From positions 1-64,000 of the forward strand of contig QIDH01000057.1 in the NCBI GenBank assembly GCA_003229305.1: a stretch of DNA of 64,000 bases. The letters run 5' to 3'. This document shows, piece after piece, positions 1 to 64,000 of the stretch. The notes under the pieces were generated by a model, which saw only the letters and a list, made by a program, of their open reading frames with translations, ran no database searches and was not told the origin of the DNA. The DNA comes from Acidimicrobiia bacterium (GTDB taxonomy: Bacteria; Actinomycetota; Acidimicrobiia; Spongiisociales; Spongiisociaceae). Both the position numbers and the translations under genes were made by a program. The stretch's first letter is position 1, and every line of letters begins with the position of its first letter.

Positions 1-10
1 AAATATGTAC

Positions 11-39
11 TTGACGCCATATGGGTGTCATCACATACT
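11..39 (+). promoter_or_regulatory. Sigma-70-like promoter (TTGACG-N17-CATACT) overlapped by near-palindrome TGACGCCATATGGGTGTCA (12-30), probable autoregulatory operator of the XRE gene
   Basis: Direct reading: -35 TTGACG at 11-16, 17-nt spacer, -10 CATACT at 34-39; inverted repeat TGAC.CC...GG.GTCA. Confidence 0.6.
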
Positions 40-66
40 GAATCCGGATAGGCAAGGAGAAGCGAT

Positions 67-369
67 ATGGCCACGAAGGGCCGCATCCTTGATGAGTACA
101 TCGCAAAGTACCGGACGACGGCGCCTCCGGAGGAAGTTGCGGTGTTCGACGGCTACGTCGATCACTTCAGTCTCGCCGGCCAGATCCTGGAGGCACGCAA
201 GAGGGCGGGCCTGACTCAAACCGACCTAGCGGCACTGACAGGAATCGGTCAGAGCGAGATCAGCCGAATAGAACGCGGCAACGGTAACCCAACTCAAGAA
301 ACCCTCTCCAAGATCGGTCGCGCCGTCAACAAGCGCCTGGCCTTCGTAGACTTTTCTCCTCCAGCCTGA
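67..369 (+). CDS. XRE-family HTH protein, HigA-like antitoxin/transcriptional regulator
   Basis: ORF 100 aa with HTH_3 pattern LEARKRAGLTQTDLAALTGIGQSEISRIERGNGNPTQETLSKIGRAV. Confidence 0.85.
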   Translation: MATKGRILDEYIAKYRTTAPPEEVAVFDGYVDHFSLAGQILEARKRAGLTQTDLAALTGIGQSEISRIERGNGNPTQETLSKIGRAVNKRLAFVDFSPPA

Positions 370-597
370 GGATCGCCCTGGAACCGGTCAGGGCTCAACT
401 CGGTCAGAGGCACCGTCCGACTGTCGGCTCAGAGACGCATGACCGTCGATGCCGACACAGGGTCCAACATCTCGGACGTCCTTCTCCCACTCCTCGAGCC
501 GCCAAGACAATCCGACTTCCGACCGTCTTCCGAAGGCGCCGAAACCCTCTGATCTGGCTTCACGCGGCAGAGCTCATTGGTCATTGGTCCCATCCCA

Positions 598-1572
598 TTA
601 GCGCGGAACTGTGACCACGACTTTGCCCTTGGCGTGGCCTTCTTCGAGGTACCGCATCGCTTCGGAAAGTTCGCTCAATGGGTATGTCCGGTCGATGACG
701 GGTGTGATTTCGCCGGCTTCGACGAGCTCCTTGAGGACTACCAGATCCGCCTGTTCCACTTTCGCCAGCATCGGGGTCATCGTCTGGCTCCTGAACACCG
801 AGGACAACAACACTTTGAGAATCCCTGTGAGCGGACCGATCCAGTCGCCCATGCCAATGGCCCCGCACATCACATAGACCCCGTTGGTGGTCAAGGCCCC
901 CCGGTAGCTTCGCAACGATTGGGTGCCGACCAGATCGAAGATCACGTCGTAACGTCGCCCGTTGGTGGTGAAGTCCTCGGTGGCGTAGTCAATGACGTGG
1001 TCTGCGCCGATCGAGCGAACCATCTCGAGATTGGCAGTGCTGCAGACCGCAGTGACCACGGCCCCGAACGACTTGGCGATCTGCACCGCGAAGGTCCCCA
1101 CCCCTCCAGACGCTCCGTTGATCAGGACCTTGTGCCCCCGCTCGGTCCGACCCTTGTCACGGATTCCTTGGAGGGCGGTCAGGCCTGCAAGAGGTACCGC
1201 CGCGGCTTGTTCGAAGGACAAATTGGTTGGCTTCAGAGCTATCCGGTCCGCCGGAACGCACACATACTCGGCGAAGCTCTGCTTGACCTCGCCAAACACT
1301 TCGTCACCGGCGCGAAATTGCGTCACGTTCTTGCCGACCTCCTCGATCCGTCCGGCCATGTCGGCGCCTTGGATCTTGGCCTTCGGTTTGAGTAGACCCG
1401 CTTGGCTGCGCACCAGGTACGGTTTGCCTCTCATCATGTGCCAGTCGTACGGGTTGACTGATACCGCCTCGACTCGTACCAGCACGTCGTCGTGCCCAAC
1501 TTCGGGCTTGTCGGCCTCCAGGAGTTCGAGCACGTCCGGTGGACCGTACTTGTACTGAACGATCGCTTTCAT
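598..1572 (-). CDS. NAD(P)-dependent zinc-type/quinone oxidoreductase-like alcohol dehydrogenase (MDR superfamily)
   Basis: 324 aa; GHKVLINGASGGVGTFAVQIAKSFGA nucleotide-binding motif, MDR N-terminal fold pattern. Confidence 0.9.
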   Translation of the reverse strand: MKAIVQYKYGPPDVLELLEADKPEVGHDDVLVRVEAVSVNPYDWHMMRGKPYLVRSQAGLLKPKAKIQGADMAGRIEEVGKNVTQFRAGDEVFGEVKQSFAEYVCVPADRIALKPTNLSFEQAAAVPLAGLTALQGIRDKGRTERGHKVLINGASGGVGTFAVQIAKSFGAVVTAVCSTANLEMVRSIGADHVIDYATEDFTTNGRRYDVIFDLVGTQSLRSYRGALTTNGVYVMCGAIGMGDWIGPLTGILKVLLSSVFRSQTMTPMLAKVEQADLVVLKELVEAGEITPVIDRTYPLSELSEAMRYLEEGHAKGKVVVTVPR

Positions 1573-1633
1573 CGGACTTTCCCATGGTTCTTTGCGGTGC
1601 GGCCGTGGGCGGTGGGGAATACCCCATACAGTG

Positions 1634-1726
1634 CATACGTTGTAAGCATATGCGGTAAGTTACATGTACACCGTAAGTTCGTCAAGGGCGAGGCGTGCAG
1701 GGCTTCGTAGGGCTTACGTTGTACGA
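1634..1726. promoter_or_regulatory. Divergent promoter region with repeated TetR-type operators, consensus CTTAC-N3-GTA(A/C)
   Basis: CATACGTTGTAAG (1634-1646), AACTTACGGTGTACA on - strand (1665-1679), CTTACGTTGTACG (1713-1725). Confidence 0.65.
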
Positions 1727-1747
1727 TGTGCTCAAGAGCCCGGAGGA

Positions 1748-2437
1748 ATGATGGGTACCCAAGTCGAGACAACCGCAGCGCCGCGGATCCCTTTGACCAG
1801 GCAACGGGTGCTGAGTGGCGCGATCGTGCTTGCCGACCAAGAGGGGCTCGAGGCCCTCAGCATGCGTCGGCTTGGCCAGGAGCTCGGCGTCGAGGCGATG
1901 TCGCTCTATAACCATGTCGCCAACAAGGAAGACATCCTCGACGGTATGGTCGATGCCATCGTAGGCGAGATCGACTTGTCGAACGGCGGGACCGATTGGA
2001 AGTCCTCGATGCGTCGACGGGCGTTGGCGGCCCGTGAAGTCATGGTTCGCCATGATTGGGCGTCAGGCGTGATCGAGTCGAGAACCAACATTTCCCCGGC
2101 GATGATGACCTATATGGAGTCGACGCTCGGCATATTCGTGGACGGGGGGTTCTCGATGGATCTCGCCCACCATGCGATGCACGCCATCGGCAGTCGGCTC
2201 TTGGGATTCACTCAGTCGTTGTTCGATGAGCAAGCGGACTCTCCGGCCAGCCCTGAGGAAGCAGCGATCCTCGCCCAGCAGATGACGGCGGAGTTCCCGA
2301 ATATCAGTGCGTTGGTCATGGAGATCACCCACGACGAAGACTCAACCGTCGGTGAGGGTTGCGACGACGACGTCGAATTTGTTTTTGCGCTTGATCTGAT
2401 CCTGGATGGCCTGGATCGCCTGAAGGAATCAGCCTGA
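1748..2437 (+). CDS. TetR/AcrR family transcriptional regulator (TetR_C_1-like C-terminal domain)
   Basis: HTH LGQELGVEAMSLYNHVANKEDILDGMVDAI; SD ggagg before the internal ATG at 1748/1751. Confidence 0.9.
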   Translation: MMGTQVETTAAPRIPLTRQRVLSGAIVLADQEGLEALSMRRLGQELGVEAMSLYNHVANKEDILDGMVDAIVGEIDLSNGGTDWKSSMRRRALAAREVMVRHDWASGVIESRTNISPAMMTYMESTLGIFVDGGFSMDLAHHAMHAIGSRLLGFTQSLFDEQADSPASPEEAAILAQQMTAEFPNISALVMEITHDEDSTVGEGCDDDVEFVFALDLILDGLDRLKESA

Positions 2438-2491
2438 TCCGATCTACCAAGGTGCTAACCAGCAATGGGGCGCGTGTCTTTCACCTTGACA

Positions 2492-2538
2492 AACTTACGC
2501 TGTACATGTAATTTGTCCAAAATCCTTACGTAGTAAGT
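2492..2538. promoter_or_regulatory. TetR-type operator pair upstream of the ABC exporter
   Basis: AACTTACGCTGTACATGTAATTT (2492-2514) and CTTACGTAGTAAG (2525-2537). Confidence 0.65.
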
Positions 2539-2645
2539 TCTACGAGGCGGCATATTGCTCGCCTTGCCGTGCCAAACAGACAAGTGAGCAAGCCATGGAG
2601 GCACCCAGGATTGGTCTGCTCCGGCTCCAGAAATGGAAGACCCCA

Positions 2646-3638
2646 ATGAAACCCATGATCGAAGCACGCAGCCTCTCGAAGCGATACGGAGAAGTGATCG
2701 CCTTGGACGGCCTGGACCTGAGCGTTCCCGAGGGGACGATTCTCGGGCTGCTCGGCCCAAATGGTGCCGGCAAGACCACGGCTGTGTCAATCCTGACAAC
2801 CCTCCTCGTGCCGGACTCCGGGACAGCCACAGTGGCAGGCGCAGATATACTGGCGTCGCCCCGTGAAGTGAGGAAGAACATCGGGTTGTCCGGCCAATAT
2901 GCGGCTGTGGACGAGCATCTCACCGGTTTCGAAAATCTCGACATGATCGCGAGGCTGTACCATCTCGGGAGACAGCGGTCGAAGTCCAGGGCCCGCGAGT
3001 TGCTCGAGAGGTTCGACCTCGCCGATGCGGCCGATCGGCCCGTCAAGACGTATTCAGGGGGCATGCGTCGGCGCCTCGACCTGGCCGGCGCCCTCGTGGC
3101 TGAAGCACCAGTCCTCTTCCTGGACGAGCCGACCACCGGACTGGACCCGCGCAGCCGCACAGAACTGTGGTCCATTGTCCGCGAGCTGGTCAACCAAGGC
3201 AGGACATGCTTGCTGACCACTCAATATATGGAAGAAGCGGACCAATTAGCAGACGACATCCTGGTGATCGACCATGGTCATGAGATCGCCCATGGCACGG
3301 CCGACGAACTCAAGATGATGGTTGGAGGAGAGCGGATTGCGCTTTCCCTGCAATCGGACGCAAGCATGGATGATGCCAGGGCAGTGTTGATCCGATACTC
3401 GGTCGGCGAACTCCACGTGCAGGGACGATCGGTCACGGCGCCCATCTCGGGCGGCGCAGCGACACTCACTGAAGTGCTCAGGGCTCTCGACTCTGAGGGA
3501 GTCAAGCTGCGAGATGTCGGCCTTCGCAGGCCAACCCTGGACGACGTTTTCCTTTCGCTCACGGGTCGGGTGGCTCGAACCGACGACGAGGAGACAGACA
3601 TTTCCGAACAAGGCGTCGCTCTCGAGGAGGCCTCCTGA
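2646..3638 (+). CDS. DrrA-like daunorubicin/antibiotic ABC exporter ATP-binding protein
   Basis: Walker A GPNGAGKTT, signature YSGGMRRRLDLAGALV, Walker B LFLDEPTTGLDP; DrrA-type C-terminal extension. Confidence 0.93.
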   Translation: MKPMIEARSLSKRYGEVIALDGLDLSVPEGTILGLLGPNGAGKTTAVSILTTLLVPDSGTATVAGADILASPREVRKNIGLSGQYAAVDEHLTGFENLDMIARLYHLGRQRSKSRARELLERFDLADAADRPVKTYSGGMRRRLDLAGALVAEAPVLFLDEPTTGLDPRSRTELWSIVRELVNQGRTCLLTTQYMEEADQLADDILVIDHGHEIAHGTADELKMMVGGERIALSLQSDASMDDARAVLIRYSVGELHVQGRSVTAPISGGAATLTEVLRALDSEGVKLRDVGLRRPTLDDVFLSLTGRVARTDDEETDISEQGVALEEAS

Positions 3639-4444
3639 TGGACAACATCAAGTTCGCGCTCGCTGATGGGGTCGTGATCGCCAAGCGGAACGTCATCAAG
3701 ATCAAGCGGGTACCAGAGCTGTTGGTGTCCGTGCTTATCTCGCCGATCATCTTTGTATTGCTTTTTGCCTACGTCTTTGGGAGTTCAATCGAGATTCAGG
3801 GTGGCTCCTATCGAGAATTCTTGATCAGCGGCATTTTCGCAATGAACCTGACATTTTCGGCGACGTTGACGGGAGCCGGGCTCGCCGAAGACATGCAGAA
3901 AGGCATCATCGACAGGTTCCGCTCACTTCCCATGTCGCGCTCAGCGGTGGTTTTCGGTAGGACGGGAAGCGATGTGATCTACAACGTGCTCTCGCTGATC
4001 ATCATGTCGATCACCGGTTTCGTCGTTGGTTGGCGGATCCACAATGGGTTGGGCAAGGCCATCCTCGGGTTCGGTCTTCTGTTGCTGTTTGCCTATGCAA
4101 TGTCCTGGATCATGGCATACGTAGGGCTTCTGGTACCAAGCCCAGAAGTTGTCAGCAATGCGTCGTTCATGGTCATTTTTCCCTTGAGCTTCATCGCCAA
4201 CACATTTGTACCTGCCGAAAACCTGCCGACCCCGCTGCGAGTGTTCGCAGAGTGGAATCCCGTCTCGTCCGTAACCCAGGCATCGCGGGAGTTCTTTGGC
4301 AACATCCCTATTGGTACCCCGGATCCGACCGCCTGGCCGCTTCAAAATCCTGCCGTGTACACAGTGATCTGGGTTGCGATCATCATCGCCATATTCGCCC
4401 CGCTCGCGGTACGCCGATACAAACTTGCGCCGACAAAATCGTGA
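3638..4444 (+). CDS. DrrB-like ABC-2 type permease
   Basis: 268 aa multi-TM protein with start overlapping the DrrA stop; ABC2 membrane motif pattern. Confidence 0.9.
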   Translation: MDNIKFALADGVVIAKRNVIKIKRVPELLVSVLISPIIFVLLFAYVFGSSIEIQGGSYREFLISGIFAMNLTFSATLTGAGLAEDMQKGIIDRFRSLPMSRSAVVFGRTGSDVIYNVLSLIIMSITGFVVGWRIHNGLGKAILGFGLLLLFAYAMSWIMAYVGLLVPSPEVVSNASFMVIFPLSFIANTFVPAENLPTPLRVFAEWNPVSSVTQASREFFGNIPIGTPDPTAWPLQNPAVYTVIWVAIIIAIFAPLAVRRYKLAPTKS

Positions 4445-4478
4445 TGACCCTGGGTTGACAATTCCAAATCGCCCACCT

Positions 4479-4506
4479 AACTTACGCCGTACACTTACAT
4501 AGTAAA
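4479..4506. promoter_or_regulatory. TetR-type operator pair upstream of the MMPL transporter
   Basis: AACTTACGCCGTACA (4479-4493) and CTTACATAGTAAA (4494-4506). Confidence 0.65.
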
Positions 4507-4548
4507 CCATTGTTTCAAGAAATCTCGAACAGAATCTGAGGAGAACAA

Positions 4549-6789
4549 ATGTCACATGCGCTCTATCGACTGGGTCGATTCGCTGCCCGTCGTCCGTGGA
4601 CCGTGATCGGTACTTGGGTTCTCGTCGCTGTAGTGGTGCTCGGTTCTTCTGCACTCTTCGGCCGTGAGTTAGAGGACTCCTTCGAAGTCCCTGGATTGGA
4701 CTCCCAGGACGCCGTCGATCTGCTGACCGCCGCACAGTCCGATCGAGCGGGTTTGACAGCCCAGGTTGTGGTTACGCCACTCGATGAGGGAGCGACGTTC
4801 TTCGACTCCGCTCAGGCGCAGTCCGCATTGCGAGACGTCCAGGAGCTGGCCGCCTCACTTCCCAACGTTCTGGGCACCACCGACCCGGCAGGCGCGTTGG
4901 CGCAAGGGCCAGAGGCTGCGGTGATGAGCGGGTCTGTTTCGCCAGACGGTCGTGTTGCGTTGATCGGTCTCCAGTATCCCGTGATCCAAGACTTGGACCC
5001 TATCGACCTGGACAACTTCAAGGAGTTCGGCGATGAAGCCAGGGTGGGATCACCGCTCCAAGTCGAACTGCGCGGAGACTTGTTCTTCTCTTTCGAAGAA
5101 CCCCAGACGGGAACTGGTGAGATGCTCGGCCTGATCACCGCCGTAATCATCTTACTTCTGGCCTTCGGATCGCTGATTGCGATGGGCCTGCCGGTCGGGA
5201 TGGCGATCTTCGGCCTGACCCTGGGCATCAGCGCCATGTCGCTGATCACATACCTGGTCGACATTCCAAGCTTTGCTCCTCAGATGGGCAGCATGATCGG
5301 CTTGGGTGTCGGCATCGACTACGCGCTTTTTCTGGTCACAAGACATCGTGAGTTCTTGGCGAGAGGCATGACCGTCGAGGAGTCGGTGGGCCGAGCAGTG
5401 GCAACCGGTGGTCAAGCAGTGATCTTTGCCGGAGGCACAGTCGTAATCGCGATTCTCGGGCTGGCGGTCGCCGGGGTTCCGTTCTTGACTGCTGCCGGAA
5501 TTTCAACTTCCGTCATCGTTCTGATCATGGTGGTCGCTTCCGTGACCCTGCTTCCCGCCTTCCTTGGTCTCGCAGGGCATTGGATCAACCGGCTGGGAAT
5601 CAGACGACACAAAGGTGCAGATGGACGAACCATCGGCGCCGGCTGGGAGCGATGGGTCGAACACGTGGCCGCAAACGCGTGGGCGTACGCCATCGGTGTG
5701 ACAGTGTTCCTGTTGGTCCTGACTGCTCCGGTCCTGGCGCTTCGTCTTGGTTTCCCGGATGACGGCACCCTGCCGGACACGCGGACAGAACGTAGGGCGT
5801 ATGACCTCGTGGCTGATGGTTTCGGTCCTGGCATCAACGGCCCATTGGTCATCGCAATCGACATCTCCGAAGACGCGAGCGTGATCGAACCTTTGGTAAG
5901 GGCGATTGCGGGCGATTCCGGAATTGCGGCTGTCGCGCCCCCTGAGATCAACGTTGAAGCCGGCGTCGCAACTGTGATCGCCTTTCCGACCACTTCTCCT
6001 CAGGACGAAGCGACTCTCGAGACCATCAAGAGGCTGCGGGCCGACGTGTTCCCCCCACTGCTCGACCAGAGTCCAGCCAAGGCCCATGTTGGAGGAGCGA
6101 CGGCGAGCTTCGCCGACATCGGCGACAAGGTCAACGGTCGGCTGCTCGTGTTCATCGCCGCGGTGATTGCCCTGTCGTTCGTATTGCTGGTTGTGGTGTT
6201 CAGGTCGATTCTGGTGCCTCTGAAAGCTGCGGTTCTCAACCTGCTCAGCATCGGCGCCGCCTACGGAGTGTTGGTCATGGTTTTCCAATGGGGTTGGGGC
6301 AAGAGCCTCATCGGGTTGGAAGCCACCGTCCCGATCGTGTCCTTTATTCCGATGTTCATGTTCGCGATCCTGTTCGGTTTGTCCATGGACTACGAAGTGT
6401 TTCTGCTGTCGAGAGTTCGCGAGGAGTACCTCCTAACCGGTGACAACGACCGTTCCGTGGTGCATGGCATAGCCAGCACCGCGAGGGTCATCACGTCTGC
6501 CGCTCTGATCATGATTTCGGTCTTCCTCGGATTTGTGCTTGGAGACGATCCGATAATCAAGATGATGGGCCTCGGTCTAGCAGTTGCGATCTTTGTAGAC
6601 GCCACGATCGTACGAGTGGTCCTTGTGCCGGCCACGATGAAACTGATGGGCGATGCCAACTGGTGGATCCCCGGTTGGCTCGACCGGCTGTTGCCAACCA
6701 TCGACATCGAGGGTGAGGCAGGCTTGCCTGAACCCGATATGGAAAAAGATCTCGACCCGGACGCCGACAAACAAGGAGCTCTGGTCTAG
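4549..6789 (+). CDS. MMPL family RND transporter
   Basis: 746 aa; two TM blocks; GLGVGIDYALFLVTRHREF and GLSMDYEVFLLSRVREEY motifs. Confidence 0.95.
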   Translation: MSHALYRLGRFAARRPWTVIGTWVLVAVVVLGSSALFGRELEDSFEVPGLDSQDAVDLLTAAQSDRAGLTAQVVVTPLDEGATFFDSAQAQSALRDVQELAASLPNVLGTTDPAGALAQGPEAAVMSGSVSPDGRVALIGLQYPVIQDLDPIDLDNFKEFGDEARVGSPLQVELRGDLFFSFEEPQTGTGEMLGLITAVIILLLAFGSLIAMGLPVGMAIFGLTLGISAMSLITYLVDIPSFAPQMGSMIGLGVGIDYALFLVTRHREFLARGMTVEESVGRAVATGGQAVIFAGGTVVIAILGLAVAGVPFLTAAGISTSVIVLIMVVASVTLLPAFLGLAGHWINRLGIRRHKGADGRTIGAGWERWVEHVAANAWAYAIGVTVFLLVLTAPVLALRLGFPDDGTLPDTRTERRAYDLVADGFGPGINGPLVIAIDISEDASVIEPLVRAIAGDSGIAAVAPPEINVEAGVATVIAFPTTSPQDEATLETIKRLRADVFPPLLDQSPAKAHVGGATASFADIGDKVNGRLLVFIAAVIALSFVLLVVVFRSILVPLKAAVLNLLSIGAAYGVLVMVFQWGWGKSLIGLEATVPIVSFIPMFMFAILFGLSMDYEVFLLSRVREEYLLTGDNDRSVVHGIASTARVITSAALIMISVFLGFVLGDDPIIKMMGLGLAVAIFVDATIVRVVLVPATMKLMGDANWWIPGWLDRLLPTIDIEGEAGLPEPDMEKDLDPDADKQGALV

Positions 6790-6817
6790 CTCGCCTTCAT
6801 GCGAGGGCTGATTAGCC

Positions 6818-8452
6818 TTGGAAGGCCAGACAGGTCGGAGGGCGGAATTGGCTGATGCGCCTTGGTGGAAGAGCGCCGTCATCTACCAGATCTACCCACG
6901 TTCGTTCATGGATTCGAACGGTGACGGTGTTGGAGATCTTGCGGGCATCACGAGCAAGATCGACTACCTGGTGGACACGCTTGGCATAGACGCGATTTGG
7001 ATCTCGCCGTTCTTCAATTCACCAATGGCGGATTTCGGATACGACGTTTCCGACTACACGGGTGTTGATCCGCTCTTTGGTGACCTCGACGCCTTCGATT
7101 CCCTCGTGGCCCGCTGTCGGGAGCGGGGGCTGCGCCTGATCATCGACTGGGTGCCGAACCATTCTTCGTCCGAACATCCATGGTTCGTCGAGTCGAAGTC
7201 CTCACGCGACAATCCAAAGCGAGACTGGTACACCTGGGCGGATCCGGCTCCGGACGGTGGCCCGCCAAACAACTGGATCGCAGTGTTCGGAGGTCCGGCC
7301 TGGGAGTACGACGATTCCACCGGTCAGTACTATTTGCACAGTTTCTTGGCGAGCCAACCTGACCTGAACTGGCGAAACCAGGGCCTCAAATCCGCCATGC
7401 TCGATACGCTCGCGTTCTGGCTAGACCGGGGCGTGGACGGGTTCCGGATGGACGTGGTGCACTTCGCGATGAAGGACCCCGAACTGGCGGACAATCCGGT
7501 GCTCGACCAACCTGAGACCGGCTACAAGTCGCTCGGCAACGAGTACGACAGGTTGGTGCACGCCAACGACCGAGGCCACCCAGACATCCATCCGATGCTC
7601 CGTGAGGTGCGTTCCATCCTCGACCGGGCAGAGGCCGAATCTGGATCGGCCAAGTATTCGCTTGGGGAAATCCATTTGCTCGACTGGAACGAGTGGGCCT
7701 CGTACTACGGGGCAGACAACGACGAACTGCACATGCCATACAACTTTGCATTCGTCAATGGTCCGTGGACGGCGCAATGGGCCAGGAACAACGTTGAAGA
7801 GCTTGAGGCCGCCCTGCCGGAAGGCGCATGGCCGAACTACGTGCTCTCCAACCATGACGAACACCGGCTGGTGGCGCGCCTGGGGTGGGATCGTTCGGCG
7901 CTTGCGATCTTGATGCTGCTCACCCTGCGGGGCACTCCGACCATCTATTACGGCGACGAGGTCGGAATGCTTCAGGCCGATATTCCACCCGAACGCCAGC
8001 AGGATCCGTGGGGTCAACGAGTTGCCGAGTTGGGCCGAGATGGTGAACGAACCCCAATGCAATGGGATGCGACGCCAGAGGCCGGTTTTACCAAACCGGG
8101 AGTCGAACCCTGGCTGCCGATCGTCGATCCGGATGGGTTGCACAATGTGGCTGCGCAACTCGACGATCCAAACAGTCGCCTCGAGTTCTACAGACGCCTC
8201 CTGGCGATCCGCAAGACATCGTCTGCGTTGCAACTAGGCGACTACCAAACGATCCACGTCGTTCCAGACGAGGTGTTTGCCTACCGACGCAGCTATGGCC
8301 ACGAGGTCGTGGAGATCTATCTGAATATGGGGCAGTCTCCTGTCGACGTCGTCGCCGAGGGATCCCTTCTGGTCAGTACCGATCGGGCTCGATCAGGCGC
8401 CGTTCGAAACCCGACTCTCGCTGGCCTCGAGGCCATCGCGATCATCCCGTGA
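6818..8452 (+). CDS. GH13 alpha-glucosidase (oligo-1,6-glucosidase-like)
   Basis: VIYQIYPRSFMDSNGDGVGDLAGI; DGFRMDVVHF; LSNHDEHR; start may lie downstream near 6848. Confidence 0.92.
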   Translation: MEGQTGRRAELADAPWWKSAVIYQIYPRSFMDSNGDGVGDLAGITSKIDYLVDTLGIDAIWISPFFNSPMADFGYDVSDYTGVDPLFGDLDAFDSLVARCRERGLRLIIDWVPNHSSSEHPWFVESKSSRDNPKRDWYTWADPAPDGGPPNNWIAVFGGPAWEYDDSTGQYYLHSFLASQPDLNWRNQGLKSAMLDTLAFWLDRGVDGFRMDVVHFAMKDPELADNPVLDQPETGYKSLGNEYDRLVHANDRGHPDIHPMLREVRSILDRAEAESGSAKYSLGEIHLLDWNEWASYYGADNDELHMPYNFAFVNGPWTAQWARNNVEELEAALPEGAWPNYVLSNHDEHRLVARLGWDRSALAILMLLTLRGTPTIYYGDEVGMLQADIPPERQQDPWGQRVAELGRDGERTPMQWDATPEAGFTKPGVEPWLPIVDPDGLHNVAAQLDDPNSRLEFYRRLLAIRKTSSALQLGDYQTIHVVPDEVFAYRRSYGHEVVEIYLNMGQSPVDVVAEGSLLVSTDRARSGAVRNPTLAGLEAIAIIP

Positions 8453-10015
8453 ATCCGCTCCGCCGCCGGGCACAGAGGGCAGCGTGAGCCGGAACACGCT
8501 GGTTCCATTGTCGAAATGATACGTGAGTTCGCCGTTCATGAGCCGGGCGAGTTCACGCGAGACACTCAGGCCGAGGCCGACGGAAGGCGCCAGCCCCGAT
8601 GCGCGGGAGGAGCGGTAGTACGGGGCGAACATCTCCTCACGGGCCGTTCCTGCGATTTCTGGCCCATCGTCGCATACCTCGATGCAGACGACCTCGTGAC
8701 CCATGGTGGTCTTGATCTGGATTCGGTCACCGCCGTGGCGCAACGCGTTGGTGAGCAGGTTGCGGACTATCTGGCGCACTCGAAGTGGATCAGCGAGCGC
8801 CGAGGCCCCTCCACGCCGATACTCGATCTTGTCTATGATGCCGAGCCCTTCGATGACTCGTCGGATTTCGAGGGCCGCCTCCATTTCTTCGGCGATCACT
8901 GTGATCATGCCGCTCTCGGTGCGGGCGGCCACGAGTAGGTCCTCGACGAGCATCGACATCTCATGGCTCTGTTGGGCAACGATGGCCCCCAGCTCGCGCG
9001 CTTCGTCCGTCGCATAGCTCGAGTCGTCTTCGATGAGGCCTGTCGCCAATCCGTAGACGGCTGTCAAGGGAGTGCGGAGCTCGTGGGAGATCGCGGTGAT
9101 GAAACGATCCTTGTCCCGGTTGACCTGGTCGGCTATTTCGAGTCGGTGCGCTTGCTCCATCGCCCTTCTGCGGGATGTGACCCCAAGCCAGTAGACCAGA
9201 CTGGCAATCGCGACTGCCATTCCGAACAACACCTCCCCGGTAACGGTGCCGTTCTGCCACTCAAAGTTCGGGCCGGGAGTCAGAGTGACGGACCAATCCC
9301 TTCCCATGAACGGGAGGGTGCGTTCGCTCAGGAGACGCGGCCCGGGATCTTGTGAGATCAAGGGCGTCGATCCGTCGACCAGGGTAATAGCGAGGTCGAC
9401 CCCAGCGCCGTCCTCGAGGGGTGCAGATGCAAACGCCTCAGCGTCGACAAAGAGGGCGATTGTGGAGTCGTTGGCCCCGCCGAGCGGGGTGAGCTGGGCG
9501 TAGTAAGGATCACGATTGTGAGTGAAGGGATCGGATGTCACCACGCGGTTCTGCGTGCGAGCCATCTCGGCGGCCTCTGCCAATGCGCCGCTTTCGTCAC
9601 CAAATCTGCCAATACCTGCCAGATCGAAGAGCATTGTCATCGTGTAGTCCCCGTCCGGTGAAGGATCCACTCGGCCAAGGGCAGTGATCCCGTCAAGGGG
9701 GAACGAAGAGACGAGCAGGCTCGGATCGAGGCCGAAAGAGCCTTGTTCCATGGCGCTTGTCATCTCTCCTGGCTCGCCGTTCTCGAGGAGCGCGTCGACG
9801 AGAACAGGCATGGCCAAACCGAGCAGCCTGAACCCGTTGATGCGGTCTTCGAGTGAGGAGTAGTACGACTCGACTCCAGCATCGAACTGTTTCTCGTCAA
9901 CAGAGTTGATCGTGCGCGCGACAAGCAGAGCCATCATCGCCGAGATGACGAGCAAACCGATCGTCGACACGATCCAGGGTGTCGTCGGCGTGGGGATTCT
10001 TGGACTGAGGGCCAC
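8393..10015 (-). CDS. Membrane sensor histidine kinase with extracytoplasmic (CHASE-like) sensor region
   Basis: N-terminal TM; H-box DKDRFITAISHELRTPLTAVYG; ATPase motifs VRQIVRNLLTNALRHG, GLGLSVSRELARLMNG. Confidence 0.9.
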   Translation of the reverse strand: MALSPRIPTPTTPWIVSTIGLLVISAMMALLVARTINSVDEKQFDAGVESYYSSLEDRINGFRLLGLAMPVLVDALLENGEPGEMTSAMEQGSFGLDPSLLVSSFPLDGITALGRVDPSPDGDYTMTMLFDLAGIGRFGDESGALAEAAEMARTQNRVVTSDPFTHNRDPYYAQLTPLGGANDSTIALFVDAEAFASAPLEDGAGVDLAITLVDGSTPLISQDPGPRLLSERTLPFMGRDWSVTLTPGPNFEWQNGTVTGEVLFGMAVAIASLVYWLGVTSRRRAMEQAHRLEIADQVNRDKDRFITAISHELRTPLTAVYGLATGLIEDDSSYATDEARELGAIVAQQSHEMSMLVEDLLVAARTESGMITVIAEEMEAALEIRRVIEGLGIIDKIEYRRGGASALADPLRVRQIVRNLLTNALRHGGDRIQIKTTMGHEVVCIEVCDDGPEIAGTAREEMFAPYYRSSRASGLAPSVGLGLSVSRELARLMNGELTYHFDNGTSVFRLTLPSVPGGGADSRDDRDGLEASESRVSNGA

Positions 10016-10141
10016 GCTATGCCTGTCGGCTCTGGCCGTCCATTTCTAAACCTCTGGGCTCCGCCGTGGTGAACGGGCAGCCGCCGCTCCAATCCTGCGA
10101 TACTTTTGGAACGTATTCCCAAACAGCGGAGGGCGGACACG

Positions 10142-11047
10142 ATGACCGACATCGTCTTCGACAACCAGGTAGCGATCGTCACCGGAGCGGGTGGGGGACT
10201 CGGCAAGACCTATGCGCTCGAACTCGCCAGGAGGGGAGCCAAGGTCGTAGTCAACGACCTTGGGGGCTCGGTTGATGGGGTCGGCGGTGCCTCGTCTGCG
10301 GCCGACCAGACGGTCGCAGAAATCATCGAGGCGGGTGGCGAGGCGGTCGCCAACTACGACTCGGTCGCCACGGTCGAAGGCGGGGCCGCCATCGTCCAGA
10401 CCGCCGTGGACACGTTCGGTACGGTCGATGTCCTGATCAATAACGCCGGAATCTTGCGTGACAAGAGTTTCGCCAAAATGGATATGGACGCCGTCCACTC
10501 CGTTATCGACGTTCACCTCAACGGTGCATTCCACGTGACCCAACCGGCGTTCGCATTGATGAAAGAAAAATCCTACGGGAGGGTGATCTTCACATCATCA
10601 GGGTCAGGCGTGTTCGGGAACTTCGGACAGGCCAACTATGCGGCGGCGAAGATGGGTTTGGTCGGCCTGATGAATGTGGTGGCAGTCGAAGGCGCCATGC
10701 ACAACATCAAGGCGAACGCCATCGCCCCCATAGCCAGAACCAGAATGACCGAAGATCTGCTCGGGCCGCTTGTCGAGTTGGTGGATCCGAGTCAGGTCAC
10801 ACCGCTGGTCGTCTTCCTGGCCTCGCAGGAGTGCGAAAGCTCGCACGAGATCTGGACGGTCGGCGGAGGCCGGTACGGGCGCATCTTCGTTGGCGTCAAT
10901 CAGGGATGGTTCGCCGGCAAAGGCGAACCTCCTTCAGTTGAGGAGGTTCGCGACCATCTCGACGAAATTCGCGACATCGAGTCCTATACGATCCCAACCA
11001 ATAGCACCGAGGAAATGATGCTGCTCGGTGCCGCACTGGCGGATTGA
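10142..11047 (+). CDS. SDR family oxidoreductase (HSD17B4 dehydrogenase-domain-like)
   Basis: VAIVTGAGGGLGKTYALELARRGAKVVVNDLGG; YAAAKMGLVGL. Confidence 0.92.
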   Translation: MTDIVFDNQVAIVTGAGGGLGKTYALELARRGAKVVVNDLGGSVDGVGGASSAADQTVAEIIEAGGEAVANYDSVATVEGGAAIVQTAVDTFGTVDVLINNAGILRDKSFAKMDMDAVHSVIDVHLNGAFHVTQPAFALMKEKSYGRVIFTSSGSGVFGNFGQANYAAAKMGLVGLMNVVAVEGAMHNIKANAIAPIARTRMTEDLLGPLVELVDPSQVTPLVVFLASQECESSHEIWTVGGGRYGRIFVGVNQGWFAGKGEPPSVEEVRDHLDEIRDIESYTIPTNSTEEMMLLGAALAD

Positions 11048-11050
11048 TCC

Positions 11051-11911
11051 GTGCCCATCGACCTCGAGAAGGTGATTGGTGCCCAGATCGAAACGACTGA
11101 GGCCTCGTGGAACCAAGACGATGTCATTCTCTATCACCTTGGCGTTGGGGCGGGAGCCGATCCGGTTGACGTGAACGAGCTCGAATATGTCTATGAAGCC
11201 AACCTCAAGGTCCTGCCGAGTTACGCGTCCATCCCGCCATTTGGGGTGATGATCAATCTGCTTGGCGTGGACGGGTTGGACATCAACCCCGCGATGCTGC
11301 TGCACGGTGAGCAGGAGATCGAAGTCAAGGGGCCCATACCGACATCTGCGTCCGTCACCAATCGGGCAAGGATCACCGACGTTTTCGACAAGGGCAAAGG
11401 CGCCACGGTCCACATCGAGGTCGACTCGGTCGACGAATCCGGTGTCACTCTCTTCACCAACCGCAGCACAATCTTTCTGCGGGGCGAGGGCGGATTCGGT
11501 GGGCCGAGCGGGCCATCACCTGGCAACCGACCGCCGGATCGGGAGCCGGACAGGGTCATCGAGTCTCCGACACTGCCTCAGCAGGCGCTCCTCTACCGAC
11601 TCAGCGGCGACAAGAACCCGCTGCACGCTGATCCCGTCTTTGCGGCTTTCGGCGGCTTCGATCGTCCGATTCTGCATGGACTCTGCAGCTACGGGATCGT
11701 ATGCAAGGCCGTAGTCGATGCGATGTTTGATGGTGAAGTAGGTGCTGTCGATCGCTACGTTGCACGGTTTTCGGGAGCGGTCATCCCAGGTGAGACGGTC
11801 GTCACGTCGATGTGGGAGTTGCGAGATCGGGTTGTGATCGAAGCAAGCACCATGGAGCGTGCGACGTCTGTCATTTCCAATGCTGCGGTGATGAAGAGGT
11901 CAGAGGGATGA
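11051..11911 (+). CDS. MaoC/hydratase-2 family enoyl-CoA hydratase
   Basis: 286 aa; YRLSGDKNPLHADPVFAAFGGFDRPILHGLCSYGI hot-dog hydratase motif; GTG start. Confidence 0.92.
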   Translation: MPIDLEKVIGAQIETTEASWNQDDVILYHLGVGAGADPVDVNELEYVYEANLKVLPSYASIPPFGVMINLLGVDGLDINPAMLLHGEQEIEVKGPIPTSASVTNRARITDVFDKGKGATVHIEVDSVDESGVTLFTNRSTIFLRGEGGFGGPSGPSPGNRPPDREPDRVIESPTLPQQALLYRLSGDKNPLHADPVFAAFGGFDRPILHGLCSYGIVCKAVVDAMFDGEVGAVDRYVARFSGAVIPGETVVTSMWELRDRVVIEASTMERATSVISNAAVMKRSEG

Positions 11912-13089
11912 TCGAAGAGCAGCGGGTTGCGGAGGCGATAACCAAGCTCATCGATGAGAACCCGCCAAGAGTCACCGACGAGGTCGAGTTTTGGGGTGCC
12001 CAGTTCGATGCCGGCCTTGCCTGGGTCCACTTTCCGGTCGGACTCGGCGGACTTGGGGCTTCCAGAGGTCTGTTCCGCATGATCCTCGATGAGCTCCGAA
12101 AGGCAGGGGCGTCGTTCGCGAACGTCAACCGCAACATCATCGGATACGGCATGGGAGCGCCGACCGTATTGACCCACGGTACCGATGCCCAGCGAGGCCG
12201 GTATCTCCGGCCTTTGTTTACAGCCGAAGAGGTCTGGTGTCAGCTCTTTTCGGAACCGGGGTCCGGATCTGATGTGGCCGGTCTGTCGACCAGGGCGATC
12301 AAGGACGGAGACGAATGGATCGTCAACGGACAGAAGTCGTGGACGACCCTGGCCCACACGGCGAAATGGGGAATGCTCGTCGCCAGGACGGATCCTGACG
12401 TCCCCAAACACCAAGGCTTGACGTATTTCATCGTCGACATGCGTCAGGCGGGAGTCGAGGTGCGGCCGCTCCGGCAGATGACGGGCGAGGCCGAATTCAA
12501 CGAGGTGTACTTCACAGATGCCCGGATACCTGACGAGAACAGGCTCGGAGCCATCGGCGAAGGGTGGAAGGTGTCCGTCACGACACTGATGAACGAGAGA
12601 GTCGCCATCGGGTCGGCACCGACCCCGAGGGGCGCTGGTGCCATTGCGGAAGCCGTGAGTGTGTGGCTCAAGACGCCGAGAACCGACCTGGTAAAGCGAG
12701 ATCAGTTGGTGAGCCTTTGGATCGAGGCCGAAGCCCTGCGGCTGACGAATATGCGTGCAGCACAATTGGCCAGCAAGGGTGTACCTGGTCCTGAGGGTTC
12801 AACCGGCAAGCTCCAATGGGCCGAGCTGCAAAAGAAGATCTACGAGTTTGCGATCGGAGCGCTAGGTGCTGAGGGCCTTTTGTACGGCTCGGCTTACGAG
12901 ATGACCAGGCCGGATGAGGCAAGCTTCGGTAAGCGAGACACCCAGCAGAATTTTCTCAGGTCACGGGCCAACTCAATCGAGGGTGGAACCAGTGAGATCA
13001 TGCGCAACATTCTGGGCGAGAGGGTGCTCGGATTGCCGGGCGAGCCGCGAGTAGACAAGGAACTTTCCTGGAAAGATGTTCCGCGCTGA
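11908..13089 (+). CDS. Acyl-CoA dehydrogenase
   Basis: WCQLFSEPGSGSDVAGLSTRA; GGTSEIMRNILGERVLGLPGE; ATGA overlap with upstream CDS. Confidence 0.93.
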   Translation: MIEEQRVAEAITKLIDENPPRVTDEVEFWGAQFDAGLAWVHFPVGLGGLGASRGLFRMILDELRKAGASFANVNRNIIGYGMGAPTVLTHGTDAQRGRYLRPLFTAEEVWCQLFSEPGSGSDVAGLSTRAIKDGDEWIVNGQKSWTTLAHTAKWGMLVARTDPDVPKHQGLTYFIVDMRQAGVEVRPLRQMTGEAEFNEVYFTDARIPDENRLGAIGEGWKVSVTTLMNERVAIGSAPTPRGAGAIAEAVSVWLKTPRTDLVKRDQLVSLWIEAEALRLTNMRAAQLASKGVPGPEGSTGKLQWAELQKKIYEFAIGALGAEGLLYGSAYEMTRPDEASFGKRDTQQNFLRSRANSIEGGTSEIMRNILGERVLGLPGEPRVDKELSWKDVPR

Positions 13090-13191
13090 CCGACCTCGTC
13101 GCCTCAGGCTTGGGTAGGCTCCTGGCGACCGACGAACGTCGGACCGGCCGCTTCGCTGGGCATGGCGACGGCTGCTAGTGGGAGGCGCTCG

Positions 13192-14175
13192 ATGGTGGTG
13201 GATCATCGCATCGTGGTTACTCGTCGGCCTCCGGGCGGCACATTGGACTGGCTTACCTCGGTCGGTGCAGTTTGGACTTGGGATGAGAACCGTCCGATTC
13301 CTGATTCGTTGTTCTCCAGCGAAATTGTCGGGGCAACCGGCCTCTACTGCATGTTGACCGACCGCATCGATGCAGACCTCCTGGATCTTGCGCCAGACCT
13401 GTTGGCAGTCAGCCAGATGGCGGTCGGCGTCGACAACATCGACCTAAGGGCCGCCACAGAACGCGGAATTCCCGTTGGGCATACGCCGGACGTGCTGACC
13501 GAGACCACGGCCGATCACGCCTTTGGGTTGATGTTGGCCACGGCGAGGCGGCTCAGCGAGGCAAGTGACTTTGTCAGAGCAGGGGGTTGGAAGCAATGGG
13601 AGCCGGAACTTCTGCTTGGAGCGGAGGTGCACGGCACGACCCTCGGGATCATTGGACTAGGACGGATCGGCAAGGCTGTCGCGAGGCGAGCCTCTGGTTT
13701 CGGGATGAAAGCCCTCTACAGCCAGAGGACCCCAGACCCGGTTGCCGAGGCCGGCCTTGGTGTGCAATACCGTTCCCTGGATGCCCTGCTCGGCGAGTCG
13801 GATCATGTCATCGTGCTCGCCGCACTGACAGATGAGACGAAGGGCATGATCGACAGCAAGGCCTTGGCTCTGATGAAACCGACTGCGACTTTGGTCAACG
13901 CGGCGAGGGGCCCGTTGGTTGACTCCGATGCGCTTGCCGAAGCCCTCTCCAGGGGGATAATCTTCGGTGCAGGCCTTGACGTCACTGACCCTGAGCCAAT
14001 CCCGGTCGACCATCCCCTCCTGGCGTTGCCCAACTGCCTCGTGGTTCCGCATATCGGCAGCGCTACCTTCCGAACCAGAGTCCACATGGCAGAGATGGCG
14101 GCGGCCAATCTCGTGGCCGCCCTCAGTGGCGAGCGGATGCCTCACTGTGCCAATCCTGAGGTTTATGAGAAATGA
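13192..14175 (+). CDS. D-isomer-specific 2-hydroxyacid dehydrogenase (glyoxylate/hydroxypyruvate reductase-like)
   Basis: GTTLGIIGLGRIGKAVARRASGFGMK; ATLVNAARGPLVDSDAL; GLDVTDPEPIPVDHPLL. Confidence 0.93.
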   Translation: MVVDHRIVVTRRPPGGTLDWLTSVGAVWTWDENRPIPDSLFSSEIVGATGLYCMLTDRIDADLLDLAPDLLAVSQMAVGVDNIDLRAATERGIPVGHTPDVLTETTADHAFGLMLATARRLSEASDFVRAGGWKQWEPELLLGAEVHGTTLGIIGLGRIGKAVARRASGFGMKALYSQRTPDPVAEAGLGVQYRSLDALLGESDHVIVLAALTDETKGMIDSKALALMKPTATLVNAARGPLVDSDALAEALSRGIIFGAGLDVTDPEPIPVDHPLLALPNCLVVPHIGSATFRTRVHMAEMAAANLVAALSGERMPHCANPEVYEK

Positions 14176-14279
14176 CGCAGGTTGTGTCTTCGGTTGTCGC
14201 CGCCCGTCGAAATGGCGGATAGAGTCGAGCTCTCTGGAGGTTTGGGATCCGCTACCGCTTTCTGGCGCTGACATTCTTT

Positions 14280-14669
14280 ATGGTGATCGGCCTGGTCGGC
14301 CTCGCCGATTTCGCATGGCAGGTAGTAACCGTGGCAGATGCGGACCGCACTGCACAAGCCGCGAGGTCCCTGGGTATCGGCATCGATTCGTTGCGCACTC
14401 GGATCAACCTGCTGGTGCCGCTCGCCGCCGTGATCGCGGCCGTCGCATTGAGTGTCGCCTACGGCGCCGTTGTGGGTGATGCGCGCAGGGATGGGCGCAT
14501 AATATGTGCGACGTTGTTGTCGATATACACGATCGTCCAGGTCGCCTCCGGTTTGCTTCTCGATCCCCGTCAGTTCGTGCTGGCAGCCGTGTTCGCAGCG
14601 TTGGCCGCGGGCGCCCTGTTCTTCGTGAGGAACGCGAACCCGGTTGGTCAGACCCGGCGCAAGGCTTGA
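14280..14669 (+). CDS. Small integral membrane protein of unknown function
   Basis: 129 aa with several hydrophobic segments; true start may be upstream. Confidence 0.6.
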   Translation: MVIGLVGLADFAWQVVTVADADRTAQAARSLGIGIDSLRTRINLLVPLAAVIAAVALSVAYGAVVGDARRDGRIICATLLSIYTIVQVASGLLLDPRQFVLAAVFAALAAGALFFVRNANPVGQTRRKA

Positions 14670-14708
14670 GCGGCCGGTCCGTTGGGCAGGATCAAGCGAT
14701 ACGTCCTG

Positions 14709-15341
14709 TCACTCGGCTCCTACGACCACCAGCAGTGTGCCGTCCGAAACCGTGATCGCCGCTTCGGCGCCCTTTGCCTCGTTGCTCAGGCCACGAGTCG
14801 TTCCTGCCCTCATCTTTGCCCCAGCGAGAGGCCATCGCAGCCCTCTCAAATGAACCCCTCTTGCGGTGCCCCCTGTCGGAATGATACTTACGATCTGGCC
14901 AGGGACCGTCGGAACATGGCGAGTCCCCCTCACGATATATGCCCTGACCGGGCCGGTCGCCCAAGTGACATTGGCGGCGGCATATTTGCGAGAAGCCAAC
15001 AGGCCGACGTTCGCGAGATGGTGGTCGAGGCGTCCACCTGATCCGCCGATCACCAGGATTTCTGTCGCTCTCGCTTCGATGGCGGCGTCCATGGCGAGTT
15101 CGAGGTCCGTGGCGTCCTTGGCACGTGGGTAGGCGCGGATCTCCGTTCCCATCGTGTTCGCCCTTTCATGGCCGGCCTCGCTGATGGAATCGAGATCTCC
15201 GATCAAGATGTCGACCGTCAGCCCAAGCCTTTCTGCAAGATCGGCCCCAGAATCCGCCGCGATGGTGAGATCGGCGGGCGCGAAATCCGCCAGAGCCTCA
15301 GATTCGACGTTGGCTCCGCCTGCGACTACGTAAACGATCAT
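14709..15341 (-). CDS. thiN: Thiamine diphosphokinase
   Basis: AADSGADLAERLGLTVDILIGDLDSIS; PRAKDATDLELAMDAA; GGSGGRLDHHLAN. Confidence 0.9.
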   Translation of the reverse strand: MIVYVVAGGANVESEALADFAPADLTIAADSGADLAERLGLTVDILIGDLDSISEAGHERANTMGTEIRAYPRAKDATDLELAMDAAIEARATEILVIGGSGGRLDHHLANVGLLASRKYAAANVTWATGPVRAYIVRGTRHVPTVPGQIVSIIPTGGTARGVHLRGLRWPLAGAKMRAGTTRGLSNEAKGAEAAITVSDGTLLVVVGAE

Positions 15342-15407
15342 TGGGGCTGCCCTTTCTCGGAATCTTGTCGCCTGATTCTTAGGGCGCTGGAGGTAAATGA
15401 CAAAATT

Positions 15408-15435
15408 GTCTTACGCGCGAACCCGCGCGTAAGAC
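15408..15435 (-). terminator. Perfect 12-bp stem, 4-nt loop hairpin followed on - strand by AATTTT; probable intrinsic terminator after the PD40 lipoprotein gene
   Basis: GTCTTACGCGCG-aacc-CGCGCGTAAGAC. Confidence 0.7.
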
Positions 15436-15559
15436 TCCAACGGGCGATCGTTATCGCCTGTTTGCGTTGGCCATGGCCCACATCGTGGCACCTCTGTGCC
15501 AAACAATCTGTCACACAAGTGCAAGGCCAACGGAACCCGAAAGCTGAAGCAGACAGGTC

Positions 15560-16912
15560 TCAGCGGGTTGCGAAGGTGGCGATCGACCCGTTTGCGATGA
15601 AGCCAGGGTCGCTTCCGTCGGCCGGTTGCCACCAGATTTCGTCGGCGGTTTGGCCGACCGCCGAATAGACGATTCCACTCGAATCCGGTGCCCACCTGGT
15701 CATGCTCCTGGCGAATTGATCGAAAAACGGCAGATACGAGACCGTGTAGGTCGCCGAGGGCACGATTGGTTCGAAGAGCACGACCTCGTCCTGGTCGCCT
15801 ATTCCCCACTGGATCGCCGTTCTGTCAACTGTGCTTGTCAGAAACGCCAGGCGGGTCGAATCCGGGGCCCATTCAAAGGCGATCACGCCGGTTTGGATCG
15901 TCTCTTGGGCTCCACTCTCGAGGTTCATCGTGACCAAGGAGCCAAAGTTGATGGACTCGGGGCCCCCAGTGATCGAGAAAGCCAGCGTGGCGCCGTCTGG
16001 CGACACCTCGAAAGAGATTCGACCCTGGAATTCGAGCAGAGTCGAGAGCTCTTCAGACACGACGTCGTAACTCACCAGCTCAAGGAGGGGTTCGTCGGTT
16101 TGGAGGATCGGTTGGCCATCGGCCGATGCGACGATCCCGGTGTCCGGCTCCACCACGTACAGGACAAATGAGCCGTCCGGGGTCCACTCAGGGGCCAAGA
16201 AGGATCGGGTCGCCGGAGCGATGCGCGGCCCTGCCTCGTCCGGAGCGCCGATCGTTATGCCTCTCTCGCCCACGTGGGTGACGAGTCTGACCGAATCTGG
16301 TGCCCAGTCGAAGTAGTAAGGGGTTCCGGCCCCCGCCACGTCGACGCTTTGGTCGGTCCTGTCGACTATGGCAAGCGTGACGGGGTTTCCACCTAAGAAC
16401 GCCAACTTTGTGCCGTCAGGACTCCAGTGCATGTAGAAGGGGATGAACGGGACATCGAATCGCTCCAGCCGCGAACCGTCTGGCGCGCCGATCACGATCT
16501 GGCCGTTGCCTGACGAATCGATCTCGCCCCAGGCCACGACCGATCCGCCAGGTGCCCAGGTCGGTTGAACCGCGAATGTATCGTCAGCGCCGCCTATCTC
16601 GATCAGAGCACCGCCGGACGATGCCCTCAACACCCCATCGACACCGAGGACTGCGAGCCCGTCTGGAGCTGCGATCGTGGTCGGAGGCGTGGTGACGGTC
16701 GTCTGATCTGGAGACGGTCTCTGGGTGGTGGTGGGCGATGGATCAGGCGCTGAGCTGGTAGTCGTCGATGTGGGCTGGACCGTCGAAGGAACAGTCGATG
16801 ACGTCGGATCGATATCCGACTGGGTCGAACCACAGGCCGCGGCCAAAAGGGCGAATGACAGCAGCGTGGGTGCCGCGACCAGACGAAGACGCCGTGGGGA
16901 GTTCTGGAGCAT
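15560..16912 (-). CDS. Lipoprotein with TolB/PD40-type beta-propeller repeats
   Basis: Signal/lipobox LLSFALLAAACGS, Ser/Thr/Pro-rich linker, repeated W(A/S)PDG(T/S) motifs. Confidence 0.85.
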   Translation of the reverse strand: MLQNSPRRLRLVAAPTLLSFALLAAACGSTQSDIDPTSSTVPSTVQPTSTTTSSAPDPSPTTTQRPSPDQTTVTTPPTTIAAPDGLAVLGVDGVLRASSGGALIEIGGADDTFAVQPTWAPGGSVVAWGEIDSSGNGQIVIGAPDGSRLERFDVPFIPFYMHWSPDGTKLAFLGGNPVTLAIVDRTDQSVDVAGAGTPYYFDWAPDSVRLVTHVGERGITIGAPDEAGPRIAPATRSFLAPEWTPDGSFVLYVVEPDTGIVASADGQPILQTDEPLLELVSYDVVSEELSTLLEFQGRISFEVSPDGATLAFSITGGPESINFGSLVTMNLESGAQETIQTGVIAFEWAPDSTRLAFLTSTVDRTAIQWGIGDQDEVVLFEPIVPSATYTVSYLPFFDQFARSMTRWAPDSSGIVYSAVGQTADEIWWQPADGSDPGFIANGSIATFATR

Positions 16913-17044
16913 GGAATTGAGGCTACAGGCGGCGCCCGGTTAGCAGGCGCTTCGTGGCGCAGAGAACGCTCGGGTCGGGGTGGCGGCAGTGAAATCTGAC
17001 TCCCTGAGTCAGGCGTACAATCCGCGCCGAAGAACGGGAGGCTG

Positions 17045-17807
17045 TTGAAGACGATCGCTGTGTTGACATCTGGTGGGGACGCTCCAGGAATGAATGCCGC
17101 CATCTGGGCGGTCGTCAAAGTTGCAGCCTCTCGCGAAATCAGCGTTATCGGGGTGGAACGTGGCTACGACGGTCTTGTCGATGGCGCCTTTCGGCATTTG
17201 ACCCGGGCTGTCGTGAGCTCTGGAAATCTCGTTCCTGCTCCCGGGATTGATGGCATGGCCGGGTCGGGCTGGCACATTGCTCGGCACCACCCGCTGTCAG
17301 CGTTTCTACGAGGCGTCTGGCCGACAGGAGGCGTGTCGCCAGTTGACCGAAGCGGGTATTGATGGCCTCATCGTGATCGGCGGCAACGGAACTCTGACCG
17401 GCGCCCATCTCTTCTCCCAAGAATGCGGCGCCGTCCCGGTCGTCGGAGTCCCGGCCTCGATCGCCGAGCGGGTCCACGAACGGCTGAGCGACCAGCCGGA
17501 CGTCGACATTAGGGCCACTGTGCTCGGCCATGTTGTGAGAGGCGGCCGCCCGAGCTACCACGACCGCATGGTTGCGGGCCGGCTAGCACTCGGCGCAGTG
17601 AACGCGCTCGTCGAGGGCTGTCACGGCGAGATGGTCGCCTGGAGTACGACAACCGAGGGCGGCACGCCGACCGGCGACCCGCGAGTCTCCATCTTTCCGC
17701 TCGAGGTGGTCCTCGACGAAACCGAGGCATTGCTGGATGGATCGAGCGACATGACCAAGCGCAGAGTGTTACGGATGCAGTCCGTCCAGGGAGTGCTGGC
17801 TCTCTAG
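17045..17807 (+). pseudogene. Degraded 6-phosphofructokinase gene (frameshift plus internal deletion)
   Basis: Frame 1: [25 protein letters not shown]...; frame 2 continues [12 protein letters not shown]...GLIVIGGNGTLTGAHLF...VGVPASI then jumps to AERVHERLSDQPDVDIRATVLGHVVRGGRPSYHDRMVAGRL. Confidence 0.8.
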
Positions 17808-17853
17808 CGGGCGGTGGAAAGTTCAGGGCGGCATGAGGAAACTTGGCGAGAAC

Positions 17854-19350
17854 TCATCTGGAGCGGCCGGTCGCTTGATTGAGATCAAAGATGCGGGCCG
17901 CCAATTCTTGATGCAGCTGGCCCTCTTGGAGCCTCCATTGCCAATTTCCATCCGTCGTGCCAGGTGTGTTCATCCTTGCCTCCGTGTCGAGCTCTAGGAG
18001 GTCCTGGATGGGAGCGATCGCCAGATGGGCGGCAGTTTCCCACGTCTTGGTGACCATTCCCCAAGCGATCGGCCCTTCGTCCGTTCTTAGGGTCCTACGC
18101 ACATCTGATCTTGTCGCCTCGTCGAGTTTCGAGAACCATCCCATGGCTGTGTCATTGTCGTGGGTTCCCGCGTACGCCACGACCACCTCAGGGATCTGAT
18201 CGATGCTGAACCGATCGGCATTGGGCCGGTCGTCGAAAGCAAATTGGAGGATTTTCATCCCTGGGAATGGGAGCCGAGCCAACAGAGACCGAGCTCTGGC
18301 GCTGAGGTCACCCAGGTCTTCGGCGATAAGAGCAAGACTGCCCAACTGGTCCGCCAAAGCGTCGAAGAGGGCCATGCCCGGTCCCTCCTTCCACTCGCCG
18401 ATGGCGGCTGTGTCTGAGTGTGCAGGTATGGCCCAGTAGTCGGCGATTCCGCGGAAGTGATCAAGCCGCACCACATCGACCATGTCGAGAGTGGCCGCCA
18501 ATCGCCTCGCCCACCACCGGAACCCATCGTCGGCGTTGGCTTCCCAGTCATACGTCGGGTTTCCCCACAGTTGCCCCGTCTCTGAGAAATAGTCAGGAGG
18601 CACGCCGGCGACTGTGACAGGGGCTCCGGTGAGATCGAGATCGAAGAGGTGACGGTTGACCCAGGCATCACTGGAATCGTGGGCCGCGTATAGGGGAATG
18701 TCCCCGATCAGTCGGATTTGCCGATCTGCGGCCAATTGACGGACGTGGTCCCATTGGCGGGAAAAAAGCCACTGCTCGAATTTTCGCCTTCCGACACGCC
18801 CCTCGAGAGTAGCGCCAGCCTTGTCCAGCGCGGCCGGGTCGCGGTCTCGCAATGGTTGTGGCCATTCCGGCCAGGGGCGAAGCTGATTGGCATCTTTCAG
18901 TGCCATGAACAGCGAGTCATCATCAAGCCAGTCGGTGTTCGATTTGGTGAATTCATCAAAGGCCGGCCAAAGAGGATGGTTGGATCCGAAACCGAGCCAG
19001 GCATTGTCGATCAAGGCAGATTTGGCGGCCTTGACCTGCCCGAAATCGACCCGATCTTGCCTGGCTGTGTTTCTGGCGAAGCCGACCTCAACCTGGTCGG
19101 CCGTGACGAGCCCATCCTCTACCAAGGCGTCGGGAGCGATCAATAGGGGATTGCCTGAGAACGACGAAAGGCTCTGATAGGGCGAGTCGGCGTATCCGGT
19201 GGGACCGAGTGGCAATATTTGCCAAGAGCTACATCCGGCGGCGACGAGCCAATCCAACCATTGCTCGGCGCTCGCGCCTAGATCGCCGATCCCGTATGGA
19301 CCTGGCAGCGATGTGGGGTGGAGCAGGACGCCTGATGTTCTGGATGTCAT
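17854..19350 (-). CDS. malQ: 4-alpha-glucanotransferase
   Basis: RTSGVLLHPTSLPGPYGIGDLG; DIPLYAAHDSSDAWVNRHLF; VRLDHFRGI; IAEDLGDL. Confidence 0.95.
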   Translation of the reverse strand: MTSRTSGVLLHPTSLPGPYGIGDLGASAEQWLDWLVAAGCSSWQILPLGPTGYADSPYQSLSSFSGNPLLIAPDALVEDGLVTADQVEVGFARNTARQDRVDFGQVKAAKSALIDNAWLGFGSNHPLWPAFDEFTKSNTDWLDDDSLFMALKDANQLRPWPEWPQPLRDRDPAALDKAGATLEGRVGRRKFEQWLFSRQWDHVRQLAADRQIRLIGDIPLYAAHDSSDAWVNRHLFDLDLTGAPVTVAGVPPDYFSETGQLWGNPTYDWEANADDGFRWWARRLAATLDMVDVVRLDHFRGIADYWAIPAHSDTAAIGEWKEGPGMALFDALADQLGSLALIAEDLGDLSARARSLLARLPFPGMKILQFAFDDRPNADRFSIDQIPEVVVAYAGTHDNDTAMGWFSKLDEATRSDVRRTLRTDEGPIAWGMVTKTWETAAHLAIAPIQDLLELDTEARMNTPGTTDGNWQWRLQEGQLHQELAARIFDLNQATGRSR

Positions 19351-19380
19351 GTGTTGCCCATGATGACCGGAGCCGACGCG

Positions 19381-20604
19381 TCAGTCGATCTCAATCGAAA
19401 GCGTCTGGATGGCAGATCGAAGCGCCGCCTCGACGCCGTCGGGTTTGGGCGCGCGTGCGAAAACGAAACCCAGGTATGTGCCGTCGTATGGAAGCGGTCT
19501 GACCACATCTCCTGGCCTGGCTGTGATGTCGACGGCGCTGATTCCGGCAACCAGCCGCGCCTCCTCGACCCCACCAATCTTGCGAAGCGTCCCTTTCGCA
19601 GGGACGGGGAGCATGGCCACTCCAGATGACGTCGACTCTCTTCGGATGTTGCGGATGTCTTCGCCGAGCGCATTGCGAATGATCAGCTGTTCCACCGAGG
19701 TGGACGTGAGTCCGAACCGCAGTGCTCGGCCGCACAGGCCTCCGATCGTCCGCGCTGCCAACTCGATCAGCACGACCTTGGTCCCGTCGATGCGCATTTC
19801 GGCATGCACAGCGCCGGTGCGCAGGCCGACCGCCCCGACCGCGGCCGCGGCCACTGCCTCGATTTCTGAGACCACATCCTGGTGATGACGGGACGGCGTT
19901 ACAAAAAGTGTCTCTTCGAAATGGGGTCCATCCATGGGGTCCGGTTTGTCGAATATCGCCAGCGTTGTCCACTCGCCCTCATGGATCAACCCGTCGATCG
20001 ATACCTCGGGGCCAGGTACGTATCGCTCCACGAGGATCGATTCGTTCGGATTCGCTCCTGCGGTGGTGAGGATATGCCTGATCGTGTCGACTGCTCGCTC
20101 CAGTGAATCCTCGTCGTCTGCCCTGATCACGCCGATTGAGGCCGACATCGACAACGGCTTTGCCACGACTGGATATCCGAGCGTCCTTCCTATCTGCGAG
20201 AGGTCAGCCCGCAATCCTGCAACGGTGAATGCCGGCTGGCGAACCGCAGACCCAACCTTGGCCCTGAGGGTGGACTTGTCGCGGGTCGCGCCGACCGCAG
20301 CGGCGGGATTGTGTATCAATCCGAGCTCTGCCGCGGCGATCGCTGCCGCAACCACACCGTGATCGTCGACGGGCACGATCGCATCGATGCTTCGAAGCCC
20401 GGCCGCCTCAACGATCCGGTTGGCTGCAGCTTGATCGTCGCAAAGGTCGATCGGGATCAGCCGATCTCCCATGTTGGCTGCCAGAGTCTGGTGGCCCTCG
20501 GTGGCCACCAGCATCTCCACGCCGAGTTCTCCGGCCGCTGCAACGAAGTCGGTAATCCGGTAGGAGGCAGACGGGAGTATGAACAGGACCGAAGGCGTTT
20601 TCAC
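19381..20604 (-). CDS. ATP-grasp domain protein (carboxylate-amine ligase-like)
   Basis: DKSTLRAKVGSAVRQPAFTV; YPVVAKPLSMSASIGVIRADDEDSLERAV; VHAEMRIDGTKVVLIELAARTIGG. Confidence 0.85.
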   Translation of the reverse strand: MKTPSVLFILPSASYRITDFVAAAGELGVEMLVATEGHQTLAANMGDRLIPIDLCDDQAAANRIVEAAGLRSIDAIVPVDDHGVVAAAIAAAELGLIHNPAAAVGATRDKSTLRAKVGSAVRQPAFTVAGLRADLSQIGRTLGYPVVAKPLSMSASIGVIRADDEDSLERAVDTIRHILTTAGANPNESILVERYVPGPEVSIDGLIHEGEWTTLAIFDKPDPMDGPHFEETLFVTPSRHHQDVVSEIEAVAAAAVGAVGLRTGAVHAEMRIDGTKVVLIELAARTIGGLCGRALRFGLTSTSVEQLIIRNALGEDIRNIRRESTSSGVAMLPVPAKGTLRKIGGVEEARLVAGISAVDITARPGDVVRPLPYDGTYLGFVFARAPKPDGVEAALRSAIQTLSIEID

Positions 20605-20684
20605 AGCGTCATCATGGTCGATTGCCGACCCTTCCAGGCCGCTGGCGTGTTTCTTCGGGCCCGAGACCGCGGTAGGATTGCCGC

Positions 20685-21323
20685 ATGAATGAATCCGGCA
20701 CCATCGTCACAATTTCAGAAGAGGCCCTTGCAGCCATAATCGAGATGAGGGACGCCGAACCCGGCGAAGACGAATTTGCTCTTTTCATCTCGATCACCGG
20801 TTTGAACGGGCCGCAATTCGCCTACGACCTGAGCTTCATGCCTGTCTCAGACAAGGAAGATACCGATGTCCTCGAACGGCATGGCGACATGGCTGTGATC
20901 ATCCCAGCCAAGGATGTGGAGAACCTCCGTGACTCCACCCTGGCCATGTCCACCAACCCTGACGCTCCAGGGCTGGCGATGAACAACCCCAATTCACCCT
21001 CGCCTGCCGTTGGGGCCATAACCGCCCCTCCACCAGGAGAACTCACCGGCCCGATCGCGGAGCAGGTGGAGCAGGTGCTCGTATCGCAGGTCAACCCGGC
21101 GATCGCCGGACATGGAGGGGGAGCAAAACTCGTCTCGATCGACGACGGTACGGTCTACCTCGAGCTGCTCGGCGGCTGCCAGGGCTGCGGCATGGCCTCG
21201 GTCACTCTCCGCCAGGGAATCGAGAAGATACTGCGTGACGCCATTCCCGAGATCACCGAGGTCGTCGATGCCACCAACCACGCGGCCGGTTCCGACCCGT
21301 ACTACGCGGCAGCGAAAAAGTAG
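20685..21323 (+). CDS. NfuA-like Fe-S protein (A-type-like N-domain plus NifU C-domain)
   Basis: GGCQGCGMASVTLRQGIEKILRDAIPEITEVVDAT CxxC motif. Confidence 0.88.
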   Translation: MNESGTIVTISEEALAAIIEMRDAEPGEDEFALFISITGLNGPQFAYDLSFMPVSDKEDTDVLERHGDMAVIIPAKDVENLRDSTLAMSTNPDAPGLAMNNPNSPSPAVGAITAPPPGELTGPIAEQVEQVLVSQVNPAIAGHGGGAKLVSIDDGTVYLELLGGCQGCGMASVTLRQGIEKILRDAIPEITEVVDATNHAAGSDPYYAAAKK

Positions 21324-21513
21324 AGCGAAAGCTTCACTCTTCCATATCTGGTCACATGGCCGGAAGCGCTTTCGTTTGTAGCGCCGACCGTCGATATCCC
21401 ATTCGGGTAAGGACGAGTTTGGTTGGCTGGGGAATGTCGCGCGAGGCGCAGGCGTTGTCGCTCAACACAGATCGCACTTTGTTTATTGGACTGGGAGCGC
21501 GGAGGGAAGATCG

Positions 21514-22311
21514 ATGGCGGACCTGCGTTTCGGTACGTTTCTCGCACCGAGACTTCTGTCGCTTTACCAGGCGATCACGGACCGAGTGGGCGAACGGCTG
21601 GGGATGACCACCGAGCTGGTGGTGGAGACCGACTACGAGAACTGCCGGAACGATATCAACGACATCTGTTTCGTGTGCAGTCTGCCGTACGTCATGTTCG
21701 AGCGGGAGGGCGTCTCGCCCGCGACCCCTATCGCCGCCCCGGTTCTCGCTGAACCTCGATACGGGGGCAAGCCCATCTACTTCTCCGACGTGATCGTGCA
21801 TCGGGACAGCGATATCACGACCTTTGAAGATCTGCGCGGGCGGTCCTGGGCCTACAACGAACCTCTTTCCCACTCAGGATACGGAATAACTCGATACCAC
21901 CTCGTGCGGCTTGGTGAAACCGATGGGTTCTTCGGAGACGTCATCGAGGCGGGCTTCCATGAGGCCGCCATCGGTTTGGTTCATCGCGGCGAAATTGAAG
22001 GCTCAGCCATCGATTCCCAGGTTCTCGGCATTGAGTTGCGGGATGATCCAGAATTGCGCGAATCGCTCCGCATCGTCGCGACCCTCGGTCCCTCGACCAT
22101 ACAACCGATCGCGGTGTCCAACAGATTTCCGTTGGATTTTCACTCCGAGGTCCGAGCCGCACTGCTCGATTTACACCACGATCCGGGATTCGAGACGGTC
22201 CTCTCAGATGGAATGGTGGACAGGTTCGTCGAGGTCGGACCCGAATCGTACGACGACATACGATCAATGCTCAATGCCTGCGAATCGGCAGACTTCATGG
22301 AACTGAGATGA
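21514..22311 (+). CDS. PhnD/phosphate-phosphonate-type substrate-binding-like protein lacking an obvious signal peptide
   Basis: LRFGTFLAPRLLSLYQAITDRVGERLG; YFSDVIVHRDSDITTFEDLRGRSWAYNEPLSHSGYGITRYHL. Confidence 0.82.
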   Translation: MADLRFGTFLAPRLLSLYQAITDRVGERLGMTTELVVETDYENCRNDINDICFVCSLPYVMFEREGVSPATPIAAPVLAEPRYGGKPIYFSDVIVHRDSDITTFEDLRGRSWAYNEPLSHSGYGITRYHLVRLGETDGFFGDVIEAGFHEAAIGLVHRGEIEGSAIDSQVLGIELRDDPELRESLRIVATLGPSTIQPIAVSNRFPLDFHSEVRAALLDLHHDPGFETVLSDGMVDRFVEVGPESYDDIRSMLNACESADFMELR

Positions 22312-22448
22312 GTCGACGCCTCAACATCTGGGGCTCCTCCCACCGTGCGGCCGACGCACGAGCGAGCGCGACCTGGTTCTCAGACCGAGGATCTAGGCGA
22401 CCTCCCCTGTAGAAGCTCTGCGGCGGCTTCGAGGCAGCGTGACGAATG

Positions 22449-22482
22449 GGGTCGGAGGGCGTTGGCTGATACCCTCCGACCC
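22449..22482 (+). promoter_or_regulatory. Perfect 11-bp inverted repeat (12-nt loop) ending 8 nt before the Na/Pi symporter ATG
   Basis: GGGTCGGAGGG-cgttggctgata-CCCTCCGACCC. Confidence 0.6.
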
Positions 22483-22490
22483 GGATCCAC

Positions 22491-23630
22491 ATGAATAATC
22501 GGTCTAGCTCGAGCGCCAAAAATTACTTTCCAGCGCCGATCCGAACGTTGGCCGTTATCGGGCTTCTTTACCTCTTTCTCGGTGGGGTCAAACTCCTCGA
22601 ATCCGGAATCAAGGGACTGGGGAGCGACTTCACCGACGCCCTGTTCGGGAACGTCTCGAATCCGCTGGTGGGCCTCTTCGTCGGTTCCCTGGCGACTGTG
22701 TTGGTGCAGTCCTCTTCGGTTACAACCGCAACGATCGTCGGTTTGGTGGCCAGCGGAGTGGTACCAGTGGACTCAGCCGTTCCCATGATCATGGGAGCCA
22801 ATATCGGTACGACGGTCACGAACACCCTCGTCTCGCTGGCCAACCTCCGCAACCGCGAGGATTTCAAGCGAGCTTTCGCAGCAGCGACCATGCACGATTT
22901 CTTCAACGTGATGACGGTGGCGGTGTTATTGCCGGTGGAACTCCTCACTGGCGTATTGGCGAGAACTGCCGCTGGGATCGCTGGTCTGTTCGCCGGACGG
23001 TCTGACCTTGGCGGATCGTTCAACAGTCCCATCAAGTCGGCCGTCGGGTGGTTGGCCACCGGAGTGCGTGATTCTATCGAAGGCCTGTTCGCATCCACCA
23101 AGGCTCTGGGCGTCGCCTTGGTGGTTCTCGGCATTCTGCTCATCCTTGCGACCCTCACCCTCATCACGAAGAACATGCGAGTCCTGGTCGCGGATCGCAT
23201 CGAACGAACGATGAACGCGGCTCTCGCCAAGAGCGGGCTCACTGGTCTTGCGGTCGGCCTGCTGGTGACGGTCGCGGTGCAGTCATCGTCGATCACCACT
23301 TCGATCCTGATTCCTCTGGTGGCGTCTGGTGTGCTGCTGGTCCGAAACGCGTACCCGATAACTCTCGGGGCGAACATCGGCACAACGATCACAGCCTTGC
23401 TGGCCGCACTTGGGGCCGGTGCAGTCGATGGCCTTACGATTGCGATCGTCCACACACTCTTCAACGTCGTCGGCATTCTGTTGATTTACCCCTGGCCCGC
23501 GACCCGCTACCTTCCCGTTCGCCTGGCCGAGGCGTTGGCGGAGGTGGCTACCCGGCATCGAAGCTTGGCCCTGGTATACGTATTCGGAGTTTTTGTGGCG
23601 ATCCCGGCAATCGGGGTCATCGTTCTCTGA
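22491..23630 (+). CDS. Na/Pi-cotransporter family protein
   Basis: Duplicated signatures LATVLVQSSSVTTATIVGLVASG...ANIGTTVTNTLV and VTVAVQSSSITTSILIPLVASG...GANIGTTITALLA. Confidence 0.95.
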   Translation: MNNRSSSSAKNYFPAPIRTLAVIGLLYLFLGGVKLLESGIKGLGSDFTDALFGNVSNPLVGLFVGSLATVLVQSSSVTTATIVGLVASGVVPVDSAVPMIMGANIGTTVTNTLVSLANLRNREDFKRAFAAATMHDFFNVMTVAVLLPVELLTGVLARTAAGIAGLFAGRSDLGGSFNSPIKSAVGWLATGVRDSIEGLFASTKALGVALVVLGILLILATLTLITKNMRVLVADRIERTMNAALAKSGLTGLAVGLLVTVAVQSSSITTSILIPLVASGVLLVRNAYPITLGANIGTTITALLAALGAGAVDGLTIAIVHTLFNVVGILLIYPWPATRYLPVRLAEALAEVATRHRSLALVYVFGVFVAIPAIGVIVL

Positions 23631-23647
23631 GAAAGGGGGAACAAGAA

Positions 23648-24313
23648 ATGGTCTTCAGTTTCTTCCGCAGCGGTGACAAAGCGATGGACGAGGTGGAGGA
23701 TCGCATCCACCAGATGTTGATCGATGGACGGAACGTATACGACACGGCGATGGAGGCCGTCTTCGGAGGCGGCAAGTCGAAGAAAGCCAAGGCAGCGGTC
23801 AAGGGAGCCGACAATGAGATCAACGTCGCCCAGCGTGACGTTCGACGTGCCTTGTTGGTTCACGCCTCTGTAGCCCCGGCGACCGACGTGGCCGAGGTTC
23901 TGTCGTACATGAGCGTCATCAAAGATGTGGAAAGGATCGGCGACTACTCAAAGAACCTCTACGACCTGGCCAGATACGGGGTCAATTTCGAGACAGCCGA
24001 CGACAGGGACGAGCTCGCCAAGTATCGGGATCTGGTCGGCCAGCTCATCTCCGACGCCGCTGCGACGTTCCAGACCAGGGACACGCAGGGAGCCGAGGCG
24101 CTGGTCGCCAAGGCCGGCGGGTTTCTCGACGACTACGACAGCCATGTCAAAGCCGCCTACCGATCGGACGGATCGCCAGATGTCGCAGTAGCGAGAGCCC
24201 TCTATTACCGCTTTTTGAAGCGGATAACCGCCCACGTGATGAACTTTCTCACTGCGCTGGCGTTACCGCTTGATCAACTCGACTACTACGACGAGCCGAA
24301 TCTCGATAGCTGA
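23648..24313 (+). CDS. PhoU domain protein
   Basis: Helical PhoU pattern: VSYMSVIKDVERIGDYSKNLYDLARYG and KRITAHVMNFLTALALPLDQLDYYDE. Confidence 0.85.
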   Translation: MVFSFFRSGDKAMDEVEDRIHQMLIDGRNVYDTAMEAVFGGGKSKKAKAAVKGADNEINVAQRDVRRALLVHASVAPATDVAEVLSYMSVIKDVERIGDYSKNLYDLARYGVNFETADDRDELAKYRDLVGQLISDAAATFQTRDTQGAEALVAKAGGFLDDYDSHVKAAYRSDGSPDVAVARALYYRFLKRITAHVMNFLTALALPLDQLDYYDEPNLDS

Positions 24314-24343
24314 TCGCCGGAGGGCGGGCACACAGGGGCGAGA

Positions 24344-25726
24344 TCAGCCGGACGCGGCTCTGACGGCCTTGGCGACCTCGTCGGCAACGACCGCGTTGAA
24401 CACAGAGGGAATGATGTATGCCCGGTTGACCTGCTCATCTGTCACCACCGAGGCGATGGCGCGAGCTGCCGCGGTTTTCATTGCTTCCGAGATCTCGGGC
24501 GCCCTCGAATCCAGCGCCCCTCTGAACACCCCGGGGAAAGCGAGCACGTTATTGATCTGATTAGGGAAGTCGGATCGACCGGTCGCGACCACTGCGGCGT
24601 ACTCGAGCGCCCCGGTTGGATCGACCTCTGGATCAGGGTTCGCGAGAGCGAAGACGATGGGGTTGTCCGCCATGAGTTCGATGTCCTTCGGCGCGAACAG
24701 GTTGGGGGCTGAAACTCCGATGAACACATCCGCCCCCTTCAACGCATCGAGCACATCGCCTGCGCGGCCCTCGCTGTTCGTGTTCTGAGCCAACCATTGT
24801 TTCGACTCGGCGTTCAGTTCTCGACCCGCGTGGATTATCCCCTTCGAGTCCAGGGCCACGATGTCTCCGACGTTTTCGTCTTTCAACATCTTTGCAACGG
24901 CGACGCCTGCGGCCCCGGCTCCTGACATGGCCACGGTGATGTCGGCGAACGATTTGCCGACCACTCTCAGTGCGTTGGTCAATGCTGCGACAACGACGAT
25001 CGCGGTCCCGTGCTGATCGTCGTGGAAAACCGGGATGTCGAGTGACTCACGCAATCTGGCCTCGATCTCGAAGCACCGAGGGGCGGCGATATCCTCAAGG
25101 TTGATGCCGCCGAATCCGGGAGCGATCACCTCGCAGGTGCGGATGATCTCTTCGGTGTCCTGTGTGTCCAAGCACAATGGCCATGCGTCGACATTGGCGA
25201 ATCGTTTGAACAGGGCTGCCTTGCCTTCCATGACCGGCATCGCCGCGGCCGGCCCTATATTGCCGAGTCCGAGCACTGCGCTGCCATCCGTGACGATCGC
25301 CACGGTGTTGCCCTTGATGGTCAGGTTGTGGGCATCTTCTGGCCGCTCGGCGATCGCCTCACACACTCTGGCCACTCCTGGCGTGTAGGCCATCGATAGC
25401 TGGTCTCGGGTGCGCAGTTGCACTCGGGACCGAACCTCCAGCTTGCCGCCAAGATGCATCAGGAAGGTGCGATCGCTGACCTTGTGGACGCTGATTCCGT
25501 CCACGGCCCCGACGGCATCAGCGATCTCGGCGGCGTGATCGACGTCGCGGGCGTTGGCGGTGAGGTCGATGACCAGTCTGTCGCTCTCCGAATCGACGAA
25601 ATCCATCGCAGCTACGACGCCGCCTGCCTCGCCAACGGCAGTAGTGGCGAGTCCCACCCCTCTTGGGTCGTCAGGGTGGAGATGGAGACGCATCGTGATG
25701 GAATATCCGGCGCTGGCTATCGACAT
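24344..25726 (-). CDS. NAD-dependent malic enzyme with N-terminal ACT-like region
   Basis: [66 protein letters not shown]. Confidence 0.94.
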
Positions 25727-25852
25727 GATTGAGATCCCTGTGGTCGGGTGGAAGCTTTGATTTACGGACTGGCGCTTTAGGTTACAGGTCGAGACCAAGG
25801 TCGCCAGACCCGATTGGACCTACCGGCCGACAACGGGCCCTATCGTTGCGCC

Positions 25853-27595
25853 ATGGTCTCCAACCGTGAACTGGCAGCGCTCTTCGACGAGCTTGCCTCT
25901 TTGCTCAAAGTCGCTGACGGCAACGCTCAATCGTTCAAGGCCAGGGCTTACGAGACTGCGGCAAGGACGCTGGACACGCTCGAGCCACCTGCGTCCGAGA
26001 TGCCGGTCACCGAACTCATCAAACTCAAAGGGATCGGCAAATCGTCCGCGTCGAAGATCAAAGAGATCGTCGAGACCGGCACGATGGACAGGTTGATCAA
26101 GCTAAGGGAAGAATTTCCGCCGACGTTCTTGGATCTGGTCAGGGTGCCTGGGCTTGGACCAAAAACCGCTCTCATGATCAGAGAACGGCTGGACATCGAA
26201 GACATTGACGGGCTGAGGGACGCCATCGTCAACGAGAAGCTGAGAGAACTGCCAGGCCTAGGAGCGAAGACCGAGGAGAAGCTGGCCAAGGCTCTCGATC
26301 GGCTTGGCACCTCTGGCAAAGACCGCAGAACACCGATCCTCGACGCGATGGCCATGGCGAGCCGCATCATCGACGAGCTGAAGCCGATGGCCGAGGTAGA
26401 ACGAATTCAATACTGCGGCAGTCTTCGCCGGTTCCGGGACACAGTGGCAGATGTCGACATCCTCGTAGCCGCCGCTGACCCGGCCCCCGTCACTGAACGC
26501 TTTTCAACCCTCGCCTTCGTGACAGAAGTGATCGGCTCTGGTTCTACTAAGACCTCGGTCATAACTCAGGGCGGTCTTCAGGTCGATCTCAGGGTGGTCG
26601 AGCCAGCTCAGTGGGGGGCGGCGATCCTGTATTTCACGGGTTCGAAAGCGCACAACATCAGGCTGCGCCGACTGGCCATCCAACGTGGCTGGCTACTCAA
26701 CGAATACGCGCTGGCGGAGTCCGAAGGCGGTGCGGTGGTCGCTTCCGAAACCGAAGAGGAGATATACGACGCTCTCGATCTTCCGTGGATCCCCCCGGCG
26801 GTCAGAGAAGACACTGGCGAAATAGAGTTCGGCCTCGATCGCAGTCTTCCGGCGTTCGTGCGTTGGGAGGATCTTCGCGGGGACCTGCATGTGCACACCT
26901 CGATGTCGGGGGACGGAGACCATTCGCTCACTGAGATGCTCGACGCCGCAGTCCGGAGAGGGCTCGAGTACCTCGCCTTGACTGACCATGCCGAAGACCT
27001 GGCCATGAACGGAGTGGACCAGGACGCGATGCTCGAACAGAGGGGCATCATCGGATCGATGGCTGCCAACTATCCAACCCTGACGATTCTCCACGGCGCA
27101 GAGCTCAACATCGGCAAGGACGGTGGCGTCGACTACGACCCCGAATTTCTCAGCACGTTCGATTGGGGCGTCGCCAGCGTGCATAGCCTCTTCGACCTGG
27201 ATATCGAAGCCCAGACCACCAGAGTGATCACTGCGATGCAGAACCCGGCGGTCAACGTCATAGGCCACCTGTTCGGTCGCCGGATCGGCAAACGCCCAGG
27301 GATAGAGCTGATCGATGAAGCCGTTATCGAGGCAGCGGCGTTGACCGGCACCGCGATCGAGATCAACTCCCACCTCGATCGCCTCGATGCACCAAGCGAG
27401 TTTCTCCGAAAGGCAATGTCCAACCCAGATGTGATGTTCGTCATCTCCACCGACAGCCACCGCACGGGCGAACTCTGGCAGTCACGCTTCGGGGTCACCC
27501 ATGCGCAAAGAGGTTGGGTGACGGCCGACCGGGTGGCCAACACGTGGCCAGTGGATCGTTTCGTCGAATGGGCAGCGAATCAACGAGTGGGCTGA
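25853..27595 (+). CDS. polX: DNA polymerase/3'-5' exonuclease PolX
   Basis: HhH region, pol-beta palm CGSLRRFRDTVADVDILVAA, C-terminal PHP DLHVHTSMSGDGDHSLTEML. Confidence 0.95.
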   Translation: MVSNRELAALFDELASLLKVADGNAQSFKARAYETAARTLDTLEPPASEMPVTELIKLKGIGKSSASKIKEIVETGTMDRLIKLREEFPPTFLDLVRVPGLGPKTALMIRERLDIEDIDGLRDAIVNEKLRELPGLGAKTEEKLAKALDRLGTSGKDRRTPILDAMAMASRIIDELKPMAEVERIQYCGSLRRFRDTVADVDILVAAADPAPVTERFSTLAFVTEVIGSGSTKTSVITQGGLQVDLRVVEPAQWGAAILYFTGSKAHNIRLRRLAIQRGWLLNEYALAESEGGAVVASETEEEIYDALDLPWIPPAVREDTGEIEFGLDRSLPAFVRWEDLRGDLHVHTSMSGDGDHSLTEMLDAAVRRGLEYLALTDHAEDLAMNGVDQDAMLEQRGIIGSMAANYPTLTILHGAELNIGKDGGVDYDPEFLSTFDWGVASVHSLFDLDIEAQTTRVITAMQNPAVNVIGHLFGRRIGKRPGIELIDEAVIEAAALTGTAIEINSHLDRLDAPSEFLRKAMSNPDVMFVISTDSHRTGELWQSRFGVTHAQRGWVTADRVANTWPVDRFVEWAANQRVG

Positions 27596-27596
27596 T

Positions 27597-28487
27597 CTAT
27601 GCTTCTCGGCTTTCAGCGATGATGGAGTTCTCCAAGAATTCGGAGATCAGTTTGGTGACCTCGTCAGGGCGCTCGAGCATCGGTATATGGCCTACACCTT
27701 CGAGCGTCTGGAAATCCCAATCAGGCTTTCGACCGGCCAGCCGGGCCGATGCGACATATGGAACAACCCGGTCGGCTGTCCCATGGACGAGCAGTGTTGG
27801 CACGGTGATCGCATCCACGACTTCGTGATACCTACTCGGTAGCAGCCGCACCAGGATCGAACGGTACGCGGTCAGAAAGGAAGTGTGGGCCCAGGGCTGG
27901 GTGCGTCGTTCGGCCGCGACGGCTACGTGGGCCGCGGTCGTCTCCGCTCCAATACCGCCAGGGTCAGCGGCGACCATCCCGAAACTGTCTGCTACCCGCT
28001 GAGCAGGAGTCATTGAGCGATCGACTGCGTTGAGGACGGCCCTGCCGAAGGGTGGAGCGAATGAGCCGAACGCCATTACGAACATGTTGCGGTCGATCGA
28101 GCGCCACTCCATCGGAGCAGGGCCGGCCGGATCGAGCAACACCAATCGGCTGACCAGCTCTGGCCGCCGCGCGGCTTCGAGCATCGCAATCAGTCCGCCC
28201 ATCGAATTGCCGACGAGCGTCACAGGCTCAGCGAATTCCGAACCGATGAATCTAGCCAAAAAGGCCTGTTGGGCATCGATGTGGGCAGACCGTCCGGCCG
28301 GTGGAGTTCGGCCGAAGCCGGGCAAATCGACGGCGACGACCCGGCCAAACGACGTGAGCCTTGGGCCAAGTTCGATCCAGTTGACCACAGAGCCGCCGAG
28401 GCCGTGAACCAAGAGGAACGGATCACCCTGCCCCCCGTAGTCGATTGCGTGAACGGGGCCGTCGATGTCGACTGTGAATGATTCCAT
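27597..28487 (-). CDS. Alpha/beta-hydrolase
   Basis: FLLVHGLGGSVVNW; VTLVGNSMGGLIAM nucleophile elbow; HGTADRVVPY. Confidence 0.92.
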   Translation of the reverse strand: MESFTVDIDGPVHAIDYGGQGDPFLLVHGLGGSVVNWIELGPRLTSFGRVVAVDLPGFGRTPPAGRSAHIDAQQAFLARFIGSEFAEPVTLVGNSMGGLIAMLEAARRPELVSRLVLLDPAGPAPMEWRSIDRNMFVMAFGSFAPPFGRAVLNAVDRSMTPAQRVADSFGMVAADPGGIGAETTAAHVAVAAERRTQPWAHTSFLTAYRSILVRLLPSRYHEVVDAITVPTLLVHGTADRVVPYVASARLAGRKPDWDFQTLEGVGHIPMLERPDEVTKLISEFLENSIIAESREA

Positions 28488-28528
28488 GGCGGCACGTTAC
28501 CGTCGGCGACGGCTCTAGTCGCCGAAAC

Positions 28529-29551
28529 TCAGTACGAGCAGATCCGTCGAACGGCCTCGGCGATTCCGTGCTGGTCTGGTCTGTAAACGTCTTCGAGGGG
28601 AGGGCTGAACGGCACAGGCGTGTCCAACCCTCCGATCCGCATGACCGGCGCGTCCAACGACTCGAAGGCTTCCTCGGCGATCACGGCGGCGATCTCGGCT
28701 CCGATTCCTGCCAGTCGGTTGGCCGCATGCACGACCAAGGACCGGCCTGTTTTGGCCACAGACTCCAGCACGGTGGCTGTGTCGAGCGGCTTGAGAGTGC
28801 GGAGATCCACGACCTCGACATCGATGCCCTCCCCGGCCAAGGTCCCGGCGGCCGCCAACGCCTGGTGGACCATCGCGCCGTAGGAGATCACAGTCGCATC
28901 CGTGCCTTGCCTGGTAACGGCCGCCATGCCCAAGGGGACGGAATGCTCGCCTTCTGGAACCGGGCCCTTCAACGACCGATACAGAGGCTTCGACTCGAAG
29001 TAGATCACCGGATTGTTGTCGCGGATCGCCGAGATCAGGAGCCCCTTGGCGTCGGCCGGCGTAGAAGGTGCGACGACTTTGAGGCCTGGCGTGTGCACAA
29101 ACCAGGCCTCCGGGTTCTGGCTGTGAAACGGCCCTGACCGGATGCCGCCGTCAGAAGGGGCCCTGATCACCCACGGCACGGAACCTCCCCAGCGGTAATG
29201 GGTCGTAGCTGCGAATTGAACTATCGAGTCGAATCCGGTGCTGATGAAGTCGGCGAACTGCACCTCGATGACCGGCCGCAGTCCCATCAGTGCCATGCCG
29301 TTGGCCGCGCCGATGAATGAGAGCTCGGTCATCGGCATGTTGAGCACTCTGCGGTCACCGAACCGTTCTGCGAGACCTTTGGTGACGTTGAACGCGCCGC
29401 CGAAGCTTCCGCCGACGTCCTCGCCAAGCACGAGGACGTTCGGGTCGTTGGCCATCTCGGTTGCCAAGCCATCTGAGATCGCCTCGATGTAGGTCTTTTG
29501 GTGACCTGTTGACGCTGGTTGATCGGCGAACCCGAAATTTCCATCGGTCAT
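28529..29551 (-). CDS. Alpha-ketoacid dehydrogenase E1 beta subunit
   Basis: LVLGEDVGGSFGGAFNVTKGLAERFGDRRVLNMPMTELSFIGAANG. Confidence 0.94.
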   Translation of the reverse strand: MTDGNFGFADQPASTGHQKTYIEAISDGLATEMANDPNVLVLGEDVGGSFGGAFNVTKGLAERFGDRRVLNMPMTELSFIGAANGMALMGLRPVIEVQFADFISTGFDSIVQFAATTHYRWGGSVPWVIRAPSDGGIRSGPFHSQNPEAWFVHTPGLKVVAPSTPADAKGLLISAIRDNNPVIYFESKPLYRSLKGPVPEGEHSVPLGMAAVTRQGTDATVISYGAMVHQALAAAGTLAGEGIDVEVVDLRTLKPLDTATVLESVAKTGRSLVVHAANRLAGIGAEIAAVIAEEAFESLDAPVMRIGGLDTPVPFSPPLEDVYRPDQHGIAEAVRRICSY

Positions 29552-30540
29552 GGCGCGTACACGCCCTCGGCCACGGTCTGGGGATCAGGCCATTCGCTTT
29601 CCTCAGCGAAGCGGACAGCACTCGCTACCTCCGCTTTGCACCTGGCGGCTACCGCCCCGAACGCCCGATCGTCGCTGACGCCGTCGTCTCGCAGCGTTTG
29701 CTCGTAGCGCTCGAGCGGATCGAGTTTGCGCCACTTGTCGATCAGGTCGGCCGGCACATACTCCGCGCCGTCGTGAATGGCATGGCCGAGCATTCGCATC
29801 GTCTTGGCTTCGATCAGCGTCGGTCCACCCCCTGAGCGGGCCCTTTCGACGGCGACTGTCGCGGCCCCGTGGACTGCCCCGACATCGTTGCCGTCGATGA
29901 TCTCGGACGTCACACCCTGGGCGGTTCCCCTCTGTGAAATGTCCTCGATGGCCATCTGCTGGCTGATCGGCGTCGAATACGCGTACTGGTTGTTCTCGAC
30001 GATCACGACGAGGGGAGCCTCGTGCACAGCCGCCAGGTTGAGGGTCTCGTGGAATAGGCCGGTATTCGATGAGCCGTCGCCCACAAACGTCATTGCGACC
30101 CGCGGCTCCTCTCGGTATTGAAAGGCCATGGCGGCTCCGAGGGCGACCGGCATGGACTGAGGGAGGTGGCTGACGAAGCCGATGATGTTGAGATCGAGGT
30201 CTCCACAGCCGTGCAAGTTGGCGTCCCTGCCTCTGTTCACGCCGGTCGCCCTGCCTAGTTGGGAGGCGAGCAGCCGAGCTGGGGTCATGCCCCTGAGCAA
30301 ATAGCAACCGAGGTCCCGGTGCATCGGCGCAACGACGTCGTCAGGACCGAGCGCGAACCCCGCTCCGACGCTGATCGCCTCGTGCCCTCGCTGGCTGAAC
30401 GTCCCGCCGAGGCCTCTTCCCTGTTTCCACAAGGAGATGATCCGGTCGTCGAGAGTCCTGGTCAGTCGCATCCAGTAGTGGATCTGGCGTCGCTCTGCTT
30501 CGCTCAGAGGGTCCTCCCCGGCCGGGTCACGCAAGTTCAA
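29548..30540 (-). CDS. TPP-dependent alpha-ketoacid dehydrogenase E1 alpha subunit
   Basis: TPP motif FVGDGSSNTGLFHETLNLAAVHEAPLVVIVENNQYAYS. Confidence 0.94.
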   Translation of the reverse strand: MNLRDPAGEDPLSEAERRQIHYWMRLTRTLDDRIISLWKQGRGLGGTFSQRGHEAISVGAGFALGPDDVVAPMHRDLGCYLLRGMTPARLLASQLGRATGVNRGRDANLHGCGDLDLNIIGFVSHLPQSMPVALGAAMAFQYREEPRVAMTFVGDGSSNTGLFHETLNLAAVHEAPLVVIVENNQYAYSTPISQQMAIEDISQRGTAQGVTSEIIDGNDVGAVHGAATVAVERARSGGGPTLIEAKTMRMLGHAIHDGAEYVPADLIDKWRKLDPLERYEQTLRDDGVSDDRAFGAVAARCKAEVASAVRFAEESEWPDPQTVAEGVYAP

Positions 30541-32888
30541 TCGTGATTTCGTCGTTCACGATCGATCGTCTCGAGGTAGGTGAGCCGGCGCACCGCCATT
30601 CGAAGTTCGGCGGCGAAGGCCTTGCGGCGCTCGGCCAGGTCTGGGGACTGACTGTCGAGTAGATCGCGATTGGCTGCGAGTTTGAGAGCGTTCGTGAACA
30701 GGCTCTTGGACACCGACTCGCTGGCCCTGAGCCGACGCTGCCTTCTGTACTGCTCTCCTCGGCCGAGGGCGCATTCGAGGCACGCCTCTTCATCCCATAC
30801 TTCGTCGGCGGGCCGCTCCTCCAACTCTTCCGCGACCACCAGGTATGCCTCGACGAAACTTCGCAGCGCCCACGGTGCGCTCAAGGGGGTGATTGAGCGC
30901 AGCAATTTGTTGATCGAATCTGCGCCCTGGCTGATGGCATCCGCCCACTCAGGGTCGAACAGGGCGAGTTCCTGGTGGATCTCTTCTTGGAACTCGGCGC
31001 GCTCTGCGAAGAAGAACTCGAATTTGAGCATGTCGCGCATTGCCGCGACCTCCGACCAGAATGCTTCCACATCGCCCCCTCCGCTCTCGGCGGCCGCGGC
31101 CAGCGCAACCTCGGCGATTGCGGAGTTCAGGAAGAAGTGGATGATGGTGTTTCGATAGAACGCCGCGGCGAGATGCTGATCGGCAACTATTTGGAAGACC
31201 TGCTCAGGTCCGGTCGAGTGGATGGTGACGATCCCGTGCTCGGCGAGAGCACCCATGACATCGTCGATGCCCTGGTCGGACTTGAGGACTGCCAGCGGTT
31301 CGGTCGATGGCAGGTCTCGCTCTGCGACTCTGTCAACCAACTCGCCGAGATGCGCAGCTAGCTCTTCGCGAGTCAAGGCATGGTCGCCGGCGGCCAGCAG
31401 GGCGACGGTTGCCAACGAGGTTGGAGTGATCGGCGTCACCCGGTTGATCCGCAGCATCACCTCGAACGCAATCTTGGCGACGTCGACCTGGCGCTCCTCC
31501 CCGCTCAGTCCGATATCGAGTTCCTTGGCCATCGACACAGGTTCGCCGAATCGCAGGTGGATGTTGCCGTACCGGTTTCGCAGGGATCGGATCGTTTTGA
31601 CCAGCCAGGTCGCAGACTCCTTTTCCTTTCCTTCTCCTCGCTGCTCCGCCGCGTACGACCCGACCTCCTGGATGTGGTCATAGGTGATCGCAGTTGGGAT
31701 CAGGTATACGTCGTCGCTTTTTCCATTGCTGATCGCGTCTGCCACATAGGCCAGCATGCCGTAGCGGGGCGGAAGCATCTTTCCTGTTCGACTCCGACCG
31801 CCCTCGAGGTACCACTCGAGCGGGAAGCGCTTTTCGATCAGGTATTCGATGTAGGAACGGAGTACGAACTTGTAGGTCGGATTGTCCTTGAAGCTGCGCC
31901 TGATGAAAAACACGCCAGTTCGACGGATCAGCGGCCCAACCGGGAAGAAGTTCATGTTGATCCCGCCTGCGGTGTGATTGGGCGGTAGATCGTTTTCCCA
32001 CAGTGAATATTGAAGGACCAGGTGGTCGAGATTCGACTTGTGCGAAGGCAAAAAGACAAGCGGGTGCTGGTTGCCGAGGTGGTAAAGGTCCTGGAACTGG
32101 GTGGTGTCGTAGTTGATCGACCCGTAACCCTGGCGATAGATGAACCTGATCCCGGAGGCCACCAGATCGATCACAAATGGCGAGTGGCTGGCCGCGATCT
32201 CCTTGAGGTAGCGGCCGGACTTTCGCAACATCTGATCGACAGGCCTGCCGAGCTGGGGAGCGATCTCTGCCAGCCCGTCCTTGAACTCGCCTCTCCTGAG
32301 AATTTCCTCGTGGACGAACTTGGGGATCTTGTAGCGGGTACCTCTCAGGTGTCGCTCTGAACGTTCGAGAGCCAGCCAAGCGCGCCTGGAGACGAATTCG
32401 TCAATCGGCATGACTTCGACCGACTCCTGCCATTGAGACCGGAGTTCGGCCGCGGTCGCTGCCGCGCCGGAGATCAGCCTGGCCCGATCGGGGTTGGTGC
32501 GAAGCGTGACCTGTTGGGTGATCACGTCCGGGTCGCGGGGGTCCCTAAGTGATAGGAAGTCCCTCGCCCTCAGGCTTCTGCGCCCTCGGTGCTCTGCGGC
32601 CAGCCAGACCACCCGCATCGGCAGAATGATCGGGTTGTCTCCCCGGTTCAGCCGAGCCGCCAGCCGCGGGTCGATTTCGTGTCGTTTCTTGCGACGACGA
32701 GAGGGCGGAATCTCAATGACCTCGACGTTGGTGGCGGGGGGCTGATGGCGCGCCATCCAACCCGCCACGAGCTGGCGTTCCAGCCTGGAGGCAGGATCAG
32801 AGATTACGACAACCGCTTGCACGGCCTCGTCTGGCCAGTCTGGCTCGTCCGTAAGGATCACGTCGGATACGTCTGCGCTCAGCACCAT
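30537..32888 (-). CDS. PlsB-like glycerol-3-phosphate acyltransferase
   Basis: [79 protein letters not shown]. Confidence 0.92.
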
Positions 32889-32957
32889 GGCGCCCGATTG
32901 TATGGCGCAAGACGCCGATGTGTAGCAACGGATCAATCTGCTGATACATTTGCGCGC

Positions 32958-33413
32958 ATGCGGGTGGTGGTTCAGCGGGTCAGTTCGGCGGAGGTGTTAG
33001 TCGCAGGCGATGTTGTCGGCAGCATCGCTGCTGGCCTGTTGCTGCTCGTCGGAATCGCCGAATCTGACACCGCGGCAGATCTCGATGCCATCGCCACCAA
33101 AATCGCCGGGCTGCGAATCTTCAGTGATGAAGAGGGCAAGATGAATCACTCTCTGGCCGATGTCGGAGGTCAGATTCTGGCGGTGAGTCAATTCACGCTG
33201 CTTGCAGACATCCGAAAGGGACGGCGTCCCAGTTTCACGAGTGCGGCCAGACCGGAGTCGGCGTTGTCGAGCTTCGATGCCTTTTGTGATCTGCTGACGG
33301 TCGAGGGCTTCGAGGTGGAGACGGGTCGTTTCGGCGCCAACATGGAGGTCCGCCTGGTCAACGACGGCCCTGTGACCATCGTCGTCGAGACGGCTGATGG
33401 TCGGGTGATCTGA
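32958..33413 (+). CDS. dtd: D-aminoacyl-tRNA deacylase
   Basis: [58 protein letters not shown]. Confidence 0.95.
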
Positions 33414-33429
33414 TTCCTGTGCTCGTGAG

Positions 33430-33468
33430 GTGGCTCCGGCCCGGCGTTGAGCACACGACCGGAGCCAC
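33430..33468. terminator. Perfect 10-bp inverted repeat between convergent genes, possible bidirectional terminator
   Basis: GTGGCTCCGG-19 nt-CCGGAGCCAC; no U-tract. Confidence 0.5.
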
Positions 33469-33488
33469 GATTGAAACGGGCTGCTGGA

Positions 33489-33809
33489 CTACATCCCTAG
33501 ATCGATGGTCTCGTACACGTTTACCGTGCCGCCATTCTTGAGCACCGGACAACCCTGGGCCATGGTCACCGCCGCGTCGAGCGTGTCCGCGGAGAGGATC
33601 GAATAGCCGGACAGATGCATTGCGCCTGCCCCATCGGAAACCGAGCTGTTGGTGATTGTCTTGGCCTGAGCGGTCGGCGCGCCACCGTCGACTAGTCCTT
33701 CGCCGAGCCCCCCGAACCAAGCTCCCCAGGCTTGCATCTCTGCCGCTTGATCCTCTTCGGATTCCGGCATGCCGGAGCCGCCGTGATATGCCAAAAGATA
33801 GTTCGCCAT
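33489..33809 (-). CDS. YciI-like protein
   Basis: MANYLLAYHGGSGMPESEEDQAAEMQAWGAWFGGLG...GYSILSADTLDAAVTMAQGCPVL. Confidence 0.85.
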   Translation of the reverse strand: MANYLLAYHGGSGMPESEEDQAAEMQAWGAWFGGLGEGLVDGGAPTAQAKTITNSSVSDGAGAMHLSGYSILSADTLDAAVTMAQGCPVLKNGGTVNVYETIDLGM

Positions 33810-33935
33810 GATCTTCTCCTATGGATCGCACGCGACTGCGTCCTGCTGTCGCTGTTGAAGCCACGACGGACTTCAATACCGGATTTCGACATCGAAATCC
33901 GTCGGGTCCGCCTCTCAACGATCTCGGCGATCCGA

Positions 33936-36900
33936 CTAATCGCTGTTGGCGGCGACCCACTCCTTGCCTGGTTCGCAGAAGCGTTGAAAGTCGCAGTGGT
34001 GGCAGGCGGGGGAGGGAGTTGGGGTCCAATCCTGGGCTTCGATGCCGCCGAATAGTTCGCCGAGCCGGTCTTGTGCATTCTCCAACCATTCGCCATCGAC
34101 GTCTTGGCTGACTTCGTCCAATCCGTCGCCGAAGTAGGCGAAGGTCACCTTGAGAGGGTCTGGCGGTGCAGCCGAAAAGCCCGGTGCCGTCACGGCCATC
34201 GCGTAGGCCTGGAGCTGCACGGTCGCCGCAGGGTCGTTTCGGTTGCGTCCGCTCTTGAAATCGACCACCTCCCATCCGTTCTCTGAGTGCGGGTAGATGG
34301 CGTCGATGCGGCCCCTCACCCAGACGCCCTCACTGACCCGCAGGTCGAATGGCATCTCGACATGCACAGGCAACACGGTCCCGAATCGAGAGGTCTTGAA
34401 CACTTTGAACGCGTTCGGTCGGCCGGCGGTGGAGGCCTCTGCGTCATCCCGGCCGTCGGGCGTTGTGTCGTAAACGATCTCATCGATGTCATCGAGCGGG
34501 ATGTTGCCGCGATTGTGGATCTCGATCTTGCGGTGCAGTTCGACCCCACGTCGAGCGGCAGTTGACGGCCGCCTCGGAAGTCGGTCGACCTCCGACCAGA
34601 AATACCGTTTCGGACAGGTCGCATATGTGACGAGACCGGTGACCGAGGCCCGCGTGATCGGGTCTGGTCGGTCGGCCGAACCCTCGGATTCGGGGAGGGA
34701 AAAAAGCATTGTCTGGAACTCGTCCACCGCATCATCGTACGGACCGGTGACTCCAAGAGATTCCGCTCGGGTTCTGGTCCAGGAGGGGTTGGTGATAGTG
34801 GCCCGCATCGCCGCGTCCCAGGACATGCCGAAGTGCGGGTCGGGGCCTGGCCCAGGGACCGATGCCCTGACGACCGGAGGCCGATCCTGTGGGTCGTCGA
34901 TCCAGGCGGCCGTCGTTACGTGCTCCAACCCGCGGACGAGCTCGAGGAGGGCGCTCGGTTTGACCGGCCTCATGTTTGGCTCAGGGTTGCCGTACCACGA
35001 AGCACCACTGAGGATCAGGTGCTGCTGGGCCCTGGTGACGGCCACGTACGCGAGGCGCCACTCCTGGTCCTCGTGGGCGGCCCGAAGAATCGCTCGGCGT
35101 TCCTTGACGTCCATGTCCGGCCCGATCCTTGGACGCTCGTCGCGGTCGAGACGCAGATCGTCGGGGAGAACGGCCGGCCTCGCATACGGATCGTCGAATG
35201 AGCGCACTCTGGACGGGAAGTTGTTGTGATAGACCGCCGGGATGAAAACGACCGGCCATTCCAAACCCTTGGCCCTGTGCACGGTCAGCAGAGTGATCGC
35301 GTCGTCAGTGCCGACCCGAGCCGTGTCAAGCTCCTCGATCTCTTCTTCCATCATCAAAGAGAGATAGGCGAGAAACGCTTCGAGGGACGGCCTGCCCTCG
35401 AGCGGACTCCAGTCTTCGGCCAAATCGAGGAAGCGATACACGTTGAGGCGGGCGGACAACCTGGCGGCCTCCGGCATCGCGTCGATCTCGTTCCAGGCAT
35501 CGGTGACGGTCAGGATCTGGCGGACCAGTTCGATCAACGCGACTCCCTGGGCGAGGGTGACCAGCTCCAGGTAGGTGTCTGCGAACTCGCGAAGGCGAGA
35601 GCGGATGTCCTCGTCCAGATTCAGCTCGTCGACATTATCGAGGGCTTCGACGAGCGTGTGGGCAGGGACCGCCTCGTGATCGACCGCGTACGGGTCGGTT
35701 TTGGAGCGAGCCTGCGCCCAGTCGGTGAGTGCCTTCAGGCCCACCATGCCAAGTCGATAGCGGGTGCCGGAGAGGAGCCTGGCAAGGGCAGGTCCGTCTT
35801 CGGGTGAGGCGATCAGCCTCAGCCATGCGTGGATCTCCACAATCTCGGGGATGCCGAGCAGCCCGCCGAGGTTGGCCACCTGGACGGGGATTTCATGGTC
35901 GTCCATGGCGTCGCGCACCAGCGCAATATCCTTGTTCTTGCGAAATAGGACCGCCATGTCCTTCCAGGCGAACCCGTCGTCATGAAGCCGGCGGGCTTCG
36001 TCAGCGATCAGGTTGGCCTCATCGCCTGCGGTCCGTAGCCAGGCAGCGGCGACGGCTGCCGATGGGTTGTCCTTGTGCGGCACAAGGGGAGTGCCTCCTC
36101 CATCACTGATGTTGAGTCTGACCGCGTTGGCGACGTCGAGGATCAACCGACCAGACCGCCGGTTGACCGACAAGGGCAGGGTCGCGGCCTGGCTGCCGTC
36201 TTCGTTCGGAAAATGTTTCGGAAAATCGCGGAAGTTGCCAAGAGAGGCTCCCCGCCACTCGTAGATCGTCTGGTCGAGGTCGCCTACGGCGGTGATGATG
36301 GCGCCATCGGTGAATAGCGACTGGAGGAGGAGGCGCTGGGCGGGGTTGGTGTCCTGATACTCGTCGAGTACGACCGACTGGTAGCGACCGGCCACGCTGT
36401 TGGCCACCTCAGAAAACTCGCTGACCAGCCGGTATGCGAGACGCACCAGGTCGCCGTAGTCCAGAACGTCCAGTGCTTTCTTGTATGCCTGATAGTTGCG
36501 AAGCGCTCCGGCCATCTCCCGCCTCTGGACCATGATCTCGTCTGGTTGGTCCGGTGTGGCGGAAATCAGATCTTGAGCCGTCTTCAGGTTATCCGAGAGG
36601 TCGGATTCGAGCTTGAGAAGGGCGGGAATGATGTGTCGGCGGGCCGTTATGTCGACCGTCGAGAATTCGGCCCGTCTGATCGCCTCGAACAACAACTGGC
36701 GACCGAAAGTTGGAGTGATGATCTGAGCAGAGCGCTCCACGCCGACGAGGGCACCGTGATCGGCGAGCAACTGGGAGGCAAAACCGTGGTAGGTGTGAAT
36801 CTCGACCGACTCGCTGGGATCGGCTGCCCCCAGAACGGTGCGGATCTTGTCGGTGAGCTCGAATGCAGCCTTGTTGGTGAAGGTGATTCCCAAGATTCGC

Positions 36901-37049
36901 CCTGGGGCGATGTTGTGCTCGGTCACCAGGGCAGCCACCCGGTGAGCGACGGTGGTCGTCTTGCCGGTCCCGGCGCCGGCGGCCACTCTGAGAGGGGCGA
37001 GCGGGGCGTTGATGATGGCGGCCTGCTCTGACGAAGGCGTGAAGGTCAT
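33936..37049 (-). CDS. UvrD/Rep-type helicase with C-terminal PD-(D/E)XK/Fe-S nuclease (AdnB-like)
   Basis: AGAGTGKTTTVAHRVAALV; VVLDEYQDTNPAQRLLL; VHRAKGLEWPVVFIPAVY; DFKSGRNR; CHHCDFQRFC. Confidence 0.92.
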   Translation of the reverse strand: MTFTPSSEQAAIINAPLAPLRVAAGAGTGKTTTVAHRVAALVTEHNIAPGRILGITFTNKAAFELTDKIRTVLGAADPSESVEIHTYHGFASQLLADHGALVGVERSAQIITPTFGRQLLFEAIRRAEFSTVDITARRHIIPALLKLESDLSDNLKTAQDLISATPDQPDEIMVQRREMAGALRNYQAYKKALDVLDYGDLVRLAYRLVSEFSEVANSVAGRYQSVVLDEYQDTNPAQRLLLQSLFTDGAIITAVGDLDQTIYEWRGASLGNFRDFPKHFPNEDGSQAATLPLSVNRRSGRLILDVANAVRLNISDGGGTPLVPHKDNPSAAVAAAWLRTAGDEANLIADEARRLHDDGFAWKDMAVLFRKNKDIALVRDAMDDHEIPVQVANLGGLLGIPEIVEIHAWLRLIASPEDGPALARLLSGTRYRLGMVGLKALTDWAQARSKTDPYAVDHEAVPAHTLVEALDNVDELNLDEDIRSRLREFADTYLELVTLAQGVALIELVRQILTVTDAWNEIDAMPEAARLSARLNVYRFLDLAEDWSPLEGRPSLEAFLAYLSLMMEEEIEELDTARVGTDDAITLLTVHRAKGLEWPVVFIPAVYHNNFPSRVRSFDDPYARPAVLPDDLRLDRDERPRIGPDMDVKERRAILRAAHEDQEWRLAYVAVTRAQQHLILSGASWYGNPEPNMRPVKPSALLELVRGLEHVTTAAWIDDPQDRPPVVRASVPGPGPDPHFGMSWDAAMRATITNPSWTRTRAESLGVTGPYDDAVDEFQTMLFSLPESEGSADRPDPITRASVTGLVTYATCPKRYFWSEVDRLPRRPSTAARRGVELHRKIEIHNRGNIPLDDIDEIVYDTTPDGRDDAEASTAGRPNAFKVFKTSRFGTVLPVHVEMPFDLRVSEGVWVRGRIDAIYPHSENGWEVVDFKSGRNRNDPAATVQLQAYAMAVTAPGFSAAPPDPLKVTFAYFGDGLDEVSQDVDGEWLENAQDRLGELFGGIEAQDWTPTPSPACHHCDFQRFCEPGKEWVAANSD

Positions 37050-40036
37050 CGGACGAACGCCTCTCGTCCTTCTGGCCATTCCGGGCAAATGAGTTTCACA
37101 GTGCAGCGATTGCAGTGGCGGTTGGGTGTTGCAGGCCATTCTTCAGCCGAGATCCCGTTGGCGATCTCGACCAGACGTTCACGAACCATTTCGACGTTGG
37201 CCGGGTCGAATCTGATCGGTTTCGGAGTTTTGAGCGGATACCAGAATTCGGCCTCGCTCACATCGCCGTGCACGGTGATCTCTGGGTCTTGCGCCGCGGC
37301 GAGCATGTAGAACCCCAGTTGGAGTGACTCGGCTGCATCCTTCTGGGTGGGGGTGGTCTTCGAGGTCTTGTAGTCGACAATTCTCAGCCCGCCTGGGCCT
37401 TTTTCGATTCGATCGGCGATTCCTCTCCAAAGCGTGCCATCGATATCCAACTCCAAGTGGCGCTCGAGCAATACAGGCTTCGCGTCCGGCTGAGGCCAAG
37501 CTTCGTACAGCAGATCGAGGAGCAGATCGGCCCGTCGCCGCCAGGCCGCCTGCCAAGCCCCCTCACCGAAATCATGTTCGGCGAATATCTGCTCAAGGGC
37601 TGACGCGGCCTCGAGCCGGTTGGACCTGCGATCGTGATCGTCCAGCGCTCGGGTTTCGGCCAATTCGAGGACTTCGTGGATCATCGAGCCGAAGGTGGCG
37701 TATGGCGACCCTGAATCAGCAATGTGGAGGCGGCGCTCCATTGCGTATCGGCGCGGGCAGGTGGCGTAGGAATCTGCCTGAGATGGCGACAAGGCGAGAC
37801 TTTCGGGCAGAATCCCTCGATCGATACCCCTGTCTCGCACCATGGTGAACTGATCGGCCGGACGCATGATGGGCAGCGGCGCATCGACCAATACCTGCAC
37901 GGCAGCGAGCCGCTGGTGCGGCGGTCGGTGAGGATCGGTGAGGATCGAACGCAGTATTGCCTCAGCCTCGCCCACTGTGACGGGTTCGCCATCCTGGGCC
38001 TGCGGTGGACCCAGCGCGGCCGCGTCATCGGCGCCGGCCACCATCGCCAGGAAGCGACTCGGTCGTTTCTGCCCCTCGTCGATGCCTGCGCTGGTGGCGG
38101 TCCACACGACCCTGGTCTTGGCTCTGGTCATCGCCGTGTATGCGAGGCGCATTTCCTCCTGGAGGCGGAGGCGGAGGGACTCGGCTGGGTCGGCGCCCGC
38201 ATCACCGAGATGCTCGGTCGCGAGCAGGGAAGCCCGCTGCCGAAGATCCGGAAACACGCCTTCGACCGCATCTGCGATGAACACGACGTCGAACTCCAGG
38301 CCCTTCGATTGGTGCAAGGTCGTGAGCGTGATCTGGTCGCGACTCGTCGACGATCGGCCAAGTAGCGGCTCGGCTTCTATGTCGTCTGCGTCTGCCCTGC
38401 GGACGAACTCGATGAGAGTGGCCTTGGGGTCACGTTCGTTCAAGCGACCCAGTACTTGACTCAGCGACGTCCAGGCCGCCCGGTATCCGGCGCGCTCTGG
38501 GTCGAGCACCAGGTTGCCGATCTGGGGAACCGAGGTCCAAATGTGCCAGAACGCCTCGGTTGCTGGTTGGTCCAGCCAGTCGGCGTCGGCGATGAGGGAG
38601 GCGATTGGCTGAGCTTGGGGGAGCTCGGCAGCCAAAAGATCCGGCCATGCTTGGCCGCGCCGAATCCTGGATCTCGCCAGTGAGCGCTCCTCGGTTATTC
38701 CCACGGCCAGCAACGGGCCGAGGAGTAGGCGCCGTACCGAACGCTCGAACTGGGACTCGATCGGGGTGATGGAGGGGTGGTCAGGTTCGAGTGCCGACAG
38801 ATCGCGGAGGCCAACGGCGGCTCTCACCAAGTCGAACAGAACCTGGACGGCCGGGTGATCCGTCAGCCGAGCGTCTGGCGGTTCGTGGGGTACGCCGCGC
38901 CGGTCGAGCGCCCTCGACAATTCGGGGAGCAACCGGCGTTTGGTGCGAACCAGTACTGCCATCCGGCGGTACGCGACGCCCTGCTCCAAATGCACGCGCC
39001 TGGCCTCGGTGGCGATCCAGTCGGCCTCTTGAGAATGCTGATCGAACACGAATACGTCCACTCTTCCGCTGTGTGGGGCGGGTTCGACTTGGCCGGCCGC
39101 GCCTGGCAGAGCGCCGGAGGAGGTAACTCGTTCCGCTGCCCTGAGAATCTCCGCAGGCACTCGGAAGGAGGTGGCCAGCACTATCCGTCTGGCTGGGTGA
39201 CCGTCCAGGTCCACGAACCGCTCAGGGAAATCCGCGACGTTGTGTAGCTCGGTACCGCGGAAGCTGTATACAGATTGGTAGGGGTCGGCGGCCGCCAGCA
39301 GGTTGCGATGACTCAGAGTCAGGTTGGCGAGTAGTTCTGCCTGGGCAAGGCTGGTGTCCTGGTATTCGTCGACGATTATGTATTCGAACTGGGCGGCTAC
39401 TGATCTGGCTACCTCGGGATCGGCCAGGGCACTGACGGCCCGGTACTGAAGCGTCCCGTAGTCGATCCTGTCTGTAGCCGACAGCTCGGCGTCGTAACGA
39501 GCGATGAAGGCCGGAAGGGCGCGCCAGTCGTCACGCCCTGCGGCGAGTTCTGCGATGGCGTGCACGTCGAGTAGCCGTTCGCGGGAACGAAGGATGTAGT
39601 CGGTGACCTCTCCTGCGAACGTTCGACTTCCAAGCAGAGGTTGGAACATCAGCGGCCACTTCTTGGGCTGCTCCGCCTTCAAGAGTTGACCGACGAGGTC
39701 GATCTGTTCCGGACCGGTGAGGATGGCAGGGTGCTTGCTCCATCCGAAGGCACTCTCGCCGTGCACTTCGAGTATTCGGGAACAGAAGGAATGGAATGTG
39801 GAAGCGGGCACCCCCGAGACCGTCCTGTCTACTTGCGCCAATATCCGCTCTCGGAGGTCGGCCGCGGCTCGGCGCGAGAATGTGAGGGTCAGTACTGATT
39901 CCGGCAGGACCGCCAGCTCGTTTATCAGGTGCGTCGCGCGCCTAACCAGAAACTCCGACTTACCGGCGCCTGGGCCCGCCACGACCAGCTGGGGGCCGCC
40001 GACCATGGCGACGGCTTCTAGCCAGTCGGAAGGCAT
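37046..40036 (-). CDS. UvrD/Rep-type helicase with C-terminal PD-(D/E)XK/Fe-S nuclease (AdnA-like)
   Basis: VVAGPGAGKSEFLVRRATHL; IIVDEYQDTSLAQAELL; LHQSKGLEFDVVFIADAV; DYKTSKTTP; CNRCTVKLICP; ATGA overlap with the next gene. Confidence 0.92.
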   Translation of the reverse strand: MPSDWLEAVAMVGGPQLVVAGPGAGKSEFLVRRATHLINELAVLPESVLTLTFSRRAAADLRERILAQVDRTVSGVPASTFHSFCSRILEVHGESAFGWSKHPAILTGPEQIDLVGQLLKAEQPKKWPLMFQPLLGSRTFAGEVTDYILRSRERLLDVHAIAELAAGRDDWRALPAFIARYDAELSATDRIDYGTLQYRAVSALADPEVARSVAAQFEYIIVDEYQDTSLAQAELLANLTLSHRNLLAAADPYQSVYSFRGTELHNVADFPERFVDLDGHPARRIVLATSFRVPAEILRAAERVTSSGALPGAAGQVEPAPHSGRVDVFVFDQHSQEADWIATEARRVHLEQGVAYRRMAVLVRTKRRLLPELSRALDRRGVPHEPPDARLTDHPAVQVLFDLVRAAVGLRDLSALEPDHPSITPIESQFERSVRRLLLGPLLAVGITEERSLARSRIRRGQAWPDLLAAELPQAQPIASLIADADWLDQPATEAFWHIWTSVPQIGNLVLDPERAGYRAAWTSLSQVLGRLNERDPKATLIEFVRRADADDIEAEPLLGRSSTSRDQITLTTLHQSKGLEFDVVFIADAVEGVFPDLRQRASLLATEHLGDAGADPAESLRLRLQEEMRLAYTAMTRAKTRVVWTATSAGIDEGQKRPSRFLAMVAGADDAAALGPPQAQDGEPVTVGEAEAILRSILTDPHRPPHQRLAAVQVLVDAPLPIMRPADQFTMVRDRGIDRGILPESLALSPSQADSYATCPRRYAMERRLHIADSGSPYATFGSMIHEVLELAETRALDDHDRRSNRLEAASALEQIFAEHDFGEGAWQAAWRRRADLLLDLLYEAWPQPDAKPVLLERHLELDIDGTLWRGIADRIEKGPGGLRIVDYKTSKTTPTQKDAAESLQLGFYMLAAAQDPEITVHGDVSEAEFWYPLKTPKPIRFDPANVEMVRERLVEIANGISAEEWPATPNRHCNRCTVKLICPEWPEGREAFVR

Positions 40037-40118
40037 GATCCGCCAATCGGCCGTACGCCTCGCTCGTTCTTCGGGCTGACCGGTCACTTGGGCAAGGCTA
40101 GGCGAATGCCTGGTCGGC

Positions 40119-40322
40119 TCAGGCGGCGACCTCGGCCATCGATGGCGTGCTCGATGAACCAAAGGTTGGGTTGGACGGTTCGAAGCTCAGTCCGGCGGCG
40201 AGGAGGTTCGCCTCCGCGGCCGCAAACTGCATAGAGGCGCGCCGGTCGCGTCTCGACGCTCGCAATCGCTGCGTCATGATCGAGATGGGTCCGAGCTGGG
40301 TCTGTCTGCTGGTGAGTTCCAT
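40119..40322 (-). CDS. Short hypothetical protein
   Basis: 67 aa ORF in an otherwise empty gap between same-strand genes. Confidence 0.3.
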   Translation of the reverse strand: MELTSRQTQLGPISIMTQRLRASRRDRRASMQFAAAEANLLAAGLSFEPSNPTFGSSSTPSMAEVAA

Positions 40323-40402
40323 AGTGTCAACATACGGGGCGGGTGTGACATTCTTGCGAGGCCTTGTTTCTGATCACCTCCGCAAGAGGTCGCCTGACCC
40401 GG

Positions 40403-41425
40403 CTACGACACGCCGACTGAGCGAGAGCGGCGTCGATTGCGTCTTGCCTGGCCTCTTTCGATCTCATCTGAGACGCGGCCGAGCCGGTCCGAGATCTCTT
40501 CCGTGGTCGGTCGCGGCCCAGAGAGGTCGGCGTCCACCGTGGACCGGATGACGCTGATGTGGTCGAAGCTTGAACCGCAGCATGCTCCGACGATGCGAGC
40601 TCCCGCCCGCACCGCGAGTTCTGTGTAGGCGGCCATGTCCTCTGGGCCTGACGGATAGCTGAGAGCTTCGTCCTTGTAGAGCGGGATGCCACAGTTTCCC
40701 TTCGCAATCACGATCGCGTCCGGGGCGGCGGCGGTGATGGCGGCTGCCGCCTGCACCACGTCTGAGGGTCCGACTCCGCAGTTAGCCCCGATGGCCGTTG
40801 GCCGGGTTTCATGTCCGAGCCACCATTCGCCGATAGATGTCGGGGCGATCCCCATCATCGTGTGCCCGTTGGTGTCGAAACTCAGTGTGGTGACCACTGG
40901 GATGTCTCGTCCGGACGCTGCCTCGACCGCCGCCGCGAGTTCTTCCCACGACGAGATGGTCTCGATCCACAACACGTCGACGCCCGCCTCGATCAGGGCA
41001 TCAGCCTGTTCGGAGAAGATTCGCACGCCCTGGTCGTGGGTGAGCGGCCCTAGCGGTTCGAACAGCTCACCTGTAGGACCCATCGAGCCGGCGACAGCGA
41101 CCATTCGGTCGGCATCGTCGGCAACCTGCCTTGCGACGCCGACAGCTGCCCGGTTAAGTTCTGCGACCCGGTCCTCGAGCCCGTGGAGCGCCAACCTGGC
41201 GCGGGTGCCGCCGAAAGTATTGGTGAGGACGATGTCCGCTCCAGCTTTGACGTACCCTGAGTGAACTTTGGCGATCAGATCAGGCTGGTCGACGTTGAGG
41301 AGCTCTGGACAACCCCCGCTTTCGAGGCCTAGCTCGAACAGCGCGGTGCCCATCGCTCCATCTGCCACCAGGACCCGCTGCTCAGTCAACAGTTCGGTGA
41401 ATATCGACGGTCCGGCGGTGCTCAT
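40403..41425 (-). CDS. Homocysteine S-methyltransferase family protein (BHMT-like)
   Basis: LVADGAMGTALFELGLESGGCPELLN; VLTNTFGGTRARLALHG; GANCGVGP; GARIVGACCGSS; AAGGAG upstream of ATG at 41425. Confidence 0.92.
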   Translation of the reverse strand: MSTAGPSIFTELLTEQRVLVADGAMGTALFELGLESGGCPELLNVDQPDLIAKVHSGYVKAGADIVLTNTFGGTRARLALHGLEDRVAELNRAAVGVARQVADDADRMVAVAGSMGPTGELFEPLGPLTHDQGVRIFSEQADALIEAGVDVLWIETISSWEELAAAVEAASGRDIPVVTTLSFDTNGHTMMGIAPTSIGEWWLGHETRPTAIGANCGVGPSDVVQAAAAITAAAPDAIVIAKGNCGIPLYKDEALSYPSGPEDMAAYTELAVRAGARIVGACCGSSFDHISVIRSTVDADLSGPRPTTEEISDRLGRVSDEIERGQARRNRRRSRSVGVS

Positions 41426-41513
41426 ACTGTGACTCCTTGATGGGTCAGCAGCGGTGACGAAAGGAGGCCTTGACGATGCCAGTGCGGCGGATTGCGGATC
41501 GTCGCCTCTAGGC

Positions 41514-41566
41514 GTCGCTTTAGCGGCATTTCGTGAGCGCCCGCAAGCTGACTTCAAATCGGCGCT
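41514..41566 (-). ncRNA. SAM-II/SAM-V-class S-adenosylmethionine riboswitch aptamer
   Basis: - strand AGCGCC-GATTTGAAGTCAGCTTGC-GGGCGCT-CACGAAATGCC-GCTAAAGCGAC: 6-bp P1 (AGCGCC/GGCGCT), conserved GATTTGA...CTTGC...AAATG..GCTAAA, pseudoknot GTC-AGC / GCT...GAC. Confidence 0.85.
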
Positions 41567-41584
41567 TATTCTTATTGTCGACAC

Positions 41585-41590
41585 AGTATA
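41585..41590 (-). promoter_or_regulatory. -10 element TATACT placing a transcription start just upstream of the riboswitch
   Basis: - strand TATACTGTGTCGACAATAAGAATAAGCGCC. Confidence 0.5.
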
Positions 41591-41671
41591 CCCGCTTCGA
41601 AGCAGTTTTGAGATCCGGGACCCGAGAACGGTGCTGGTGAGCACCAAAGATGGTTCCTACAATCTCGACGC

Positions 41672-43333
41672 ATGTGGGTCGGGGGCCGTTGGTGGAACAG
41701 GGCGTTGTTGGTTTTGGCAGTGCCTCTTTTGGTCGCCCTCTTGGCGTTCGTGGCCTGGTGGGCTGACAGCCTTGGGGCCGACGGCAACGTTGTGCGCAAT
41801 ACGGAAATCGATGGAGTCGCAGTCGGGGGTATGAGCGACACCGACTTGGTCTCCGCCGTCGAGGACCTCTCGTCCGATTTGTCCGTGGTCACCGTTCGGG
41901 TTGACCTTGGCGACGACGTCCTGGAGGCTTCGGCGGATAAGCTCGGAATCAGCGTCGATATCGAATCAACCGTCTTGGCTGCGATGGCCGCGGGGCGAGA
42001 CGGTTCGGTCGTCACCCGAGCGGTCGGTTGGATCGGTGCGTTTCGAAACCCGAACGAAGTGTCTGCCCGGTTCTCAATCGATCAGTCGATCGCACGCCGG
42101 ACCATCGAGGCCGACGGGCGTATGGCTGATCGGATGCCGGTCGAGCCGACGATCGAGTTCGATGGCGAACGGCTGGCTGTCGTCGCCGCCGTCCCCGGCC
42201 GCACCCTCGACGTCGACGACATCGTGGAACGTCTGGCTGTCGCAGTGGCGGACGGATTGCCAGACCAGATAAGTTCGCAGTGGGCTCCGGTGCAGACGAT
42301 TCAGTCAACCGATCTGGCTACCCGCATGCTCGCCGAGGTGGACCGTCGCACCGACGCCGGAGTGGTCGTCGAGGTACGTGGCACCCAGCGGTGGATCCCA
42401 CCCAAGGTTCTATTTGGATGGATTGGATCCGAGGTCTCCTCAGGTGAACTCACACTCACATTCGAAGACGCCGCGTTGCTCGAGTACGTCGAGGGCCTAT
42501 TCGACGACTTCTCGGTCGGGACGATCTCGACGGCGTTCAACGTGGTTGACGGCGTCCCAGTGCTCGGGGACATTGGCGACGACCGAGCAGTCTGTTGCTC
42601 GACCCTGGCCGTTGACGCGGTCCAACGAGTCGTGAGAGGCGAGTCGTTCGGCGTGGCAACATTGCCGCTTCGTTCGCCCACCATCGACGAGTCGATCTTC
42701 GCCGCATCCCAGTTGGGTATCGTCGAACTAGTCGGGTCATTCACGACGAATTACGTCTGTTGTCAGAGCCGGGTGACCAACATCCAGCGCATCGCCGACA
42801 TCATCAGGGGAGTGGTGCTCGAACCGGGGGAACAGCTTTCGATCAACGGGTTTGTTGGACGTCGTACTACGGAGAACGGCTTTGTCGGGGGAGGGGTCAT
42901 AGACAGAGGGCGATTCAACAACGCAGTTGGAGGAGGCATCTCGCAGTTTGCGACCACCATGTTCAATGCTGCTTTTTTTGCCGGCCTCGACATACCCGAG
43001 TATCAGAGCCATTCGATATACATCAGTCGGTATCCGTATGGTCGCGAGGCAACTCTCTCTTTCCCCGCCCCAGACCTGGTGATCGACAACACCAGCGAGT
43101 ACGCGGTGCTGATTTGGCCCACCTACACCGACACGTCCCTGACGGTCGACATCTACTCGACGAAGTACATCGAAGTCGAGGCCCTCGACTACCGGGTAGG
43201 CAGCGCCCGCAGATGCACAAGAGTGACCTCACCACGCCAGCGCACCTATCCGGACGGAACGGTAGTCATAGACGAGTTCTTCGCCACCTATCGCCCAGGC
43301 ACCGGCCTCGACTGCAACGGAAACCCGACGTAG
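41672..43333 (+). CDS. VanW family protein (membrane-anchored, peptidoglycan-binding-like repeats)
   Basis: N-terminal TM; NNAVGGGISQFATTMFNAAFFAGLDIPEYQSHSIYISRYPYGREAT VanW motif. Confidence 0.92.
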   Translation: MWVGGRWWNRALLVLAVPLLVALLAFVAWWADSLGADGNVVRNTEIDGVAVGGMSDTDLVSAVEDLSSDLSVVTVRVDLGDDVLEASADKLGISVDIESTVLAAMAAGRDGSVVTRAVGWIGAFRNPNEVSARFSIDQSIARRTIEADGRMADRMPVEPTIEFDGERLAVVAAVPGRTLDVDDIVERLAVAVADGLPDQISSQWAPVQTIQSTDLATRMLAEVDRRTDAGVVVEVRGTQRWIPPKVLFGWIGSEVSSGELTLTFEDAALLEYVEGLFDDFSVGTISTAFNVVDGVPVLGDIGDDRAVCCSTLAVDAVQRVVRGESFGVATLPLRSPTIDESIFAASQLGIVELVGSFTTNYVCCQSRVTNIQRIADIIRGVVLEPGEQLSINGFVGRRTTENGFVGGGVIDRGRFNNAVGGGISQFATTMFNAAFFAGLDIPEYQSHSIYISRYPYGREATLSFPAPDLVIDNTSEYAVLIWPTYTDTSLTVDIYSTKYIEVEALDYRVGSARRCTRVTSPRQRTYPDGTVVIDEFFATYRPGTGLDCNGNPT

Positions 43334-43355
43334 CGGTGGTCAAGTCACGCACCTC

Positions 43356-43383
43356 TTGAATGCCCGACGCCGGTGTGTACAAT
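43356..43383 (+). promoter_or_regulatory. Promoter TTGAAT-N16-TACAAT of the toxin-antitoxin pair
   Basis: Direct reading; ATG only 7 nt after the -10. Confidence 0.5.
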
Positions 43384-43389
43384 ATGCGC

Positions 43390-43617
43390 ATGGCCCGTGT
43401 GAATGTGTACCTGCCTGATGATCTCGCTGAAGAAGTGAAGTCTGTCGGTTTGAACGTCTCCAAACTCACGCAGGAGGCATTGAGAAGCGCTCTCGCCGCC
43501 AGTCGTGTAGGCGATTGGCTGGACGATGTTGGAGCGCTACGGTCGGTGGGTGTCGACCAGCAGGCCATTGTGGCGGCCGTGTCTGGAGCGAAGGACGAGG
43601 TGGAGGGTCTTGACTGA
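43390..43617 (+). CDS. Type II antitoxin (VapB/CcdA-like RHH)
   Basis: ARVNVYLPDDLAEEVKSVGLNVSKLTQEALRSALAA; immediately upstream of a PIN gene. Confidence 0.8.
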   Translation: MARVNVYLPDDLAEEVKSVGLNVSKLTQEALRSALAASRVGDWLDDVGALRSVGVDQQAIVAAVSGAKDEVEGLD

Positions 43618-44008
43618 TCGGTTGATAGTCGACGCATCGGCCATGGTCGATTTGCTCGTTGGGTCGCCTCAAAGTGCCTTGATCCAGGGACGGCTGCGTG
43701 GATCCGAGATCCACGTCCCTGCTCACTTCGATGCTGAGGTGTTCTCAGCCCTTGGGAGGCTCCAGAGGAGTGGTCACCTCACCACGCGCCAGGTTTCATC
43801 AAGGGTCAAGCGGCTATCTGCAGCTCCGTTTCGCCGTCATTTCCTCATGTCGTTGCTCGACGGTGCGTGGAGGCGTCGCCACAATCTCCGTCTTGTGGAC
43901 GCGCTGTACGTGGAGCTCGCCACCCAGATGGATGCACCGGTCATCACCACTGATGCGGGCCTGGCCGCAGCCTCATCATCGGCGGAACTGGTCACGGCGA
44001 CCGGTTGA
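43610..44008 (+). CDS. PIN-domain ribonuclease toxin (VapC-like)
   Basis: LIVDASAMVDLL; HFDAEVFSALGRL; LVDALYVELA; VITTDAGLA acidic residues; TTG start overlapping the antitoxin stop. Confidence 0.87.
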   Translation: MTDRLIVDASAMVDLLVGSPQSALIQGRLRGSEIHVPAHFDAEVFSALGRLQRSGHLTTRQVSSRVKRLSAAPFRRHFLMSLLDGAWRRRHNLRLVDALYVELATQMDAPVITTDAGLAAASSSAELVTATG

Positions 44009-44081
44009 GCAACGCTTCTCGCCCATATTTCTGAATGCTGTGCGACCATCCTTTCAGTTCGGGAGATCAAACGGAGGCTTG

Positions 44082-44471
44082 ATGGCAGTCAGCAAGACAA
44101 TTCAGCGACGCTTGGCATGGATCGATACAGATGCGTCTGGAATCTGGCATTACTCCACGGTGATCCGCTTTGCCGAGGCCGTCGAGGGTGAGTTGCATCG
44201 CGAATTGGGAATCTCGGAATTCACGTTCGGAGCGCTGCCAAGGGTCCACATCGAATTCGACTTCAAACGTCCCGTGGCCTTCGACGAGCTGGTTTCCATT
44301 TCTCTCACCGTTGCCTCGGTTGGTTCCAGTTCGTTGACCTACGACCTCGAGCTGTCCGTGGACGGCGACCTTGTGGCGAACGGCAAGATCGTCACGGTTC
44401 TACTGGATCGGCAGACGCAGGCGGCAGCGCCCTGGCCGGACGAGATCCGGGCCAAGCTCGAAGGGGCCTGA
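44082..44471 (+). CDS. Acyl-CoA thioesterase, 4HBT hot-dog family
   Basis: RLAWIDTDASGIWHYSTVIRFAEAVEGELHRELG. Confidence 0.88.
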   Translation: MAVSKTIQRRLAWIDTDASGIWHYSTVIRFAEAVEGELHRELGISEFTFGALPRVHIEFDFKRPVAFDELVSISLTVASVGSSSLTYDLELSVDGDLVANGKIVTVLLDRQTQAAAPWPDEIRAKLEGA

Positions 44472-44504
44472 TCCGACTCTGCCCGGACGCGTATCCTTCT
44501 GGCT

Positions 44505-45641
44505 ATGGATGGTCTGGAAGAATTCCGTTCCGAGGTCCGTTCGATCCTCGCCTCAGAGTGGGATGCGGATCGGTATGCCGCCGAGGTGGAGTCGGTCACG
44601 GTGGCCGGCGGCACGCCTGCCGGCGAATGGCACAGGTCGCTCCAGTCGCATCGTCTGGTTGCCCCCCACTTCCCGGAGGAGTTCGGCGGGCGGGGTCTGA
44701 GCCAGCTTCATCGAGCGGTTGTCACCGAAGAACTCGACCTGTTGGGCGCTCTCCCGCCCTCCAACATCATCGGGGTCGGCTGGGCGGCGCCGACGATCCT
44801 GGCCCACGGCACCGAGGAGCAGAAACGCCGCTACATCCCACCCCTGCTCGAAGGCGCCGAGATCTGGTGTCAGCTCTTCTCCGAACCCGGGGCAGGCTCG
44901 GACCTGGCGGGGCTGACAACCAGGGCGGAGCGTGACGGCGACGAGTTCGTTGTCACCGGACAGAAGACCTGGACGTCCGGAGCGCATTACTCGACTTTTG
45001 GGATACTGCTTGCCCGCACCGACCCGGACGCCCCCAAACACCGGGGCATCAGCTACTTCATCTTCCCGATGCGCCAGCCAGGGGTAGAAATTCGTCCCAT
45101 AAGGCAGATGACCGGTGAGTCGGAATTCTGTGAGGTTTTTCTGGATGGCGCTCGGGTCCCGGCCGCCAACCTCGTCGGCGAATTGAATGATGGTTGGCGG
45201 GTGGCGATCACGACTCTCATGAACGAGCGGATCTCGCTGTCGACGGGGGTGGGCATGCTGTGGGGCCTCGGTATGTCGTTCAATCGATTCTGGGAACAGG
45301 CTGCCGTTGGGCCGCTGAGTGCGCTCGATCGGGATCGTCTGACCCGCCTCTACGTACGTCATCGTATCCTCGGCAACCTCAAGTCGGCCGCGTTGGCCAA
45401 GACGGTGGCCGGGGGCACTCCAGGTATCGAGGCAGCGATCCAAAAGCTGCTCGCCGACACCCTCGGACGTGACGCAACCAACCTTCTCGTGGATTTCCGC
45501 GGATTGGGTGGGCTGCAGATGGACGATCAGCCGGCGGTCCAGGCACTGTTCGCTCGAGCCCTGACCATCGGAGGCGGCACTGAAGAGGTCCAGAAGAACA
45601 TTCTCGCCGAAAGGGCGCTCGGCCTGCCGGGAGACGGGTAG
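44505..45641 (+). CDS. Acyl-CoA dehydrogenase
   Basis: WCQLFSEPGAGSDLAGLTTRAERDGDEFVVTGQKTWTSGAHYSTFGILLARTD; GGGTEEVQKNILAERALGLPGD. Confidence 0.93.
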   Translation: MDGLEEFRSEVRSILASEWDADRYAAEVESVTVAGGTPAGEWHRSLQSHRLVAPHFPEEFGGRGLSQLHRAVVTEELDLLGALPPSNIIGVGWAAPTILAHGTEEQKRRYIPPLLEGAEIWCQLFSEPGAGSDLAGLTTRAERDGDEFVVTGQKTWTSGAHYSTFGILLARTDPDAPKHRGISYFIFPMRQPGVEIRPIRQMTGESEFCEVFLDGARVPAANLVGELNDGWRVAITTLMNERISLSTGVGMLWGLGMSFNRFWEQAAVGPLSALDRDRLTRLYVRHRILGNLKSAALAKTVAGGTPGIEAAIQKLLADTLGRDATNLLVDFRGLGGLQMDDQPAVQALFARALTIGGGTEEVQKNILAERALGLPGDG

Positions 45642-45670
45642 GTGGGCCCGATCGATCGGAGCTGTCCGGC

Positions 45671-45712
45671 CTCCGCTGTCCGCCTTCCGCTATCCGCCTT
45701 CCGCCTTCCGCC
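45671..45712. repeat. Short GC-rich direct-repeat tract (TCCGCCTTCCGC units)
   Basis: ctccgctgTCCGCCTTCCGCtaTCCGCCTTCCGCCTTCCGCC. Confidence 0.75.
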
Positions 45713-45859
45713 GCGGCGAGGGTTGCATGAGATCAGGGGGCGTTGGCTGGGCGAGTTGAATTGGCGGTCCGGGTTGGGCCGTTCAGGATATTTGTTGAAC
45801 TGGATGAGGTCGGTGGATTGGATGCGCTGGTTTGGTGTGGCCACTAGGGCAGGGCCTGG

Positions 45860-47005
45860 TCAGGGTGGTGGGCGGCTTCGGGGTTTTCTGAGGAATTGTC
45901 TCCGTAGTTGTGGTGAGTCGGGTTCGATTTGGAATCCTTGGCGGTGGATGGCGACGTGGTGGTGGAACCAGCAGAGGGTGGCGAGGTTTTGTTCCTCGGT
46001 TGCACCGCCGTCTTGCCAGTGGATGATGTGGTGGGGTTCGAGCCGGTAGGTGGAGTCGCATCCGGCGATGGTGCAAACGCCGAGGTCACGGTGGATGACC
46101 CATCGTTTGAGTCTTGGTGGGACAGCCCGGCTGGTTCTGCCGATTCCTAATGCTTCAGAATCGGCGTCCAACTCCATCATCGCGCCACCGCAGATGAGTT
46201 GTTGGAGGGCTTGGGGTCCGGTCCGGATACCGTTGTCGATTCGCACTACCGGCCGCTGGTCCACGGTGCTAGCCGGTTCGTCGGACGGCGCGGGGTCGAC
46301 GAATACTGTGATGACCGCCCCCGGACTATCGGTGCCTTGGCTGGTGTGGTTGAGGTCGTCTGTGGCCATGTCGACCAGGGAGTCATGCAAGAGTTGACCG
46401 CGGGTGAGGGTTGTGCCGTCTGGTAGTTCGCGACGTAGCCGTTCGGCGCGGAGCATCAGGGCGGTTTCGACCACTTTGGCGTCTGTGCCTGCCATGGTGA
46501 GCCAGCCGGTGTAGTGCGACTCGTCGAGGCGGGGTTGCAGGGCCAGGCAGCGGTGTTCGAATATGTCCGTTTCTTCGCCCTCGCCCAACGGTTCTCTTGA
46601 CACTCTGAGCCGGGCGAGTGCCCCGATGTCGTATCCGGCGGTCCGGGAGAGGGCGTCTTGGTAGCCGGTGTTGGCAAGGCGGATGGTTTGGGTGGCTCGG
46701 TCGAAGCTGATGTCACCGTTGTCGAGGGCGGCGTTGATGTCTTCGTGTTGGCAGCGGGCCACGAGGACCAGATCGCGGGCAGTGGTCCGGGAGATATCGA
46801 ATCGGGCGGCGCACCATTCGACCAGAGTTCTGGCACCATCGGCTGTCGTGACCTGTTGGCGGTCCAGAGCGACAAGTTCTTGAGCCTGGAGGGCGCGTAG
46901 TTGGGCGATTATCCGCTCGGCGTCCAAGATGCGTTGTTCGTGCACATCCGGCGGCAAATCGGCCGAGCCGACTTGCGATGCTCCTGCTACCAGTGTGTCG
47001 AACAT
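45860..47005 (-). CDS. DUF222/HNH endonuclease family protein (13E12-repeat-like)
   Basis: C-terminal HNH: CTIAGCDSTYRLEPHHIIHWQDGGATEEQNLATLCWFHHHVAIH; DUF222-like N-terminus. Confidence 0.9.
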   Translation of the reverse strand: MFDTLVAGASQVGSADLPPDVHEQRILDAERIIAQLRALQAQELVALDRQQVTTADGARTLVEWCAARFDISRTTARDLVLVARCQHEDINAALDNGDISFDRATQTIRLANTGYQDALSRTAGYDIGALARLRVSREPLGEGEETDIFEHRCLALQPRLDESHYTGWLTMAGTDAKVVETALMLRAERLRRELPDGTTLTRGQLLHDSLVDMATDDLNHTSQGTDSPGAVITVFVDPAPSDEPASTVDQRPVVRIDNGIRTGPQALQQLICGGAMMELDADSEALGIGRTSRAVPPRLKRWVIHRDLGVCTIAGCDSTYRLEPHHIIHWQDGGATEEQNLATLCWFHHHVAIHRQGFQIEPDSPQLRRQFLRKPRSRPPP

Positions 47006-47154
47006 GTGTTCGATAATATCAGACCACTACGACAGAAAACAGGGGTCTACCAGGACTTTTCTACAGAAATACATGTTGGGCAGGGCGCAGAATGGAATCG
47101 CCGAATTTGAGAAGGTAACCAACCATTCGTGCCGGTCGGGCGTCGCATAGGTAA

Positions 47155-47380
47155 GTGGTTATGGACGATCCTGACTTGTGGTCGAAGCTCAGCGGTGACC
47201 TCATTCGTTTCGCCACCGCGCTCGTTGGGCCTGACGAGGCCGAGGACGTGGTTTCTCGGGGTGATGGCGGGCTGCTTGCCCACAGATCGCTGGCGTCGCT
47301 GGACAACCCCGAGGCCTGCATGTTCAGGCGGTGTTGAACGGAGGGCAGGTCGGCTTGGCTAAGGACCAGCCACCTGCTCC
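47155..47380 (+). pseudogene. Truncated, frameshifted ECF-type sigma factor remnant
   Basis: SGDLIRFATALVGPDEAEDVVS... resembles AGDLVRYATALVGPNDAADVVSS of the intact sigma at 53431; AVLN.G reading appears in another frame. Confidence 0.7.
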
Positions 47381-47580
47381 TGGTTTGGTTGGACTCCTGT
47401 GACGTGGGCTAGGGCGTTTCCCAGGAGTTCCTTGACGACGTGGTGCGTGTTGCTGGCAGGGGGGAGGCTCCGCTCACTCGATCATGTTTCGAGATGAAGT
47501 GGGTGCGTAGCCATCCATCCACGCTTGCCGAAGACCGCGAGGTAGTTGTTTCGGCTAGTGCGATTGGACCATTGCTCGAG

Positions 47581-48105
47581 TCAGCGAAGGTTGTCGGATT
47601 CGACCACAAAGAACCCCGTCGGCAGGCTGTCATTTCTGGGAATGATAGAGCTGCTGATCAACTCAAGTTCAAGCCTGAGGGCCTCATCAAACTCGAGACC
47701 GGGTCGCCACACATCGTAGCCTTCCTCACCGCTGCCCGCTATGAGGAACCCGGAGAAACCGCTGGTCTGGATACTCTCCAGGGTCATCTCGGCGGTGAGG
47801 ATGTCGACGTTCGCAAGGGGTTGGACTGAGTACACTGGGCCCTCATCCGCGGACTCATTCAATGCCGGGAGCGCAGCAGCCTCGGAGTCCGCGAGATTGC
47901 TGGCGCTCTCTAAGAGGCGCAGGCGCGTCTGCTGGCGGTCTTCGGGCTCACCCGCCGGGTCAGGGGAGAAAACTAAGACGCCAGCACCGAGTCCGAACGC
48001 GCCGAAGAATACGAGGAAAACGGCCAGCCTGATTGCGCACCCACGACGGATGAGGCGGCTAACCCGATTCCCCGGGGTTGGGTCGGCGGGCTCAGAACCA
48101 GTCAC
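47581..48105 (-). CDS. Single-TM hypothetical protein
   Basis: 174 aa; LAVFLVFFGAFGLGAGVLVF TM segment. Confidence 0.6.
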   Translation of the reverse strand: MTGSEPADPTPGNRVSRLIRRGCAIRLAVFLVFFGAFGLGAGVLVFSPDPAGEPEDRQQTRLRLLESASNLADSEAAALPALNESADEGPVYSVQPLANVDILTAEMTLESIQTSGFSGFLIAGSGEEGYDVWRPGLEFDEALRLELELISSSIIPRNDSLPTGFFVVESDNLR

Positions 48106-48290
48106 GACGGAATCGTACTTCGCACAAACAAGCGTTTGCGAACCGAATCACCCCAGAGGTTGTTGGAAGCTCTGACCTTGAGAGGATTGATTATGCCCCT
48201 CTGGACCGCCCTGTATTTGGCGGACCTGTCCTATGTCAGGACTCATGTAGATCACAGGTCGAGTACGTGACCGGTTCAAGGCGGTCCCTC

Positions 48291-48306
48291 CCTAACGAAC
48301 GTTAGG
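48291..48306. promoter_or_regulatory. Palindromic operator CCTAACG-AA-CGTTAGG directly upstream of the TetR gene
   Basis: Perfect 7-bp inverted repeat with 2-nt centre. Confidence 0.7.
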
Positions 48307-48320
48307 TATGCTGGGTGGTG

Positions 48321-48911
48321 ATGACCAGTACTTTGATTGATACTCGGACCCGCCTGCTTGGCATCGCTGCTGAGCAGTTTCTTGCTCGGGGATACGTGGA
48401 GACGACCTTGCGGGGGATTGCGGCCGAGGCGGGGGTGAAGGCCGGCAGCATCTACTACCACTTCGATTCGAAGGATTCGATGCTGGAGGCCATTCTCGGC
48501 GAGGGCATCGAGCGGATCGCGGCGTCGCTCGAGTCCGGTCTTGCCGATGCGGGTCAAAATCCGCTCGATCAGGTCGTCGCCGCCATCCATGCCCATCTCG
48601 GCGCACTGTTCGAACACGGGGCGTTTACGGCCTGCCACGTCAAGGTTTTCCACCAAGCCCCTTCCGAGGTCAAGGCGAAGGCGACGGTTCGACGGGATGC
48701 CTACGAGGCCACCTGGACCCGACTCCTGACCGAAGCCGAGACGTCGGGTCGACTGCGACCGATGATCGAACCTGGGATAGCCCGGCTCTATCTGCTCGGG
48801 GCGCTCAATGCCACGATTGAGTGGTTCACACCTGGTGACATCGCCGCACTGGCAGACGCCTTCGCAGAAATGTTTGTCAACGGAGCCTTCATCCCAAGGT
48901 GGAAAGAATGA
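48321..48911 (+). CDS. TetR/AcrR family transcriptional regulator
   Basis: RLLGIAAEQFLARGYVETTLRGIAAEAGVKAGSIYYHFDSKDSMLEAIL. Confidence 0.92.
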   Translation: MTSTLIDTRTRLLGIAAEQFLARGYVETTLRGIAAEAGVKAGSIYYHFDSKDSMLEAILGEGIERIAASLESGLADAGQNPLDQVVAAIHAHLGALFEHGAFTACHVKVFHQAPSEVKAKATVRRDAYEATWTRLLTEAETSGRLRPMIEPGIARLYLLGALNATIEWFTPGDIAALADAFAEMFVNGAFIPRWKE

Positions 48912-50056
48912 AACCCAACATCTATCTCGACGAGGATCTCGTCGCATTCCAGAAGCAGACCCTGGAGTTCATCGACAGGGAGGTGAAGCCTTACGGTGAC
49001 GCCTGGGAAACGGAACATCGCATCCCCCGCGATGTGCTCAGGAAGATGGGCGAGATCGGTTTCTTCGGCATCAGAGTCCCTGAGCGGTTCGGGGGTCTCG
49101 ATCTTGGTCCGATCGCTTCGTGCGCATTCGCTGAGGCTCTCGGCACATCTACCTACGGGGGGTTCGGGTCGACGGTGCTGGTTCACACCGACATGGCTTC
49201 ACCCCACTTGCTCAACGCGGGTAACGAAGCTCAGCTCGAGCGGCACATGCCTGGGATCATCAGCGGCGAGATCCTCACCGCGATCGCGGTCACTGAGCCT
49301 GACGCCGGGTCCGACGTGGCCGGGATGCGGACTTCGGCCAAGAAAGACGGCAACGGCTACCGGCTCAATGGCACGAAGATGTTCATCACGAACGGCATCA
49401 CCGCAGACGTCCTGATCGTCGCAGCCAAAACCGAACCGGAGTCTGGATCAAGCGGAATCACTATGTTCCTTGTCGAGCGTGACACGGAGGGATTCTCGGT
49501 GGGGAGGGCCCTCGACAAGCACGGCTGGCATTGCTCGGACACCGCAGAGCTGGTGTTCGACGACGCCTGGATCTCTGAGGACAACGTGCTCGGCGAGTTG
49601 AACCGCGGGTTCTACTCGATCATGAACAACTTCCAGAACGAGCGACTGGTGCTCGGCAGCCAAGCGGTAGGGGAGGCTCAGACGGCCATCGACATCACCC
49701 TCGAGTACACCCAGAATCGCAGGGCGTTCGGGGCCACCCTCTACGACAAACAGGCCATCCGTCACCGTTTGGCAACTGTCCAGGCAGAGGTCGACGCCGC
49801 TCGCCAATTCGCCTACCACTGCGCATGGCTCATGGAGAGTGGACAAGACGCAGTGAAAGAGGTTTCCGAGCTCAAGGCCCTCGTCGGAGAGCTCGTCAAC
49901 CGGGTCATGTATGAGTGCGTCCAGTTCCACGGCGGCATGGGCTATATGACAGAATCGACGATCGAACGGATGTCGCGCGACGCCCGCATCCAGTCGATCG
50001 GCGGTGGCGCCACAGAGGTCATGCTCGAAGAAGTGGCGAAGCGCTCCTACGTCTGA
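48908..50056 (+). CDS. Acyl-CoA dehydrogenase
   Basis: IAVTEPDAGSDVAGMRTSAKKDGNGYRLNGTKMFITNG; FGATLYDKQAIRHRLA; QFHGGMGYM; ATGA overlap with the TetR gene. Confidence 0.95.
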   Translation: MKPNIYLDEDLVAFQKQTLEFIDREVKPYGDAWETEHRIPRDVLRKMGEIGFFGIRVPERFGGLDLGPIASCAFAEALGTSTYGGFGSTVLVHTDMASPHLLNAGNEAQLERHMPGIISGEILTAIAVTEPDAGSDVAGMRTSAKKDGNGYRLNGTKMFITNGITADVLIVAAKTEPESGSSGITMFLVERDTEGFSVGRALDKHGWHCSDTAELVFDDAWISEDNVLGELNRGFYSIMNNFQNERLVLGSQAVGEAQTAIDITLEYTQNRRAFGATLYDKQAIRHRLATVQAEVDAARQFAYHCAWLMESGQDAVKEVSELKALVGELVNRVMYECVQFHGGMGYMTESTIERMSRDARIQSIGGGATEVMLEEVAKRSYV

Positions 50057-50115
50057 ACGTTCAGACCCAAAACCCAGGGAAAGTTGGCGGTTGAGCGGGT
50101 CGGCGCCCTCGTGAC

Positions 50116-50448
50116 GTGGTATCACTGAGGCCGGGCGGATTTGCGACCGAGGAGTGGTGGCCCGTGGCGGCGGGTTCAGTGAGGATCGATCAGCGTGGAC
50201 GGCCACGGCTTTGGTTGGCCGCGTCCCTGGATGCTCCCAATCATCGGGTGATCCTTGAATCGACCGAGCCGACGGTGCGTGGTTTCTGCGAGACATGCTT
50301 CGAGGAGTGGGATGACCTGGCGGCGGCAGGTCGCAAGGCGAGGAGTTGCGATGTGATGGTTCGCTACCTGTCCGATCTCAACCGCGACCGTAAACGCCGT
50401 TCGGTGCTTCACCTCGAGGTCGAACAAGCCCGTCAAACGAACCGCTGA
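50116..50448 (+). CDS. Hypothetical protein
   Basis: 110 aa ORF, 16-bp tail overlap with menA; start uncertain (50164 possible). Confidence 0.5.
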   Translation: MVSLRPGGFATEEWWPVAAGSVRIDQRGRPRLWLAASLDAPNHRVILESTEPTVRGFCETCFEEWDDLAAAGRKARSCDVMVRYLSDLNRDRKRRSVLHLEVEQARQTNR

Positions 50449-51320
50449 ATCACCAAGCCGGTCGTTATCAGGACCGCGACCACGAGTTGCAGCCTGGCGG
50501 TCCCCTTCAACAGCGCCACCAGCGGCGGGCCCTCCACCTCGCGCCTGACAATCCGGTCGAGTGGGATTGCCAGCGGTATTGCTGCCAGCCCGGCCAGACC
50601 GCCGACCGGCACTGTACCAAAGACGACGCCTGAGACCAGGGCCAAGAAGGCTCCGCCCACCAGGCCCTGATACAGCAGCACGGTCCTCGGCCGTCCGAGG
50701 ATCACTGCCAAGGTGCGCTTGCCGACCCTGGCGTCCGTCTCGATGTCACGCACGTTGTTGGCGACCAGGATCGCGGTCACCAGGCCACCCATCGGGATGG
50801 CCAGCTGCCAGACAGAGGCCGGCGCCGAGGAGTCGTGTACGTAGCGGCTCGCGACCGTCGCCACCAGCCCGAAGAACAAGAAGACGAACACCTCGCCTAG
50901 TCCCCGGTATCCATAGGGAATTGGGCCGCCTACGTAGCCAAGGGTCGCGATGATGCTCAGCACGCCTATGGCGATGATCACCCAGCCGGCGATGATGGTC
51001 ATCCAGATCCCAGCCAGCGCCGCCACGCCAAAGGCGACCCAAACGCCGGTCCACACGTCCTTGGCCGTAAGGAGGCCGGTTGCCACGGCCCGAGGAGGCC
51101 CGATCCGGTCCTTGGGATCTGCACCCCGCTTGGCGTCTGAGGCGTCGTTGGCAAAATTGGCCGCGACCTGGATGGCCAAAGCACCGATGAGAGCTGCGAC
51201 TAGGGCGTCTACTCGAAACACGTCGTCGAACACGGCCAGGCCGGCGCCGACCACGACAGGGGCGACTGCGGCGGGAAGGGTGTGCGGACGGGCCGCCAGG
51301 ATCCAGGGATTGCGAGGCAC
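50433..51320 (-). CDS. menA: 1,4-dihydroxy-2-naphthoate polyprenyltransferase
   Basis: PRNPWILAARPHTLPAAVAPVVVGAGLA; NFANDASDAKRGADPKDRIGPPRAVATGLL; NNVRDIETDARVGKRTLAVILG. Confidence 0.93.
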   Translation of the reverse strand: MPRNPWILAARPHTLPAAVAPVVVGAGLAVFDDVFRVDALVAALIGALAIQVAANFANDASDAKRGADPKDRIGPPRAVATGLLTAKDVWTGVWVAFGVAALAGIWMTIIAGWVIIAIGVLSIIATLGYVGGPIPYGYRGLGEVFVFLFFGLVATVASRYVHDSSAPASVWQLAIPMGGLVTAILVANNVRDIETDARVGKRTLAVILGRPRTVLLYQGLVGGAFLALVSGVVFGTVPVGGLAGLAAIPLAIPLDRIVRREVEGPPLVALLKGTARLQLVVAVLITTGLVIQRFV

Positions 51321-51342
51321 CGAGGTAGTTTTACCTGTCGAG

Positions 51343-51780
51343 ATGTCTGATGCGAACGCAGATCTGCCGGTGCGCCAAGGGCTGACCATCGCCGGAGGAG
51401 AACTCGAGTGGTCCTTCGGACCGAGCGGGGGCCCAGGCGGTCAGCATGCCAACCGCGCCCACACCAGGGTGGAGCTGCGTTTTGATGTCGGCGCGAGCCC
51501 GTCGATCGATGAACGATCGCGTCCCAGGATCATCAAGAACCTTGGCAATCGGGTAAGGGGCGGTGCGATGGTGGTGGTGGTCGACGAGTCCCGATCTCAG
51601 TTTCGCAATCGGCAGATCGCCCGCCGCCGGCTGGCCGACCTGTTGGCTGAGGCGGCCAAACCTCCCGCTCAGCCGAGAAGAGCGACCAAACCGAGCCGGT
51701 CGGCCCGTCGCCGACGAATGGAAGAAAAGAAGCGCAGAGGCGACGTCAAGCGCCTCCGCGGCCGACCGGACGACGACTGA
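51343..51780 (+). CDS. arfB: Peptidyl/aminoacyl-tRNA hydrolase ArfB-like (RF-1 GGQ domain)
   Basis: SFGPSGGPGGQHANRAHTRVELRFDV; basic C-terminal tail. Confidence 0.92.
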   Translation: MSDANADLPVRQGLTIAGGELEWSFGPSGGPGGQHANRAHTRVELRFDVGASPSIDERSRPRIIKNLGNRVRGGAMVVVVDESRSQFRNRQIARRRLADLLAEAAKPPAQPRRATKPSRSARRRRMEEKKRRGDVKRLRGRPDDD

Positions 51781-52341
51781 TCAAACGCCCTGCGGTTTGG
51801 GCGAGATCGGGGAGGTGTCCTTGTTGGTGGCGATAGTTTCGACATCCCAAAGGTCCGAGATCTGGAGGGCCCGCGGACACTGGCCATACGCCTCATCGAC
51901 GGTGATCAGCAGTCCCTGTTGGAGAGCCGCCCGATCGTCTGGGTTGTTCACTTCGACTGCGATCCCGTGTTCCTCGAGCGCGGTCAGATCGACCACCTCG
52001 CCGCGACCGTTGACTCTGGCCGAATGGCCAAGTCCAGGGATCAGGAAACAGAGTGCGACATGAGGGTTGGTGTCGAGGTTTTCGTACGACTGGAAAAGGC
52101 GATTGCCTTTGACGTCAAGCAAGATCAGGTGGCGATCATCTATGACCTTGACGAAACCGGGCTTGCCGCCCTTGGGGGACGCGTCGCAGTTGCCTTCGGA
52201 GTCAGCGGTCGACAGAACCGCGAACGGGGAGGCGCGGATGAACTCTTGGACCCACGGATGCATGTGATCACGGACTTTGGCGATGACCCGATCGTTCGGA
52301 CTGCCGTGGGCATCGTGGAAACGGTTCTTCGTGAACGTCAT
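51781..52341 (-). CDS. Pyridoxamine 5'-phosphate oxidase family protein
   Basis: FAVLSTADSEGNCDASPKGGKPGFVKVIDDRHLILLDVKGNRLFQSYENLDTNPHVALCFLIPG. Confidence 0.9.
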   Translation of the reverse strand: MTFTKNRFHDAHGSPNDRVIAKVRDHMHPWVQEFIRASPFAVLSTADSEGNCDASPKGGKPGFVKVIDDRHLILLDVKGNRLFQSYENLDTNPHVALCFLIPGLGHSARVNGRGEVVDLTALEEHGIAVEVNNPDDRAALQQGLLITVDEAYGQCPRALQISDLWDVETIATNKDTSPISPKPQGV

Positions 52342-52350
52342 CGCCAGAAT

Positions 52351-53280
52351 CTACTCCGGATTCCGACGTCCGGAATCACCGATCGGCAGGTCTTGGGTGA
52401 ACAGGTGCTCTGGGATCGGGGCGCCGACTCGCATGAGGGCCAGCTTCCACGAAGGCGAGGCTCCCATCGCCCAACGGAGAATCTTGATGAGCAGCCGGCC
52501 GGCCACTATCGCCCCTGGGTAGGCCTTGATTCCCAGCACGACCCGGATCCGTTCGGGAGTTGTTGCAGACGCCGCCCAGAACATGATCTTGTAGCCGGCC
52601 TTGAGCGTTGGGCGGAGCGGCGGGCTCTTCAGGAACTCAATGGCGCCGACCAGGCCAGGCGACCCACCGAGGTCAGGATGATCTCTCACCCACGAAGCCA
52701 ATGCGGCCGCGCTGCTCGGCAGCGGGCTCGCATCCAACAAGGCGCCGACCGTCGTCTGTTCCGCGACGAATCTGTCGGCGTCTTCTTCGCTGAGTGGCTC
52801 CCTGCCGAATGTGCGATACGAGGTGAGGAACGAATCCGTGAGGGCGTTGTGGACCCACGCGGCAAGATCGGCCTGGTCGGCCGAATATGGGCGGCCTCGC
52901 TCCGACGTTCCGCTGACAGGCCGATGGGCACCACGAACCCTGCCAACGGCCACCTTGACTTCCGGCATCGATCCGTAGGCCACCGACGTGACATATGAAC
53001 TGGTCCTCGACAGACGTCCGAGCGGATCTTCGCGGTACTCGGAATGCTGAAACACGCCGGCGGCAACCTCGGGGTGGGCTGCTTGAACGAGCAGTGCCCG
53101 GATCCCACCGATGAAACTCGCCACGTCGGACATGACCACCCACGTCGCTGAATCCGGCCCAAACAATCCGGGATCACCGCGATGTTTGAGCGTGTCGGCG
53201 AGTGGATAGTCGGCGTGGCGGAACGGGCTGGCGGCGGCCCTCGTCAGCCGGGAACGAACGGAAGTGAGAAGCCCAGACAC
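52351..53280 (-). CDS. Oxygenase MpaB/DUF2236 family protein
   Basis: ALLVQAAHPEVAAGVFQHSEYREDPLGRLSRTSSYVTSVAYGSM; AWVHNALTDSFLTSYRTFG; start inferred as GTG at 53280. Confidence 0.87.
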   Translation of the reverse strand: MSGLLTSVRSRLTRAAASPFRHADYPLADTLKHRGDPGLFGPDSATWVVMSDVASFIGGIRALLVQAAHPEVAAGVFQHSEYREDPLGRLSRTSSYVTSVAYGSMPEVKVAVGRVRGAHRPVSGTSERGRPYSADQADLAAWVHNALTDSFLTSYRTFGREPLSEEDADRFVAEQTTVGALLDASPLPSSAAALASWVRDHPDLGGSPGLVGAIEFLKSPPLRPTLKAGYKIMFWAASATTPERIRVVLGIKAYPGAIVAGRLLIKILRWAMGASPSWKLALMRVGAPIPEHLFTQDLPIGDSGRRNPE

Positions 53281-53430
53281 GATGCACCCGAGTCTTCCAC
53301 GAGCCGGCTGTTGTGCAAGTCGACAGATGGATGCAACGTTTCGGTGCTGATTGCGTTCACCGTCCATTCCGCGGCTGGTAGCTCCGAAGATGGCGTGCAA
53401 CGCTTCGGGTATGCGGAGCGTGGATGTGGT

Positions 53431-53880
53431 GTGAGTGACGAGATGATCTACCGGTCGGTGGCAGGCGACCTGGTTCGTTACGCGACTGCCCTCGTTGGGC
53501 CAAATGACGCCGCCGATGTGGTTTCGAGCGTCATCACTAGAGCGGTTGCGAGACGGGGTGGGCTCACGGGGATTCGTGAGGCGCGGCCCTACTTGATGCG
53601 AGCGGTGCTGAACGAAGTTCGAACCCGCCACCGCACACGGGTCCGACGACCGTTGGTTCCGTTGCCCGATGGCCGAGATCTTGGGGTCAGGGACGATCTC
53701 GATCTGACCCTTGAGCTGATTGACATATTGCCGCCCAGGCAGCGGGCGGCCGCGTTTCTCGTCTATTGGCAAGGGTGTTCGGCGCCCGAAGCCGCCGAAC
53801 TGATGGGATGCCGGCCGGCCACAGTTCGGCGCTACCTGCATCTCGCCCGCAACAAACTGGAGGGTGCCTTCGATGACTGA
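53431..53880 (+). CDS. ECF-type RNA polymerase sigma factor
   Basis: GDLVRYATALVGPNDAADVVSSV region 2; LPPRQRAAAFLVYWQGCSAPEAAELMGCRPATVRRYLHLARNKL region 4. Confidence 0.88.
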   Translation: MSDEMIYRSVAGDLVRYATALVGPNDAADVVSSVITRAVARRGGLTGIREARPYLMRAVLNEVRTRHRTRVRRPLVPLPDGRDLGVRDDLDLTLELIDILPPRQRAAAFLVYWQGCSAPEAAELMGCRPATVRRYLHLARNKLEGAFDD

Positions 53881-55117
53881 GCGATACCGCATTGCATTCG
53901 ACACACTGGTTGATCGGACGCCGGAGCCCCCCGCCTGGGAGGAGATCCCTCGATCGAGTGCGGTTCGTGACAGGCGGGTGATCATCGGACCGCGGCGGGC
54001 TGTGCTTGCCGCATTGATCCTAGTTGTGAGCTTTGGGGTAGTCGCCTGGTTGGTGCGCGGCATCGGCGGAGCGGAAGCGGCGGCTGCGTCGGTCGATCTC
54101 GTGGAGCTCACCTGGTCTCAAGACGTGACCCTCATTTGCGAAGGGGGTGACATAGTCGACAACAACGGATTCGATGACGCGACGATCAAGATTTACGGCC
54201 CTAGCCCCGACGACTTCTGGCGGGTGGAGGCCACCGCCCCAGATGGATCGAACGTTTTCTTTGTATACGAAGGCGGCCAGATCCCGGCTCTGCGTTCCTG
54301 GCAGGATCCTGCCCCTATCACGACCAATAGCCAGTGGCCATTCAGAGACGCGGAATGCCGCTATCCGACAGTTGGATTTTCCATGTCCAAATCACCCGTT
54401 CAGCCCATTGGCAACCTCCTCACGAGCTTCGCCACGACTCGAATCACCGAGCCGTCAGGGCGAGAGACCGACTTGGTGGCTTCTTTGAACGAGCATCCCT
54501 CCGTGACGACATCGGAGGCGATCTGGCGGGGTCTTCCGGTTATCGTTTTCACGGAGGAGCGGCAGTCGCTTGATGACCTCGGACGATCGCGTTTCTTTTC
54601 ATTCGAGCGGTGGATAGACGTTGAAGCCGGGCGGGTCGAGCGGCAGCTGAGAGTGGAAGACCAAGAGGGGCTCGGTTTGGTTAGGTCCGAGTTCCGCGTG
54701 ACTGCTCGCAGCAGCGTCGCTTTCGACCCGGCTCTGTTCGACGCTGAAGGCATGCAGATCGTGATGGACACCACCGGGGGCGATGTCGAGGACGCTGGAC
54801 CTGTGGCCGTGACAAGCTCGATCCCGCCACTCGCTACGCCTCTGATGGCTGGCGCCGAATCCGCTGAACTCGCTGACCTTCCTGGTGCGGATCTTGGCGA
54901 AGCCCGCATCGGAGACAGGTTCTACCGGGTCCCTGACACCGAAGCCGTCTTCGTTCGGTTGCGCATCGGCGAGCCGCCTCTCCTGTTCGCGACATCCTGT
55001 TCGGATCTCACCGCGGTGGATCTCCCGGAAGGGTGGACAGGACTGTGCGGCGAACGTGAGATCGACGGCGAGACTCAGACCGGAAAATTCTCATACCAAG
55101 ATGTCGTCGCAGGCTGA
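53873..55117 (+). CDS. Single-TM protein translationally coupled to the ECF sigma gene (candidate anti-sigma/sensor)
   Basis: ATG overlaps the sigma stop; TM AVLAALILVVSFGVVAWLV, large extracytoplasmic domain. Confidence 0.7.
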   Translation: MTERYRIAFDTLVDRTPEPPAWEEIPRSSAVRDRRVIIGPRRAVLAALILVVSFGVVAWLVRGIGGAEAAAASVDLVELTWSQDVTLICEGGDIVDNNGFDDATIKIYGPSPDDFWRVEATAPDGSNVFFVYEGGQIPALRSWQDPAPITTNSQWPFRDAECRYPTVGFSMSKSPVQPIGNLLTSFATTRITEPSGRETDLVASLNEHPSVTTSEAIWRGLPVIVFTEERQSLDDLGRSRFFSFERWIDVEAGRVERQLRVEDQEGLGLVRSEFRVTARSSVAFDPALFDAEGMQIVMDTTGGDVEDAGPVAVTSSIPPLATPLMAGAESAELADLPGADLGEARIGDRFYRVPDTEAVFVRLRIGEPPLLFATSCSDLTAVDLPEGWTGLCGEREIDGETQTGKFSYQDVVAG

Positions 55118-55212
55118 ACCGGGGCCCTGGATGTCGATGAGACCCACGCCGAAGGAAACCGACGCCTCGTCCTCCTCGCATCTCGGACCTCGTCGGCGGG
55201 GCAGATCGTGGG

Positions 55213-55755
55213 CTATTCGTCGTGGCCGTCGCCTTCGTCAGCTGGGGCCTCGTCGTGGTCGGCGTCTTCTTCGGCCGCGTCTTCGTCGTGGTCTCCGGCT
55301 GGGGCACCGATCATGTCGCGCCAGTCCGGGCGGTCGGGGGCGTCTGGTTCGAATGCCCGCAGGTAGGTGACCACCGCTCTGATCTGCTCGGAGGTGAGTG
55401 GGCCGCCGAAGTCGAGGGCGTAGGCGCTCATTTCGCTGCCGGGGATTCCGACCGAGACGAGCAGTTGGATCTGGTCGTTGGTTGCCGAGGTCAGGAACTG
55501 TTTGGAATTGAGGGCAGGGGCATCGACGCCCTGGCCGTCGGCTCCGTGACATGAGGCACAGCTAAGCGCGAATATCTGGCTGCCCTGGCTCACCAGCGAC
55601 TCTGTGTTGGCGACGCGGGCTTCTTCGCGAGCTGTCGGCTCGATCAGCCGGTAGAGGGGGAAGGCCAGTACTAGGGCGAACATGAGGATCCCGCCCACCA
55701 TCATCAGGCGGTTGGTCGATTCCTCGAGTTCTGGATCATGGGTGTAGCCGGGCAT
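55213..55755 (-). CDS. Membrane-anchored mono-heme cytochrome c
   Basis: IFALSCASCHGADGQGVDAPAL; N-terminal TM; acidic/His-rich tail. Confidence 0.9.
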   Translation of the reverse strand: MPGYTHDPELEESTNRLMMVGGILMFALVLAFPLYRLIEPTAREEARVANTESLVSQGSQIFALSCASCHGADGQGVDAPALNSKQFLTSATNDQIQLLVSVGIPGSEMSAYALDFGGPLTSEQIRAVVTYLRAFEPDAPDRPDWRDMIGAPAGDHDEDAAEEDADHDEAPADEGDGHDE

Positions 55756-56258
55756 CAGGCCTCCTCAACGCAAGGTGGTCCTTTGGGCGGTTCGTCAATT
55801 ACTTCGCCGCCAGGAGGTGGGCCTTCGATGATGGTTGAAGTGTCGATGAGGACTATCCCGTCCTGGATCTCGATCGGAAACCGGTCGAGACCGCGTGGAG
55901 CCGGACCGGCCCGATAGTCGCCGGCCCTGTTGAACACCGAGCCGTGGCACGGGCACTCAAACTGCCCAGACGTATCACACCACGGCACTCGGCATCCGAG
56001 GTGGGTGCACTTCCAATACAACGCGGTGATCTCACCATTGATTGTCGTCAGGTAGGCCCTCGCCCCTGGGATCGTGAGAACTTCGGCGTCCGTTGGGACT
56101 GCGTCGACGGGCGCTCCTCGGATTTGCCCGCCGAAGCCGCCAGTATCGATCGGCTGCAACAGGTCCCAAGAGGTCCAGGCGCCCGCCGCACCCATCAATC
56201 CTGCCCCCCATACCCACATGTTCGAGAGGAACGCCCTTCTTGTGATGATCTCGCTCAT
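55755..56258 (-). CDS. Rieske [2Fe-2S] iron-sulfur protein
   Basis: CTHLGCRVPWCDTSGQFECPCHGSVFN; TM/Tat-like N-terminus; start near 56258. Confidence 0.93.
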   Translation of the reverse strand: MSEIITRRAFLSNMWVWGAGLMGAAGAWTSWDLLQPIDTGGFGGQIRGAPVDAVPTDAEVLTIPGARAYLTTINGEITALYWKCTHLGCRVPWCDTSGQFECPCHGSVFNRAGDYRAGPAPRGLDRFPIEIQDGIVLIDTSTIIEGPPPGGEVIDEPPKGPPCVEEA

Positions 56259-56827
56259 AGTTCTCCGTACCATTCGTTCCAGGGCCAAACCCAACCCCAG
56301 TTCGGGCCCCTAAAGGCGAAACCGACGAGGGTGAGGATGATCCAGATTCCCAAGAATGCGGTGAACGCAGTAATCGCAACCTTTCGATGTCGTGGTTTCA
56401 GATAGGCATTGCGGTCGAGGTATGGCAGGGCCGCAAGACCAAAGAGGATGCCGGTCGGAACGAGGATGCCCGCCACCAGTGGATGAAAATGGGCCAGCAG
56501 CTCCTGAAGGGCCGCAAAATACCAGGGAGCCTTTTCCGGGTTGGGGGTCAGGTTCGGATTGGCGATCTCCCTGAGCGGGGCGTCGAATAACAGCGCCAGT
56601 AGCAGCACCAGCAGCATGACGGCCAGAGCGGCGACCGCGTGGCGCACCAACAGGTGCGGCCACACCATGACGGCGTCTTCATCGATGAGGTCCTTGCTCT
56701 CGCCCGTAGACGGCTTGCCTGGGACCACGCCGAGCACCCTGCGGCCGTCGATCAGCTTGGGCTCGCTGGTGAGCGTGTACGCCTCGCCGGCCAGGGGCGA
56801 TTCTTCGTTCTCCGTCTGGTCACTCAC
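56255..56827 (-). CDS. Cytochrome b C-terminal (subunit IV-like)
   Basis: NPNLTPNPEKAPWYFAALQELLAHFHPLVAGI; GTG start at 56827. Confidence 0.9.
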   Translation of the reverse strand: MSDQTENEESPLAGEAYTLTSEPKLIDGRRVLGVVPGKPSTGESKDLIDEDAVMVWPHLLVRHAVAALAVMLLVLLLALLFDAPLREIANPNLTPNPEKAPWYFAALQELLAHFHPLVAGILVPTGILFGLAALPYLDRNAYLKPRHRKVAITAFTAFLGIWIILTLVGFAFRGPNWGWVWPWNEWYGEL

Positions 56828-57549
56828 GGTTCGCTCCTCTCCATATCGAGCATCGAATCCTTCCGCCAGCGCCACAGGTGCACCGCGAGCACGACGACGA
56901 GGACGGCCGGCAGCAGGGCGACATGGAGCACGTAGAAGCGGATCAGGGTGGAGGCGCCAACGGCCGGTCCGCCCAGCAGGATCTCCGAAACCCGGTCTCC
57001 GATGAACGGGACATATGTGGCCATCCCGGTTCCCACGGTCACCGCCCAGTAGGCCAGCTGATCCCATGGGAGCAGGTACCCGGTGAACGACAACAGCAGG
57101 GTCAACAAGAGCAACACCACCCCGATAACCCAGTTGAATTCACGGGGAGACTTGTAGGCCCCTCTGTAGAAGACCCTGGCCATGTGGAAGGAGACCGCCA
57201 AGACCATCAGGTGGGCAGACCATCGATGCACGTTGCGGATGTATTGGCCGAAGGCCACCTGGGTTTCGAGGTTGATGATGTCGCCGTAGGCATTGGCAGG
57301 CGAAGGCACATAGAAGAACATCAGGTAGACCCCTGACGCCACCAGAGATCCAAAGAGAACAGTCGAGATCGCCCCCAGGTACCAGGAGTACCGAAAGCTG
57401 ATCTCCTTGCGTCGCATCTTGACCGGGTAGATATGAAGGAAGAAGTTCGCCCAATGCCCAGCTGCCACATCGCGGGTGGTCACCCGGTCTGGCGCTCGGA
57501 AGAACGAACGTCCCATCATGCTGTGTCTGACTCGGTCCATCACCTTCAT
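56824..57549 (-). CDS. Cytochrome b6-like N-terminal subunit
   Basis: RNVHRWSAHLMVLAVSFHMARVFYRGAYKSPREFNW; SFTGYLLPWDQLAYWAVTVGT; FYVLHVALLPAVLVVVLAVHLW. Confidence 0.93.
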   Translation of the reverse strand: MKVMDRVRHSMMGRSFFRAPDRVTTRDVAAGHWANFFLHIYPVKMRRKEISFRYSWYLGAISTVLFGSLVASGVYLMFFYVPSPANAYGDIINLETQVAFGQYIRNVHRWSAHLMVLAVSFHMARVFYRGAYKSPREFNWVIGVVLLLLTLLLSFTGYLLPWDQLAYWAVTVGTGMATYVPFIGDRVSEILLGGPAVGASTLIRFYVLHVALLPAVLVVVLAVHLWRWRKDSMLDMERSEP

Positions 57550-59348
57550 GCCGGTACTCCCACTCCAGTCCAGACTCCCATGGACAGAGCGTCCACCGGG
57601 CAACGTTCGATGCAAAGGGCACATCTGATGCATTTGTTTTCATCGAGCAATAGGGCGGTCCCGCCGGTGCGATCCGGTTCGACTTGCTCAGAGGGCACGA
57701 GCGTGATGAGGTCGAACGGGCACACCTCGGCACATAGTGCGCACAGGACGCAACGCTCCGTGTCGAGCAGAATGTTGGCGAAACAGCGCAGGCATCGCTG
57801 CGCTTCGCAGCGGGCCATCTCCTCGGTGAAACCGGTCTCGACCACGGTGAGTCCGATGCGGCGTTTGGTGGGGATGGTCGGGACGTCGACCCGGCCGATC
57901 CGGTCGTAGATGTCGTCGAGACGGTGGAACTGCTCCAATTTCACGATCTTGCCTGGCTGCTCCTGTTCCGGCGCGCCACCAAAATGGGCGTTGATCGAAG
58001 CGGCCGCCTTGCGTCCATCCGCGATCGCGTCGATGAGCGTTCGTGGTCCTTTGGCCGCGTCCCCTCCCGACCAGATTCCGTCTATCGAGGTTCGGCCAGT
58101 TTCGGGGTCGACCTGGATCGTGCGGCGTGGACTTATCTCCGGGCCGGCTGATCCGAGCGAGTCGAGGTCGATTGCTTGGCCGATGGCGAGGATCACGGTG
58201 TCGGTGTCGAAGACCTCCCGATCGGATTCGTCGAACTTCGGTGCGAACCGGCGGTCCTCGTCGAACACAGACAGCACCCCGATCGTTTCGACGCCTTTCA
58301 CGCTCCCGTCTGCTGTGATGATGCGGGCCGGACCGCGCCGGTGTACAAAAGTTATGCCTTCCTTCTTGGCCTCCTCGACCTCGAAATGGTGGGCGGGCAG
58401 TTCCTCAGCCGACTCCAGAGAAATGACGGTGACGTCACGGGCTCCTGCCCTAGCCGCGCTGCGGGCAGCATCGATGGTGAGGGTCATGGTGTCCGAATCG
58501 GCCTCTTGGTCCTTCGAATCGGGCTCGGTCGGCCGTGTTCCAACCCCCGTCCTGGCGTATTCGGCGGCCCGCAAAGCGGTTCGGGCCGCGTCCATCGCCA
58601 CATCTCCGCCCCCGATTACGACGACGCGTTCACCGATGTTCACGTCGAACCCACGGTTCATGTTGATCAGGAACTCGATTGCCTTGAACACACCATCGGC
58701 GTCGTGCCCCTCGATGTCGAGGCCGCGACCAAGAGTGGCACCGATGCCCAGGAACACGGCGTCGTGGCGTTCGCGCAGGTCATCCAGAGTCACCTCGGAA
58801 CCGAGTCGGGTGTCGTAGTGCACCTCGATTCCCAGGTCGAGGATGGAATTGATCTCCTTGCGGATCAGATCCCGGTCGAGCCGATACTCTGGGATGCCAA
58901 GCCACATCGCCCCGCCCAGCTTGTCCGTGGCCTCGTAGACCGTCACCTGGTACCCGCAGCGGCGAAGGTCATGAGCGGCGGACATGCCGGCCGGCCCGCC
59001 TCCTACTATGCCAACACTTTGCGGCTTGTCCTCAGCAGGCGGGGCCGCCACCTCCAGCCACTTCTTGCCGTTTTCCGACTCGGGTCCGTACTTTTCGGTG
59101 ACGAATCGTTTGAGGGCTCGGATAGCGATCGGTTGATCGATCTGACCTCGGCGGCAGGCATCTTCGCACGGGGCCGCGCAAACCCGTCCGCAGACCGAGG
59201 CGAATGGGTTGGGCAGGCGAGCACTCAGATAGGCGGTCTCGTCGTCGCCGTCTGCGATGGCGGCGACGTACATGCCGGCATTGGTGTGCACCGGGCAGGC
59301 CGCCAGGCATGGGATGTTCTCATCGAAGAACGAGAGCCCCTCGATCAT
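57546..59348 (-). CDS. GltD-like FAD/NAD(P) oxidoreductase fused to a 2[4Fe-4S] ferredoxin domain
   Basis: CLAACPVHTNAGMYVAAIADGD; SVGIVGGGPAGMSAAHDLRRCGYQVTVYEA; VVVIGGGDVAMDAARTALR; CVLCALCAEVCP and CIRCALCIERCP. Confidence 0.94.
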   Translation of the reverse strand: MIEGLSFFDENIPCLAACPVHTNAGMYVAAIADGDDETAYLSARLPNPFASVCGRVCAAPCEDACRRGQIDQPIAIRALKRFVTEKYGPESENGKKWLEVAAPPAEDKPQSVGIVGGGPAGMSAAHDLRRCGYQVTVYEATDKLGGAMWLGIPEYRLDRDLIRKEINSILDLGIEVHYDTRLGSEVTLDDLRERHDAVFLGIGATLGRGLDIEGHDADGVFKAIEFLINMNRGFDVNIGERVVVIGGGDVAMDAARTALRAAEYARTGVGTRPTEPDSKDQEADSDTMTLTIDAARSAARAGARDVTVISLESAEELPAHHFEVEEAKKEGITFVHRRGPARIITADGSVKGVETIGVLSVFDEDRRFAPKFDESDREVFDTDTVILAIGQAIDLDSLGSAGPEISPRRTIQVDPETGRTSIDGIWSGGDAAKGPRTLIDAIADGRKAAASINAHFGGAPEQEQPGKIVKLEQFHRLDDIYDRIGRVDVPTIPTKRRIGLTVVETGFTEEMARCEAQRCLRCFANILLDTERCVLCALCAEVCPFDLITLVPSEQVEPDRTGGTALLLDENKCIRCALCIERCPVDALSMGVWTGVGVPA

Positions 59349-59632
59349 CAGATGCGCCGATTCCGCTCAGCCCACCAGAGGGCGTAGATGCCAAGCGCCA
59401 TGGGTATCAGCCACGCACCAGAACCGATGAGGTCCCTGGCGAAACGTGGGAGCCGAGCGACGAACCCGGCCTGCACGATCCTGGAAGGAAGCCAAACGGT
59501 GGCGACCACGAAGTAGATGACGATCACCGCGGTTTTCAGCCAAGCCTTCGTCCAAGAAAGCTGAACCCGGTCGATCTCGCGAAACAAGCCACGGGAGGGC
59601 TGATCGGCGCCTTGTTTGGGACCTGGCTGCAT
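59348..59632 (-). CDS. Small membrane protein at the head of the bc-complex cluster
   Basis: 94 aa, two hydrophobic segments, stop/start abuts the GltD-like gene. Confidence 0.65.
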   Translation of the reverse strand: MQPGPKQGADQPSRGLFREIDRVQLSWTKAWLKTAVIVIYFVVATVWLPSRIVQAGFVARLPRFARDLIGSGAWLIPMALGIYALWWAERNRRI

Positions 59633-59771
59633 CGCGTGTTCCTCTCTCGAGTGACCCGAAGATGACCTATGTGCATCTTGGTCGATGATCGGTCGAGAGG
59701 CGAACTGAGGGCAGGGTCGACACTGAAGGCGTCCGGGTGAACGTCTGCAATCGTTGGAAATGTGGAGCTGT

Positions 59772-60281
59772 CTATCCGTTCACGCTGGCTGTAACCAATA
59801 CCTGATCGTCGGCCTTTGCGACCAACACGTTGAAACCCAGGTCCGCATTGAAGAAGCTAGCGTTCGCAGAAGCTCCTGTTGCGGTGAACGTTCCGGTTTC
59901 GCCATCGGTGCCATCCAGCCAGTCCTGGTAAAACTCAACCAGGCCGTCGTACCTATCGATCGGGTAGGTCAAAGTGACCAGCTGAAGAGAAGCCTGAGAG
60001 GCAGATGACAGAATTTCGCCTCCGTCCGGAATAGGAATTGGAAAGCCGTCGGGGATTTCGCCGCCGCCGAAGGTGAGAGAACCTCCGCCTTCGTCGTCGG
60101 TGAATTCGACGGTGGCTTCGCCGGTGTCAGGGTCGATGTCGAAATTTTCGATCCCGGGATTGTTCTCGGCTACCTGCTCTGCGATGGTTTCTGCTGCGCT
60201 GCCACAGGCAGCGGCGATGAGTGCCAACGCGGCTATCAGAACGAATCTTCGCACGACAGGATCTCCCTTGTGTCGGCCCAT
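59772..60281 (-). CDS. Lipoprotein of unknown function
   Basis: RRFVLIAALALIAAACGSAAE lipobox; 169 aa. Confidence 0.8.
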   Translation of the reverse strand: MGRHKGDPVVRRFVLIAALALIAAACGSAAETIAEQVAENNPGIENFDIDPDTGEATVEFTDDEGGGSLTFGGGEIPDGFPIPIPDGGEILSSASQASLQLVTLTYPIDRYDGLVEFYQDWLDGTDGETGTFTATGASANASFFNADLGFNVLVAKADDQVLVTASVNG

Positions 60282-60390
60282 TGGTCGGAATCATAGTTTG
60301 TGCGGTGCCCCTGTCGCGGGTTGGATTGGACACTGCATAAAACGGATCAGGGTTTCTAACATCGTTTTGGTCTTGGATGAGAGGCGGTAG

Positions 60391-61335
60391 GTGGCGCTGT
60401 TTACATTGCGGAGGTTGGCGATCTTCGTCGTCAGTTTGTGGGCGGCTTCGGTGATCGTCTTCGCTCTCCTCTCGGTGCTTCCAGGCGATCCGGCCGCGGT
60501 CATCCTCGGCACCCAGGCGACGCCAGAGTCGCTGGCGAGTCTGCGGTCGGAGCTTGGCCTTGACCGACCGGTGGTTGTGCAATACCTCGACTGGTCGGGA
60601 GATCTACTGCGCGGCGACTTCGGGACTTCATATATCAACCGCCTCTCGATAGGCAGGCAGATCGTGGATCGCCTCACGGTCACCGTTCCACTGGCCCTGA
60701 TGGGAATCGCTCTGGCGGTTCTGGTGGCCGTCCCCGCCGGTGTACTGGCCGCAGCTCGCCATCGCAAGGCCACCGACACCGTTGTCTCGACTCTCAGCCA
60801 GCTCGGCCTCGCAGTCCCGGCGTTCTGGGCCGGCCTGGTCTTCGTGACCTTCCTGGCGGTGCGCTGGCGGATATTTCCGGCAGGCGGATTCCCCGGCTGG
60901 TCTGACGATTTTCTGGGATCGCTCAAAGCTCTGGTACTCCCGTCCGTGTCCCTGGCGCTCGTTCAGGGTGCGATCCTGGCCCGCTACGTTCGGTCTGCGG
61001 TCCTCGAAGTGATGAACGAAGACTTCATCCGCACCGCCAGGGCCAAAGGCCTGACCCGCACCGGTGCTCTTTGGCGACATGGTCTTCGCAATGCGGCGAT
61101 CCCGGTTGTGACAATTCTCGGTCTCCAGCTTGCTGCCCTGCTGGCGGGGACGGTCGTGATCGAGAGCGTCTTTGTTCTGCCAGGCCTCGGCAATCTCCTG
61201 TTGCAGGCGATCAGTCGCCGTGACCTCTTGCTGGTTCAAGGGGCGGCTTTCGTGATCGCCGCGATCATCCTGTTGGTCAACCTGATCGTCGACCTCAGCT
61301 ACCCGCTGATCGACCCAAGAGTGCGCCGCAGATGA
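60391..61335 (+). CDS. Dipeptide/oligopeptide-type ABC permease (DppB-like)
   Basis: LRRLAIFVVSLWAASVIVFALLSVLPGDPA; ARAKGLTRTGALWRHGLRNAAIPVVTILG. Confidence 0.95.
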   Translation: MALFTLRRLAIFVVSLWAASVIVFALLSVLPGDPAAVILGTQATPESLASLRSELGLDRPVVVQYLDWSGDLLRGDFGTSYINRLSIGRQIVDRLTVTVPLALMGIALAVLVAVPAGVLAAARHRKATDTVVSTLSQLGLAVPAFWAGLVFVTFLAVRWRIFPAGGFPGWSDDFLGSLKALVLPSVSLALVQGAILARYVRSAVLEVMNEDFIRTARAKGLTRTGALWRHGLRNAAIPVVTILGLQLAALLAGTVVIESVFVLPGLGNLLLQAISRRDLLLVQGAAFVIAAIILLVNLIVDLSYPLIDPRVRRR

Positions 61336-62201
61336 GCGATGTTGGCCAGGATATGAGGCGCTCGTCAAGAGGTCGTCTGAGGTGGCGGCGAGTTAACCTC
61401 GTTGTGGGTTTGGTTCTGGTGGGAGTTGTTGTGGTGACCGCATTCGTGTCGTTCTTCTGGACCCCATTCGACCCCGAACAGGTCACGGTGGCCGATCGAT
61501 TCTACGGAGTCGGCGAGGCTGGTCACTGGCTGGGTACCGACCAGCTGGGTCGCGATATCGTGAGCAAGCTGATGGTCGGCTCCCGAAACACCCTGTTTGT
61601 GGGAGTGCTGGCAGTAGGAATCGCCATCGTCGTGGGAATCCCGCTCGGCGGCCTGGCCGCGACGCGGCGAGGATGGGTCGAAGAGCTGGTGATGCGCTTG
61701 TCCGACCTGATGTTCGCCTTTCCTGCTGTGCTGTTGGCGATCCTCTTGGTCGGGGCGCTCGGACCGTCAACCAGGTCGGCGATGATCGCCATTGGATTCG
61801 CCTACGTCCCCATCGTCGCAAGGGTCACCAGGGGAGCGGCCCTGCCGGTTTTGGAAAGGGACTTCGTACTCGCGGCCAGAAGCTACGGGCGAGGCCGGGC
61901 GTTCATCTTCGTTCGCCATGTCCTACCCAACATCGCATCGGTGTTGATCGTGCAGGCGACGGTTCTGTTTGCACTCGCCATCCTCGCCGAAGCGGCGCTG
62001 TCGTTCCTCGGAATCGGCACCCAACCCCCTACTCCATCGTGGGGGAGGAGCCTCAACGATGCCCAGACCTTCATATCGGTGGCGCCGACGCTGGCGTTGT
62101 GGCCTGGTCTGGCGATCGCCCTTTCTGTCCTCGGATTCAACCTTCTGGGCGACGGTCTGCGTGACGCCCTCGACCCGCGGCTCGAAGTCGGGCGGACCTG
62201 A
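61332..62201 (+). CDS. Dipeptide/oligopeptide-type ABC permease (DppC-like)
   Basis: HWLGTDQLGRDIVSKLMVGSRNTLFVG; EAALSFLGIGTQPPTPSWGRSLNDA. Confidence 0.95.
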   Translation: MSDVGQDMRRSSRGRLRWRRVNLVVGLVLVGVVVVTAFVSFFWTPFDPEQVTVADRFYGVGEAGHWLGTDQLGRDIVSKLMVGSRNTLFVGVLAVGIAIVVGIPLGGLAATRRGWVEELVMRLSDLMFAFPAVLLAILLVGALGPSTRSAMIAIGFAYVPIVARVTRGAALPVLERDFVLAARSYGRGRAFIFVRHVLPNIASVLIVQATVLFALAILAEAALSFLGIGTQPPTPSWGRSLNDAQTFISVAPTLALWPGLAIALSVLGFNLLGDGLRDALDPRLEVGRT

Positions 62202-63823
62202 TGGGGCCAGTCCTGAGAGTCGACGGCCTCACGGTTGAGGCCGGCCCATCGACCCTGGTCGACGCAATCGGTTTCAGTATCGAGCCTGGGGATCGACTCG
62301 GCCTGATCGGCGAATCGGGTTCGGGCAAAACCATGACCGCTCTGGCCGTGATGGGGCTCCTGCCTGAGGGTGTGCACGCCTCCGGCCAGGTCACGTTTGG
62401 CGGGTCAGATCTCCTCAGGCTTTCCGAAACAGAATTGTGCACCGTGCGAGGCAACGGAATTTCGATGGTCTTCCAGGAGCCGATGACCGCGCTGAACCCG
62501 CTGATGAGGGTCGGGCACCAGATCGCCGAGGCGCTATCGATCCACCAGGGCACGCCGAAGGTCGAAGCCAGGCGCCTGGCCGTGGAGGCACTGGCCAGGG
62601 TGGGCATCCCAGATGTCGCGGCCAAGGCTAGGGCATACCCTCACGAGCTATCCGGCGGCCAGAGACAGAGGGTGATGATCGCGATGGCGATCGCCTGCGG
62701 GCCGGATTTGATCATCGCAGATGAGCCGACCACTGCGCTCGACGTCACCGTCCAAGCCCAGGTGCTCGGACTACTCGACGACCTGATCAGCACCGGCGAA
62801 ACCGCCCTGTTGCTGATCACTCACGACCTGCCGGTGGTTGCCGGCATGTGTCAGCGTGTCCTGGTCATGCACGAAGGAGTGATCGTCGAGGAGGGGGAGA
62901 CGGCCGACGTGTTTGCCGACCCTACGGAGGCCTACACAGCCGAGCTTGTGGCCTCTGTGCCGGAATTGAGTCGGACCGCAGCGATCCCTCCGACTTCTTC
63001 GGTGGCCCTGCTGACAGGGGAGGAAGCCCTGATCAGGGTGGAAGGGGTGACCCGCACATTCGGGCTTCCTCGCGCGTCGCTGGCCGAGCGGGCCCGCAGG
63101 CTGACCGCGGTCGACGATGTCGGGTTCAGCGTTCTGACCGGGGAAACGTTCGGCATCGTCGGTGAGTCAGGTTCCGGCAAGACGACGCTGGCCCGGATGC
63201 TGGTTGGGCTCGACCACCCGGATCGAGGAATCATCGAGGTGGCAGGCATGGCGGTGGCCGGTGCGAAGGATCGCGAGCTCGGTGAGCTGCGACGGATGGC
63301 CCAGATGATCTTTCAGGATCCGATGGGTTCGCTCGATCCCCGGATGAAAGTGGGTGATGTCATCGCAGAGCCGTTGCGGGCACTACGGATCGATGGCGAT
63401 CATCAGGCCAGGGTGGCGGACCTCTTGGAAGCGGTGGCCCTCCCGGTCGACTCGGCCGGCCGCTACGCACATGAGTTTTCCGGCGGTCAGCGTCAGCGCA
63501 TCGCCATCGCCAGGGCTCTCGCCCCCCGGCCCCGCCTGCTGATTGCCGACGAGCCGGTCAGCGCCCTCGACATGACGGTGCAGACGATCACTCTCCAGAT
63601 CCTGGCCGACTTGAAGGAGCGATTCGATCTGACCATGGTGTTCATCTCGCACGACCTGTCCGTGGTCTATGAGATATGTGATCGGGTCGCAGTGATGAAG
63701 GACGGCAAGATCGTTGAGCTCGGGCCGGCCACGGAGCTGTATGCGAACCCATCCCATCCGTATACCGCAGGTTTGATCAACGCCATCCCCCGCCTCGACG
63801 GCACTCTTCCGAGGGCAGGGTGA
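62201..63823 (+). CDS. Fused dual-ATPase peptide-type ABC ATP-binding protein (DppDF-like)
   Basis: Two Walker A ([32 protein letters not shown]) and two signatures ([32 protein letters not shown]). Confidence 0.95.
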
Positions 63824-63888
63824 TTTCGCCTTCAAGGAATGTGATTGGTGCGTATGATCGGCGCCCGGTGTCCAGTGATGAGGTGCGT

Positions 63889-64000
63889 ATGAAGCTGCGT
63901 CGATTGATTGCCCTGATTTCTGTCATGGCGTTGTTGGCTGCCGCCTGCGGCGGCGGAACCGCCGCTTCTTCCCAAAAAGAGGTCATCATCGGGCTCCAGC
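63889..64000 (+). CDS. ABC transporter substrate-binding lipoprotein, 5' end only (runs off window)
   Basis: MKLRRLIALISVMALLAAACGGGTAASSQKEVIIGLQ; lipobox LAAAC. Confidence 0.75.
   Translation, partial: MKLRRLIALISVMALLAAACGGGTAASSQKEVIIGLQ

Follow-up and report, generated by a model that had tools for sequence, protein, structure and literature searches.

In a member of an Acidimicrobiia order (Actinomycetota), an aptamer homologous to the SAM-II class stands at a fixed place before bhmT, and in most relatives a hairpin with a T-run lies between the two. We consider it likely that this is a riboswitch of the SAM-II class which shuts bhmT off, via a transcription terminator, when S-adenosylmethionine (SAM) is plentiful; the aptamer class is well supported, and ligand binding and termination we infer. 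The riboswitch class itself is known. What appears to be new is its presence in this host group, for which a search of non-subscription literature found no earlier report linking SAM-II with Acidimicrobiia. To our knowledge, SAM-II has so far been reported almost only from Proteobacteria.

The aptamer and its class

Inspection of the window (the whole stretch of DNA analysed, 64,000 nucleotides) revealed a complete SAM-II aptamer on the minus strand at 41566–41514, which reads in order AGCGCC GATTTGA AGT CAGCTTGC G GGCGCT CACGAAATGCC GCTAAAGCGAC (Table 1). The sequence, strand, coordinates, 6-bp P1, core blocks and P2 pairing were all as the earlier note had described them. All six pairs of P1 (AGCGCC/GGCGCT) are perfect, in keeping with the loop-closing P1 of about 6 bp in SAM-II, and GUCAGCUUGC can pair with GCUAAAGCGAC to form the pseudoknot P2. 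The SAM-II core nucleotides GAUUUGA, CUUGC and GCUAAA are all present in alignments to Rfam and to a model of the relatives, with GCTTGC at 41548–41543 (−), GAAATG within the joiner and GCTAAA at 41524–41519 (−), inside the P2 3′ strand. In SAM-II and SAM-V structures, U residues equivalent to those of GAUUUGA contact SAM (PMC6061858). The P2a extension comprises 3 bp (GUC/GAC) in the window, short of a stable 5-bp helix, and 1–5 bp among relatives. Because a 5-bp P2a is given for about 60% of SAM-II and some known members lack it (PMC6061858), we did not count the short P2a as excluding SAM-II.

Table 1. Positions in the window of the aptamer parts, the downstream hairpin and the bhmT signals
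Feature	Position	Strand	Basis or remark
TATACT, −10-like hexamer	41585..41590	−	5/6 to TATAAT; ends 18 nt before P1
P1 5′ strand AGCGCC	41561..41566	−	pairs with 41541–41536
GAUUUGA (DNA GATTTGA), third strand of SAM-binding triplex	41554..41560	−	conserved in relatives
P2 (pseudoknot) 5′ strand GUCAGCUUGC (DNA GTCAGCTTGC)	41543..41552	−	pairs with 41524–41514
P1 3′ strand GGCGCU (DNA GGCGCT)	41536..41541	−	pairs with 41566–41561
P2 3′ strand GCUAAAGCGAC (DNA GCTAAAGCGAC), with conserved SAM-binding UA-AA	41514..41524	−	covariance-model alignments
Candidate terminator hairpin GAGGCGACGAU...AUCGUCAAGGCCUC	41464..41508	−	dG −16.6 kcal/mol; CUUUCGUC behind
Short U-run CUUUCGUC	41456..41463	−	after hairpin; sequence
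Shine–Dalgarno AAGGAG	41433..41438	−	sequence; 7 nt before ATG 41425
bhmT, betaine–homocysteine S-methyltransferase, 340 aa	40403..41425	−	NF005718 414 bits (cut-off 338), PF02574 218 bits

In a local Rfam scan the element matched RF00521 (SAM_alpha, that is, SAM-II) over the full model length with 26.2 bits (E 6.8e-4). This lies below the Rfam gathering cut-off of 36 bits, which is a curated threshold and not a structural feature, and a scan of the whole window at that cut-off therefore returned no SAM-II match. Within the host's own genome the element was the best RF00521 match (E 6.2e-4), the next scoring 15.4 bits. A covariance model trained on 19 relatives, with the window left out, gave it 67.5 bits (E 2e-16), and 9.5 bits to the next place in the window. 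SAM-V (RF01826) had no match at E ≤ 10 in the local Rfam scan of the element. The earlier suggestion of a SAM-II/SAM-V class thus stood in its SAM-II half, on RF00521 and the relatives' model, and was not supported in its SAM-V half; the Rfam search that went with it gave the RF00521 match at a score below the gathering cut-off, and left SAM-V unmatched.

Two other Rfam matches were set aside, GA-cis (17.4 bits) as chance and Bp2_287 on the plus strand (19.3 bits) as an antisense reading of the same SAM-II element. The Bp2_287 family (RF02424, ‘Burkholderia sRNA’) matches the antisense of SAM-II in the window (41487–41565, +) and at two other loci, L007 (1471–1618, −) and L179 (1461–1605, +). 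Its consensus can be read as the reverse complement of the SAM-II subtype seen here, and the family may therefore be a mis-stranded SAM-II riboswitch.

The core is invariant over 29 distinct aligned rows, and the DNA upstream and downstream is not evidently alignable between families. CAGCUUGC, in the P2 5′ strand, is nearly invariant among relatives, and GCUAAAGCG does not vary across 38 aptamers. In the 29 rows, 98.0% of P1/P2 cells are paired (98.3% for P1 alone), as against 29.5–53.3% in slid versions of the alignment. Five of the six P1 pairs never change, the outer pair being A-U or C-G; in P2 the inner pairs are invariant and pair 23-60 varies between U-A, C-G and U-G. Double changes thus occur at two pairs, and the covariation score of 0.037 was reached by none of 500 shuffles, which ignore kinship. 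Covariation was a check that the earlier note had named; it came out as one compensatory pair in P1 and one covarying pair in P2, with the rest almost invariant. Because 12 of the 14 pairs never vary, this support is modest, and structural support comes mainly from conservation and the covariance model. A permutation test of P2a pairing was not significant (p 0.09).

Distribution in the order and beyond

RF00521 matched at E ≤ 0.001 in 33 of the 138 genomes of the order, and 15 genomes exceeded the gathering cut-off; within the window's family the element scores 38–46 bits, above that cut-off, in 12 genomes. A search of the order for true BHMT (E ≤ 1e-71) gave 46 genomes, of which one has just a fragment that lacks a leader. 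Reading the bhmT leaders revealed four further aptamers, which brings SAM-II to 37 of the 45 readable leaders, the window included. All 37 aptamers lie within 200 nt upstream of bhmT, 93–184 nt before the BHMT N-terminal motif, and SAM-II precedes only bhmT in these genomes. The dedicated model also found no match in the eight leaders without an element (six genomes of one genus, G045 and G081). On the BHMT tree, where the Acidimicrobiia sequences form one clade (100/99), the label of SAM-II presence has to change twice, consistent with an early origin in the clade and two later losses.

At class level RF00521 matched in 31 of 395 Acidimicrobiia genomes, all in the window's order, and over phylum samples of Actinomycetota it matched nothing but the window; these were sample searches with speed filters, the class-level one missed G036, and they therefore do not prove absence elsewhere. 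The actinobacterial placement that the earlier note had called unusual, should the host be confirmed, holds for an Acidimicrobiia order with the element before bhmT in 37 genomes. Outside the order, a search of Actinomycetota samples with the subtype model yielded one further convincing case, in a genome of another class, G566. Here two SAM-II-like aptamers stand in tandem (L208/L210, G566:C34:4725-4906) before metK (TIGR01034, 518 bits); the first is followed by a strong terminator, an arm of which, CGCTTTGGC, can pair with GCTAAAGCG. Rfam found nothing at this locus at E ≤ 0.1.

Transfer of riboswitch and bhmT together from the sampled Proteobacteria is not supported, because the scanned proteobacterial, myxococcal and chloroflexal BHMT relatives have no SAM-II leader and because the Acidimicrobiia BHMTs are one clade. 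The window's own BHMT (L001 in the tree) groups with proteins of family f3 and not with those of its own family, f1 (support 88/94), which suggests exchange of bhmT within the order. In two Myxococcales loci (L043, L044) the BHMT homologue is flanked on both sides by pyrrolysine insertion elements (RF02510, mttB). The bhmT-carrying members of the window's family (G002–G014 except G006) gave a single homocysteine-methyltransferase match each; they may therefore lack MetH and may depend on BHMT.

With this distribution in hand, three other accounts of the conserved block can be weighed. Chance resemblance in a GC-rich leader, which the sub-threshold Rfam score might suggest, is already refuted by the independent model (E 2e-16) and by conservation in 37 genomes. 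We judge it improbable that the block is something other than a SAM sensor, be it a variant with a changed ligand, a protein-binding DNA or RNA site, or coding sequence. An open frame that starts at TTG 41647 does cross the block and enter bhmT in phase, but the conserved loops differ in length by single bases, the distances from aptamer to gene among the relatives do not keep to multiples of three, and the flanks are unconserved; conservation for coding was rejected on these shifts in loop length and gene distance. The SAM-II core positions are kept, moreover, and the same subtype precedes gammaproteobacterial metZ-, metK- and metF-like genes, all of methionine/SAM metabolism. By homology to characterised SAM-II, SAM is very probably the ligand of the window aptamer. 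That it might be a translational SAM-V riboswitch, with the Shine–Dalgarno sequence inside the 3′ pseudoknot, we regard as highly improbable. SAM-V and SAM-II have the fold and the binding core in common, Pelagibacter has SAM-V before bhmT, and the short P2a of the window resembles that of SAM-V; against this, SAM-II matches at E 7e-4 where SAM-V has no match at E ≤ 10, and a typical SAM-V lies ten nt or less from the start codon, whereas here the distance is 88 nt and the Shine–Dalgarno sequence is far outside the aptamer. The element almost certainly belongs to SAM-II.

The bhmT leader and the proposed switch

The target, described earlier as BHMT-like, is identified as bhmT, a gene of methionine/SAM metabolism, by an NF005718 score above cut-off, and its ATG at 41425 lies 88 nt downstream of the aptamer, where a start about 90 nt away had been proposed. 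The Shine–Dalgarno sequence lies about 75 nt past the aptamer end at 41514, unlike the placement in SAM-V. The TATACT hexamer that had been read as a −10 element is present upstream of P1; no −35 match was found. A TAnnnT hexamer occurs 10–22 nt before P1 in 19 of the 37 homologous leaders, against a mean of 2.1 in shuffled ones. A VanW-like gene diverges from 41672.

A strong hairpin with a T-run separates aptamer and gene in about 33 of the 37 leaders, of which the scan gave 31 and visual inspection two more, L052 and L054. The window hairpin was not detected by the simple terminator scan; it bears a 3-nt bulge, its apical loop region is long, and its U-tract is weak, with only three U in succession. 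When the 3′ part of the leader was folded alone, the terminator at 41508–41464 formed. In the unconstrained fold of the window leader, GCGACGCC and ACGAAA of the aptamer pair with the 3′ arm of the hairpin and the U-run, the joiner ACGAAA (41534–41529) pairing with UUUCGU of the U-run region. The fold without the pseudoknot contains P1 and this antiterminator (−44.6 kcal/mol). With the P2 strands kept unpaired, the terminator stem forms only in part in the minimum free energy fold, and the helix ACGAAA/UUUCGU persists. Several leaders show complementarity between the hairpin and the P2 3′ strand (L020, GCTAAAGCG/CGCTTTAGC; L022, over 13 nt), as would be required of an antiterminator that competes with a SAM-bound pseudoknot. 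Shuffle tests of this complementarity in individual leaders mostly gave p 0.01–0.3. For the window, antiterminator complementarity was no better than in shuffles (p 0.28), nor was the leader's folding energy (z 0.09, single-sequence folding).

Known SAM-II elements bind SAM, are often followed by terminators and are regarded as OFF switches (PMC1273637); most of them act on transcription (PMC6061858). Transcriptional OFF control is reasonably likely here too; its direction and the antiterminator we infer. SAM binding would lock the P1/P2 pseudoknot and so withdraw GCUAAAGCGAC from an antiterminator in which this strand and the ACGAAA joiner would pair with the downstream hairpin, at its 3′ arm and U-run. 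The hairpin at 41508–41464, once freed, would form, and transcription would end before bhmT. Without SAM, the antiterminator would form, bhmT would be made and homocysteine would be remethylated.

We think it unlikely that the SAM-II aptamer acts on translation instead, with SAM altering access to AAGGAG, for example via CUCCUU at 41467–41462. CUCCUU is a perfect complement of AAGGAG (41438–41433), the U-run of the window is poor, and two relatives (L023, L025) have no terminator; yet most relatives have a plain hairpin and T-run between aptamer and gene, and in the window folds the Shine–Dalgarno sequence pairs mainly with a local stem and not with CUCCUU. Because the terminator of the window is imperfect, dual or translational control via CUCCUU/AAGGAG is possible beside the transcriptional OFF switch that we favour.

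Comparison with known SAM sensors

SAM-I (RF00162) is likewise a class of SAM sensor, with a fold unrelated to that of the window element, and no species in a 2007 survey had SAM-I together with SAM-II. In the present set 44 of 59 relatives gave a SAM-I match above cut-off, and the window's genome has two copies (C29, 74.2 bits; C21, 64.4 bits); there is no SAM-IV in these genomes. Both classes share one contig in G003 (of 3.0 Mb), in G030 (C4) and in G049 (C35), and a binning artefact was therefore rejected as the source of the co-occurrence. SAM-I precedes OsmC-like genes and a gene for a Cys/Met PLP enzyme in these genomes, not bhmT; one copy (L117, G000:C21:2208-2294, +) lies 20 nt before a 369-aa open reading frame without a Pfam or NCBIfam match. 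Perhaps, and we hold this evenly balanced, the order has kept a proteobacterial-type SAM-II as a dedicated bhmT switch since the ancestor of the BHMT clade, with SAM-I controlling other genes. If so, two unrelated SAM sensors divide the regulon of one cell, possibly with different SAM set-points. With both classes in the same actinobacterial genomes, why two SAM sensors are kept can be asked within one cell.

With SAM-V, as found before bhmT and metY in Pelagibacter, the window element shares the fold, the ligand core and bhmT as a target; SAM-V, however, is translational and sited at the start codon, and its model does not match the element. With RF00521 SAM-II it shares the single P1, the H-type pseudoknot P2, the GAUUUGA/CUUGC/GCUAAA core, a site before a methionine-cycle gene and a terminator-like hairpin downstream. 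It differs in its 3-bp P2a, as against about 5 bp, its GCUAAA followed by GCG, its score below cut-off, its actinobacterial host and the restriction of the element to bhmT in these genomes. Classical alphaproteobacterial SAM-II has a CGUGG/CCACG P1 and a GGUCGG-type P2a, whereas the subtype seen here has a GCGCC/GGCGC P1 (in the window AGCGCC/GGCGCU) and a short P2a. In six alphaproteobacterial loci (L162, L169, L174, L175, L176, L177) a second SAM-II/V-like core, GATTTGA-GGGG-CAGCTTGC and GCTAAAGCGC, follows the first after about 120–170 nt, making tandem aptamers.

The features of the subtype (P1 AGCGCC/GGCGCU, CAGCUUGC, GCUAAAGCG and a short P2a) are shared with gammaproteobacterial SAM-II. 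The Acidimicrobiia-trained model scores gammaproteobacterial and some alphaproteobacterial SAM-II at 70–75 bits (70–74 for the gammaproteobacterial subtype), and classical alphaproteobacterial SAM-II at 29–32 bits. RF00521 matched in 77 of 229 sampled gammaproteobacterial genomes, in 57 of these 77 only below the cut-off. A large part of a subtype that is common both in Gammaproteobacteria and in the window's order thus escapes this cut-off. By inspection of products, the gammaproteobacterial elements precede metZ-, metK-, metF- and methionine-transporter-like genes. Their core (for example in L128, L179 and L189) is near-identical to that of the window, including P1 and GCUAAAGCG, but none of those examined stands before bhmT, the gene that the window's element precedes.
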